Positions 1 to 36,213 of a DNA stretch of 36,213 nucleotides are shown here, piece by piece (within the stretch, counting starts at the first letter, position 1; the number at the start of each line of letters is the position of its first letter). Source of the stretch: a virus. A model generated the notes under the pieces. That model saw only the letters and a list, made by a program, of their open reading frames with translations. It was not told the DNA's origin and did not search any database. Both the position numbers and the translations under genes were made by a program. The stretch lies in the IMG/VR virus record IMGVR_UViG_3300043446_000736, positions 1-36,213 of that record; one strand, given 5' to 3'.

Positions 1-13
1 CGCTTGGACGACC
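1..13. repeat. 13-bp terminal direct repeat (left copy), candidate cos overhang
   Basis: The 13 bases CGCTTGGACGACC at the left end are repeated exactly at 36201-36213. Filling in a 5'-protruding cohesive end of 13 nt would leave exactly such a short terminal redundancy. The position, outside the terminase genes of a lambda-like late operon, suits a cos site. An assembler overlap could look the same. Confidence 0.6.
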
Positions 14-36
14 CGCGGCTAACACCTCCGGAAGGA

Positions 37-54
37 CCCTGCAAGACCGCAGGG
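37..54 (-). other. Stem-loop just past the gpZ-like stop, next to the genome junction
   Basis: CCCTGC (37-42) pairs with GCAGGG (49-54) around a 6-nt loop, just downstream (minus strand) of the stop of the 59-727 gene. There is no T-tract on the minus strand, so it is not a classic intrinsic terminator. It may be a 3' stability hairpin or part of the packaging site. Confidence 0.35.
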
Positions 55-58
55 GGGG

Positions 59-727
59 TCACCTAGCCGATGCCACCGCCTTCTCCAAGCTGCTGCGCAG
101 GTAATCACCGAAGCGGCGGTCGATCACCTTCTGCCCGATCTCTGCCATGGGGAACATCTTGCCGTAGCGCGCACGAGGCACGGCGATGAACAGCGGACGC
201 AGTTTTCCGCGCGCTGTCCGTTGGTACACACCAGGAGGCCTCCCAGAGCCGTCTGGACGCCCCAGGAAGACGCTGTTCTTGCCCTTGCTGGCTATCTGGC
301 TCTCGATGCGCTTCAGAGTGGCCATGGAGACGTTCCCAGCGGCCGTCAGGTTGATGGCTGCAGGTACCAGCACCGAGCCCTTCGGCATCGTCGCCTCAGC
401 CTTGGCGAGATAGCGCCGCTCGACCGGCTTCTGACCACGGTCACCACCGCTGATCAGCGTGCGCAGATAACGGGCGCGGCGACGCTCGGCGTACACCTGC
501 GCCTCGAGGTTGCGCTTGCTGGACCTGTTGACCAAGAACGCGCGCTGGGTGAAGGCCACCGGGTTCTTGAAGTACTGGCGGGTGGCGCCGTTCATCGCCT
601 CCCGCATGTCGAACGCCGTGCGGTTCAGCGCTTGGCTGATCGCGAACGGAAGCTGCTTGGTCATGGTGTCGGTCCACCGGATGGCGGTGGGTAGCTCCGA
701 CTTGATGTCCAGGCGGATGGTGGCCAT
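59..727 (-). CDS. Lambda gpZ-like minor tail / tail completion protein
   Basis: This 222-residue, basic, soluble protein has no signal or membrane segment. The N-terminal pattern (QLPFA..QALNRTA around residues 25-38), the following NPVAFTQRA segment, the GRP..RPPGVYQR stretch in the C-terminal third and the final RRF...L..A helix match a phage virion family generally likened to lambda gpZ, which completes the tail end before head joining. Lambda Z is slightly shorter (about 190 residues). In lambda-like viruses Z normally lies between FII and U. Here it stands alone upstream of the terminase block, across the window junction. It starts with ATG at 727; no strong Shine-Dalgarno precedes it. 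The family call is from motif memory; a coding gene is near certain. Confidence 0.6.
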   Translation of the reverse strand: MATIRLDIKSELPTAIRWTDTMTKQLPFAISQALNRTAFDMREAMNGATRQYFKNPVAFTQRAFLVNRSSKRNLEAQVYAERRRARYLRTLISGGDRGQKPVERRYLAKAEATMPKGSVLVPAAINLTAAGNVSMATLKRIESQIASKGKNSVFLGRPDGSGRPPGVYQRTARGKLRPLFIAVPRARYGKMFPMAEIGQKVIDRRFGDYLRSSLEKAVASAR

Positions 728-757
728 GCCCCAAGGGTAGGGCGTCAGACCCGGTGC

Positions 758-775
758 CCAACCTGACCAACCTCA
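758..775. repeat. Tandem 9-bp repeat CCAACCT(G/C)A
   Basis: Two adjacent 9-bp units, CCAACCTGA (758-766) and CCAACCTCA (767-775), sit between the gpZ-like gene and the hairpin at 788-809. The AACCT core recurs in opposite orientation at 837-860 and around the end of the primase gene. Confidence 0.45.
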
Positions 776-787
776 GCTCTTCCGCAA

Positions 788-809
788 AAGGGGGTAAATA
801 GCCCCCCTT
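788..809 (-). terminator. Probable intrinsic terminator (minus-strand direction)
   Basis: AAGGGGG (788-794) and CCCCCTT (803-809) form a 7-bp stem with an 8-nt loop. On the minus strand the stem is followed at once by T residues (CCCCCTTTT). It lies about 80 nt past the stop of the primase-helicase gene and about 60 nt before the gpZ-like start, so it would separate replication from late transcription or act as an attenuator. Confidence 0.6.
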
Positions 810-814
810 ACTCC

Positions 815-860
815 TTATTAAATATACTCTATTACTAAGGTTAGGAGGTTAGGAGGTTAG
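815..860. promoter_or_regulatory. AT-rich tract with three 8-bp direct repeats: candidate origin or late promoter
   Basis: Three tandem 8-bp units, AAGGTTAG (837-844), GAGGTTAG (845-852) and GAGGTTAG (853-860), abut a run of about 24 nearly GC-free bases (815-838) in a GC-rich genome. Repeats beside an easily melted tract next to the primase gene are typical of replication origins. Alternatively, read on the minus strand, a TATATT hexamer (821-826) could be a -10 box, with the repeats covering the -35 area as activator sites and the 788-809 hairpin just downstream as a conditional terminator. The sequence alone does not decide between these. Confidence 0.5.
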
Positions 861-885
861 TAGAGGGACTGCAGCACAGCGGATC

Positions 886-2949
886 TCAGCTCCCAACCAT
901 TTTGTGCGAGGTTGGGAGTTTGTACACCCAACGCCGCTTACCCCCTGAACAGTCCCGATACTTGTCGCAACCGAGATCCTTGAGAATGGATGCGACCTGC
1001 ATTTGATCGCCCTTCGTTTGACGCTCGAGCGGCTTCTGAATTGCGTTGGTTAGCACCTCCTCCGTGGTGATCGGATCGATGCTGATGCGACGTGCGAGGT
1101 ACTCCTGCACGGCCGAGTGCCATGGGTTTGAGACCAGGTAAGACTCGTTTTCAGACTCGACCTGTGCTTCCAGCTCATATGGCAGATGATTGGCCTCGCC
1201 ATTGCGGTAAGCGGCTACGGCTGCCGACCAAATCGCATCACGCTCAAGCAGCAGGCCATCAACGGCGATGTGGGGTGTAGCAGCGACAGGGATGACCCAG
1301 AAGCGACGGTTGCCGGTGTCATCCACCAAGAAGCCGCTGTCGCGGTTGGTGGAGCCGACGATGATGCAGCGCCTAGGGAAGTCCTCCGTGGCCTTGCCAT
1401 AGGGGACACGGAAGGTATCGGTCTGTTGCGACAGGAACGCCTTGACCTGGCCTGCGTGGCGCCGTCCCGTGAGATGGTCCAGCTCTGCCCACTCCATCAA
1501 CCAACACCGATGGAGCACCATCAGGTCGTCCTTGCTGGATACATCGCGCAAAGCATCGGAGAAAAAGGCACCGCCGAGGTTGCGCCAGAAGGTGGACTTG
1601 CCGCAGCCTTGTGGTCCCATGAGCACGCAGGCCGAGTCGTGCTTGCTGCCGGGCTCATAGATGCGACGCACCGCTGCGATGAGCGTGGCGCGCAGCATGG
1701 CGTCATAGAGGGTGCCGGGTTGATCGGCTGGGCGGATGTAAGCAGTAGCTAGGTGATCAATGGAGACAGGTGGGACTTCTTCTGAGACTCGATCGAGGTA
1801 TTCACGAACGGGGTCGAAGCGGTTGGCCTGGGCGACGTAGACGATTGCATCAGCAGCCAGCTCCTTGGAAACCTTGATTCCCATCTGCGCGAACTGAAGG
1901 TAGTAGTGCTCCAGGCTTTGAATGGGCTTGGCATCTAGCTCAATGTTCTGGGTGTAGATGTTGAAGCGCAGGCGATCGCCGAGCTGCTGGCGGATCAGGG
2001 TGAGCAGCTCATCGGTTTCGAGCTTGATGGCCTTGCCACCACCAGCAGCTTCGATTGCTGCTGCTTTGGGGTTGGCATCACCAAGGGCAGCCTTGAGGGC
2101 ATTGACTGCCACTTGGCGTGGGGAGATGCCACCAGCGAGGTGGTAGAGGGTGCCGAGGCCAACGCCGCCGGAGTCTGACTTGAAGGTTGACCACTTGTGC
2201 TCGCACTCACCGGCCTTGAATTTGCCGGAGCCAGCAGACCACTGGATCCAGTCAGCGAGGAGCGCATCATTGCCGACGCTATGGAGTGCCATGCCGACCT
2301 TGATCCACTCGTCGTAGTCATCTGCAAGGCTGGATGGGATGTTGCTGAGGTAGGCGCGAGCTTGCTCAGCGTCTTCTGAGGGGTTGGGGATATGGATCAG
2401 CGGGGGGATGTCTGGGCCGCGCATCATCTGCTGCAACAGCACGGATGGCGCCTCTGCGATCGGCAGATCGCCGGGGGCGCGGCCATTCAGCCAGCGGTAG
2501 GAGCCAGTGATGGGGTGCTTGCCGAGCACAACGGATTGGCAGCCGGTCCAGCGCAGCTCGAGCTGCTCGCCCTTGATTGAGCTGCGGAGTTTGGTGGTCT
2601 TGATCTGATCCCAGAATCCCTGCGGCACCTGGTAAATGATCTGCAGGCGGCCATCGCGGCCGGAGGTGACTGCCCAGGATTTCGGCAGATCGCGCAGTGA
2701 GGTACCGAAGGACTCGAGCACCTCCGAGGCACCGAGGCCATCGTGATCAACGAACAGCAGACCACCGGAGGGTGGTCCGGCGAGAACGCCAACGGCTACG
2801 GCACGGCCGGCGTGCAGTTCAGCTTCGAGTTGGCGCTTGCTGAGGGGATTCTTCTGCCACTCGGGTTGATAGGGTCGTTTGTCGTTACCGACTGCGACAA
2901 GTGCCCAGGAATCGGGGATGTCTGCGAGTTGATCGATGATGGCGGCCAC
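886..2949 (-). CDS. VapE-family primase-polymerase/helicase replication protein
   Basis: This 687-residue multidomain replication protein combines primer synthesis with DNA unwinding. Residues 1-170 look like a bifunctional primase/polymerase domain (VDHD at 67-70; KHPITGSYRW around 144-153). Residues 195-272 resemble a PriCT-2 linker (AYLSNIP, EWIKVGMALH, CEHKWSTF). Residues 375-600 are a VapE / superfamily 3-like ATPase: Walker A GPQGCGKS at 445-452, an acidic Walker B (LMEWAEL, 484-490), the sensor VGSTNRD (531-537) and the arginine motif GNRRFW (546-551). The start is GTG at 2949 with no good Shine-Dalgarno; the next gene upstream ends about 55 nt away. Together with the helicase and VRR-NUC genes it forms a leftward replication cluster. 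The family is clear; the polymerase activity is inferred. Confidence 0.93.
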   Translation of the reverse strand: MAAIIDQLADIPDSWALVAVGNDKRPYQPEWQKNPLSKRQLEAELHAGRAVAVGVLAGPPSGGLLFVDHDGLGASEVLESFGTSLRDLPKSWAVTSGRDGRLQIIYQVPQGFWDQIKTTKLRSSIKGEQLELRWTGCQSVVLGKHPITGSYRWLNGRAPGDLPIAEAPSVLLQQMMRGPDIPPLIHIPNPSEDAEQARAYLSNIPSSLADDYDEWIKVGMALHSVGNDALLADWIQWSAGSGKFKAGECEHKWSTFKSDSGGVGLGTLYHLAGGISPRQVAVNALKAALGDANPKAAAIEAAGGGKAIKLETDELLTLIRQQLGDRLRFNIYTQNIELDAKPIQSLEHYYLQFAQMGIKVSKELAADAIVYVAQANRFDPVREYLDRVSEEVPPVSIDHLATAYIRPADQPGTLYDAMLRATLIAAVRRIYEPGSKHDSACVLMGPQGCGKSTFWRNLGGAFFSDALRDVSSKDDLMVLHRCWLMEWAELDHLTGRRHAGQVKAFLSQQTDTFRVPYGKATEDFPRRCIIVGSTNRDSGFLVDDTGNRRFWVIPVAATPHIAVDGLLLERDAIWSAAVAAYRNGEANHLPYELEAQVESENESYLVSNPWHSAVQEYLARRISIDPITTEEVLTNAIQKPLERQTKGDQMQVASILKDLGCDKYRDCSGGKRRWVYKLPTSHKMVGS
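890..918 (-). other. 9-bp inverted repeat at the 3' end of the primase gene
   Basis: CTCCCAACC (890-898) pairs perfectly with GGTTGGGAG (910-918) around an 11-nt loop, overlapping the last codons of the primase-helicase gene. There is no T-tract. The same GAGGTTGGGA 10-mer recurs just upstream of that gene (2993-3002), so a binding site is as likely as an RNA hairpin. Confidence 0.4.
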
Positions 2950-2990
2950 GTCGGCTCTGCGCGATAGCCGTCAGAGTGTGGCCTAAGGAT

Positions 2991-3003
2991 GGGAGGTTGG
3001 GAA
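2991..3003. promoter_or_regulatory. GAGGTTGGGA box upstream of the primase gene
   Basis: GGGAGGTTGGGAAG occupies the 55-nt gap before the primase start. The 10-mer GAGGTTGGGA (2993-3002) is identical to 908-917 at the other end of the same gene. It may be a regulator or replication-protein site; two copies alone could be chance. Confidence 0.25.
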
Positions 3004-3004
3004 G

Positions 3005-3355
3005 CTATCCCAAGATTTCATTCGCGTCCCGGACTGAACGGGCCACACCAGCGATGCCACCAGCATTATGGACAGCACCTAGCCAGGCCTGCTGGGCAGG
3101 GGTGAGGCGGCCTGATGGCGTCTTGATCTCAAGGCTGGTGAACACAGCTACCCGTTGGCCGACCATCTCGGGAGTGATGACTACCGAGCGCCAGCCGATG
3201 AGATCAGCGGATCCGCGGGCGAGGCCGAACTGAACGGGGCGGCCAGTGCGTGGATCTGGGAGCTGACCGACCTGATTACGGAACAGACGGAGATCAGGGC
3301 GGGTGCCAAGTGCGAGGCGGATGCGCTGCTGGATGTCGGTCTCAGCGTTGGCCAC
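3005..3355 (-). CDS. VRR-NUC domain nuclease
   Basis: This 116-residue stand-alone VRR-NUC protein belongs to the PD-(D/E)xK fold. Visible motifs are the N-terminal acidic residue in the ETDIQQRIR helix, RNQVG, GSADLIG (the catalytic Asp), and LEIKTPSG (the E-x-K pair), followed by the basic LTPAQQAWL helix. Such small nucleases are common in phage replication modules, usually beside an SF2 helicase, and are thought to process branched or flap DNA. The start is GTG at 3355, overlapping the helicase 3' end by 14 nt, so translation is probably coupled. Confidence 0.9.
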   Translation of the reverse strand: MANAETDIQQRIRLALGTRPDLRLFRNQVGQLPDPRTGRPVQFGLARGSADLIGWRSVVITPEMVGQRVAVFTSLEIKTPSGRLTPAQQAWLGAVHNAGGIAGVARSVRDANEILG

Positions 3356-4694
3356 GCGCCTGATGGATCCGGTATGCCCAGCCGGGACTGTAACCGCGCT
3401 CCTTGGCGAGAGCTAGGAGCTGCTCGAGGGTGCGTGCGGCACCCTGGGCGCGCCGTGCGATGCGCATCTCGGAGCGGCGGAGTTCCTGCAGCTCACCTGC
3501 TAGTTGGCGGATGACGCGCGACTTGATCGGTGCGCATTGTGCGCCGCAGCATGGGCAGATCGGCGCCGGCTTGAAGGCGGCGTAGCACTCCGGGCATGTG
3601 CGGACTGATGGCGCTTTGGCGGTTGCGGTACGTCGGATGCCATCGGCCAATGTCCAGTCGTGGGGATCATCCGGAAAGCCATGGCGGGAGACGTTGCCAA
3701 CGTGATCGAGGATTGTGGCGGCCTGCTTGCCCGGCGCTGGGCGAAGGACACGGCCGACCTGCTGCAGGTAAAGGCTGAGCGACTTGGTGGGGCGGAGCAG
3801 AATGGCGCAGCTTGCAGCCGGCACATCGAAGCCCTCGGAGACCACATCAACGGTCACCAAGATCTGCACCAAGCCGGCACCAAAATCTGCAACGACCTGA
3901 TCGCGGTCGGTAGTGGTGCCAAGGAGTAGTACCGCTCGGATGCCGGCGGCCAGAAACGCAGCGCAAACGGATTCGGCGTGGGCGACATTGCAGCAGAAGG
4001 CGATGGCCTGCTGGCCTGCTGCCAGGCGCTGGTAGTGGCTGATGGCATCGCCTGTGACGGATGGTCGATCCATGGCTGCAGCGGCCTGATCGTTGGCGTA
4101 GTCACCAGCTCGGGTGCGGATGGCGGACAGATCGGCCACCTGCGGCGGCGCGTAGATCCGCGCGGGTGTCAGAAACTTGCAATCGATCAGCTCGGCGACC
4201 GATGGACCGATGACGAGGTGATCGAAGGTGGCACCAAGGCCGCGGCCGTCCAATCTGCAAGGGGTCGCACTGACCCCCAAGCGATAGGCATCAGGCCAGT
4301 GCTCGAGGATCTTGCTCCACGAGCCTGCGGCGGCGTGATGGGCTTCATCGATGATGATCAGATCCGGCTGCCAGTCGATTCGAGGTAGGCGGCGGATCAG
4401 CGTCTGGACCGAGGCGACTTGGACAGGATGGCTGGACAGGTTGAAGCCAGCGGCGATGATGCCGTGCTCGACACCTGCCCATGTGAGCTTGGCTGATGCC
4501 TGATGGATCAGCTCACGGCGATGGACGAGGATCAGCACACGGCGGCCGCGGCCTGCTGATGCGTGGGTGATGGCGGCGAAGACGATGGTCTTGCCGCCGC
4601 CGGTTGGTAGGCATAGCAGCGGTGCGCGGTAGCCGTAGCGGTAAGCAGTGCGCAGATCATCGATGGCTCGCTGCTGGTAGGTGCGGAGCTGCAT
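3342..4694 (-). CDS. Superfamily 2 DEAD/DEAH-box helicase (SSL2/RecQ-like)
   Basis: This 450-residue protein has full SF2 helicase motifs: a Q-like TYQQRAI at the N-terminus, Walker A PTGGGKT (30-36), DEAHH (116-120), SATP (142-145), and a QQVGRVLRP motif VI near residue 325. A C-terminal zinc ribbon (CPEC ... CPCCGAQC, about 375-400) is followed by a basic helical tail. It is the first gene of the leftward replication cluster and translationally overlaps the VRR-NUC nuclease. This helicase-nuclease pair is a common phage module and probably remodels replication or recombination intermediates. It starts with ATG at 4694, back to back with the exonuclease gene on the other strand. Confidence 0.93.
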   Translation of the reverse strand: MQLRTYQQRAIDDLRTAYRYGYRAPLLCLPTGGGKTIVFAAITHASAGRGRRVLILVHRRELIHQASAKLTWAGVEHGIIAAGFNLSSHPVQVASVQTLIRRLPRIDWQPDLIIIDEAHHAAAGSWSKILEHWPDAYRLGVSATPCRLDGRGLGATFDHLVIGPSVAELIDCKFLTPARIYAPPQVADLSAIRTRAGDYANDQAAAAMDRPSVTGDAISHYQRLAAGQQAIAFCCNVAHAESVCAAFLAAGIRAVLLLGTTTDRDQVVADFGAGLVQILVTVDVVSEGFDVPAASCAILLRPTKSLSLYLQQVGRVLRPAPGKQAATILDHVGNVSRHGFPDDPHDWTLADGIRRTATAKAPSVRTCPECYAAFKPAPICPCCGAQCAPIKSRVIRQLAGELQELRRSEMRIARRAQGAARTLEQLLALAKERGYSPGWAYRIHQARGQR

Positions 4695-4747
4695 GAGGTT
4701 GCATCTAATGGCAACAGGCTATAGGGTGCCGCAAGTCGCCACAACCT
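4695..4747. promoter_or_regulatory. Divergent promoter region between replication and recombination operons
   Basis: These 53 bp separate the helicase (minus) and exonuclease (plus) starts. On the plus strand TTGCAT (4699-4704) and TATAGG (4720-4725) resemble -35/-10 hexamers with a short 15-nt spacer. On the minus strand TTGCGG and CATTAG with an 18-nt spacer are possible. A small inverted repeat GTTGC/GCAAC and flanking AGGTTG/CAACCT copies could bind a regulator. Neither gene has a clear Shine-Dalgarno. Confidence 0.4.
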
Positions 4748-5584
4748 ATGGAGAACGCCGACTACCACGCACATCCTGCGATCTCAAAGTCGCATCTGGA
4801 TCTCATCGCGCGCAGCCCAATGCACTACTGGGCGCGCTACCTCGACCCGAAGCGGGTTGCACCTGAGCCAACGGCGGCCATGCTGCTTGGCTCCGCGCTG
4901 CACACCCATGTGCTCGAGCTGGACAAGTGGGATTGCGACTATGCGGTTGCACCTGATGGCATCGATCGCCGCACCAAGGCCGGCAAGGAAGCATGGGCAG
5001 CGTTTGAGGCCGAGTCTGCTGATCGCACGGTGCTCAGCCGCAGTGATGCTGATTTGGTCATGCACATGGGGCGCTCGATCCTGACGCACCCTGCTGCAGC
5101 AGTGTTGCTGGGCATGGATGGTGAGGCTGAGACCACCCACATGTGGACTGATGCCACCACCGGCTTGCAGTGCAAGTGCCGACCGGACTGGATCAGTGCA
5201 GACGGCGGCATCTTGGTGGATCTCAAGACCACCGAGGACGCCAGTCCGCACGAGTTTCAGCGGAGCATCGCCAAGTGGCGGTATCACGTCCAAGCCGGCT
5301 GGTACATGGCAGGCATTGAGACTGCCTACGGCAAGCGGCCGTCAGGGTTCATCTTCATTGCAGTTGAGAAGAAGCCACCGTTCGCGGTTGGTGTTTATGC
5401 CGCTGATGAGGAGATGATCAACCGCGGCTATGAGATCGCGATGCGCGATCTGCAAAAGCTGGCCGAGTGCAAGGCCGCTAATCAATGGCCTGCGTATAGC
5501 CATCGCATTGAACCGATCAGCTTGCCGGCATGGATGACCGGGAAGGCTGATGCACCCACACCTGATCAGATTGAGGGATTTTGA
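4748..5584 (+). CDS. RecE-like PD-(D/E)xK exonuclease (exodeoxyribonuclease VIII family)
   Basis: This 278-residue protein starts with the signature of phage RecE C-terminal nuclease domains: ISKSHLDLIARSPMHYW, then a GSALHTHVLE segment. The catalytic core is visible as the CRPDWI acidic residue, GILVDLKTT (D-x-K) and the HVQAGWYMAG helix. The enzyme would resect double-stranded ends 5' to 3', leaving a 3' strand for the annealing protein encoded next; that gene overlaps by 1 nt (TGATG). It is the first gene of the rightward early operon, with the ATG at 4748 very close to the presumed transcription start. Confidence 0.9.
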   Translation: MENADYHAHPAISKSHLDLIARSPMHYWARYLDPKRVAPEPTAAMLLGSALHTHVLELDKWDCDYAVAPDGIDRRTKAGKEAWAAFEAESADRTVLSRSDADLVMHMGRSILTHPAAAVLLGMDGEAETTHMWTDATTGLQCKCRPDWISADGGILVDLKTTEDASPHEFQRSIAKWRYHVQAGWYMAGIETAYGKRPSGFIFIAVEKKPPFAVGVYAADEEMINRGYEIAMRDLQKLAECKAANQWPAYSHRIEPISLPAWMTGKADAPTPDQIEGF

Positions 5585-6237
5585 TGACCGAATCAACAGC
5601 ACTCACCACCACCCAGCCAGCGGGCTCGGTGTTTAGCGGCATCCAAGCGTTCGAGGACGCCCAGCGGATCGCCAAGGCCTTGGCCAGCAGCACGCTGATC
5701 CCGCCGCAGTTTCAAGGGCAGCAGGGATTTGCCAACTGCTTGGTGGCACTCGAGATCGCCAACCGGATGGGCATCAGTCCGTTCTTGGCGATGCAGCACC
5801 TGCATGTGATCCACGGCCGCCCGAGCTGGTCGAGCAGCTTCATCATTGCGATGGTGAACGGCTGCGGCCGGTTTTCGCCGCTGCGGTTTGAGCTGAGCGG
5901 CAGCGGTGACAGCCTAGCCTGCTATGCGGTCGCCACCGACTTGGCAAGCGAGCAGGAGCTGAAGGGACCGACCATCACGATGGCGATGGCGAAGAAGGAA
6001 GGCTGGGCGACCAAGAGCGGCAGCAAGTGGCAGACCATGCCGGAGCTGATGATCCGCTATCGCGCCGCTGCATTCTGGGGGCGCCTGTATGCCAGCGACA
6101 TGCTGCTGGGGATGCAGAGCCAGGAGGAGGTGCTGGACATCCAGCCGGTGAAGGTGACTGCAGCCGTGCAGGATCTGAACGCCACCATCGAGGAGCCTGC
6201 CCCTGCAGAGGAGCTTGAGTCCGATGAGCTGTTCTGA
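5584..6237 (+). CDS. RecT-like single-strand annealing protein
   Basis: This 217-residue protein follows the RecE-like exonuclease. It shows the conserved RecT/Bet-type layout: N-terminal AQRIAKALASSTLIP, GQQGFANCLVALEIANRMG, the ISPFLAMQHLHVIHGRP segment, MAKKEGW, and the basic-aromatic MIRYRAAAFWGRLY helix near residue 160. It would coat the resected 3' strand and anneal it to homologous DNA. The start is ATG at 5584, with GAGGG 5 nt upstream, giving a 1-nt overlap with the previous stop. The acidic C-terminus ends in DELF, similar to the next protein but one (GDLF) and reminiscent of SSB tails. Confidence 0.8.
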   Translation: MTESTALTTTQPAGSVFSGIQAFEDAQRIAKALASSTLIPPQFQGQQGFANCLVALEIANRMGISPFLAMQHLHVIHGRPSWSSSFIIAMVNGCGRFSPLRFELSGSGDSLACYAVATDLASEQELKGPTITMAMAKKEGWATKSGSKWQTMPELMIRYRAAAFWGRLYASDMLLGMQSQEEVLDIQPVKVTAAVQDLNATIEEPAPAEELESDELF

Positions 6238-6415
6238 GTACCTAACGGCTCCGCAGCTCGCCCAGCGGTGGGGGCTTCACCCTGACACGCTGATGCGCTG
6301 GCGTAAGGCCGGCAAGGGTCCGGCGTACTTCCGCACACCGGGCTTCGTGCTCTACCCCTTGGCCGTGGTGGAGCAATACGAACAGGCCAACACCATCATT
6401 CCCGAAGGATCATGA
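6224..6415 (+). CDS. Small helix-turn-helix DNA-binding protein (excisionase/MerR-like HTH)
   Basis: This 63-residue protein is essentially one winged-helix domain: EYLTAPQLAQRWGLHPDTL forms the HTH, followed by RWRKAGKGPAYFRTPGFVLYP with the beta wing, then a short helix. This HTH_17/excisionase-type domain binds DNA as an Xis-like architectural protein or a regulator. No integrase gene is visible, so a regulatory role in the early operon is more likely than excision. The ATG at 6224 lies 9 nt after AGAGGAG; an in-frame TTG at 6215 is less likely. It overlaps the RecT-like gene by 14 nt and the next gene by 4 nt (ATGA). Confidence 0.75.
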   Translation: MSCSEYLTAPQLAQRWGLHPDTLMRWRKAGKGPAYFRTPGFVLYPLAVVEQYEQANTIIPEGS

Positions 6416-6777
6416 CCTTTTCCGTAAACGGCGCTCTGTTTAAGCAGTCAGAAGTTGACTGGCAGAAGCGCATGGGCGACAAGTTCCAAGCCGGCAAGAA
6501 CTACCCCGAGTTCGATGGCGTGCTGAACGTGCCCGCTGACCAGGCGTATGCGCTGGCGCAGTATCTGATGAACGCTGATCCGCAAGGCGAGCGCAATGAG
6601 ATCCCGGTGCGCCTGAGCGGCTGGGCGAAGACCGCCAACAGCGGTGTGAAGTATCTCAGCGTGGTGGCTAAACCTGACTGGAAGACGCAACAGGCGATCG
6701 AGGCCAAGGGTGCAGCACAGACGCTGGCTGATGCCACCAATGGTGCGGTGGTGGATGTGAGCGGCGACCTGTTCTAG
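6412..6777 (+). CDS. Probable SSB-like / recombination accessory protein
   Basis: This 121-residue protein has a central beta-rich segment (EIPVRLSGWAKTANSG, KYLSVVAKP) that reads like the OB-fold strands of small phage single-strand binding proteins. The acidic C-terminal tail ends DVSGDLF, resembling the SSB tail that recruits partners. Its place right after exonuclease and annealing protein genes supports an ssDNA role, but the family was not recognised from a strict motif. ATG at 6412 has GAAGGA just upstream and overlaps the previous stop by 4 nt. Its TAG stop shares a CTAG palindrome with the stop of the opposing gene. Confidence 0.6.
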   Translation: MTFSVNGALFKQSEVDWQKRMGDKFQAGKNYPEFDGVLNVPADQAYALAQYLMNADPQGERNEIPVRLSGWAKTANSGVKYLSVVAKPDWKTQQAIEAKGAAQTLADATNGAVVDVSGDLF

Positions 6778-6959
6778 GAACCCATCAGCTCGCACTCGAG
6801 CCGGGCGATCTCGTTGACGGCCTGCTGCAGCAGTTGTTGCTGATAGCAGGCCTGCTTGAGGAGCGCCGCGGCCATGACACCCGCATCCGGGCTTGAGAGC
6901 AGGGTGCGGGCTTGTTTTTCGATCTCGAATTGTTGCTCTGGCGATAGCTGGACCGCCAT
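6774..6959 (-). CDS. Small NblA/Ycf18-like protein (tentative)
   Basis: This 61-residue, all-helical, soluble protein begins MAVQLSPEQQFEIEKQAR. The L(S/T)xEQxF opening and the two amphipathic helices resemble NblA (Ycf18), the cyanobacterial adaptor that triggers phycobilisome breakdown and is known in some freshwater cyanophages. The second helix (ALLKQACYQQQLLQQ) lacks the Tyr/Leu pattern of classical NblA, so this could be a different picocyanobacterial small protein. It is transcribed against the early operon. ATG at 6959 was chosen because longer upstream versions are low-complexity antisense. GGTGAG lies a few nt upstream. Confidence 0.6.
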   Translation of the reverse strand: MAVQLSPEQQFEIEKQARTLLSSPDAGVMAAALLKQACYQQQLLQQAVNEIARLECELMGS

Positions 6960-6974
6960 CCACTCACCGAAGTT

Positions 6975-6997
6975 CACTGTGCCATAGTGGTGGGGTA
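6975..6997. promoter_or_regulatory. Shared regulatory motif, site A
   Basis: These 23 bp, in the short divergent gap between the NblA-like gene and the zinc-ribbon gene, match 10812-10834 at 18 of 23 positions (CACTGTGCC...GG.GGGGTA). They contain a GTGCC...GGGGTA pair related to the palindrome at 7270-7288. It is probably an operator or part of a phage-specific promoter. Confidence 0.4.
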
Positions 6998-6998
6998 C

Positions 6999-7244
6999 AT
7001 GTCCACGATAGCAATGCAGTGCCAGAGGTGTTCCAGTAGCGCGATCAGGGCAGTAGCTACGAACAACCGCGACCCGAAGGTGACAGTGCGCAAGCGGCAA
7101 TGTACTGACTGCGGCCATGCGTGGTTCACTGCTGAGCTGTCGGTGAGCCCAGTGGCAGTTGGATGGAGCAGGCGCGCCAAGGGGCAGAGCAAGCCAGAGC
7201 TGCGAATCCCGGTGGAGATCGCGGTCGGCACTGAGGCAGTGTGA
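6999..7244 (+). CDS. Small zinc-ribbon protein (NrdR/Ogr-like ribbon)
   Basis: This 81-residue protein carries two CxxC pairs: CQRC near residue 8 and CTDC near residue 36, separated by a basic stretch (VTVRKRQ) and followed by GHAWFTAEL. This C-x2-C...R.R.C-x2-C..F.T spacing is that of the N-terminal zinc ribbon of NrdR and of Ogr/Delta-type phage activators. No ATP-cone follows, and the C-terminal half (about 40 residues) is unrecognised. It may be a DNA-binding transcription regulator. ATG at 6999 is preferred over GTG at 6987, with GTGGGG upstream. Confidence 0.65.
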   Translation: MSTIAMQCQRCSSSAIRAVATNNRDPKVTVRKRQCTDCGHAWFTAELSVSPVAVGWSRRAKGQSKPELRIPVEIAVGTEAV

Positions 7245-7245
7245 A

Positions 7246-7292
7246 GAACTGTCACACGTCCCTAGCCGTGTGCCCTGTATGTGGGGCATAAT
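7246..7292 (+). promoter_or_regulatory. Regulatory region with two inverted repeats and -10-like box (site B)
   Basis: The segment upstream of the 7319 gene holds CACACG/CGTGTG (7253-7258 / 7267-7272) and TGCCC/GGGCA (7271-7275 / 7284-7288), overlapping CATAAT (7287-7292), a good -10 candidate. GTGCCC-N7-GGGGCA recurs with identical spacing at 10795-10813, and GAACTGTCACAC (7246-7257) recurs inverted at 10777-10788. An operator placed over the -10 would fit repression of a promoter. Confidence 0.5.
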
Positions 7293-7318
7293 TACGTCAT
7301 CGGCAACCCACCAAGCCA

Positions 7319-7501
7319 ATGACCAACACCCTCCCTACCGGCGTCGAGTACTCCTCCAGCACCCGCGCCTACTGGGTGCGCCTCGACTACGCTCTCAGCC
7401 GCCGCGGCCGCACTTGGATCCTCGAAAACCAGGACACCCTCGAGGAGCGCCGTTTCTCCTCCGAAGCCGCTGGCATCGCTGCCCTCGCCGCCCTCGTCTG
7501 A
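7319..7501 (+). CDS. Hypothetical small protein
   Basis: This 60-residue protein of unknown function has an N-terminal beta-like stretch (GVEYSSSTRAYWVRLDY), an arginine-rich turn (SRRGRTW) and a C-terminal short helix of Ala/Leu (AAGIAALAALV). It is the first gene after the regulatory region at 7246-7292 and is followed directly by a perfect UUCG-loop hairpin, so it may be expressed on its own short transcript. No motif was recognised. Confidence 0.65.
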   Translation: MTNTLPTGVEYSSSTRAYWVRLDYALSRRGRTWILENQDTLEERRFSSEAAGIAALAALV

Positions 7502-7515
7502 GCCCTTCGGGGCTC
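7500..7515 (+). terminator. UUCG-tetraloop hairpin after the 7319 gene
   Basis: GAGCCC (7500-7505), TTCG (7506-7509), GGGCTC (7510-7515) form a perfect 6-bp stem with the extra-stable UUCG loop, overlapping the TGA stop. The downstream bases (CCATTCACCTTT) are only partly T-rich, so it may be a weak terminator or an mRNA stabiliser. Confidence 0.55.
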
Positions 7516-7530
7516 CCATTCACCTTTGCA

Positions 7531-7701
7531 ATGCCCACCCGCTTTCGCACTATCAAGCTGATCGCTTATGCCGTCCGCAAGCAGGGCGGCAGCATCAGTT
7601 GCCAAGACTGCGCCTACACCCTGCAGCTACCGGATCAGGAGCCGCAGGGACCATTCAACCGACACGAACTCATCCGCTGGGCAAACCAGTACCTCCCATG
7701 A
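7531..7701 (+). CDS. Hypothetical small protein
   Basis: This 56-residue protein begins MPTRFRTIKLIAYAVRKQGG and contains a single CQDC pair. It ends in an aromatic helix (HELIRWANQYL). One CxxC could bind metal only as a dimer; no function is assigned. Its start lies 15 nt after the UUCG hairpin, and its stop overlaps the next ATG by 4 nt (ATGA), which supports the reading frame. Confidence 0.6.
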   Translation: MPTRFRTIKLIAYAVRKQGGSISCQDCAYTLQLPDQEPQGPFNRHELIRWANQYLP

Positions 7702-7832
7702 TTGATCGCATCAACAACGCCATCTGCCTGCTGATCGTCGCGGCCGTGTTCGCAATGATCGGCATCGAGGCCGGCAACCAAGCCGGTGCCACACACTCCG
7801 GCACGCAGCAGCGGGTGGAGGTGCGCCGGTGA
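7698..7832 (+). CDS. Small single-pass membrane protein
   Basis: This 44-residue protein has one clear hydrophobic helix (AICLLIVAAVFAMIGIEAG, about residues 8-26) after a short charged N-terminus, then a polar tail. Its size and topology suit a small early membrane effector, for example superinfection exclusion or lysis timing, but nothing specific is visible. It overlaps both neighbours by 4 nt (ATGA and GTGA), consistent with translational coupling. Confidence 0.6.
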   Translation: MIDRINNAICLLIVAAVFAMIGIEAGNQAGATHSGTQQRVEVRR

Positions 7833-8002
7833 AGATGCGCCGCTTCTACTTCACGATCAAGTCCGCCAACGTGATCGAGTGCATCTGGGCGCACAGCCTG
7901 ACGGATGCCAAGTCCAAGGCTGCCATCACATGGATGCCGTGGTGGAACGAGATCGAATGGCTCAACCCTCAATCCGTCACCGACCCGCAGCTCTATGTCT
8001 AG
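7829..8002 (+). CDS. Hypothetical small protein (57 aa)
   Basis: A GTG at 7829 overlaps the preceding TGA (GTGA) and opens a 57-codon frame ending with TAG at 8000-8002. The product (M-K-M-R-R-F-Y-F-T-I-K-S..., ending Q-L-Y-V) is compact and tryptophan-rich (ITWMPWWNEIEW), with the beta-alpha look of a small folded domain. No family was recognised. The coupled start and high third-position GC support it being real. Confidence 0.6.
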   Translation: MKMRRFYFTIKSANVIECIWAHSLTDAKSKAAITWMPWWNEIEWLNPQSVTDPQLYV

Positions 8003-8225
8003 TTCGCCGATCGCCTTCCAATGGCGCAACGATGAAGAAGATCAAAGCCGGCACGGTGAAGGCATCAGCCGGCCAGTGCATGGCAGCCGCACTCGTGAGT
8101 TCCGTGTGATCGTCTACAAGCCCGGCGGTCAGCCGATGACATGGATCACCAAGGCGGAGAGCAGCCGCCATGCGCAACGCTATGCCGAAGCCCGCTGGCC
8201 GGGCGCTGTGGTCGAGGTGGCGTGA
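7995..8225 (+). CDS. Hypothetical small protein; start uncertain
   Basis: The C-terminal 39 codons (from VIVYKPGGQP to VVEVA) look real: a beta-strand, GGQPMTWIT, then the helix SSRHAQRYAEARWPGA. The start is unclear. ATG at 7995 gives 76 residues and overlaps the previous gene by 8 nt, but its first third has poor codon character. The alternative is a GTG at 8106 that overlaps the TGA of a separate 25-codon frame at 8032-8109, reproducing the GTGA coupling seen at 7829. No function is recognised. Confidence 0.5.
   Translation: MSSSPIAFQWRNDEEDQSRHGEGISRPVHGSRTREFRVIVYKPGGQPMTWITKAESSRHAQRYAEARWPGAVVEVA
8032..8109 (+). CDS. Possible 25-residue peptide gene (alternative model)
   Basis: ATG at 8032 opens a 25-codon frame beginning MKKIKAGTVKAS and ending in VSSV. 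Third-position GC is higher than in the competing frame of the 7995 gene. Its stop overlaps a GTG (8106) that would start the conserved-looking downstream part. It is either a real leader-like micro-gene or a chance frame. Confidence 0.3.
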   Translation: MKKIKAGTVKASAGQCMAAALVSSV

Positions 8226-8467
8226 TGACTCAAAAGCATGATGTGTATTCGGTTCTTGCAGCCGTATCCCGTGGTGACTTTTCAAACATCAACAGTGACT
8301 CATTAGCCGATTTGAGCCTTAAAGCTCTCAACCGTACAGGCCATCAACTCCGACGTACTCGAATGGATGCATCAAAACGTGCCGAGCTTTTGGCAATCAT
8401 CGAGCAAGAAGCCGAGCGCCGAGAGATCGACAAAGCACACGCGGCTGAGATGGGGCGAAACAAATGA
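8225..8467 (+). CDS. Hypothetical helical protein
   Basis: This 80-residue charged, mostly helical protein contains SLADLSLKALNRTGHQLRRTR followed by a Glu/Arg-rich helix (LLAIIEQEAERREIDKAHAAEM). It is likely a coiled-coil or DNA-associated helper; no motif fixes its role. Base composition is somewhat lower in GC (Thr, Ser, Asn and His codons ending in T or A near the start) than its neighbours, hinting at separate acquisition. It begins with ATG at 8225, sharing one base with the preceding TGA. Confidence 0.65.
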   Translation: MTQKHDVYSVLAAVSRGDFSNINSDSLADLSLKALNRTGHQLRRTRMDASKRAELLAIIEQEAERREIDKAHAAEMGRNK

Positions 8468-8661
8468 ACGACATCCGCGAACGCATCGCCCAACTGCTGA
8501 GCGATAGCAGTGCCTTCAGCGCAGGCCAAGACCATGAACGCCGCCGGATTGCTGCGTTGCTCGACATGCGCGTGCAGCAGCTCCGCGGCACGATGGGCAT
8601 CCGCAACCGGGGCGAGATCTGCTCCGAGCTGCTTCGTATCCGCCAACAGCTCAACCCATGA
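8464..8661 (+). CDS. Hypothetical small helical protein
   Basis: This 65-residue protein is made of two or three amphipathic helices (MNDIRERIAQLLSDSS; HERRRIAALLDMRVQQLRG; ICSELLRIRQQL). No metal or enzyme motif is visible; helix-rich charged proteins of this size often act as protein-protein inhibitors. It is coupled to its neighbours by ATGA overlaps on both sides. Confidence 0.65.
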   Translation: MNDIRERIAQLLSDSSAFSAGQDHERRRIAALLDMRVQQLRGTMGIRNRGEICSELLRIRQQLNP

Positions 8662-8924
8662 AGCCTCACCAGCTTGACCAGCAGCGCGCCGACATGATGG
8701 AGGCGCTTTACAAACGCAGCGGTCGCACCTGCGGGACCATCACTGGTCTGTGGGAGGAGTTTGCACTCGATTTGGCCGCCAACTTCCGCGACATCAGCTA
8801 CCCCGAGCTGTTTGCCCGTGTGGTGCGCGCGATGGATGAAACCGAATCGGTGATGACCGAGAAACAGGCGCAGCAGGCCATCGAGGTGTGCCGGCAGGTG
8901 CTGCTGGGGGATAAGTGGCGCTGA
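8658..8924 (+). CDS. Hypothetical helical protein
   Basis: This 88-residue soluble helical protein contains QQRADMMEALYKRSGR, an acidic-aromatic middle (ITGLWEEFALDLAANF) and a C-terminal helix (EKQAQQAIEVCRQVLLG). No family was recognised. It overlaps the upstream gene by 4 nt (ATGA) and the following GTG-started gene by 10 nt, so it belongs to the same polycistronic early message. Confidence 0.65.
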   Translation: MKPHQLDQQRADMMEALYKRSGRTCGTITGLWEEFALDLAANFRDISYPELFARVVRAMDETESVMTEKQAQQAIEVCRQVLLGDKWR

Positions 8925-9145
8925 GTCGCAACCGCACCCTGAACATCCGGGTGACGGATGAGGAAGTAGCAATGGCGCGGCAGATCGGCAACGGCAACGC
9001 CAGCCACGGCTATCGGCTCGCTATTCGTTGGATGGCCGATCGCTCGATTAGTGGCATCCCGCTCAGCACCATGCTGCGCGCTGCTGCTGAGATGGCGGCC
9101 GACCTTGAACGCACACCAAAGAGAGGAGCACCACGCCATGGCTGA
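8915..9145 (+). CDS. Ribbon-helix-helix-like small DNA-binding protein
   Basis: This 76-residue protein begins with a basic strand and helix, SRNRTLNIRVTDEEVAMARQIG, followed by GNASHGYRLAIRWM. That is the ribbon-helix-helix (Arc/CopG) layout: one beta-strand, a first helix after TDEE, a short turn, then a second helix. It is probably a dimeric DNA-binding regulator. The C-terminal part is a short helix and basic tail. GTG at 8915 is the earliest plausible start; it overlaps the previous gene by 10 nt. Its 3' end overlaps the DUF3310 gene by 8 nt. Confidence 0.65.
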   Translation: MALSRNRTLNIRVTDEEVAMARQIGNGNASHGYRLAIRWMADRSISGIPLSTMLRAAAEMAADLERTPKRGAPRHG

Positions 9146-9380
9146 TCTGGTCAACCATCCAGCGCACTACACCGCCGGCACCGTTGAGGCGATCGACTTC
9201 ATCGAGGCAGTGATCACCGATGCGCCGCACATGGTCTTGGCATACCTGCAAGGCCAAGCGCTTAAGTACATGATCCGCATGTGGCTGAAGGGCAATGCCC
9301 TCGAGGATGCCCGCAAGGCGGAGTGGTATCTGAATCGACTCATTGCCAAGATGGAGACATGCTCGAACACCTCCAGCTGA
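9138..9380 (+). CDS. DUF3310 protein (SaV-like small phage protein)
   Basis: This 80-residue protein matches DUF3310: NHPAHYTAGTVEAIDFIEAVI at the N-terminus, then GQALKYMIRMWLKGN, and LEDARKAEWYLNRLI at the C-terminus. The family is widespread in phages and sometimes labelled nucleotide kinase without catalytic proof; its job is unknown. A strong purine-rich site (AGAGAGGAG) about 10 nt upstream fixes ATG at 9138. It is one of the few genes here with a clear Shine-Dalgarno, suggesting high expression. Confidence 0.85.
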   Translation: MADLVNHPAHYTAGTVEAIDFIEAVITDAPHMVLAYLQGQALKYMIRMWLKGNALEDARKAEWYLNRLIAKMETCSNTSS

Positions 9381-9580
9381 ACTGGATCGAAACCATTGCG
9401 CTGCGCATCCTGTGCAAGAGCGAGCGCATTGGGCTGCTTGTGATCAAGCGGCATAGTTCACGGATGGTCTTCGTGGTGCGGGATCAGACCGATCCGATCG
9501 ACATTACCGAGGCGAATGAGCCGATCACCATGCAGCTTGAGCGGTTGTATCACCAACCGAGTTTTGGTGAGGATGAATGA
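9359..9580 (+). CDS. Hypothetical small protein
   Basis: This 73-residue protein of alpha-plus-beta character has the helix LEHLQLNWIETIALRILC, then strands IGLLVIKRHSSRMVFVVR, and an acidic tail. No motif is recognised. ATG at 9359 overlaps the DUF3310 gene by 22 nt. Its stop overlaps the next ATG by 4 nt. Confidence 0.6.
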   Translation: MLEHLQLNWIETIALRILCKSERIGLLVIKRHSSRMVFVVRDQTDPIDITEANEPITMQLERLYHQPSFGEDE

Positions 9581-9903
9581 TCAGATTGCACGGCGGCCGA
9601 CTGCTGCTGGTCTGCGACCGTGCTGATCGAACCTGGCACGCTCGGGTGATCCTTGGACCGAAGCCCGAGCATCAGGTGGAGATTGATACCAAGAGCAGCG
9701 ACCTGCGTGATGCGCTGATCTGCGCCCATGAGATCTTCGATGCTGCGGTGGAGAGCATCAGGCCGGAGACGGCGGAGAAGATGTGTTGGGACTGCATCCA
9801 GTGGGAGATGAGCACACAGCGGTGTGATCTGCTGATCCCTGAGAGCAAGCGAAGCGGCGGGCGATTTGCTGCAGTGTGTGAACTGTTCGATCGTGCAGGC
9901 TGA
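9577..9903 (+). CDS. Hypothetical protein with possible zinc-binding C-terminus
   Basis: This 108-residue protein starts with a beta meander (GGRLLLVCDRADRTWHARVILGP) and a helix. Its C-terminal part carries CWDC, then QRCDL and AAVCELF, giving four cysteines in a C-x2-C-x10-C-x17-C order that could bind zinc. No known family fits with confidence. It begins ATGA-coupled to the previous gene and shares one base with the next start. Confidence 0.65.
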   Translation: MIRLHGGRLLLVCDRADRTWHARVILGPKPEHQVEIDTKSSDLRDALICAHEIFDAAVESIRPETAEKMCWDCIQWEMSTQRCDLLIPESKRSGGRFAAVCELFDRAG

Positions 9904-10112
9904 TGCCACGCGAATGGAACACCCCAGTGCGGGAGCCATTCAACGCTGTGATCCATCAGTGCCTGCAGGCTATTGATGCCCACACCCGGCTGTACTTCGT
10001 TAGCAGTGATGCATGGCACCTGCAGCAGGCGCAGGTGTTGCGTGAGTATGTGGCAAGACTGAAGACATGGATCCACCAGCAGGAGGCGGAGCGATGTTCG
10101 GACCTGAAGTAA
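9903..10112 (+). CDS. Hypothetical helical protein
   Basis: This 69-residue helical protein has a proline-containing N-terminus (REWNTPVREPF) and a long amphipathic C-terminal helix (WHLQQAQVLREYVARLKTWI). It is unrecognised. It is coupled to the upstream gene by a TGATG junction and overlaps the next gene by 19 nt. Confidence 0.6.
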   Translation: MPREWNTPVREPFNAVIHQCLQAIDAHTRLYFVSSDAWHLQQAQVLREYVARLKTWIHQQEAERCSDLK

Positions 10113-10270
10113 TCAGCCGCGAAGATCGAGACGGCGGCTACATCGAGACGCTGCTGCCAGCGGAGAAGGGCGAGGTGTACTACCGGAGCTGCGTTGGTGG
10201 TGTGTGCCGGTACAGCTCGGACTGGTTTCAGGCGGAGATCTACCTCAATCAGATGCTGCAGCCTGGTTAA
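10094..10270 (+). CDS. Hypothetical small protein, last of the small-gene string
   Basis: This 58-residue protein reads as a small beta domain: GPEVISREDRDGGYIETLLP, GEVYYRSCVGGVCRYSS and a short helix with AEIYLNQML. A CVGGVC pair could form a disulfide or bind metal. ATG at 10094 is fixed by AGGAGG 7 nt upstream, the best Shine-Dalgarno in the region; an earlier in-frame ATG (10067) is less likely. The 3' end overlaps the opposing HNH gene by 26 nt, tail to tail. Confidence 0.65.
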   Translation: MFGPEVISREDRDGGYIETLLPAEKGEVYYRSCVGGVCRYSSDWFQAEIYLNQMLQPG

Positions 10271-10559
10271 GCCACTCGGCGATCGCCCATTCGCGGAGCG
10301 CAGTCCAGAACGGTTGGGCGCGATACCAGTCCGCCCATGGCTTGTGGCCTTTTTGGCTGTTGCACATGAAGCAGCAGGAGACCAGGTTGCTGCGCACGGT
10401 AAGGCCACCGTGGACCTTAGGGATGACGTGATCGAGGGTGGGACTGCGGCCGAGCGAATCGCCGCAGTAGGCGCAGCAGTGGTTCCATGCGAGATGGATC
10501 TGATCACGGGCGCTGCGCCGGGTGACCAGCTTGGTCTCATCAATGTGGTGCCGATCCAC
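10245..10559 (-). CDS. HNH endonuclease
   Basis: This 104-residue small HNH nuclease has zinc cysteines CAYC near residue 29, the LDHVIPKVHGG catalytic histidine segment around residues 42-52, NLVSCC and MCNSQKG. The short basic N-terminus and aromatic C-terminal helix flank the fold. It is either a selfish homing-type nuclease or a host/packaging helper; HNH proteins near terminases assist packaging in HK97-type phages, but this copy lies in the early region against the main direction, favouring a mobile gene. ATG at 10559 overlaps the upstream gene by 20 nt. Confidence 0.88.
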   Translation of the reverse strand: MDRHHIDETKLVTRRSARDQIHLAWNHCCAYCGDSLGRSPTLDHVIPKVHGGLTVRSNLVSCCFMCNSQKGHKPWADWYRAQPFWTALREWAIAEWLNQAAASD

Positions 10560-10725
10560 TGAGATCCACTGGCAGGGGGACAGCGTGAACCTCTAGGTCG
10601 AGGATGTCGTCATCGCTTGGGAGGAACTCAGCGATGTGGGAGTAAATATCAGCCGGCAGCTCCTCGGGATCGGTTTCGGAGCGCACCACCAGTTTGGCGG
10701 TGATCTCAACGATGAACGCCCGCAT
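10540..10725 (-). CDS. Hypothetical small acidic protein
   Basis: This 61-residue acidic protein begins MRAFIVEITAKLVVRSETDPEE and contains SHIAEFLPSDDDILDLEV. The strand-helix-acidic layout is common in small phage proteins with no known function. ATG at 10725 was chosen over longer frames because upstream sequence belongs to the intergenic operator region. It shares 20 nt with the HNH gene, forming a two-gene minus-strand unit that interrupts the plus-strand early operon. Confidence 0.6.
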   Translation of the reverse strand: MRAFIVEITAKLVVRSETDPEELPADIYSHIAEFLPSDDDILDLEVHAVPLPVDLSGSAPH

Positions 10726-10776
10726 GGGCAGTAGCCCCGGCTGGTTAAACGGTAGCGGGTGCGACCGGAACAGCCT

Positions 10777-10834
10777 GTGTGACAGTTCGTTAACGTGCCC
10801 TGCATCCGGGGCACTGTGCCCCACGGGCGGGGTA
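10777..10834 (+). promoter_or_regulatory. Operator-rich intergenic region (site C)
   Basis: Within the 137-bp gap 10726-10862 lie GTGTGACAGTTC (10777-10788, inverse of 7246-7257), the palindrome CGTTAACG (10788-10795), GTGCCC-N7-GGGGCA (10795-10813, same spacing as 7270-7288) and the perfect 15-nt palindrome GGGGCACTGTGCCCC (10808-10822). A -10-like TAGTAT follows at 10833-10838. The pattern suggests a multi-site operator for the downstream methyltransferase operon. Confidence 0.55.
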
Positions 10835-10862
10835 GTATTTCCATATCGACAGGCACCCCGCC

Positions 10863-11030
10863 ATGTTCTTCCTTCAGATCAACGGCATCGCTCAAACCGG
10901 CATGATGACCCGCAAGGCCGCCATCGCTGCAGCCGAGCGTGGCCACGCCGAGCGCCCTGATGCCATCGTGATGCTCATGAAGCTCAACCGCACCACCATG
11001 CGCGACGTTGAGGTGGCTCGCCTCTACTGA
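10863..11030 (+). CDS. Hypothetical small protein upstream of the cytosine methyltransferase
   Basis: The 55-codon frame starts at ATG 10863, about 30 nt after the operator region, and ends in TGA sharing one base with the methyltransferase ATG (TGATG). The product starts MFFLQINGIAQTGMMTRKAA and has an alanine-rich helix and a C-terminal RDVEVARLY. No family was recognised. Its position as the leader gene of the methyltransferase unit, coupled by overlap, is the main support. Confidence 0.65.
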   Translation: MFFLQINGIAQTGMMTRKAAIAAAERGHAERPDAIVMLMKLNRTTMRDVEVARLY

Positions 11031-11632
11031 TGCGAGTCCTAGTCGCTTGCGAATACAGCGGCCGTGTGCGCGATGCATTTCGCCGGCATGGCCATGACGC
11101 ATGGAGCTGCGATCTGCTTGAGTGCGAGGCCGATCCCCGTTGGCATCTGCAGCAGCCAGTCGAGGAAATCCTTGCCGATGGGTGGGATCTGATGGTTGCG
11201 CATCCACCGTGTACCTACCTAGCCATCAGTGGCATGTGGGCTACCTACTCCGGCAAGCGTGATCCTGCATTGACCGAACAGGCCATGGATTTCGTGCGTC
11301 TGCTGATGGCAGCACCGATTCCGCGATGGTGCATCGAGAATCCGGTCAGCATGATCAGCACTGCAATTCGCAAGCCGAATCAGATCATCCAACCATGGGA
11401 GTACGGCCATGGCGAGGTAAAGACCACCTGCCTATGGCTGCATAATCTGCCGAAGCTCAGGCCAACCAGCTACGCCGATGGCCGTGAGCAGCGGATCCTC
11501 AATCTGCCACCCAGTCCTGACCGATGGAAGGAACGCAGCCGCACCTATCAAGGAATCGCCAACGCGATGGGTGATCAGTGGGGCGCGCGTGAATTGCCAC
11601 CAGTCTCGAGCCAACTAACCTTCCTCCCATGA
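11030..11632 (+). CDS. Dcm-like DNA cytosine methyltransferase
   Basis: This 200-residue protein begins with the SAM-binding strand-loop VLVACEYSGRVRDAF typical of C5-cytosine methyltransferase motif I. It carries HPPCTYLA (motif IV with the catalytic Cys after Pro-Pro), CIENP (motif VI-like ENP), and a C-terminal GIANAMGDQW segment corresponding to motif X. The target-recognition domain is nearly absent, and the length is about half that of bacterial Dcm. Short versions like this are frequent in phages and probably protect viral DNA from restriction. It begins TGATG-coupled to the small gene upstream and overlaps the next by 4 nt. Confidence 0.82.
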   Translation: MRVLVACEYSGRVRDAFRRHGHDAWSCDLLECEADPRWHLQQPVEEILADGWDLMVAHPPCTYLAISGMWATYSGKRDPALTEQAMDFVRLLMAAPIPRWCIENPVSMISTAIRKPNQIIQPWEYGHGEVKTTCLWLHNLPKLRPTSYADGREQRILNLPPSPDRWKERSRTYQGIANAMGDQWGARELPPVSSQLTFLP

Positions 11633-11817
11633 CCTACCTTCTCCGCATCGGTCCATGGCACATCGGACCGTTCAGCACCCACATCTCGGCCACCACCTTC
11701 GCGGAGCAGCACGGCTGTGATGACTACACCCTGATCCCGATGGATGATCCTGCCGAGGCACCTGGCAAGATCTACCGGCAGCGGATGGCGCCGCTGAAGC
11801 ACCCGATGGCGCGCTAG
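11629..11817 (+). CDS. Hypothetical small protein
   Basis: This 62-residue protein of mixed strand and helix has two repeated-looking motifs in RIGPWHIGPFSTH, a conserved-looking AEQHGCDDYTLIPMD, and a basic end. It looks like a short beta-alpha domain; no family was recognised. It is coupled by ATGA to the methyltransferase. Its TAG stop shares the CTAG palindrome with the stop of the opposing dCTP deaminase-like gene, leaving no room for a terminator between operons. Confidence 0.65.
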   Translation: MTYLLRIGPWHIGPFSTHISATTFAEQHGCDDYTLIPMDDPAEAPGKIYRQRMAPLKHPMAR

Positions 11818-12329
11818 CCCTTGCTGGCGGTGACGCCCAGATCAGCGTTGTAGCGGCCAGTGATGGCATAGCTCCGCTCAACGCAGCCGCTGATCAGCAT
11901 GAACTTCATCTGGCCGATCTTCAAGCCAGGCCAGATCGGCAGCGCATGAAGCCGGCGGTTGTTCTTCAGCTCCATGGTGAGCCTCGAGCCGAACCATCCC
12001 GGATCTGCGTACCCACTTTCGGCGTGGTCCCATCCTTCGCGCGCGCGGCTCGACTTCAGCACGAACTGGGCGGCCAAATGATCGGGCAGGTTGAAGATCT
12101 CCCGCGTCTCCGCAAGGAACCATTCACCAGGCTGGATCAGGTATGGCGCCTCCTCGGTGAAGCCATGCAGATCCACCAACTGAAGCTGCTGGCTATCGGG
12201 CACTTCGCACAGGATCCGGCTGCCGAGCGTTACGTCCAGACTGGCTGGGTTCAGCAGCTCAGGATTGAACGGGCTCACCATCGCGTGCTGCTGGCACAGG
12301 CGACGGATCTCGTGATCAGGCAGAAGCAT
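11814..12329 (-). CDS. dcd: dCTP deaminase / dUTPase-like protein
   Basis: This 171-residue protein has the trimeric dUTPase/dCTP deaminase fold. It shows LNPASLDVTLGS near residue 26, the helix-less KSSRAREGW motif (Ser and Arg of the active site), DPGWFGSRLTMELKN with the catalytic Glu position of dCTP deaminases, and IGQMKFM. It would convert dCTP to dUTP, or hydrolyse dUTP, feeding thymidylate synthesis and keeping uracil out of viral DNA. The LTMEL glutamate favours deaminase chemistry. It lies last in the late minus-strand operon, sharing one base with the endolysin stop, an unusual place for a nucleotide enzyme. Confidence 0.85.
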   Translation of the reverse strand: MLLPDHEIRRLCQQHAMVSPFNPELLNPASLDVTLGSRILCEVPDSQQLQLVDLHGFTEEAPYLIQPGEWFLAETREIFNLPDHLAAQFVLKSSRAREGWDHAESGYADPGWFGSRLTMELKNNRRLHALPIWPGLKIGQMKFMLISGCVERSYAITGRYNADLGVTASKG

Positions 12330-13411
12330 CAGGCGTAGTCCCAGCGGCGGCGCTGCCCATCAGCGCGGCGGCCAAGATGGACGAAGGCCGGTGCAGCGTA
12401 GCCGACGCTATGCGGCCAGTTGTCATCGCACCACTTCTCAACAGCTTTCATATCGGCGCCATCGATCACGAAGTCCACTGCACCAACACCAGGCGCGGAG
12501 TAGAGGTGCTCGCTATTGCTGGCACCACCGACTGAGGCATTGATTGCCGATGGCCTGTAGCCCGAGGTGATGATGATGCCCTTGCCGCCGAAGCGCTGCC
12601 GCACCCGCTCGAGGAAGGCCGCCAGCTCCGCTGCGGTGTCCACCTGATACTGATGGCGAAAGCGCCGTGGCTCCTGGTCAAGCGCGAACTCACCCAACCG
12701 GATGTGCGGCGTGATGCGCGCGCTGAAGGATGAGTCTGGCGTCAGCCTAGCCGGTTCCTGCTGCACCTTCGGGCGATGGTCGCCCCATAGCTCACCTTCG
12801 GCCTTGCGGCGCCGCAGCAAGCCAGCCTCGACGTTGCTGCCGGGGTTGCGGTATAGCTCCATCGCCTTCGGCACCTTGTCCCATGCCTGCTCGCGCAGCA
12901 CCTTGCTGATGGTCTCGAAGCCAGGTGTGCCGTAGAAGTCAGCACCGAGGTTGTAGGCGAAGCTGACCAGCGCTGATCGTTGGTTGTCATCCATCACCTT
13001 CCAGTGCGGAATGGTGCTAGCCAGCTTTTCTGCGATGCGATCCACCTCAAGGCGCAGCATCATGTCGGCCTCGATGATGTTGATCTTGTCGCCGCGCTTC
13101 ACCGGCACGCCGCCGCTATAGCGGGTGGTGCCATAGCCGATCGTCCACGGCTCGCCACCGCTGAGCGGATCAGGGTAGGCGGAGAGGTGGACGCCCTCAA
13201 ACTGTTTGATCAGGTTAATGCCAGCCGATAGATCGATCTGTTTGCCATCTTGCGACCATGCCTCAAACCACGGCCGATCACGCCGCATGGCCTGCTGGTA
13301 GCCATTAGCAGCAAGATCCTGCTCGAGCAGGCTAATTGCTGCTGCCTGATGGGGAAGTGCCTTGTAGTACCTGAACAGAGCCTGCAGCGTGATCGGTGCC
13401 GTGTTGGCCAT
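12329..13411 (-). CDS. Two-domain endolysin: GH24 lysozyme plus M15-type peptidase
   Basis: In this 360-residue protein, residues 1-60 are an unrecognised helical region (YYKALPHQAAAISLLEQDL). Residues 62-215 are a T4-type lysozyme with E72 in IKQFEG, D81 in AYPDP, and the TIGYGT loop (90-95), cutting glycan strands. Residues 235-355 look like a peptidase M15 (D,D-carboxypeptidase-like) domain with SGYRP, H302, D313 in AVDF and H345 in VHLG as zinc ligands, cutting peptide cross-links. No signal peptide is present, so a holin is needed. The start is ATG at 13411, 1 nt after the small membrane gene. Both domains are confident; their cooperation is inferred. Confidence 0.92.
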   Translation of the reverse strand: MANTAPITLQALFRYYKALPHQAAAISLLEQDLAANGYQQAMRRDRPWFEAWSQDGKQIDLSAGINLIKQFEGVHLSAYPDPLSGGEPWTIGYGTTRYSGGVPVKRGDKINIIEADMMLRLEVDRIAEKLASTIPHWKVMDDNQRSALVSFAYNLGADFYGTPGFETISKVLREQAWDKVPKAMELYRNPGSNVEAGLLRRRKAEGELWGDHRPKVQQEPARLTPDSSFSARITPHIRLGEFALDQEPRRFRHQYQVDTAAELAAFLERVRQRFGGKGIIITSGYRPSAINASVGGASNSEHLYSAPGVGAVDFVIDGADMKAVEKWCDDNWPHSVGYAAPAFVHLGRRADGQRRRWDYA

Positions 13412-13412
13412 A

Positions 13413-13553
13413 TCAGCGGCGCTTCGGGAACATGATCTTCAGCGCCTGCAGCAGGAGCTGGATCCAGCTATTGGATTTGAGCGGGGAGACGGCAATGATC
13501 TCGGAGCCAGCCGCCACAATGATGGCGATCACAGCGATGGTTTCAGCGCTCAT
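13413..13553 (-). CDS. Small holin-like membrane protein (46 aa)
   Basis: This 46-residue frame has one hydrophobic helix at residues 5-20 (TIAVIAIIVAAGSEII) and an amphipathic, basic C-terminus (LLLQALKIMFPKRR). It lies 1 nt upstream of the endolysin. Size, single transmembrane segment, positively charged tail and position suit a class III-like holin or pinholin. No sequence family was recognised. Confidence 0.7.
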   Translation of the reverse strand: MSAETIAVIAIIVAAGSEIIAVSPLKSNSWIQLLLQALKIMFPKRR

Positions 13554-13577
13554 CTGGTTGGTGATGCTGTGCTCAGG

Positions 13578-13835
13578 CTACCGCCGCATCTCAAGGGCGC
13601 GCACCCTACGGTCGAGATCATTCAGTTCGGCGCGGGCGTCAGTCTTCAGTTCTTCCAAATTCTTTGCGATTTGCGTGATCGTTGCCTCGATCCTTGCGGA
13701 CTGAATCTGCATCGAGATCAGCAGACCGCCGATGGCCACCATGCCAGTGGCGATAGCAGCCGGCAGGGCGCGTGAGAACACGTCTCCCACGCTGTCATGT
13801 TGATCGCTCACCGGCACCACCAGGCTCGAATCCAT
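13578..13835 (-). CDS. Holin/lysis-region protein: one TM helix plus coiled coil
   Basis: This 85-residue protein has a soluble N-terminus (about 25 residues), a transmembrane helix (ALPAAIATGMVAIGGLLISM) and then a charged coiled coil (ITQIAKNLEELKTDARAELNDLDRRVRALEMRR). The layout resembles phage holins or accessory lysis proteins with coiled-coil tails and places it in the lysis cassette with the 46-residue membrane protein and endolysin. The start is uncertain: ATG 13835 overlaps the upstream gene by 41 nt, while GTG 13811 would reduce this to 17. Confidence 0.7.
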   Translation of the reverse strand: MDSSLVVPVSDQHDSVGDVFSRALPAAIATGMVAIGGLLISMQIQSARIEATITQIAKNLEELKTDARAELNDLDRRVRALEMRR

Positions 13836-13968
13836 GGTAGCGATCGAACGGATCTGGCCTGCCATTGATGATTGCCACCGCGCGGCGGTAGTAGTGGTTA
13901 TCGGTCTTGCCGACACGCTCGAGATGGTCACGGATCTTGCGCCAATTTGCGAGGGTGTCGGGATCCAT
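13795..13968 (-). CDS. Hypothetical small protein (57 aa) in lysis region
   Basis: The frame opens with ATG 13968, sharing one base with the preceding TAA (TAATG), and runs 57 codons. The product starts MDPDTLANWRKIRDHLERVG and continues with NHYYRRAVAIINGRPDPF. It is a charged helical protein with no membrane segment. Such short proteins with an ANWRKIRDHLE-type start are seen next to fibre and lysis genes in phages. No specific function is assigned. Confidence 0.7.
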   Translation of the reverse strand: MDPDTLANWRKIRDHLERVGKTDNHYYRRAVAIINGRPDPFDRYHGFEPGGAGERST

Positions 13969-14105
13969 TAGCTGCCTTGGCCTCTTAGTGGTTTGCGGCC
14001 GCGGCGCCGTGGGCGGCTGTGCTGGCCGAACCCTTGGCGTGTGGTCTTCGGTGGTCCCGGTTGATGCTCAATGCGAGCGGTGCCGGTTTTACTCTTGACC
14101 GCCAT
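13968..14105 (-). CDS. Small very basic protein (45 aa), probable virion-associated
   Basis: This 45-residue protein begins MAVKSKTGTARIEHQPG and is full of Arg, Lys, Pro and Gly (RPRRRGRKPLRGQG), with no predicted fold. The GTxRIEHQPGxPKxTRQG pattern resembles short basic proteins I associate with cyanophage genomes next to tail fibre genes; I cannot verify this here. Nucleic-acid or peptidoglycan binding is plausible. It overlaps the 57-residue gene by one base and begins 2 nt after the stop of the upstream fibre gene. Confidence 0.7.
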   Translation of the reverse strand: MAVKSKTGTARIEHQPGPPKTTRQGFGQHSRPRRRGRKPLRGQGS

Positions 14106-14107
14106 GA

Positions 14108-14746
14108 TTACGCCCAGGTGCCATTTGAACTATTGGAGCCAGATGTGCCAATGGCATTGAAGGTAATGTAACTGCCAATCGCTGTGGTGTAGGCACCACC
14201 AGGAGCAGCACTCAGTTGATATTGCGGGATGAACGTACCACCAGCATTAACGGAAACGGTGCCGCTGATTCGTACGGTGATTGCACGAGCAGCATCAGTG
14301 ATCGCAGCAGTGATGACAGTGGCAGTGCCAGCAGCGATGTAGTTGTGCGTGGTGAGTGCTGCCGTTTGTCCGGTAAAGGCTGATGCGTTAGCACTCTGCG
14401 CGAGATAGCCGATGTTATTTAGCGTTGCGGTGCCGCCAAACAGCAAGGAGACGGTGTGTGATGTTGTGCCTGCTGATTTGGAGATGGCAAAAACGCCTTC
14501 GATCTCATACACCGTGCTAGCAGCAAGGGTGACACCAACGCCAAAGATGGATTGGGCAGTGGTGACGTTGGCACCAGCTACTGCCGAATCAAGCCGGTAA
14601 TAGAACAACGGTTTGATCAGGTTTGCAACGGTGATCTTCTTGTTTTGGTTTTCTGCCAGAGCCTCGGAGACATCAATAATCGGCAGCACATCATCACTGG
14701 CTGGAGCCGTGAGTGCTGTCAGGGCAGATGTTTTGCGTGATGCCAT
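14108..14746 (-). CDS. Tail fibre / virion surface protein
   Basis: This 212-residue protein has the N-terminal segment TSALTALTAPASDDVLPIIDVSE...NKKITVANL, a common adaptor region of phage fibre and receptor-binding proteins. It is followed by a Ser/Thr/Gly/Ala-rich beta domain (YEIEGVFAISKSAGTTSHTVSLLFGGTATL, GTFIPQYQLS) like a jelly-roll or C1q-type trimeric head. It is probably attached to the tail tip and may contact the host surface. It starts with ATG 14746, 2 nt after the S74 fibre stop. Confidence 0.75.
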   Translation of the reverse strand: MASRKTSALTALTAPASDDVLPIIDVSEALAENQNKKITVANLIKPLFYYRLDSAVAGANVTTAQSIFGVGVTLAASTVYEIEGVFAISKSAGTTSHTVSLLFGGTATLNNIGYLAQSANASAFTGQTAALTTHNYIAAGTATVITAAITDAARAITVRISGTVSVNAGGTFIPQYQLSAAPGGAYTTAIGSYITFNAIGTSGSNSSNGTWA

Positions 14747-14748
14747 GA

Positions 14749-15996
14749 TCAGTTAGCCTCCAGGGCTGCAAGGCGGGTTTCAAGATCAGCAATCTTGCCC
14801 AGAGCTTCTTGGAGAGCAGCGGTCAGCAGCGGCACCAGTTTGGACTGATCAATACCTTGGTAGGCAGGCTTGCCGTCTTCGTCCACCTCATCCTTGACGC
14901 CAGTGACACACTCGGGAACAACCTCCTGTGCTTCATGGGCGATGAAACCATCAACCTGCGTATCGGGATCAGCGATGAAGTTGAAACGGCTTGGCTTGAG
15001 TTGCAGGATGCGATCAACTGCACCAGTGAGCGGAACGATGTTTTCTTTCAGGCGGTAGTCGGAGGAAGTGTTGTAAGCAGTGGCCGATGCGTTGGTTGAA
15101 ATAGAACCGACAACACCATTTGGGTTGCCAAAACTAATATGAAATCTAGTCGAAGTTGCGCCTGAATAAGTTTCAAGCGCGACACTTCCTGTATTGGTAG
15201 TTGCGGTGCATGTACCAGTTAAAAACGCTGCTGTTGTATTTACACCGCCAGCGCTAATGGTTGACCCATAGCCAATTCTTTGGGCGCTATTTATTCGCAG
15301 TGCTTCAGTATTAGTACCAGATGTATCTGCTGTAAAAAATGATAATCTTCCGGGAACAATGTTGGCGCTTACCGCTGCATCTGCAGTATTTCTGATTATA
15401 GCCGATGTCGTAACAGCAGATGAACTAGAAGCAGCACTGAAAATAACTGAGCCTAAGGAATCGCCGTTGGAAACAGCGGCCAGAGTACCAACTGTTGCAG
15501 AGGCTGATTTAACTATATAAATTCCAGCAGACGCAGTGCCAGATGTTGAATAGCGGAAAAAACCAGCTTGCGCTCCGGTGCCATTAACTTGCAGAGGTGT
15601 ACTAAGAATATCGGCATTATGACCAACTAGCAAAAAACCATTGGCATCAACCGTTGCCCGCTGTGTGCCGCCGGTGCTTATGGAAACCTGATCGGCACCA
15701 GGACTATAGATGCCGGTGTTGGTGTCGCCGTTAAATCGGATCGCTGGCGTAGCGGCAGAACCTAGATCAATCGAACCATCGGCGTAACCAATAGTGACCC
15801 AACTTGCATTTGAGCCGTCGCGCCGCTTGATCGTGGCTGGACTGGTCGAAGTATCGAACCATGGTTCATACGCATAAGTAGTCGTTGGCGCCGTTGCGTT
15901 GCTATTCCCCGTAACGATCGCAGCCAGCGCATCATTGAGATCAGCACGGACGGCAGCGCCGGAGCCGTTAGCGATCACATAGTCGTGGGTTGCCAT
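14749..15996 (-). CDS. Tail fibre with C-terminal S74 chaperone domain
   Basis: This 415-residue protein has an N-terminal part (GSGAAVRADLNDALAAIV..NS) that is a typical fibre attachment segment, and a repetitive Ser/Thr/Gly-rich shaft (NTGIYSPGADQVSISTGG near residue 90). The C-terminal intramolecular chaperone of peptidase family S74 begins at SDYRLKENI, near residue 310. The Ser and Lys five residues apart (S-D-Y-R-L-K) form the self-cleavage dyad, and a coiled coil ends the protein (LGKIADLETRLAALEAN). The domain drives trimerisation and then cuts itself off. Composition in the middle is lower in GC than its neighbours, as often in exchanged host-range genes. Confidence 0.9.
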   Translation of the reverse strand: MATHDYVIANGSGAAVRADLNDALAAIVTGNSNATAPTTTYAYEPWFDTSTSPATIKRRDGSNASWVTIGYADGSIDLGSAATPAIRFNGDTNTGIYSPGADQVSISTGGTQRATVDANGFLLVGHNADILSTPLQVNGTGAQAGFFRYSTSGTASAGIYIVKSASATVGTLAAVSNGDSLGSVIFSAASSSSAVTTSAIIRNTADAAVSANIVPGRLSFFTADTSGTNTEALRINSAQRIGYGSTISAGGVNTTAAFLTGTCTATTNTGSVALETYSGATSTRFHISFGNPNGVVGSISTNASATAYNTSSDYRLKENIVPLTGAVDRILQLKPSRFNFIADPDTQVDGFIAHEAQEVVPECVTGVKDEVDEDGKPAYQGIDQSKLVPLLTAALQEALGKIADLETRLAALEAN

Positions 15997-16010
15997 GCTT
16001 CAGTCCGCTA

Positions 16011-16027
16011 GGGACAGTATTTGTCCC
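16011..16027. other. Perfect hairpin between gpJ-like and fibre genes
   Basis: GGGACA (16011-16016), a 5-nt loop, and TGTCCC (16022-16027) fill most of the 34-nt gap between the gpJ-like stop and the fibre start. There is no T-tract on the minus strand. It may partly stop or stabilise the message and so set the ratio of fibre to tail-tip protein. Confidence 0.45.
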
Positions 16028-16030
16028 ACT

Positions 16031-19000
16031 TTAGACCGCCCTGCCATAGCCAACAGCAGACCACTGGAAATTACGGTTCACGGCAGCTCCAGCGGAGTTG
16101 CGGAAAGTCACGTCGAAACCAGTGCTGGCTACGTTGGTCACCACGAAGTAATCGCCAGTGGCGAGGTTCTGCGCCGTGATGCCGATGCTAGGCAGATAGG
16201 TGTTCGCACCACCAAGGCTGGCTGTTCCAACAAAGAACGCCTTGTCGAACACCACCGACTTTGTGCCAGCGCCACTGGCTACTGTGCCGACGCTGCTTTC
16301 CTGGCGCCGTTGGAAGGTGGCCTCATAGCCAAGCTGGTCAATCAGGATGTTCTGGTCAATGGCTTCGCTTTCTAGTTCTGCTTTGAACTGGAAGCCGCGC
16401 CCACTGAAGGTGCCATTAACAAATTCCTTCCAGTCACTCCACGTCGGTGTTGTGCTGTCTTCGGTGTAGAGGAAACTGTCGCCATCATCAGTTTCAAGCG
16501 CCATAAAATCGCCATCCTCCATCAGGAGAAATTGTTCGGCGGGGCTGCTGGTGGTCGTTCGCACGTACAAAGCAGCATTGACTTTGGCAGTTGCTGCACC
16601 ATCAAAGTCATCCCATGTGTCAATCTCAGCCAAACGAGCATCAATCAGATCACTGGTGTAAAGACCACGAGTGATGAAATAACGGGAAAGATCAAGGCTA
16701 AATGCAGAGCCAAGATCCAAAGGATTGGCAAAGGTATAGGTGCCCATGGCGAGCACATCACCCGTGATGTCAAAGTTGACGATGGCATCAACATCAGTTT
16801 CGGAATCAAACGAAGCTGAGCCATCAATCATCAGCGCGTCATATTCATCGCTGTAAAACACATCGGTCTTGATGCCTTGGAACGGCGGAGTATCTGCATC
16901 CTCGCGGCGAGATTGGATCAGCAGCGGACCAAGCGTGTTCGGAAGATCAATGACAACGCTTTTGGCATTAAGGCACTCACGCCCGCCATCATCCACAAAC
17001 TTGACAAGGATTTCGCCTTCGATCAGTGGAACGATTGCTTCGGTCTGATTGCCTGCCTTGGCCTTGATTAGATCAACTGAGTTTGCCCAAGTGCCTGTTC
17101 CATCTGTTTTGTTGCTATGGCGGATGCGAACCTTGCCACCAACACGCACATCCAGATCCGTCGATTGCTTCCAACGCAGACGGCCAGAATTGGCATTGAT
17201 AGCCTCAAAGCTCAAACTTTGAACATCTGCCGGTCGTGCTGTCTTGCCAATCAGCGTAAACTGAGCGGTGGCAACAATGCTGCTTTTACCGAGGTTGTTC
17301 AGCGCACGAATCTGAACATAGAGCACGCCATCCTTCAGCCGTTCAATGCGGAGTGATGGTGCTGTTGGGTTTTCGGTAATCCAGTTGCCACTGTTCAGAC
17401 GGTATTGAACACGGAAGCTGGAGACGTTAGTGACCGGACTTGTCCAGGACAAATCAAAACCAGTAAAAACGTTTTGACCGGACTGATATAGAAACTCACT
17501 GCCTTTAATGTTTCTAACTGGTGAAGGTGTTGCCGTCAGATTGGTGATGTCACGCCGTTTGATCTTTGTGTTGGCATCGACGGCGGAGTAGATGCTGCTG
17601 TTGTACGAAACTGCCGTAACGCCATAAATGCCATCTTCGGCTTCAGCAACATTCAAGACACGGAACTGCTGAGATTGAATGTCACTGGTTTGAATCAACC
17701 ACACCGATTGAGCATTGGGTGCTTGGCTGAACGCAGAACTTACCGTGACATTTCGCCCACTGATGTTGGAGATGGTTTTGGTTTCCACCAAGCCATTCGG
17801 CAGGATCACCGAGATGCGTGGTGAAAGACCCAGGTTGACCGATAGGTTGCTGCTTGAATCAACCGTGATCACAGTGGTTGTGGCTGAACTAATGCGGCCA
17901 GTGCGGCGCGTGCCAGAACGGGTCGGATCGGCAACGTCAATCACCATCCCAGGGCGCAGGATGACGCCACTGTCAATCGAAATCGAGAAGCTAACGGTCT
18001 CCGTCAGATTTTGTTCACTCAGCAATGCCCAGCGCCCAGCTCGTTGCGCTTGACCTTGGCTGTAGCAACCCAGGGCTTTAATGTCCTTGTTGATGACGCC
18101 GTATTTATCAACAGCATCAGGTAGTTCAACATATTCATATTCGACTTCGCCCAATGACTCGTAAGTCTGGTATGCAACTGTTGCCGTGGTATGACGTGAC
18201 TTCTGACTGGTACCGGAGTACGTGAACAATCCATCAACCACGTTGGCTGGACCGATCAAGTATTGGCTATCGACTGGCTTGTCTTGAGTAATAACCAAAC
18301 TGCCAGCACCGTAATAAGCAATGCCACGAAACAGGCTGACCATTTCTTGGATGACGTTGTAAACCTCATCGCGTGAATTGAGCAGAAGGTTGCAGGAAAA
18401 ACGTGGTTCAGCTCCTCCTCCACCATCACTGACCAGTTCGTTGCAGTATTGGCTGATTGCATAAAAGTCGTATTTGTCCAGGCTGCTAGATGGGATGCCT
18501 GCGCCGTAGCGGGTTGAAGTCAACAGATCCCATAGACACCAAGCAGGATCAGCGCACCAAGTAGCAGCGCCAAAGGTTCCATCCCACACACCTGAGTAGG
18601 TAACACGCCCTGGGTAAGTGGTCGTATTGACGGTGGCGTTTGATGGGAGGCGGACCTTGAGGCCACGAATCAGATATTTACGGCTGGGAACACTGTTGAA
18701 ATCACGGGCATCAAAACGCAGACCAACAAGTGCGGAGTTGGGATAGCGGAATTTTTCGTTCAGGATTTCGGTATAGCTTGACCAGAATGTTCGGTTCTGA
18801 TTTTTCGATCCAGTTTCATCAACGCTTAATCGCGTGACGCGAATATCAACAGGGAAGGCACCGTTCAGTTTGATTTCGTAATCCCGCTGATACAGGCCAG
18901 AAGTTTTACCTTCGATTTTGGTGTAGGCAATCACATCGGTATAACCACCGCCGTTGTATTGAACGCTGAATTTAAGATCGACGCTATTGCCTACGATGTC

Positions 19001-19450
19001 GCCATCATCCTCAACGATCAACAGGGAAGGGATGTTGATGGTTACACGAACAACATCAACATCTGTGTCTGTAATTGTCCGAGTGACTGGATCGTTATAA
19101 AGGAGTTCAACATTGACAGCGGTTTCAGTTTGCGTCCCACCGCCCGGTGCAATAATTGCCGCCTGTGATTGTGTACCGTAACGCGAAGTGACTGTGTAAT
19201 TCTTGAAATTAGGTTTCCCAGATTCATCCTCGATCGGGGTGCCATCGAGGTAAATACTTTGCGATCCGTTTTCAAGTCCTTGAATTTCACCTTCGCACAG
19301 CAGATCTAGGACACTGGCGTATTGAACTGACTGCAGCGAATCATCTTGTTCTGTTGGCGTGCGTGACTGACCACCACTGCCGCCACCACCACCTTTGCCG
19401 CCACCGCCACCGCCGCCGCCGCCTGCGCCTTGGAGAAAATGTTGTTCCAT
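16031..19450 (-). CDS. Lambda gpJ-like central tail tip / host-specificity protein
   Basis: This 1139-residue protein makes up the tail tip hub and binds the receptor. The N-terminus has a glycine-rich run (residues 10-27), then the gpJ signature region (QYASVLDLLCEGEIQGL, QSIYLDGTPI), a hub domain (YDFYAISQYCNEL, NLLLNSRDEVYNVIQEM) and fibronectin type III-like segments (SFRVQYRLNSGNW; VQIRALNNLGKSS). The C-terminal third is fibre-like and lower in similarity to known J. It is about the length of lambda J. It starts at ATG 19450, sharing one base with the gpI stop (TAATG). The last about 200 residues would be the receptor-specific part. Confidence 0.92.
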   Translation of the reverse strand: MEQHFLQGAGGGGGGGGGKGGGGGSGGQSRTPTEQDDSLQSVQYASVLDLLCEGEIQGLENGSQSIYLDGTPIEDESGKPNFKNYTVTSRYGTQSQAAIIAPGGGTQTETAVNVELLYNDPVTRTITDTDVDVVRVTINIPSLLIVEDDGDIVGNSVDLKFSVQYNGGGYTDVIAYTKIEGKTSGLYQRDYEIKLNGAFPVDIRVTRLSVDETGSKNQNRTFWSSYTEILNEKFRYPNSALVGLRFDARDFNSVPSRKYLIRGLKVRLPSNATVNTTTYPGRVTYSGVWDGTFGAATWCADPAWCLWDLLTSTRYGAGIPSSSLDKYDFYAISQYCNELVSDGGGGAEPRFSCNLLLNSRDEVYNVIQEMVSLFRGIAYYGAGSLVITQDKPVDSQYLIGPANVVDGLFTYSGTSQKSRHTTATVAYQTYESLGEVEYEYVELPDAVDKYGVINKDIKALGCYSQGQAQRAGRWALLSEQNLTETVSFSISIDSGVILRPGMVIDVADPTRSGTRRTGRISSATTTVITVDSSSNLSVNLGLSPRISVILPNGLVETKTISNISGRNVTVSSAFSQAPNAQSVWLIQTSDIQSQQFRVLNVAEAEDGIYGVTAVSYNSSIYSAVDANTKIKRRDITNLTATPSPVRNIKGSEFLYQSGQNVFTGFDLSWTSPVTNVSSFRVQYRLNSGNWITENPTAPSLRIERLKDGVLYVQIRALNNLGKSSIVATAQFTLIGKTARPADVQSLSFEAINANSGRLRWKQSTDLDVRVGGKVRIRHSNKTDGTGTWANSVDLIKAKAGNQTEAIVPLIEGEILVKFVDDGGRECLNAKSVVIDLPNTLGPLLIQSRREDADTPPFQGIKTDVFYSDEYDALMIDGSASFDSETDVDAIVNFDITGDVLAMGTYTFANPLDLGSAFSLDLSRYFITRGLYTSDLIDARLAEIDTWDDFDGAATAKVNAALYVRTTTSSPAEQFLLMEDGDFMALETDDGDSFLYTEDSTTPTWSDWKEFVNGTFSGRGFQFKAELESEAIDQNILIDQLGYEATFQRRQESSVGTVASGAGTKSVVFDKAFFVGTASLGGANTYLPSIGITAQNLATGDYFVVTNVASTGFDVTFRNSAGAAVNRNFQWSAVGYGRAV
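19378..19429 (-). repeat. GGN triplet repeat encoding a polyglycine stretch of gpJ
   Basis: CCG/CCA/CCT triplets on the plus strand encode glycine tracts near the N-terminus of the gpJ-like protein. Flexible glycine linkers here occur in other gpJ homologues. Such triplet tracts are prone to slippage and sequencing error. Confidence 0.7.
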
Positions 19451-20142
19451 TAGTTTTTATCAAACATGGCAGATATTGCCGCTTCGACTACGGCAAAGTT
19501 AGATGTGCTGGTATTGCCAGTCCAAACAACATCCAAGCCGCTGGAAATTACAGCAGAGCCAACAAAGCACCGTCCGTAGCAAATCGGAACAGGCAAACCT
19601 TGTTGTGCAGTATTGACGATGCCACTGAAGGTGAATGATTCCAGCCTTGCAGCTTCTTTGCCACGCTCCAGCGATGACATTGTTGGCGTGGGTGAAATGG
19701 CTTGAGCAATGCCTCCAAGAACAAGAGTTGCGCCTATACCAACAACAGCAGTGCCAACTGTGCCAATTCCCATAAAACCGCCCAATGCAACACCAGCAGA
19801 TGCAATGCCTCCAGTCACAATCGCCAACGCAATTAAGCCGATGCCAAGACCGATTTGACCAGCCGGACCACCAGCGCCGCTAACTACAGGCGCGATGCTG
19901 AATACATCCCGTGATGACCACGGATAGGCAAGTTCGTGAGCGTTGGAATCTTGGATCTTTTCCTTACCCACCATCACGCGAAAACCGACGCCATCGCGCT
20001 CACTATCCAGCAACCACTGCTCCAGTCCTGGGAAATTGACGATCAGCGCCTTCAATGCCTCGATGGGCGTCGCCACGTCAAATTCAAAACGGCACTGCCC
20101 CAGCCGTTCACGCAGGGCGCCGTAGACCTTAACGACTTTCAT
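19450..20142 (-). CDS. Lambda gpI-like tail tip assembly protein
   Basis: This 230-residue protein has an N-terminal ubiquitin-like domain (KVVKVYGALRERLGQCRFEFDV, the hallmark of gpI). It is followed by a strongly hydrophobic glycine/alanine region (LGIGLIALAIVTGGIASAGVALGG; GTVGTAVVGIGATLVLGG, about residues 97-150), then a polar C-terminal domain (GLPVPICYGRCFVGS). In lambda, gpI is needed with J, K and L to start tail tip assembly and is absent from mature virions. Length agrees with lambda (223). It overlaps the gpK-like gene by 14 nt, as in the lambda K-I pair. Confidence 0.92.
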   Translation of the reverse strand: MKVVKVYGALRERLGQCRFEFDVATPIEALKALIVNFPGLEQWLLDSERDGVGFRVMVGKEKIQDSNAHELAYPWSSRDVFSIAPVVSGAGGPAGQIGLGIGLIALAIVTGGIASAGVALGGFMGIGTVGTAVVGIGATLVLGGIAQAISPTPTMSSLERGKEAARLESFTFSGIVNTAQQGLPVPICYGRCFVGSAVISSGLDVVWTGNTSTSNFAVVEAAISAMFDKN

Positions 20143-20842
20143 GCCGTAGGACCAAGGCGGTGTTCTTCCAATAGTAACCGCCGTACACGTCTCGGCTAGA
20201 AAGTCGTCCCTGTGCGTGGTGCAGGATCAGTTGATCACCCAAGTAGATCGCCGCATGGTTTGGCAGCGGTGAGCTGAGCTGCATCAAGATGGCATCACCC
20301 CATTGGAGATCACCATGGGGAACTGCGCGGAAGCCTTCCTTGGCAAAGTTGTCTAGGTATAAATTCTCACCGCGTAACCAAAAGCGGTCACGGCGCTGGT
20401 AGTCGCGCAAATCCAAGCTCATCTCGCGCTTGTACCAGTCACGGCACAGGCTGTAGCAATCCACCAGACCAAATACAAATTCACGCCCCACATAGGGAAG
20501 CTCGAACCCCTTTGGCTCGCAGTAGCCCCACTGTTCGGTCTGTGGATTGACGATGTGCCAGGGCAACCCTGATTTTTCGCAAGCCACCTGATCCGCCTGT
20601 GATGGCGCATGATTAGTAATTGGATGGCTGTGGATCACCGCCACAATTTCGCCCTTATCCTCGATTTCTGCGTACTGCTCAGGATCAAGAACGAAGTGCT
20701 CACTGGGCGTTTCAGCCAGATTGCGGCAGGCAAAATAACGCTTCCGCCCTTTGACCACTGCAACCAATCCACAAGATTCTTTCGGGAACTCATCCCGTGC
20801 GTGTTGCAAGGCTTCTTCTTTAATCCCGTCAGGCAGTTTCAT
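20129..20842 (-). CDS. Lambda gpK-like tail protein: JAMM + NlpC/P60 domains
   Basis: In this 237-residue protein, residues 1-105 form a Mov34/JAMM-type metallopeptidase fold with E in FPKESCGL, HSHP near residue 73 and a downstream SQADQ aspartate as zinc ligands. Residues 115-237 form an NlpC/P60 papain-like fold with the catalytic Cys in VDCYSLCRDW and His in NHAAIYLGD. The combination is diagnostic for lambda gpK, a tail tip protein thought to trim peptidoglycan during entry or to act in tail assembly. It overlaps gpL by 4 nt (ATGA) and gpI by 14 nt. Confidence 0.94.
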   Translation of the reverse strand: MKLPDGIKEEALQHARDEFPKESCGLVAVVKGRKRYFACRNLAETPSEHFVLDPEQYAEIEDKGEIVAVIHSHPITNHAPSQADQVACEKSGLPWHIVNPQTEQWGYCEPKGFELPYVGREFVFGLVDCYSLCRDWYKREMSLDLRDYQRRDRFWLRGENLYLDNFAKEGFRAVPHGDLQWGDAILMQLSSPLPNHAAIYLGDQLILHHAQGRLSSRDVYGGYYWKNTALVLRHESR

Positions 20843-21732
20843 TTTGTTAAGCCAACGCCAGGGAATGAGCCAAATGGCAATTCTGCTGTAGCGCCAAAAC
20901 GCAACTTGCAGGATTCAACCCGTTTGCCGCAAACATCACTCGCCAAAGTCGTAACTCTGTCGTCATTGGCATCCCAATAGTTGCTGCCGGTATAGCCGCA
21001 CTCTGCACTGCGGTAGTTCCACTGGCAAACGTTGGCGATCAGTTGACGCTTGGGCAGCATCATGCCTGCCATATCAAACTTGCTCGCCAGCTCAAATGAA
21101 ACCGCATCGCGGCTCTCAGATGCCTTGCGATCAACGTACCAGATCTCATCTGGGAATTTTGCGTGTGGATCTGCAGTAGCTTCACCATCCAAAAACTTTT
21201 TCAAGGTTCGGATTCGTTTGACCGTGGCGCCACCAAGATCATTGCCAGGTGTGGTGGCATTGACCAAGATCAACAGCGTGCTGATGGTGCTATCTAAGTT
21301 GGCGACAGTCAGAGTAGGGCGCGGCAGTGTACCTGTATTGGTGTAATCAAAACCATCTGCCTTGATTGGAAGTCGGATGTAAGTATTGCTATTCCAGACA
21401 ATGTTGCCGGTCACGTTGGCATTGCAACCATTGTGCCAGCGGTAAGTATCGCTGCTGCCATGCAAGGTGGTATTAAGTGTCAGCTCAAATAATTCGATGA
21501 TGGCACTTGGCGCCAGTATTGAAAGATCTTCGTAGACACTGCTGATCGCCTTCCAAGTGACTGTTCCATCGATAACCGTGCTGCCAATATCGGTCGGCCA
21601 TGCAGGCTGCGTGCTGCCGCTTGTACCAGCATCAATACACTGAAAAACAAGACCACTAGCCTGCAGCGTGGTAGCTCGCCGTACTGCACCAACGGAATAA
21701 GCAGTTGTTGCCGCCCAGGAGGTATAAGCCAT
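20839..21732 (-). CDS. Lambda gpL-like minor tail protein with N-terminal added domain
   Basis: In this 297-residue protein, residues 75-297 match lambda gpL, including the C-terminal four-cysteine set (ANVCQWNYRSAECGY ... SDVCGKRVESCK) that in lambda holds an iron-sulfur cluster, and the ending RFG...LPFGSFPGV. Residues 1-65 are extra relative to lambda (232 residues): YTSWAATTAYSVGAVRR, GLVFQCIDAGTSGSTQPAWP and GTVTWKAI form a short aromatic-rich beta module seen in phage surface proteins and resembling small carbohydrate-binding modules. It would lie on the tail tip, perhaps helping surface contact. It starts with ATG 21732, overlapping the gpM stop by one base. Confidence 0.92.
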   Translation of the reverse strand: MAYTSWAATTAYSVGAVRRATTLQASGLVFQCIDAGTSGSTQPAWPTDIGSTVIDGTVTWKAISSVYEDLSILAPSAIIELFELTLNTTLHGSSDTYRWHNGCNANVTGNIVWNSNTYIRLPIKADGFDYTNTGTLPRPTLTVANLDSTISTLLILVNATTPGNDLGGATVKRIRTLKKFLDGEATADPHAKFPDEIWYVDRKASESRDAVSFELASKFDMAGMMLPKRQLIANVCQWNYRSAECGYTGSNYWDANDDRVTTLASDVCGKRVESCKLRFGATAELPFGSFPGVGLTK

Positions 21733-22067
21733 TAGGGTTCAAATACCTCCCGAAATGTGGCTGTAATGTTATTGAAATTACAACTTACCTGACTGGTTTG
21801 CCATTCGCTGCATATCCATTTGCCGGCATAACTATTTGGGTCAGTCCAATCAAATGATTCAGTGGCACCTCGCGCTCGCAAGAACGCAAGGATGTTGTTG
21901 CGTTCAGTATCACTTCGATTGCTGAAATTTAGTTGCCATGATTTTGGTTGAGTATTTAATCCATAAGCAAGTCGTTGTTCATAGCCATCGCCAAACCTGA
22001 CCGTGCGCACGGTGGGTGACTCACTTAAATCAGCGCTGTAGCTGGGTGTGTAGGTGAATGTGGCCAT
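21732..22067 (-). CDS. Lambda gpM-like minor tail protein
   Basis: This 111-residue protein has the gpM family pattern: TYTPSYSADLSESPTVRTVRFGDGYEQR at the N-terminus, WQLNFSNRSDTERNNILAFLRARG, FDWTDP and a C-terminal FREVF. It matches lambda M (109 residues) in length and in position between tape measure and gpL. It links the tip complex to the tape measure. The start is ATG 22067 in a TAATG overlap with the tape measure stop. Confidence 0.93.
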   Translation of the reverse strand: MATFTYTPSYSADLSESPTVRTVRFGDGYEQRLAYGLNTQPKSWQLNFSNRSDTERNNILAFLRARGATESFDWTDPNSYAGKWICSEWQTSQVSCNFNNITATFREVFEP

Positions 22068-24331
22068 TATGCAAGCAAGCCTCCGGGGCGTTTTTGTTTA
22101 ATCAGTTCCTGCTGCACTGCAATGCCGATCGCCTTGCCAAGGGCATTAGCCTGCGTGCTATCGCCTTGCACGTTAGATCCAGCAGCATCGACGTTCACTG
22201 AGACATTCATGCTGCTGCCGCCAGCAACGCCGAGTTTGCCATCTTTGCCGCGCTTCAAGGGCATGATCGCCTCAGGTCCGGCCTCGCCCATCAGGCCGGT
22301 GCCATTGGCGAACGGGAATAGGGTCGGGCGATCAACGATGCCACCACGCGCAAACGGCTGGATGCCGTTCTGGGCGAAGACGTTGCCCATCGCGCTGGGT
22401 TTGATGTTGAAAATATCCATAAGACCAGCAGTTAAAGGTCTGATAATCGCTTGCCTAATAGCAATTCGAGTGATGTCAGCGATGATGCTGTTGGCAAGAT
22501 CGGCGAAGTTGGCCTTGCCGGTGGTGACGAAGCTGGTCAGTTGATCCTCAAGGCCTTGGAATGCGCCTTGCACGGCACCCGCAACTTGACCACCAAAGTT
22601 CTTAAGTGAATCAAAATACTGCTTCAGGCTTTCCTCGAAAGTATCCTTAAAGCTATCTTTCACCTGCTTGCTAGCAGTAACAAGCTCCTTGATCTTGTCG
22701 ATTTGCGCTTGAGTCAAACCAGGCAAGCGTTCAAGAATGGTGGCAACCTCTCGATCAATCTCAATTTGCTTGAGCTTGTCACCAGTGATCATGCCAGCCT
22801 TGATCTGCAGATCCTCCACGGTGCGTTTGTAATCCTCCTGCAGTTGATTGCGCTTCAGGAAGTCTTTGGCAATATCAGATCCAATTTGCGCTGCTGCATC
22901 TCCATAAGATTGCAGTTTGGTTTTCTCCGCATCGGCCAAATCAAGAGCATCCTGTCTGGTTCTTAGTTTGCTTTCTTCGTATTTCAGTGCAGCAATATCA
23001 AACCGAAGGCCAATAGCCTTGAGATCTTCACCTTTGATTTCAGCATCATTTAGCGCCAAGCGAAGTCGATACATCCGTTCGCTTACATCTACTTCTTTCT
23101 TCGGTTTCGTACCAGCGCCAGTGCGTAATCCAGTAAGATCCGGCGTGGTGCCAAGTGGTGGAGTTGGGATGTTGGGCATCGTGAGCGCGCCCGAGATGCC
23201 GGTGCCGATCTTCTTCATCAGATCATCGATCAGCTTGCTGAGGCCAACAGCCAATCCAACACCAACGGCACCACCAGTGATCAAGCCAACAGCCTTCGCC
23301 TGCGCAGGTCCAGGAGTCTGTAGGCCAGCGATCAAACTAAGCACTGCAGCTCGAGCAGTTTGCACTGCAAGTGTTGCCCGCTCAATCGATAACAAACCAA
23401 GCATTACACCACGGAGGGCGCCTAATGCCTTTGTGAAGTTAGTGATATTGGTCGCAATAAAAACGCCAGCAGTCACACCGCCAAGCACCACCATTGTCTT
23501 GATCAGTCCAGCAGCTATCTGCTGCAATCCAGCCGCACCGCCGATCGCCTTGTAGAACTCCTCACCCAGAGTGCCGATGAATCCAATGGCCTGTCCAACC
23601 ACACTCACCAATCCACTCATCACCGGCAGCAATGCGGAACCGATCTGCACGGTCAGCACAGTGAGCTGCGCCTTCATGATCCCAAGCTGATCATTGAACG
23701 CATCAGCCTTGTTGGCAAAGTCGGGACCGATGCCAAGGCCGAACCGCTGGATCTCTTGACTGCCTAGGTTCAAGATCGGGATCAGATCAGTGCCAGCCTT
23801 GCCAAAGATCTTCATCGCCAGCGCGGCCTTTTCAGGTCCATCGCGCATTGCCTTGAACCGATCGGCTACATCGAGGAACACCTTGTCGGCGCTACGCAGT
23901 GTGCCATCCGCCTCGGTGGTGGCGACACCCACAGTCTTGAATGCAGCCGCAGCACCATCGGCACCAGTAGCCGCGGCCACCATGTTCTTGTTGAGGAACT
24001 TCAGTCCGGTGGCTACACCTTCCAAGCTGCTGCCACTCAGCTCCGCGGCAACCTTGAATTTGCCCAGCGATTCAATGCTGACGCCAGTGCGCTGCGATAG
24101 ATCGCGCATATCGTCAGCCAAATCGATCGCCGACTTGGCCAGTGCAACCACACCACCAGTAACCGCAAGCGCAGCCAAACCTTTCAGGCTGCTATAGAGC
24201 AAGTTGGTTGCGAGGCTTGCATTCTTGACTCGGCCTTCAAGGCCTTGCATCGAATTGCCGAGCCTACGGATATTGTTCTCCCCGACCACGTTCGCCGTGA
24301 TCTTCAGCATGGCGTCCATGTTCATCGCCAT
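22067..24331 (-). CDS. Tail tape measure protein
   Basis: This 754-residue largely helical protein has an N-terminal coiled coil, a hydrophobic segment (LKGLAALAVTGGVVALAKSAIDLADDM, about residues 50-75), further hydrophobic stretches around 230-290, and a long charged helix region. The C-terminus FARGGIVDRPTLFPFANGTGLMGEAGPEAIMPL is diagnostic of lambda gpH-type tape measures. Its length predicts a tail of roughly 110 nm using the usual 0.15 nm per residue, somewhat shorter than lambda. It directly follows the gpG/GT chaperones, which wrap it during assembly. ATG at 24331 begins MAMNMDAM; the second or fourth Met could also start. Confidence 0.95.
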   Translation of the reverse strand: MAMNMDAMLKITANVVGENNIRRLGNSMQGLEGRVKNASLATNLLYSSLKGLAALAVTGGVVALAKSAIDLADDMRDLSQRTGVSIESLGKFKVAAELSGSSLEGVATGLKFLNKNMVAAATGADGAAAAFKTVGVATTEADGTLRSADKVFLDVADRFKAMRDGPEKAALAMKIFGKAGTDLIPILNLGSQEIQRFGLGIGPDFANKADAFNDQLGIMKAQLTVLTVQIGSALLPVMSGLVSVVGQAIGFIGTLGEEFYKAIGGAAGLQQIAAGLIKTMVVLGGVTAGVFIATNITNFTKALGALRGVMLGLLSIERATLAVQTARAAVLSLIAGLQTPGPAQAKAVGLITGGAVGVGLAVGLSKLIDDLMKKIGTGISGALTMPNIPTPPLGTTPDLTGLRTGAGTKPKKEVDVSERMYRLRLALNDAEIKGEDLKAIGLRFDIAALKYEESKLRTRQDALDLADAEKTKLQSYGDAAAQIGSDIAKDFLKRNQLQEDYKRTVEDLQIKAGMITGDKLKQIEIDREVATILERLPGLTQAQIDKIKELVTASKQVKDSFKDTFEESLKQYFDSLKNFGGQVAGAVQGAFQGLEDQLTSFVTTGKANFADLANSIIADITRIAIRQAIIRPLTAGLMDIFNIKPSAMGNVFAQNGIQPFARGGIVDRPTLFPFANGTGLMGEAGPEAIMPLKRGKDGKLGVAGGSSMNVSVNVDAAGSNVQGDSTQANALGKAIGIAVQQELIKQKRPGGLLA

Positions 24332-24333
24332 GG

Positions 24334-25004
24334 CTAGCCCTCCTGCTTGTTGATCACGCTCATGGCGGCGGCCTCCATAATCTGCAAGCCCTCCAGTAGC
24401 GAGCGTGGATCGTCTACTTCGTACAGCTTAAACACCCACGCCAGCACTGCATAGTCCATCCCGATCACGCCACTCATCGTGGTGCGCCATTGCGTCTGGA
24501 CCCGCAGGAACATCTCAACCACCGGCCAGTTCTCGGGCAGGATCCCAAAGTCTTCATCGGGAGCTGGTGGCAGATCTGGCAGCTCGATGCCCATGGCCGC
24601 GGCATCGGCGGCGGTTTCATCAATGACGTGACCGCCTGCCCAATACTCGGCGGCCTCCGTCAGTTTTTTCGCTTGGCTCCCTGCAGGCTCTCGAAGTAGG
24701 CCAGCGTGATTGCTGCTGCGAGCATCGGCACATCCAGCACCTGCTCGAGTGCCTTCTGGCTAAAGGGCACCTCCTTGCCATCATCATCAGTCACGCCAGA
24801 CCAGCCGATCAGTACCTCTGCCGCCAGCTCGGCATCAGTGATCTCCTCGGCCTTGATCTGCTGCCCGATCTCGGTGATGCGAGATTGGCTCAACCGACGG
24901 AACTCCCCGTCGAAGGTTTGCCGCTGCATACGGCCACCATCGACGGGGATGTCAAATGCGATCGGCCAGCTATAGCTGTCTGACTGCTTGAGAACGAACG
25001 CCAA
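24334..25004 (-). CDS. Tail assembly chaperone gpGT (-1 frameshift product)
   Basis: A -1 shift at the A-AAA-AAC heptamer (24663-24669) joins the gpG-like frame to a second open frame: 23 codons (LTEAAEYWAGGHVIDETAADAAA) lead without a stop into the 86-residue T-like part beginning at ATG 24594. The T part (PENWPVVEMFLRVQTQWRTTMSGVIGMDYAVLAWV) resembles DUF1799, the usual GT extension. The product of about 223 residues would recruit tail tube subunits to the tape measure in a fixed ratio to gpG. Separate translation of the 24334-24594 frame from its own ATG is possible but not needed. Confidence 0.85.
24624..24669 (-). promoter_or_regulatory. -1 programmed frameshift signal: slippery heptamer plus downstream stem
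   Basis: The minus strand reads CGA AAA AAC TGA, with canonical slippery A-AAA-AAC (24669-24663) right before the zero-frame stop. Downstream, CCGCC (24653-24649) pairs with GGCGG (24636-24632) nine bases after the heptamer, and TGACG (24662-24658) can pair with CGTCA (24628-24624), a plausible stimulatory structure. Confidence 0.85.
24660..25004 (-). CDS. Tail assembly chaperone gpG-like protein
   Basis: This 114-residue, acidic, helical protein (FDGEFRRLSQSRITEIGQQI, ITDAELAAEVLIGWSGVTDDDG, PMLAAAITLAYFESLQGAKRKN) has the typical composition and W-S/D-G-V-x-D-x-x-G motif of phage tail assembly chaperones, called G in lambda. It is needed for tail assembly but absent from the virion. It lies directly upstream of the T-like frame and the tape measure, and its last codons are the slippery site. 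Start ATG 25004 is 2 nt after the tail tube stop. Confidence 0.9.
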   Translation of the reverse strand: MAFVLKQSDSYSWPIAFDIPVDGGRMQRQTFDGEFRRLSQSRITEIGQQIKAEEITDAELAAEVLIGWSGVTDDDGKEVPFSQKALEQVLDVPMLAAAITLAYFESLQGAKRKN

Positions 25005-25006
25005 GA

Positions 25007-25945
25007 TCAGGTGAAGACGAGACTGAACTCATCATTGCCTGAACTGGTCGGAACCGCAATGAACGGCATGTTCAGCATTTGGATCCCATCCTGATCGCTG
25101 TAGGTGAGGTTGCCCAGATCCGACTGCGCAGTGGTCACCGTGGCGATGTTGCCGCCGGTGGTGCCGTGCTGGAAAGTAATCGAACCTGTGCTGCTGCCAG
25201 TAGCGATCGTGAAGAAGTCCTTGGCCGCAATGGTCGGAGCCTCGATCACGATGGTGCCGCTAGGGGCACGGTTGGTGATCATGATCTCCTTCGTGCAACC
25301 CACCAGCTCGCGGTAGATCACATCATTAGCCATGCTGAAGTTGTAGCTTTGCAGGCAACCGCTGTAGGAGAAGGCGGTGAAGTTGGTGGTATTGCCCTGC
25401 TTGAAGATCAGCGGGGTGGCCTGATTCGCGTAGGTCGGGGTGGGCAGCGTCTCATCCGTCGGGGCGTTGTAAATGCCCGTCATGGTGAAGGCGATCACCG
25501 GGATCTGGCCGACTTCGCCGGTGATCTCAAAGGTGCCGCGGCAGCCGGTCAGCTTGTGGCGGATGCCATCCTCGTGGTAGTGGATCGTGACCGAGCTGAA
25601 GCTGCTGCTCACGGGCGCGTAGGTAGCGCTGGTGCTGGTCACCAACGTCTCGCTCAAGCCGCAAGCCTTGAGGATCGGACCATAGGCAGGGGCGGTGCCA
25701 GCAGTGCCGGAACCGGCCAGCTCCACCTCGAAGCTCACCTCAACGCGAGTCTGAGCCAGCAGTTGATCGGCTTGCCCCATGTAAGGGCGCACCAAATCGC
25801 GGTTCACAGTCTCAGCAACCAGCGGCTGGATCTCAAGGTTGCGCACCAAGATCGCATTGCTCGATCCGGTCGGGCTTGGATCAGTGCCGTAGGTGCTTTC
25901 AATCTTCGCCAGAATCAGGCGCCGGCGCGTCAGAACTGATGCCAT
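25007..25945 (-). CDS. Major tail tube protein (gpV position)
   Basis: This 312-residue beta-rich protein begins VLTRRRLILAKIESTYGTDPSPTGSSNAILV, a start shared by many siphovirus tail tube proteins. The segments VEVSFEVELAGSGTAG, AYGPILKACGL and GEVGQIPVIAFTMTGIYN match the tube fold family. Unlike lambda gpV it has no obvious C-terminal Ig-like domain; the extra length lies in the tube fold or loops. Its neighbours (gpU upstream, gpG downstream) agree. Confidence 0.9.
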   Translation of the reverse strand: MASVLTRRRLILAKIESTYGTDPSPTGSSNAILVRNLEIQPLVAETVNRDLVRPYMGQADQLLAQTRVEVSFEVELAGSGTAGTAPAYGPILKACGLSETLVTSTSATYAPVSSSFSSVTIHYHEDGIRHKLTGCRGTFEITGEVGQIPVIAFTMTGIYNAPTDETLPTPTYANQATPLIFKQGNTTNFTAFSYSGCLQSYNFSMANDVIYRELVGCTKEIMITNRAPSGTIVIEAPTIAAKDFFTIATGSSTGSITFQHGTTGGNIATVTTAQSDLGNLTYSDQDGIQMLNMPFIAVPTSSGNDEFSLVFT

Positions 25946-26063
25946 CGGTGGCTACCTCAGGTTGTGGATGGGGAGCCGGCTGAGTTCGCTCGATGAGCTT
26001 TCGCTTGCCGGTTTTGGGATCGACCAGATAGCTGCCGCCCTGGCCTTGGTGTTCGTCCATCAT
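25899..26063 (-). CDS. Small proline-containing protein between gpU and tail tube
   Basis: The 54-codon frame starts MMDEHQGQGGSYLVDPKT and continues with GKRKLIERTQPAP, ending acidic (DSGED). The GGSYLVDPKTGKRKLIERT segment resembles a short phage protein type that often sits beside the tail tube gene. It has no membrane segment. It overlaps the start of the tail tube gene by 47 nt, long for this genome, so the 3' end may be constrained by both frames. Either of two adjacent ATGs (26063, 26060) may start it. Confidence 0.6.
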   Translation of the reverse strand: MMDEHQGQGGSYLVDPKTGKRKLIERTQPAPHPQPEVATDGISSDAPAPDSGED

Positions 26064-26071
26064 CGTAGCTA

Positions 26072-26503
26072 CTACGGACTCTGCGCCAAATTAGCTACCT
26101 GGGTTCGATACTTCACCACGAAGTCGCAGCTAATCACGCCCGAAGGTTGATCCGCTTCCATCAGATCAAAGCTCACGCCAGTTGGCTGCACGTCGTAGGC
26201 GAAACCATTGCAAGTCAGATCCGCCATGATCTTGGCGTGCAGGCTTTCGATGATCGGATCAGCAACCTGATCAGGCACATCACCTCGCACGATCACGGCC
26301 ACACGCACGGTCAACGTCCAGTCCAACGTCGGAGTGCTGGTCAGTTGCTGGCAGGTATCGTTGATCGGCTCCACCACCAGCGCCGGCAGCTCGCCCCTAG
26401 CAAGCGGCTCAACCCGGCTCCGATAGATCCTCGTGCTCACGCCCGTGGTGCCGGTCAGGTTGGTGCGGATCCGAGCAAGGATCGATTCGCGTCGAGTCGT
26501 CAT
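26072..26503 (-). CDS. Tail terminator gpU-like protein
   Basis: This 143-residue protein begins with a basic helix TTRRESILARIRTNLTGTTGV, then RIYRSRVEPLARGELPALVVEP, TLDWTLTVRVAVIVRG, HAKIMADLTC and a final strand YRTQVANL. The helix-strand order and the LPALVV motif match phage tail terminators of the gpU group, which cap the tail at its head-proximal end. Its place directly before the tail tube gene agrees with lambda order. It overlaps the upstream gene by 4 nt (ATGA). Confidence 0.8.
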   Translation of the reverse strand: MTTRRESILARIRTNLTGTTGVSTRIYRSRVEPLARGELPALVVEPINDTCQQLTSTPTLDWTLTVRVAVIVRGDVPDQVADPIIESLHAKIMADLTCNGFAYDVQPTGVSFDLMEADQPSGVISCDFVVKYRTQVANLAQSP

Positions 26504-27135
26504 GCCGCCGCCACCTGAACCACTGTGCAGATGATGCCCGGAATTGCCGGATGAGAGAAGGGACTGGTTTGCGCACTCTCAGCATGGATATAGGCAGCAG
26601 CATTGCTGGTCGCCCACATCAACTCGATGTAGTCATTGGCCACCAATGGCAGTACAAAGTTCACGGTGCCGATCACATTGCCAGATGCACCGCCATGGCT
26701 AGCGATCACGCTGAAGCGGCTGTCGCTTGCAGCCACGTCGCCACTGCTGCCGCTGTCATTCTTCCGCAGCCAGACGTTCACATCATGGATCTGCGTGTCG
26801 CTGTTGGTGAACTGGATCGAGAAGGTGAAGCTATAGACACCCGGCTGGTCAACCGTGATCCGGCTGTTGGACACGATCCGCACGCCATGGTTGCTTAGAT
26901 CCATCGATCGCAGCAGGATCGCTGTTGGCGTGTTCGCAGTGGCGGTCTGCGAAGTCAGATCCCAAAAGCTGCCCCAATATCCCGGTGCGGCGTAATACGG
27001 CAACTGACTCCATGCCGTCTTGCCATCACCGATCTTTAGGTTCTTAGTGTTTTCCTCAATGCCAGGTTCGCCAGCATTAAGCGTCGGGTTCAGGCTTGCC
27101 CAATTTGCGCGGCTATTGACCTTGAAGTTCGTCAT
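26500..27135 (-). CDS. Fibre- or decoration-like protein with jelly-roll (C1q/TNF-like) C-domain
   Basis: In this 211-residue protein, residues 1-45 have the hyaluronidase/tropism-type N-terminal motif (RANWASLNPTLNAGEPGIEENTK, LKIGDGKTAWSQLPY) that attaches fibres to virions. Residues 60-211 look like a C1q/TNF-type jelly roll (GVYSFTFSIQFTNSD, DVNVWLRKN, PLVANDYIELMW, PGIICTVVQV), normally trimeric and used in host or surface binding. It lies where lambda carries gpZ, between the FII-like and U-like genes. A neck appendage or head decoration is likely. It is coupled to both neighbours by 4-nt overlaps. Confidence 0.75.
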   Translation of the reverse strand: MTNFKVNSRANWASLNPTLNAGEPGIEENTKNLKIGDGKTAWSQLPYYAAPGYWGSFWDLTSQTATANTPTAILLRSMDLSNHGVRIVSNSRITVDQPGVYSFTFSIQFTNSDTQIHDVNVWLRKNDSGSSGDVAASDSRFSVIASHGGASGNVIGTVNFVLPLVANDYIELMWATSNAAAYIHAESAQTSPFSHPAIPGIICTVVQVAAA

Positions 27136-27410
27136 GTCTTCTGGATCCCTAGCTGCACGAACTTGCCGTCATCGATCAGCATCGCTTCTCGGACGGTGTA
27201 AGCAGTCCCGTCCACGGTGATTGAATCACCGCGAACGAGACTGCCGAAGTTTGAGGCTCTAGCCGTCAGCGTGTAGTCGGTGCTCAGCACCATCCCATCG
27301 CTGATCACCTGGCTTGGCATGTCCAGGATCCCGTTGGCGGTAGTGGCGCCAGCCGTGCAGCTAACGCCAAAGTCCACCAAGAAGATGTCTAGATCCTCAG
27401 TCAGCGCCAT
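27132..27410 (-). CDS. Head-tail connector gpFII-like protein
   Basis: This 92-residue beta protein contains NGILDMPSQVISDGMVLSTDY, RASNFGSLVRGDSITVDGTAYTVRE and IDDGKFVQLGI. This order and the V-D-G-x-x-Y-x-V-R-E motif match lambda gpFII and the related phage attachment family, which forms the ring where the tail binds. Length (lambda FII is 117) is slightly short. It lies between the decoration-like protein and the Z-slot protein. ATG at 27410 is 2 nt after the previous stop. Confidence 0.8.
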   Translation of the reverse strand: MALTEDLDIFLVDFGVSCTAGATTANGILDMPSQVISDGMVLSTDYTLTARASNFGSLVRGDSITVDGTAYTVREAMLIDDGKFVQLGIQKT

Positions 27411-27412
27411 GG

Positions 27413-27793
27413 TCAGCTGTACTTCTTGGAGCCAACGGCAACCACAGAAACAGCGCCAGCGCCGGTGCCACCGGCAACGGTGATCGAAGCCTTGACGTAG
27501 CGCTTCAGGTTGGAAGCGTTCACGTAGATCTTCTGCACCGAAGCAGTGTTGGCGGTGGTGGTGGTGAAGGCGCCACCAGACACATCGGTGTAGGTGCCAC
27601 CGCTGGTAGCGGATTCGGTCAGCTTCACCGCGTAGGTGATGCCAGAGCCACCGGCCTCAGCGTCCAGCAGCACGGCGATGTCACCTTCGTAGCCCTGCAG
27701 ATCAACTGCAGAGCCGGTGCCGGTGGCGGTCACCACATCATTGGGGAGCAGGCTGAGGACTTCCGTCTTCGAGCCAAGGTTCTGAATGGTCAT
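27413..27793 (-). CDS. Capsid decoration/structural beta protein
   Basis: This 126-residue protein is rich in Thr, Ser, Val, Ala and Gly: NLGSKTEVLSLLPNDVVTATGTGSAVDLQGY, LLDAEAGGSGITYAVKLTES, GGTYTDVSGGAFT, KRYVKASITVAGG. The all-beta pattern and position just after the capsid gene fit a widely distributed small structural protein, probably capsid stabilisation or decoration, though exact placement in the virion is not certain. It overlaps the next upstream gene by 4 nt. Confidence 0.75.
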   Translation of the reverse strand: MTIQNLGSKTEVLSLLPNDVVTATGTGSAVDLQGYEGDIAVLLDAEAGGSGITYAVKLTESATSGGTYTDVSGGAFTTTTANTASVQKIYVNASNLKRYVKASITVAGGTGAGAVSVVAVGSKKYS

Positions 27794-27993
27794 GATTTAG
27801 CCCTCCGTCGGGGGGTTGGTTTGGATGTTCGTTCAGGCTTCTCCTGAACAGCCTCGGCCACCAATGAGATGGCCTCCACAGCTTTGCCAATACCGATCAG
27901 CAGCTTGGCATCAGAGGGGGAAGCCTCATGGACTTCCCCGATTCTGACCACCTGGCCCGCCAGCATTGTTTGCTGTAGAACCTTGATCAACAT
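27790..27993 (-). CDS. Small head protein of unknown role
   Basis: This 67-residue protein has an N-terminal beta section (MLIKVLQQTMLAGQVVRIGEVHEASPSDAKLLIGIGKAVEAI) typical of short phage structural proteins that follow the capsid gene, then a basic proline tail (RTSKPTPRRRAKS). Its likely role is in the head or head completion. It sits 2 nt after the capsid gene and ATGA-overlaps the next gene. Confidence 0.65.
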   Translation of the reverse strand: MLIKVLQQTMLAGQVVRIGEVHEASPSDAKLLIGIGKAVEAISLVAEAVQEKPERTSKPTPRRRAKS

Positions 27994-27995
27994 GA

Positions 27996-30374
27996 TCAGA
28001 GGGTGTTGTTGCCGCGGCTGAAGGATTCAGGATGGCGAACAGCAATGTCCACATCCTGCATCGCCACCACACGCACAGTCCCGGAGGTGCTGTTGGTGTA
28101 GGGGTCCACCATGATGTCCAGGCCGGAGAAGTAGCCGATGATCAGGTCGGCGAAGTTGCCGAACCACAGATCGCCGGAAGCGACTTGGTTGGACAGCACA
28201 CCGCGGTAGCCGTTCACCTCACCGTTCTCCATGATGAAGATGCCGGAGCCGGCATCCTTCTTCGTGGTCTTCAGGTTGCCGCGCATGGCAGCGTTCATCA
28301 GGTAGACGGGGCTACCCAGCAGAGCGTTGGCGGTAGCCACGTCGCTCTCCAGTGCCACCACCTCAGCGAAGGTAGGAGCATCAGCAGCGAAGTCCTCGGT
28401 GCCGATGCCGGTGGTGTTCTTCAGACCCAGAGGCTCGCTGGAGGAGCCGGTGCCATACAGACCAGCAGCGTCGATCTTGAGAGCGATCACGCGAGCCAGG
28501 TCGCTGCGCACCATGTTCTCCACATCGATGGAGGACTGGATCATCAGGCGACGGCTGAAGTCGGTATAGGCAGCGCAGGTCCGAGGGGTCAGGCTCACCT
28601 GATCCACGGTCTGCTGGGACTCGGTGGGGGAACCGGACTCAGCCACCCAGTAGGCGGTAGCAGCACCAGACTGGCGGGGGATCGCAACGTTGCCGGTTAG
28701 GCCGGTCAGCACGGTGGCGCCAGCTTGATCCAGAGCGGAGGCATTGCGGAGTAGGTCGATGAACGAACCGGCATCCAGCTCGGTAGCAACCAGGTTGCCG
28801 CCGGCGGTAGCGGCGCCCACGTTCAGGTCGCGGCGGAGCACTTCCTGGGGGATGGTGATACCGCGGGACTGACGGCCGAGCTTGGCGGCAGCAGCCTCGG
28901 AGGCCTCGATCTCGAACGCAGCAGCCTCACGGGCAGCGCGATCGGTGGGGTTGGCCAGATAGTTGATGGCGCGGAGGAAGGAGAAGCTGCGGCTCTCCTT
29001 CTCATTCAGACCGATTTCAGCGGCCGTCATAGTCACAGGCTCCTGTTGGATGTCGAGTTTGTCGAGCACAGCAGCGCGAGCCTCGTCGATAGAGCGACCA
29101 GATTCGATCAGCTGGCGGCCGAGATCGGCCATGCCGTGCTTGTCGCAGAGGGCATTGATGTCCGAGATGCGGGCACGCTCAGCCTCAGCGGCTTCGGCCC
29201 GCACCACGGCCAGATCGGGGGTGGTGTTTTCCATTGAAGGAATGGGATCGGGTGTTGGTGCTGCCGAAGCAGCAAGGTCGTCCTCAAGAGAGCGGCCAAT
29301 CCCGACACCGGGATCAGCCGGCACCGAGACAACGCTGATCTCGTAAGGAGACCAGGCAGTGGCAACAAAGTCGCCACCACCACGCTCCTCCATTTTGTCG
29401 ATGGAGTAGCCGAAGGAGACATTCCGTAGAACGCCATCCTTCACATCGCTCAAGACTTCTTGAGCGAAAGGATTGCGGCTGAACCGCACGCGCGCATACC
29501 CTCGCCGTTTCTGGCCATCGATATACGCACGCTCAACCACACCGATCACCTTGTCGGGGTTGTGGTTAAACAGCAGCGGAGCACCATCATTCAACCGGCT
29601 GAGATCAGCAGCCTTGCCTTCATGGCTCAGGATCTCATTGCCGAAGTAACGGGCAACCGGATATTCAGAGCTGAAGGGAAACTCGTAGGTGCGATCTTCG
29701 ACCTCATCGAAGCTGGTCAGCTCAGCGCGTTGGAACTTGCCGGTTAGATCAATGTCACGATCAACCTCGCCATCGCCGGTGGCTTCCTCAAACTCAATCG
29801 GATCGAAGCCATGATCCGCCAGCCACTTCCGCGCTTCAGCCGGCGTATACCGAGAACTACGGAACCGGATCGCTTGGATCTCACTGGTGCCTTCCTTGAT
29901 CCCGTAGATGAAATCAATGCCTGGGCCGCCCGCATCGTTCTCTCGACGCAACGAGTCGTACTGATCGGGGTCATGCAATCGAGCAGCGTGCTCGTTCGGA
30001 TAGGGGCGCCCTAAGTCCACAACGCTTCGTTCTTGTAATGCCTTGATTCTATCGGCCTTCGCAGTAGACCAACTCTGCCCAGCATCTCCACCCCAAGCCG
30101 CCCATGCCACACGCCCCGGTGATGGATAACCATCCTCTCCCGGATTGAATCCTTCGCCCTGCTTATCCACCTCATGGCGGGCAAACCATGCCGCCATCGT
30201 GATCACCGTCTCAGGGCTCAACTCATCACCGCTCAGGATCTGCCCCGCGCGCGTAGCTGCAACCTCAGTGCCACCTGCATTGCCATCAGCTTTCCAATCT
30301 CGATACCGCTGCGCTTCTTCCTTCATGCCGTCAGTCGGCATCAGATCAACCTGCTCTCCATTGACGTTGGCCAT
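27996..30374 (-). CDS. Fused N-terminal domain + prohead protease + HK97-fold major capsid protein
   Basis: This is a 792-residue single frame. Residues 15-115 are a helical domain common in phage head proteins (ETVITMAAWFARHEVDKQG, DGYPSPGRVAWAAWGGD). Residues 150-195 form a further small module (YTPAEARKWLADHGFDP). Residues 205-362 are an S78-type prohead protease with H271 in LLFNHN and S320 in RNVSFGY. A coiled linker of about 385-500 resembles the capsid delta/scaffold domain. Residues 520-792 are the HK97-fold capsid (VAIPRQSGAATAYWVAE, QVSLTPRTCAAYTDFSRRLM, FGNFADLIIGYFSGLDI). ATG at 30374 has GGAGG 5 nt upstream and overlaps the portal stop by one base. An internal ATG (29234, MENTTPDL) could give free capsid protein; otherwise self-cleavage must release it. 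Confidence 0.93.
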   Translation of the reverse strand: MANVNGEQVDLMPTDGMKEEAQRYRDWKADGNAGGTEVAATRAGQILSGDELSPETVITMAAWFARHEVDKQGEGFNPGEDGYPSPGRVAWAAWGGDAGQSWSTAKADRIKALQERSVVDLGRPYPNEHAARLHDPDQYDSLRRENDAGGPGIDFIYGIKEGTSEIQAIRFRSSRYTPAEARKWLADHGFDPIEFEEATGDGEVDRDIDLTGKFQRAELTSFDEVEDRTYEFPFSSEYPVARYFGNEILSHEGKAADLSRLNDGAPLLFNHNPDKVIGVVERAYIDGQKRRGYARVRFSRNPFAQEVLSDVKDGVLRNVSFGYSIDKMEERGGGDFVATAWSPYEISVVSVPADPGVGIGRSLEDDLAASAAPTPDPIPSMENTTPDLAVVRAEAAEAERARISDINALCDKHGMADLGRQLIESGRSIDEARAAVLDKLDIQQEPVTMTAAEIGLNEKESRSFSFLRAINYLANPTDRAAREAAAFEIEASEAAAAKLGRQSRGITIPQEVLRRDLNVGAATAGGNLVATELDAGSFIDLLRNASALDQAGATVLTGLTGNVAIPRQSGAATAYWVAESGSPTESQQTVDQVSLTPRTCAAYTDFSRRLMIQSSIDVENMVRSDLARVIALKIDAAGLYGTGSSSEPLGLKNTTGIGTEDFAADAPTFAEVVALESDVATANALLGSPVYLMNAAMRGNLKTTKKDAGSGIFIMENGEVNGYRGVLSNQVASGDLWFGNFADLIIGYFSGLDIMVDPYTNSTSGTVRVVAMQDVDIAVRHPESFSRGNNTL

Positions 30375-31954
30375 CAATCCTCCGGTGCTTCAACTGGATC
30401 CTCGAGCACACTCAACTCCTCATATTCCTCCTCCTCAACAGGCGCCTGGGTATCCTCGAACGCCGGTGTCGCGCCCATCGGTATAGCAGCCTGCACCGCA
30501 CCACCATCCGTCACCTCGCTCGGATCGGTGTCGGTCACGATGTCCAGTTCATCGAGCATCGCCAGCTCCGCCTGACGTGCCACCAGCACGTCCTCAAGAT
30601 CACCGCCCTGCTCAGCGATCACCTGGCCAAGCGTCTTGAAGCCACACCGCACCGCAGTCTTGTACGCATCGACCTCCTTCTGCGGATCCACCCAGTCCCA
30701 GCTCCGCGGCACCCAACGGCTAGCGCGATAGCGGTCAGGATTGCTCTCATAGCCAGGCAGGTTCAACGCACCACCCAGCACCGCCATCTCAAGCCAGGCC
30801 TCAAACACCGGCTGATGGAAGTTCTCGATCATGTACCGCTGCAGCACCCGGTAGGTGTCGCGCTCCTCAAGCAGACTCAGCCGGCTGCTGCTGTAGTTGC
30901 TCTCCGAGAAGTTCTTGCTGATGCTCTCAAAGCTCACGCCAACACCGGCCGCCACCGCACGCAGCATCGAACGGGTGAATGGCTCGAGCTGCCCATCCGG
31001 TGCGTTCAGGTCCGGCACTGTCACACTTTGCCCGGCTTGGAGGTACTTAAAGACCCCAGGCTCAAAGTTTGAAACACGCTCGCCCTCATACACCTCATCA
31101 CCAATCAGTTCGCCCTCAGGGCTCGTGATGAATCCCATCAGCGCACTGCTCGCCCGCGCGCGCACCACCTCAGCCTCCTCATAACCCTGCAGCATGTGGA
31201 GCCGCATCAGCGCCGATGCGAACCATGTCACGCCCCTGGTCTGCCCCGGCCGCTCCGGCAGGAACAGATGGATCACCTCATTGGCCGGCACTCGGATCCG
31301 GCGACCGTTTGTCCGAGCATTGCCCGCATAGGTATCGCCCGGATGGTTCGCATAGAAGTGGTATGCCTGCGGCCGCAGATATTGATCCACCTCGATGCCC
31401 ATCCGCACCGTGTTGCCGTCCCTGCCCTGCGGCACATCATCATCAATCAGGTAATCCGCCTCGAGCACCTGCAGCGCAAACGGCACCCGGCTATCGCCAA
31501 ACGGCCGGCGGATCATCCTGATGAACACCTCACCAGACTCCGCCAGACTCCGCACCAGCAGGCGCTCCATATCGTGGAAGCCCAGCAGGCCGCTCACATC
31601 GCAGCGGCTCTTGTGCATCCACCGCTCCCACTGCTCGTGGATCTGGCCGTTGAGCACCTCATCCAACCGCCCACCGCGCAGCATCCGCACCTGTCCCTGG
31701 TGCCGGATACCGTGCCCGATCACGTTGTTCTGGATGGCGCGCACCGCCTGCCGCGCATAGTCGTTGTCTCTACACAACTGCCGCGCACGGTTGCGCAAAC
31801 TCTTGAAGCTCGACTTGATCTCGCTGTCGGCGCTGGTGCCACTGGTCACCCAATCCGCCGTCAACCGGCTAACGCGCGCGCCCTGATACGCACGCCGCTG
31901 CGGCCGTACAGGCTCGAAGCCCATTGCCTTGAACAGTCGAGTCCTCAGTCCCAT
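30374..31954 (-). CDS. Portal protein (lambda gpB family)
   Basis: This 526-residue protein begins with an Arg-rich N-terminus and shows the lambda B pattern: SRLTADWVTSGTSADSEI, RNRARQLCRDNDYARQAVRAIQNNVIGHGIRHQ, VHLFLPERPGQTRGVTWFASALMRLHMLQGYEEAEVVRARASS, and NYSSSRLSLLEERDTYRVLQ near residue 355. The portal ring is the DNA channel at the packaging vertex. An acidic C-terminal tail (EEEEYEELSVLEDP) is present. Position between the gpW-slot gene and the protease-capsid gene matches lambda. GAGG precedes the ATG at 31954. Confidence 0.95.
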   Translation of the reverse strand: MGLRTRLFKAMGFEPVRPQRRAYQGARVSRLTADWVTSGTSADSEIKSSFKSLRNRARQLCRDNDYARQAVRAIQNNVIGHGIRHQGQVRMLRGGRLDEVLNGQIHEQWERWMHKSRCDVSGLLGFHDMERLLVRSLAESGEVFIRMIRRPFGDSRVPFALQVLEADYLIDDDVPQGRDGNTVRMGIEVDQYLRPQAYHFYANHPGDTYAGNARTNGRRIRVPANEVIHLFLPERPGQTRGVTWFASALMRLHMLQGYEEAEVVRARASSALMGFITSPEGELIGDEVYEGERVSNFEPGVFKYLQAGQSVTVPDLNAPDGQLEPFTRSMLRAVAAGVGVSFESISKNFSESNYSSSRLSLLEERDTYRVLQRYMIENFHQPVFEAWLEMAVLGGALNLPGYESNPDRYRASRWVPRSWDWVDPQKEVDAYKTAVRCGFKTLGQVIAEQGGDLEDVLVARQAELAMLDELDIVTDTDPSEVTDGGAVQAAIPMGATPAFEDTQAPVEEEEYEELSVLEDPVEAPED

Positions 31955-31955
31955 C

Positions 31956-32525
31956 TCAGAACCTCACGAACAGATTGTGGGGGTTGCCAAGCCCATTGGC
32001 TATCAGGTCCGCCATCTGTTCACGCTTCACCTCAGCCTTCAGTTTGCTCTCAAGCTCAAGCAAGTCCTTCATGTCGTACTTGCTCAGGCTCCGGTTGCCG
32101 ATCGTGTACTGCTTGACAACACCACCCGACACGATCGCGCGGATCGCTGCCTGCACTGCATCGAGATCCTTCTGCGCTTGGCTCCTGCCATCAACGGCGC
32201 CCGGTGTGCCCGAATAGCTCAGCGCCGCCAACACCGTTGACTGGCCGCTGCCCAGCGTGATCGTGCTGCCAGTCTTGGTCGCAACCGCTTGCCAATACCA
32301 AGTGCCAGCATCGAACCCAGCGCTGGTGGCCGCGGCAATACTGAACTGCCAGCCGGTGCCATACGCAGTGCCGACCACGGTCGCACCTTCGCTCGCAGCG
32401 TTGAACCGCAGGTAGTAGGTGAGCGTGTAATCAGCACTGCTCACCGTATTGCCCAAGTTGTCCACGCCCTCAACGTCCCGCCACTGGATCGTGTCGCCTG
32501 CCCTGATCTCGCTCGGGATGTTCAC
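31956..32525 (-). CDS. Head-tail joining candidate (gpW slot) with Ig-like N-domain
   Basis: In this 189-residue protein, residues 1-105 are a beta-sandwich-like region (AGDTIQWRDV, DYTLTYYLRFN, GTGWQFSIAAAT, GTWYWQAVAT). Residues 115-189 are helical (SQAQKDLDAVQAAIRAIVSGG, SKYDMKDLLELESKLKAEVKREQ) and resemble the small gpW-type joining proteins found between terminase and portal. It occupies exactly the W position. It may block DNA exit and prepare the head for tail joining. It starts at GTG 32525, 3 nt after the terminase stop. The gpW analogy is by position and weak helix pattern. Confidence 0.65.
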   Translation of the reverse strand: MNIPSEIRAGDTIQWRDVEGVDNLGNTVSSADYTLTYYLRFNAASEGATVVGTAYGTGWQFSIAAATSAGFDAGTWYWQAVATKTGSTITLGSGQSTVLAALSYSGTPGAVDGRSQAQKDLDAVQAAIRAIVSGGVVKQYTIGNRSLSKYDMKDLLELESKLKAEVKREQMADLIANGLGNPHNLFVRF

Positions 32526-32528
32526 GGC

Positions 32529-34397
32529 CTACCAGTTGCTGACGAACCCAGGACCGGCCGCAGGGGCAGGTTGCTTCCTTGATCTTAGCGGTGTCTGCTC
32601 ACCAGTTAAACGCTGCTCAAGCTGATCCCAAATCGTGCGCCTGTCGTATCGCTGATAAAGCAGGTTCAATCCTGCATAGGAGTAGACCAACGTATCGAGC
32701 GCTTCGTTTCGCGCACTGGCTTTCTTCACCCATTCGCGCGTAGGAAATCCTGAGCGGTTGTAACGCAGCACCTGCTTTTCAGCAGTCAACTGCTCGAAGT
32801 ATTCAGATGTGGCCTGCATATGGAAGTGCAGGTAGCCAGCTCCAGCTTCATTGTGCTTCAACCTTCCGAACAGCGTGGTCTTGATCGTGTCAGTGCCGAC
32901 CGAATACAGCAATGCCCCGCGCTTCAGCGTCTTGCCTTTGTAGTTCACATCAACCTTGCTCGGCTTGCTGATCGGTGGCTTCGCCCGATGGCTCGCACCC
33001 TTGATCGCAATCACACCCTGCCGGCCACGCTCGCGCGCGTACTGATACACCTCCGCCGAGAAGTGGCCACCGCTATCCACTGCCACCACATCAGGCCGCA
33101 GCTTGCCGCCGCTGCTGTGCTCCCATTCCTTCAGCGCCAGCTCATCAAGCTGCTTCCATAGCTCCGGCCGTGATGGATCGCCATAGATCTCCTGATGATC
33201 AATCAGCCAACCCTCCTCCTCGCGCCCCCATGCCCACACGCTGATCGCCAAGCGGTTGTCCTGCACGTCAACGCCAACCGTCAACGCCAAGCCGCCTTCA
33301 GGAATCACACCAGCCTCATAGTGCTCGCACCTGGCCAGCAATCCATCAGCACTCACCTTGCTCGCATAGTCCTCCTCCCATGTCTCGCCCAACACGGTGT
33401 TGACCCAGGTTTTCAACCTCGGGGCATCACCCTTGCTGCGCAGGAAGTCCTCAACAATCTCCTCCCAACTTTTCCACCCCAATGGGCTGTAGAGCGAGGA
33501 CAGGTGGAAGCCTGCGGTCTTGCCATCTCCCGGCGCGGTCGCCATCCATCGCCCTGCTGTCAACATTTGAGTCTTATGAGACTCAGGAAATCGGCCGCCG
33601 CAGTGCTCGCACTCATACAGCACCGTGCTCGGTTCGTTGTCCTCCCATTTCAACTGCGCCCATTTCAGCCACTGCATCGATCCGCACAGTGGGCACGGAA
33701 CGTGATACCGCCGTTGATCGCTCAGCAGAAACTCAGCCTCGATTCGGCTGAACTCTTTCACGGTCGGCGTGCTGGTCATGAAGATCTTGCGCCTGCTGAA
33801 CGTGGTGCTACGCCGCTCCGCCAGCGTCACAGGATCGCCCTCACCATCCACATCGGTAGGGAACGCATCCACCTCGTCGAGGAAGATGTGCCGACAAGGC
33901 GCAGACCGCAAGCCCGTCGCGCTATTGGCTCCGGTCAGGATCATCATCCCGCCCGGCCATTCCTTCGCGAACATCGTGTTGCCCGAGTCACGGCTCCTGG
34001 CTGGTGCGATCTTCTCCGCCAGGCACGGCGTCTCACTGATCAAGCTCTCGAGCCGCTGCTTGCTCAACCGCTTTGCCATATCAACGGTCGGCTGAACCAT
34101 CAACATCGGACCGCCAGCATGGGCGATCACATACCCCAAGTAGTTGCTGCCAGCCTCGGTTTTCCCAAGCTGCGCGCCAGCCATCAGCACCACCCGTTGC
34201 ACGGTGCTGGTCGTACTCAACTCATCCATGATCTCCCGCAAGTACGGCGTTCGATCAGTACGCCACGGTCCAGGTTCCGCGCTCGCCTTCCCGCTCAGCA
34301 TCCGATGCGCATCCGCCCACTGGCTCACTGTCAGCTCGGGCTCGAACTGCAATGCCTCAAGGCATCCCTGAATCAGATCATCAATCGGTGCTGCCAC
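32529..34397 (-). CDS. Terminase large subunit (lambda gpA family)
   Basis: This 622-residue protein has an N-terminal ATPase with Walker A AGAQLGKT at 73-80 and Walker B IFLDEVDAFP at 171-180. A zinc-binding insert CPLCGSMQWL ... CEHCGGRF lies around 230-275. The C-terminal nuclease has VGVDVQDNRLAISVWAW and VAVDSGGHFS as acidic-site strands. It pumps DNA into the head and cuts the concatemer at cos with the small subunit. The start is GTG 34397 with GGAGGG 5-6 nt upstream. It overlaps the small subunit gene by 17 nt. A gpA-type terminase predicts cohesive-end packaging, matching the 13-nt terminal repeat. Confidence 0.95.
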   Translation of the reverse strand: MAAPIDDLIQGCLEALQFEPELTVSQWADAHRMLSGKASAEPGPWRTDRTPYLREIMDELSTTSTVQRVVLMAGAQLGKTEAGSNYLGYVIAHAGGPMLMVQPTVDMAKRLSKQRLESLISETPCLAEKIAPARSRDSGNTMFAKEWPGGMMILTGANSATGLRSAPCRHIFLDEVDAFPTDVDGEGDPVTLAERRSTTFSRRKIFMTSTPTVKEFSRIEAEFLLSDQRRYHVPCPLCGSMQWLKWAQLKWEDNEPSTVLYECEHCGGRFPESHKTQMLTAGRWMATAPGDGKTAGFHLSSLYSPLGWKSWEEIVEDFLRSKGDAPRLKTWVNTVLGETWEEDYASKVSADGLLARCEHYEAGVIPEGGLALTVGVDVQDNRLAISVWAWGREEEGWLIDHQEIYGDPSRPELWKQLDELALKEWEHSSGGKLRPDVVAVDSGGHFSAEVYQYARERGRQGVIAIKGASHRAKPPISKPSKVDVNYKGKTLKRGALLYSVGTDTIKTTLFGRLKHNEAGAGYLHFHMQATSEYFEQLTAEKQVLRYNRSGFPTREWVKKASARNEALDTLVYSYAGLNLLYQRYDRRTIWDQLEQRLTGEQTPLRSRKQPAPAAGPGFVSNW

Positions 34398-34890
34398 TCA
34401 AGCCCTCCAGCGCCTGCCCGATTTCCTTCAGCAGCAAAGCATGGATCGCAGCCTGGTCAGTCTCGGCTGCCACGATCGGTGCCACGCGATCCGGGATCGT
34501 GCGCAGCGCGTCGCGCACTCCCATATGCACCTTGGCCAGCTTCATCTTCAGCTCCGCCTTATCCACCAACTTGCCGCTGCGCTGCTTGAATTCCAACTCG
34601 CTCAGCTTCGCCGCGAACGCCTCCCTGATAGCCCGGCTTCTAGCAAAGCTCGGCACCGCACGTTCATCCGCCTGCTGCCGCCGTAAACTGTCATCCACCT
34701 GCGTACCAGGTGATGAGCCACCACGGTCCGGCGATCGGCTAGCAGCGATCTCACGGTCCAACGCTTGCGGATCCGAAATCACATAGCTCCGCCCTTCACG
34801 TTTGATCTGCGTCAGCCGCCCCGTCTGCGCCCAGCGCGCAAGCGTCTGATAGCTCTTGCCCCTGCTCTCCGCATACTCCCGCAGGTTCAT
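34381..34890 (-). CDS. Terminase small subunit (Nu1-like)
   Basis: In this 169-residue protein, residues 1-50 are a winged HTH (NLREYAESRGKSYQTLARWAQTGRL, then TQIKREGRSYVI) like lambda Nu1, which binds the cos-adjacent sites. A charged linker follows, then a helical part (ELEFKQRSGKLVDKAELKMKLAKV, MGVRDALRTIPDRVAPIVA) for oligomer formation and large-subunit binding. A good Shine-Dalgarno (GAGGAG) lies 6 nt before ATG 34890, and it shares 4 nt with the methyltransferase stop. In lambda, cos abuts this gene; here the methyltransferase gene lies between. Confidence 0.88.
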   Translation of the reverse strand: MNLREYAESRGKSYQTLARWAQTGRLTQIKREGRSYVISDPQALDREIAASRSPDRGGSSPGTQVDDSLRRQQADERAVPSFARSRAIREAFAAKLSELEFKQRSGKLVDKAELKMKLAKVHMGVRDALRTIPDRVAPIVAAETDQAAIHALLLKEIGQALEGLSGSTD

Positions 34891-36137
34891 GCCGGCTCCT
34901 CAAGCGTGGCCAACTTGCCGGTAAATGCCTGCCATCGCTGCACAATCACATCGCAGTAGCGCGGGTCCAGCTCCATCAGGCGCGCCTTGCGGCCGGTCTT
35001 CTCGCACGCAATCAAGGTGCTGCCGGAGCCGCCAAAGAGGTCAAGCACAATGGCCTTGCTCTTGGCGGAATTTTCCAAAGCAATTTCGATCAACGGGATC
35101 GGCTTTTGCGTCGGATGCACCGTGCCCGTAGTCGGCCGGCTCACCGTCCAGACGGTTGTCGTCTTGCGATCGCCAGCGTTGTATGGGTTACCTCTTGACG
35201 CATAAAAGCATGGCTCATGCAGCCAGCGGAAATCAGAGCGACCGATTGCAGGCGCCTTGACTTGAGCAGTTCCATCAACTCCTTCACCTTTGACCCAAAT
35301 GATTTGCTGCTTTACCTGAACAGCGCAAGCGTTCAAGGCATTCTCAAACTCGCGCTGATACCTGCTGGCGTGCCAGACATACCAAGGCGCATCTGAAACC
35401 GACGCGGCAACGGCAGACGAAAATGCGCTTTGCAGAAACTCCTGCAGATCACCATCGGTCAACTCATCATTCTTAATGCTTCGCCCAAGGCTGTCGGTGT
35501 AGCTCACCCCATAGGGCGGATCAGTGAACACCATGTCCGCCTTCTCGCCAGCCATCAGCCGCTCCACATCAGTCAGCGATGTGCTATCTCCGCACATCAA
35601 CCGATGCTTTCCCAGCAGCCACACATCACCAGGCTTGCTGATCGGCTCCTCAGGTGGCTCAGGCACCGCCTCATCGTCCGCATCCTCAGGCGGCAACTCC
35701 TCCACCTCCGGGAGCAAATCCTCCAGCTCCTCATCGCTAAAGCCGATCACGCTCAGATCAAAGTCATCCGCCACCAAGTCCTGCAGCTCAGTGCGCAGCA
35801 ACTCAAGATCCCAACCAGCGTTCAGCGCGAGCTGGTTGTCAGCCAGCACATACGCACGCCGCTGCCGATCACTCAGGTGATCCAACACCACCACTGGCAC
35901 CGTGCTCAGGCCAAGCTCGCGCGCTGCCTGCAGTCGGCCATGGCCAGCAATGATCCCATCACCCGAATCAACCAAGATCGGGTTGGTGAAACCGAACTCC
36001 ACAATCGACGCAGCGATCTGCGCCACCTGTTCAGCGCTATGCGTCCTTGCGTTGCGTTCGTAAGGCTTAAGTCGATCTAAAGGCCACAGTTCAATCCTCT
36101 GCGCCATCTGGATTGACAGCTTCGGTTCCTCAGTCAT
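34887..36137 (-). CDS. ParB-like N-domain fused to beta-class DNA methyltransferase
   Basis: In this 416-residue protein, residues 13-115 are a ParB/Srx-type domain (LDRLKPYERNARTHSAEQVAQIAASI, NPILVDSGDGIIAGHGRLQAARELGL, DNQLALNAGWD). Residues 160-410 are an N6-adenine or N4-cytosine methyltransferase with TDPPYGVSY (motif IV) preceding the SAM motif LDLFGGSGST (motif I), the beta arrangement; VHPTQKP lies between. Such fusions are frequent near phage terminases and protect DNA from restriction. The target base and site cannot be read from sequence. ATG at 36137 is the first gene after the candidate cos junction, before the terminase. Confidence 0.93.
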   Translation of the reverse strand: MTEEPKLSIQMAQRIELWPLDRLKPYERNARTHSAEQVAQIAASIVEFGFTNPILVDSGDGIIAGHGRLQAARELGLSTVPVVVLDHLSDRQRRAYVLADNQLALNAGWDLELLRTELQDLVADDFDLSVIGFSDEELEDLLPEVEELPPEDADDEAVPEPPEEPISKPGDVWLLGKHRLMCGDSTSLTDVERLMAGEKADMVFTDPPYGVSYTDSLGRSIKNDELTDGDLQEFLQSAFSSAVAASVSDAPWYVWHASRYQREFENALNACAVQVKQQIIWVKGEGVDGTAQVKAPAIGRSDFRWLHEPCFYASRGNPYNAGDRKTTTVWTVSRPTTGTVHPTQKPIPLIEIALENSAKSKAIVLDLFGGSGSTLIACEKTGRKARLMELDPRYCDVIVQRWQAFTGKLATLEEPA

Positions 36138-36200
36138 GGCTTATTGCTAATGCTTCTCATTAAAGCAGTCTTAGAAATCCGACGCTAGCCAAAGCCTGCG
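36138..36200 (-). promoter_or_regulatory. Leader region of the packaging/late genes
   Basis: These 63 nt precede the methyltransferase. The minus strand holds AT-rich stretches near the gene (TTTAAT and TTAGCAATAAG), which could be part of a promoter, but no well-spaced -35/-10 pair is visible. Together with bases 1-58 it forms the 134-nt gap on the circular map, the most likely place for cos and TerS binding sites. Confidence 0.35.
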
Positions 36201-36213
36201 CGCTTGGACGACC
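36201..36213. repeat. 13-bp terminal direct repeat (right copy)
   Basis: This is identical to bases 1-13. See the left copy. Joining the two ends over the repeat gives a circle of 36,200 bp. Confidence 0.6.

Follow-up and report, generated by a model that had tools for sequence, protein, structure and literature searches.

Positions 757-918 of the window, by which we mean the whole 36,213-base stretch of the virus record analysed here, very probably form the replication origin of a tailed phage, laid out on the pri-rep-ori plan of SaPI and PICI elements. The initial annotation had read this repeat-rich AT tract as either a replication origin or an antiterminated late promoter. The origin half of that proposal was strongly supported by a conserved plan, co-varying repeats, a repeat type that follows the primase and a GC skew minimum, whereas the half modelled on lambda pR'-tR' found no support.

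Layout of the candidate origin

The window carries the gene set of a tailed phage (terminase, portal, head, tail and endolysin) together with RecT, an exonuclease, a helicase and a primase. On the - strand near the site, VRR-NUC (3005-3355) is followed by the primase-helicase Rep (886-2949), a 158-nt gap (728-885), a minor tail protein (59-727) and the contig end. The gap falls at the early/late junction, and all late genes come after it on the - strand. By primase, the nearest isolate is Synechococcus phage S-LBS1 (57% identity over 79%). A scan of genome contigs for hosts or prophages gave four loci, apparently phage contigs binned in MAGs, and did not indicate a host. The features of the region are as follows.

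59-727, - strand: minor tail protein (phrog_1924), encoded by the gene that opens the late operon; flanking feature only
734-739, - strand: TACCCT, which may be the -10 box of a leaderless late promoter; adjacent to the origin, no part of it
757-774, + strand: right (Rep-distal) iterons, two 9-nt copies CCCAACCTG ACCAACCTC in opposite orientation; they track the Rep C-terminus
788-809, - strand: GC hairpin, at best a weak terminator; closest relatives only, no core part
800-816, - strand: purine/G-rich tract between the AT tract and the right iterons; in nearly all relatives
815-838, no strand: AT-rich tract, proposed DNA unwinding element; also AT-rich at this place in relatives
837-860, - strand: left (Rep-proximal) iterons, three tandem 8-nt copies, CTAACCTC CTAACCTC CTAACCTT on this strand
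886-2949, - strand: Rep primase-helicase, proposed initiator; Prim-Pol, PriCT_2, VapE (D5/SF3-like AAA+) and a C-terminal winged helix
890-918, no strand: dyad of two iterons face to face, overlapping the rep 3' end; co-varies with the left and right iterons
2986-3001, - strand: iteron pair, proposed autoregulatory operator, in the 55-nt space before rep

All the repeats, the hairpin, the inverted repeat and the AT tract that had been described were found at their places. The three 8-nt repeats at 837-860 read AAGGTTAG/GAGGTTAG/GAGGTTAG, and the sequence at 757-774, CCCAACCTGACCAACCTC, has a 9-nt period with one mismatch and runs in the opposite orientation. The tract noted as nearly free of GC has A/T at 21 of its 24 positions and is the most AT-rich 24-mer in the whole window. 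The perfect 9-bp inverted repeat CTCCCAACC/GGTTGGGAG (890-898/910-918) had been placed inside the gap, but it overlaps the 3' end of the primase gene, whose stop codon lies at 886-888; the dyad of 890-918 is exceptionally stable (z -4.4). The hairpin AAGGGGGTAAATAGCCCCCCTT, followed by TTTT on the - strand, had been called strong and turned out to be unexceptional, with a z of -1.2 as - strand RNA and at least equal stability in 27 of 200 shuffles. The iteron core matched seven times in 750-925 against 0.13 matches expected from the rest of the genome, a density about fifty times that elsewhere; the associated P of about 1e-10 is optimistic, because the core was defined after the sites had been seen.

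Conservation of the plan among relatives

Viral-contig scans returned 60 loci with the tail protein as query and 75 with Rep as query. Rep, the gap and the tail gene occurred together in 86 loci, some of which are the same contig twice, giving 55 distinct gap sequences from relatives that are not independent of one another. The initial annotation had made conservation of the repeats in relatives a test of its proposal, and the plan proved to be retained in dozens of related viruses. In the reading direction of Rep, the plan opens with a dyad at or just past the rep stop; then come some three tandem repeats, an AT-rich and after it a purine/G-rich tract, and finally two or three opposite repeats. 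Judged by eye from the alignment, nearly every gap follows this order, the least regular being L056 and L124. In dozens of distinct relatives, too, the iterons lie immediately 3' of the rep gene. Some Rep matches contained an in-frame stop, which turned out to be the normal stop within the dyad. The plan was also retained in further contigs with different genes inserted past the gap, which ties the right repeats to Rep instead of the tail gene. A second repeat, with the core GTCTCA/TGAGAC, lies near the iterons in relatives of the GTTCC type and in some further ones (L002, L018, L021, L044 and L131).

The hairpin with its T tract was confined to relatives with Rep about 89% identical or more. 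It was rejected as a core element, being missing outside the closest clade while the repeats and the AT tract persist. This distribution bears on a scarcely plausible alternative, in which the AT tract would be a promoter and the hairpin a terminator overcome by a phage antiterminator, as at lambda pR'-tR'. Such an arrangement would suit the early/late junction with all late genes downstream on the - strand, and the TTTT after the hairpin and its retention in the closest relatives agree with it; yet a sigma-70 promoter search of 600-1100 found no match, the AT tract included, the repeats follow Rep and not the late genes, and a better late-promoter candidate lies at the tail-gene ATG.

A candidate late promoter beside the tail gene

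Among 44 distinct sequences before the tail-gene ATG, T occurred at -12 in 40, A at -11 in 43, and T at -7 and C at -1 in all 44. The pattern TANNNT at -12 to -7 with C at -1 is thus nearly invariant at 728-739 (- strand) of the window and at the homologous sites, and T-12, A-11 and T-7 are spaced as in a -10 box whose transcript would begin with the A of the ATG. Across ten genomes, 11 of 691 candidate ATGs had T-12, A-11 and T-7, and nine of these 11 were, by position, the minor tail gene. These conserved -10-like letters at the right spacing place the late promoter, as a leaderless candidate, probably at 734-739. The earlier suggestion of a late promoter therefore holds for the neighbourhood, and probably not for the AT tract itself. 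The motif TACCCTTGG was considered as a part of the origin and rejected; it accompanies the tail gene even in genomes with an unrelated replication gene.

Repeat type follows the primase

The letters of the repeats vary between phages and agree within each phage. The repeat pair is TAACCTCC/AGGTTGG in the window, GTTCCTAC/GTAGGAAC in L002, L008, L021 and L044, and TGCCTCACC/GGTGGGGCA in L086 and L089. We assessed this agreement by a swap test on 24 representatives less than 85% identical in Rep, with P-values that correct for relatedness by thinning only. The results showed that the left iterons match their own right repeats over those of other phages in the opposite orientation (z 4.7; z 2.6 without the GTTCC group), whereas in the same orientation no fit was seen (z -1.1). 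The dyad region fitted both the left and the right sets (z 5.1 and 4.1, respectively).

The distance between right repeats was correlated with the distance between Rep C-termini (r 0.81), followed by the AAA+ part (0.74), the N-terminus (0.57) and the tail protein (0.23). Given the N-terminus, the value for the Rep C-terminus was still 0.71, while the partial correlation for the tail protein was 0.04 and not significant. These comparisons link the repeat type to the primase, most closely to its C-terminal winged-helix domain, and not to the adjoining tail gene.

A natural control was provided by relatives whose tail protein is 95-96% identical and whose primase is unrelated. At the same place they carry GTAAC/GTTAC repeats around an AT tract, and the AACCT-type array is absent there. 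The unrelated primase is of the Zn_Ribbon_Prim type and gave no real BLASTP match. Seven loci (L003, L004, L011, L037, L042, L048 and L055) show this arrangement within the 330 nt before the tail gene, with Zn_Ribbon_Prim present in the three tested, and their junction is read as a swapped Rep-origin cassette.

Could the repeats instead serve late-operon control, as binding sites for an activator or repressor, and play no part in replication? Short tandem sites by an AT-rich stretch near the start of the late operon would fit such an operator, as would the iteron pair over the rep promoter. We regard it as very unlikely, however, since the repeat type tracks the primase instead of the tail gene, genomes in which an unrelated primase replaces Rep carry other repeats, the skew minimum falls at the site, and the same plan occurs in a 3.1-kb plasmid.

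GC skew minimum at the site

A skew switch had been named as a check of the origin proposal, and it was found. We computed detrended cumulative GC skew for the window and 16 long relatives, each circular genome being linearised at the end of rep. The minimum lay at 0.93-0.99 of the genome in 14 of the 16, at 0.99 in the window and at 0.01 in S-LBS1, whose skew is weak; it was missing in two 31-kb relatives, which are probably incomplete contigs. Among the 14 relatives with the minimum at the site, 12 had their maximum at 0.51-0.61. The skew thus changes sign at the site and changes back about half a genome away, as expected of a bidirectional theta origin. At fourfold-degenerate sites, with gene orientation fitted, a leading/lagging effect of +0.06 to +0.16 was obtained in the window and those 14 relatives. 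Relative to the iterons, the minimum is shifted slightly towards the tail gene, by at most a few per cent of the genome length, and the maximum in S-LBS1, G002 and G003 is out of line with a simple bidirectional picture.

The genome ends lie close to the site. The window begins and ends with the same 13 nt, CGCTTGGACGACC (1-13 and 36201-36213), 13-nt end repeats of different sequence occur in G002, G007 and G011, and L009 and L016 read continuously across the end site with a single copy of the 13-nt repeat. On this evidence the 13-nt ends are read as cohesive ends (cos), about 60 nt past the tail gene. A ParB_N domain fused to an N6/N4 DNA methyltransferase is encoded at 34887-36137 (- strand), adjoining the terminase genes. 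With this protein encoded and the cohesive end about 0.8 kb off, the repeats might be imagined as partition or packaging sites that bind its ParB-like N-terminus or serve the terminase; this is extremely improbable, given that the cos-like end is a separate site and that the repeats track Rep.

Rep as the proposed initiator

Rep contains the Pfam domains PF09250, PF08707 and PF05272, and belongs to the VapE/D5 helicase type of initiator, which is sometimes fused to a primase. Its nearest solved structure is PriRep1 with dsDNA (PDB 7pds), by sequence (E 5e-27) and also as the best fold match, although the AAA+ core of the Rep model was poorly predicted. The last 75 residues are predicted to form three helices and a two-strand wing, and residues of about 611-677 correspond to a winged helix with the model order H-H-H-beta-beta. 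A fold search of the PDB with the C-terminal domain alone returned weak winged-helix matches only, PriRep1 included, and none below E 0.001.

Upstream of rep, the iteron pair at 2986-3001 overlaps a promoter-like TTCCCA-17-CACACT (2975-3003), 26-54 nt before the rep start. The pair is conserved; its co-variation reached z 4.1 with the right iterons and z 2.5 with the dyad region, while that with the left iterons was not significant. This position over a promoter-like element, together with its conservation and co-variation, suggests that Rep limits its own synthesis through the pair.

On the origin reading, we infer successive steps of binding, melting, helicase loading, priming and autoregulation. 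Rep, encoded directly upstream, would bind the iterons through its C-terminal winged helix at the dyad in the end of its own gene, at the three tandem sites on one side of the AT tract and at the two opposite sites on the other. Two oppositely facing Rep assemblies (hexamers) would then melt the AT tract, and the two hexameric VapE-type helicases so loaded would establish two forks, with the fused PrimPol domain laying primers. The circularised genome would thereby replicate bidirectionally, and Rep would probably also occupy the iteron pair over its own promoter. Binding and two-hexamer assembly are proposed by analogy with SaPI Rep and SCCmec Cch2.

Comparison with known replicons

The C-terminal domain of SaPI Rep binds iterons downstream of its gene (PMC7581432), and PICI origins, which always have an AT-rich region between two sets of iterons, are able to support the replication of a plasmid (PMC6092414). 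In the SaPI/PICI pri-rep-ori modules (SaPIbov1 of S. aureus, with PriRep1 of PDB 7pds, and EcCICFT073 of E. coli), the origin likewise lies directly 3' of the (pri-)rep gene, and the initiator is a VapE/D5-type helicase with a C-terminal DNA-binding domain, here a predicted one. Two iteron sets around an AT-rich tract are present here too, and their opposite orientation was confirmed by the swap test. Unlike these satellites, which depend on helper capsids, the present viruses are complete tailed phages that themselves encode a terminase, portal, head, tail and endolysin, and their sites differ in the iteron letters, the conserved dyad over the rep stop codon, the purine tract and the iteron pair over the rep promoter. 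Since the features that can be tested in sequence are found here in complete phages, the site appears to work like, and is probably homologous to, a PICI replicon, while the phage itself is no PICI.

At the putative origin of SCCmec Cch2, the initiator helicase uses its C-terminal domain to bind direct repeats that lie immediately downstream of the helicase gene, and inverted repeats are nearby; that system differs in its three AAGTG iterons and its separate primase-polymerase (eLife 2020, PMC7581432).

A closer match was found in the Microcystis aeruginosa plasmid p2-NIES88 (3117 bp), whose sole recognisable replication gene encodes a VapE protein 32% identical to Rep, aligned from Rep residue 310 on only. 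Downstream of this gene lie two copies of TGCCCTACCT, an AT tract and opposite AGGTAGGGCA copies, that is, the same plan with a near-identical repeat, on a plasmid instead of a phage. We know of no published origin for p2-NIES88. Other VapE plasmids (C. aponinum pAL20115c, Phormidium and Nostoc) showed no obvious iterons straight after the gene.

The lambda origin resembles the present site in combining iterons with an AT-rich stretch, and it directs bidirectional theta replication through the O protein. Its iterons lie inside gene O, and O is no helicase and recruits the host helicase via P.

Among isolates, S-LBS1 shares the plan, with CCTAACC three times, a moderately AT-rich and purine tract, GGTTGGGCA four times and dyads; the paper on this phage does not describe an origin. 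The last stretch of the S-LBS1 record (about 4500-4642 of locus L136) duplicates the region just before the iterons, probably a repeat-caused assembly artefact. In cyanophage S-2L (MW334946, locus L187), positions 2848-3206 after PrimPol contain the dyad GGCACAGTCCGTGCC, GTTGTGC twice, a purine/A tract and GGCACGACGGCACA. This stretch is a candidate origin of the 2-aminoadenine phage, with the same plan in different letters. In a literature search largely confined to journals outside subscription, no paper turned up that dealt with PriRep1 or described an origin for these cyanophages.

Implications

Few uncultured phages have a known replication origin. The type described here can be recognised directly in the sequence of dozens of aquatic, cyanophage-like siphoviruses, where initiator and matching sites adjoin each other; the isolates S-LBS1 and S-2L are predicted to have origins of this type. 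A wider reading, which we hold to be rather unlikely, takes the whole junction as an exchangeable initiator-origin cassette, in which unrelated primases each bring their own iterons around an AT tract, and at the same time supposes that, through the distal iterons near the leaderless late promoter, late transcription is timed by Rep binding or by the firing of forks; if true, replication would be tied directly to the late switch. The replicon plan, once described as peculiar to phage satellites, is now seen in complete phages, which bears on where the satellites obtained it, and the variation of iteron letters with the Rep C-terminus offers a data set for learning the rules by which this winged helix reads DNA.
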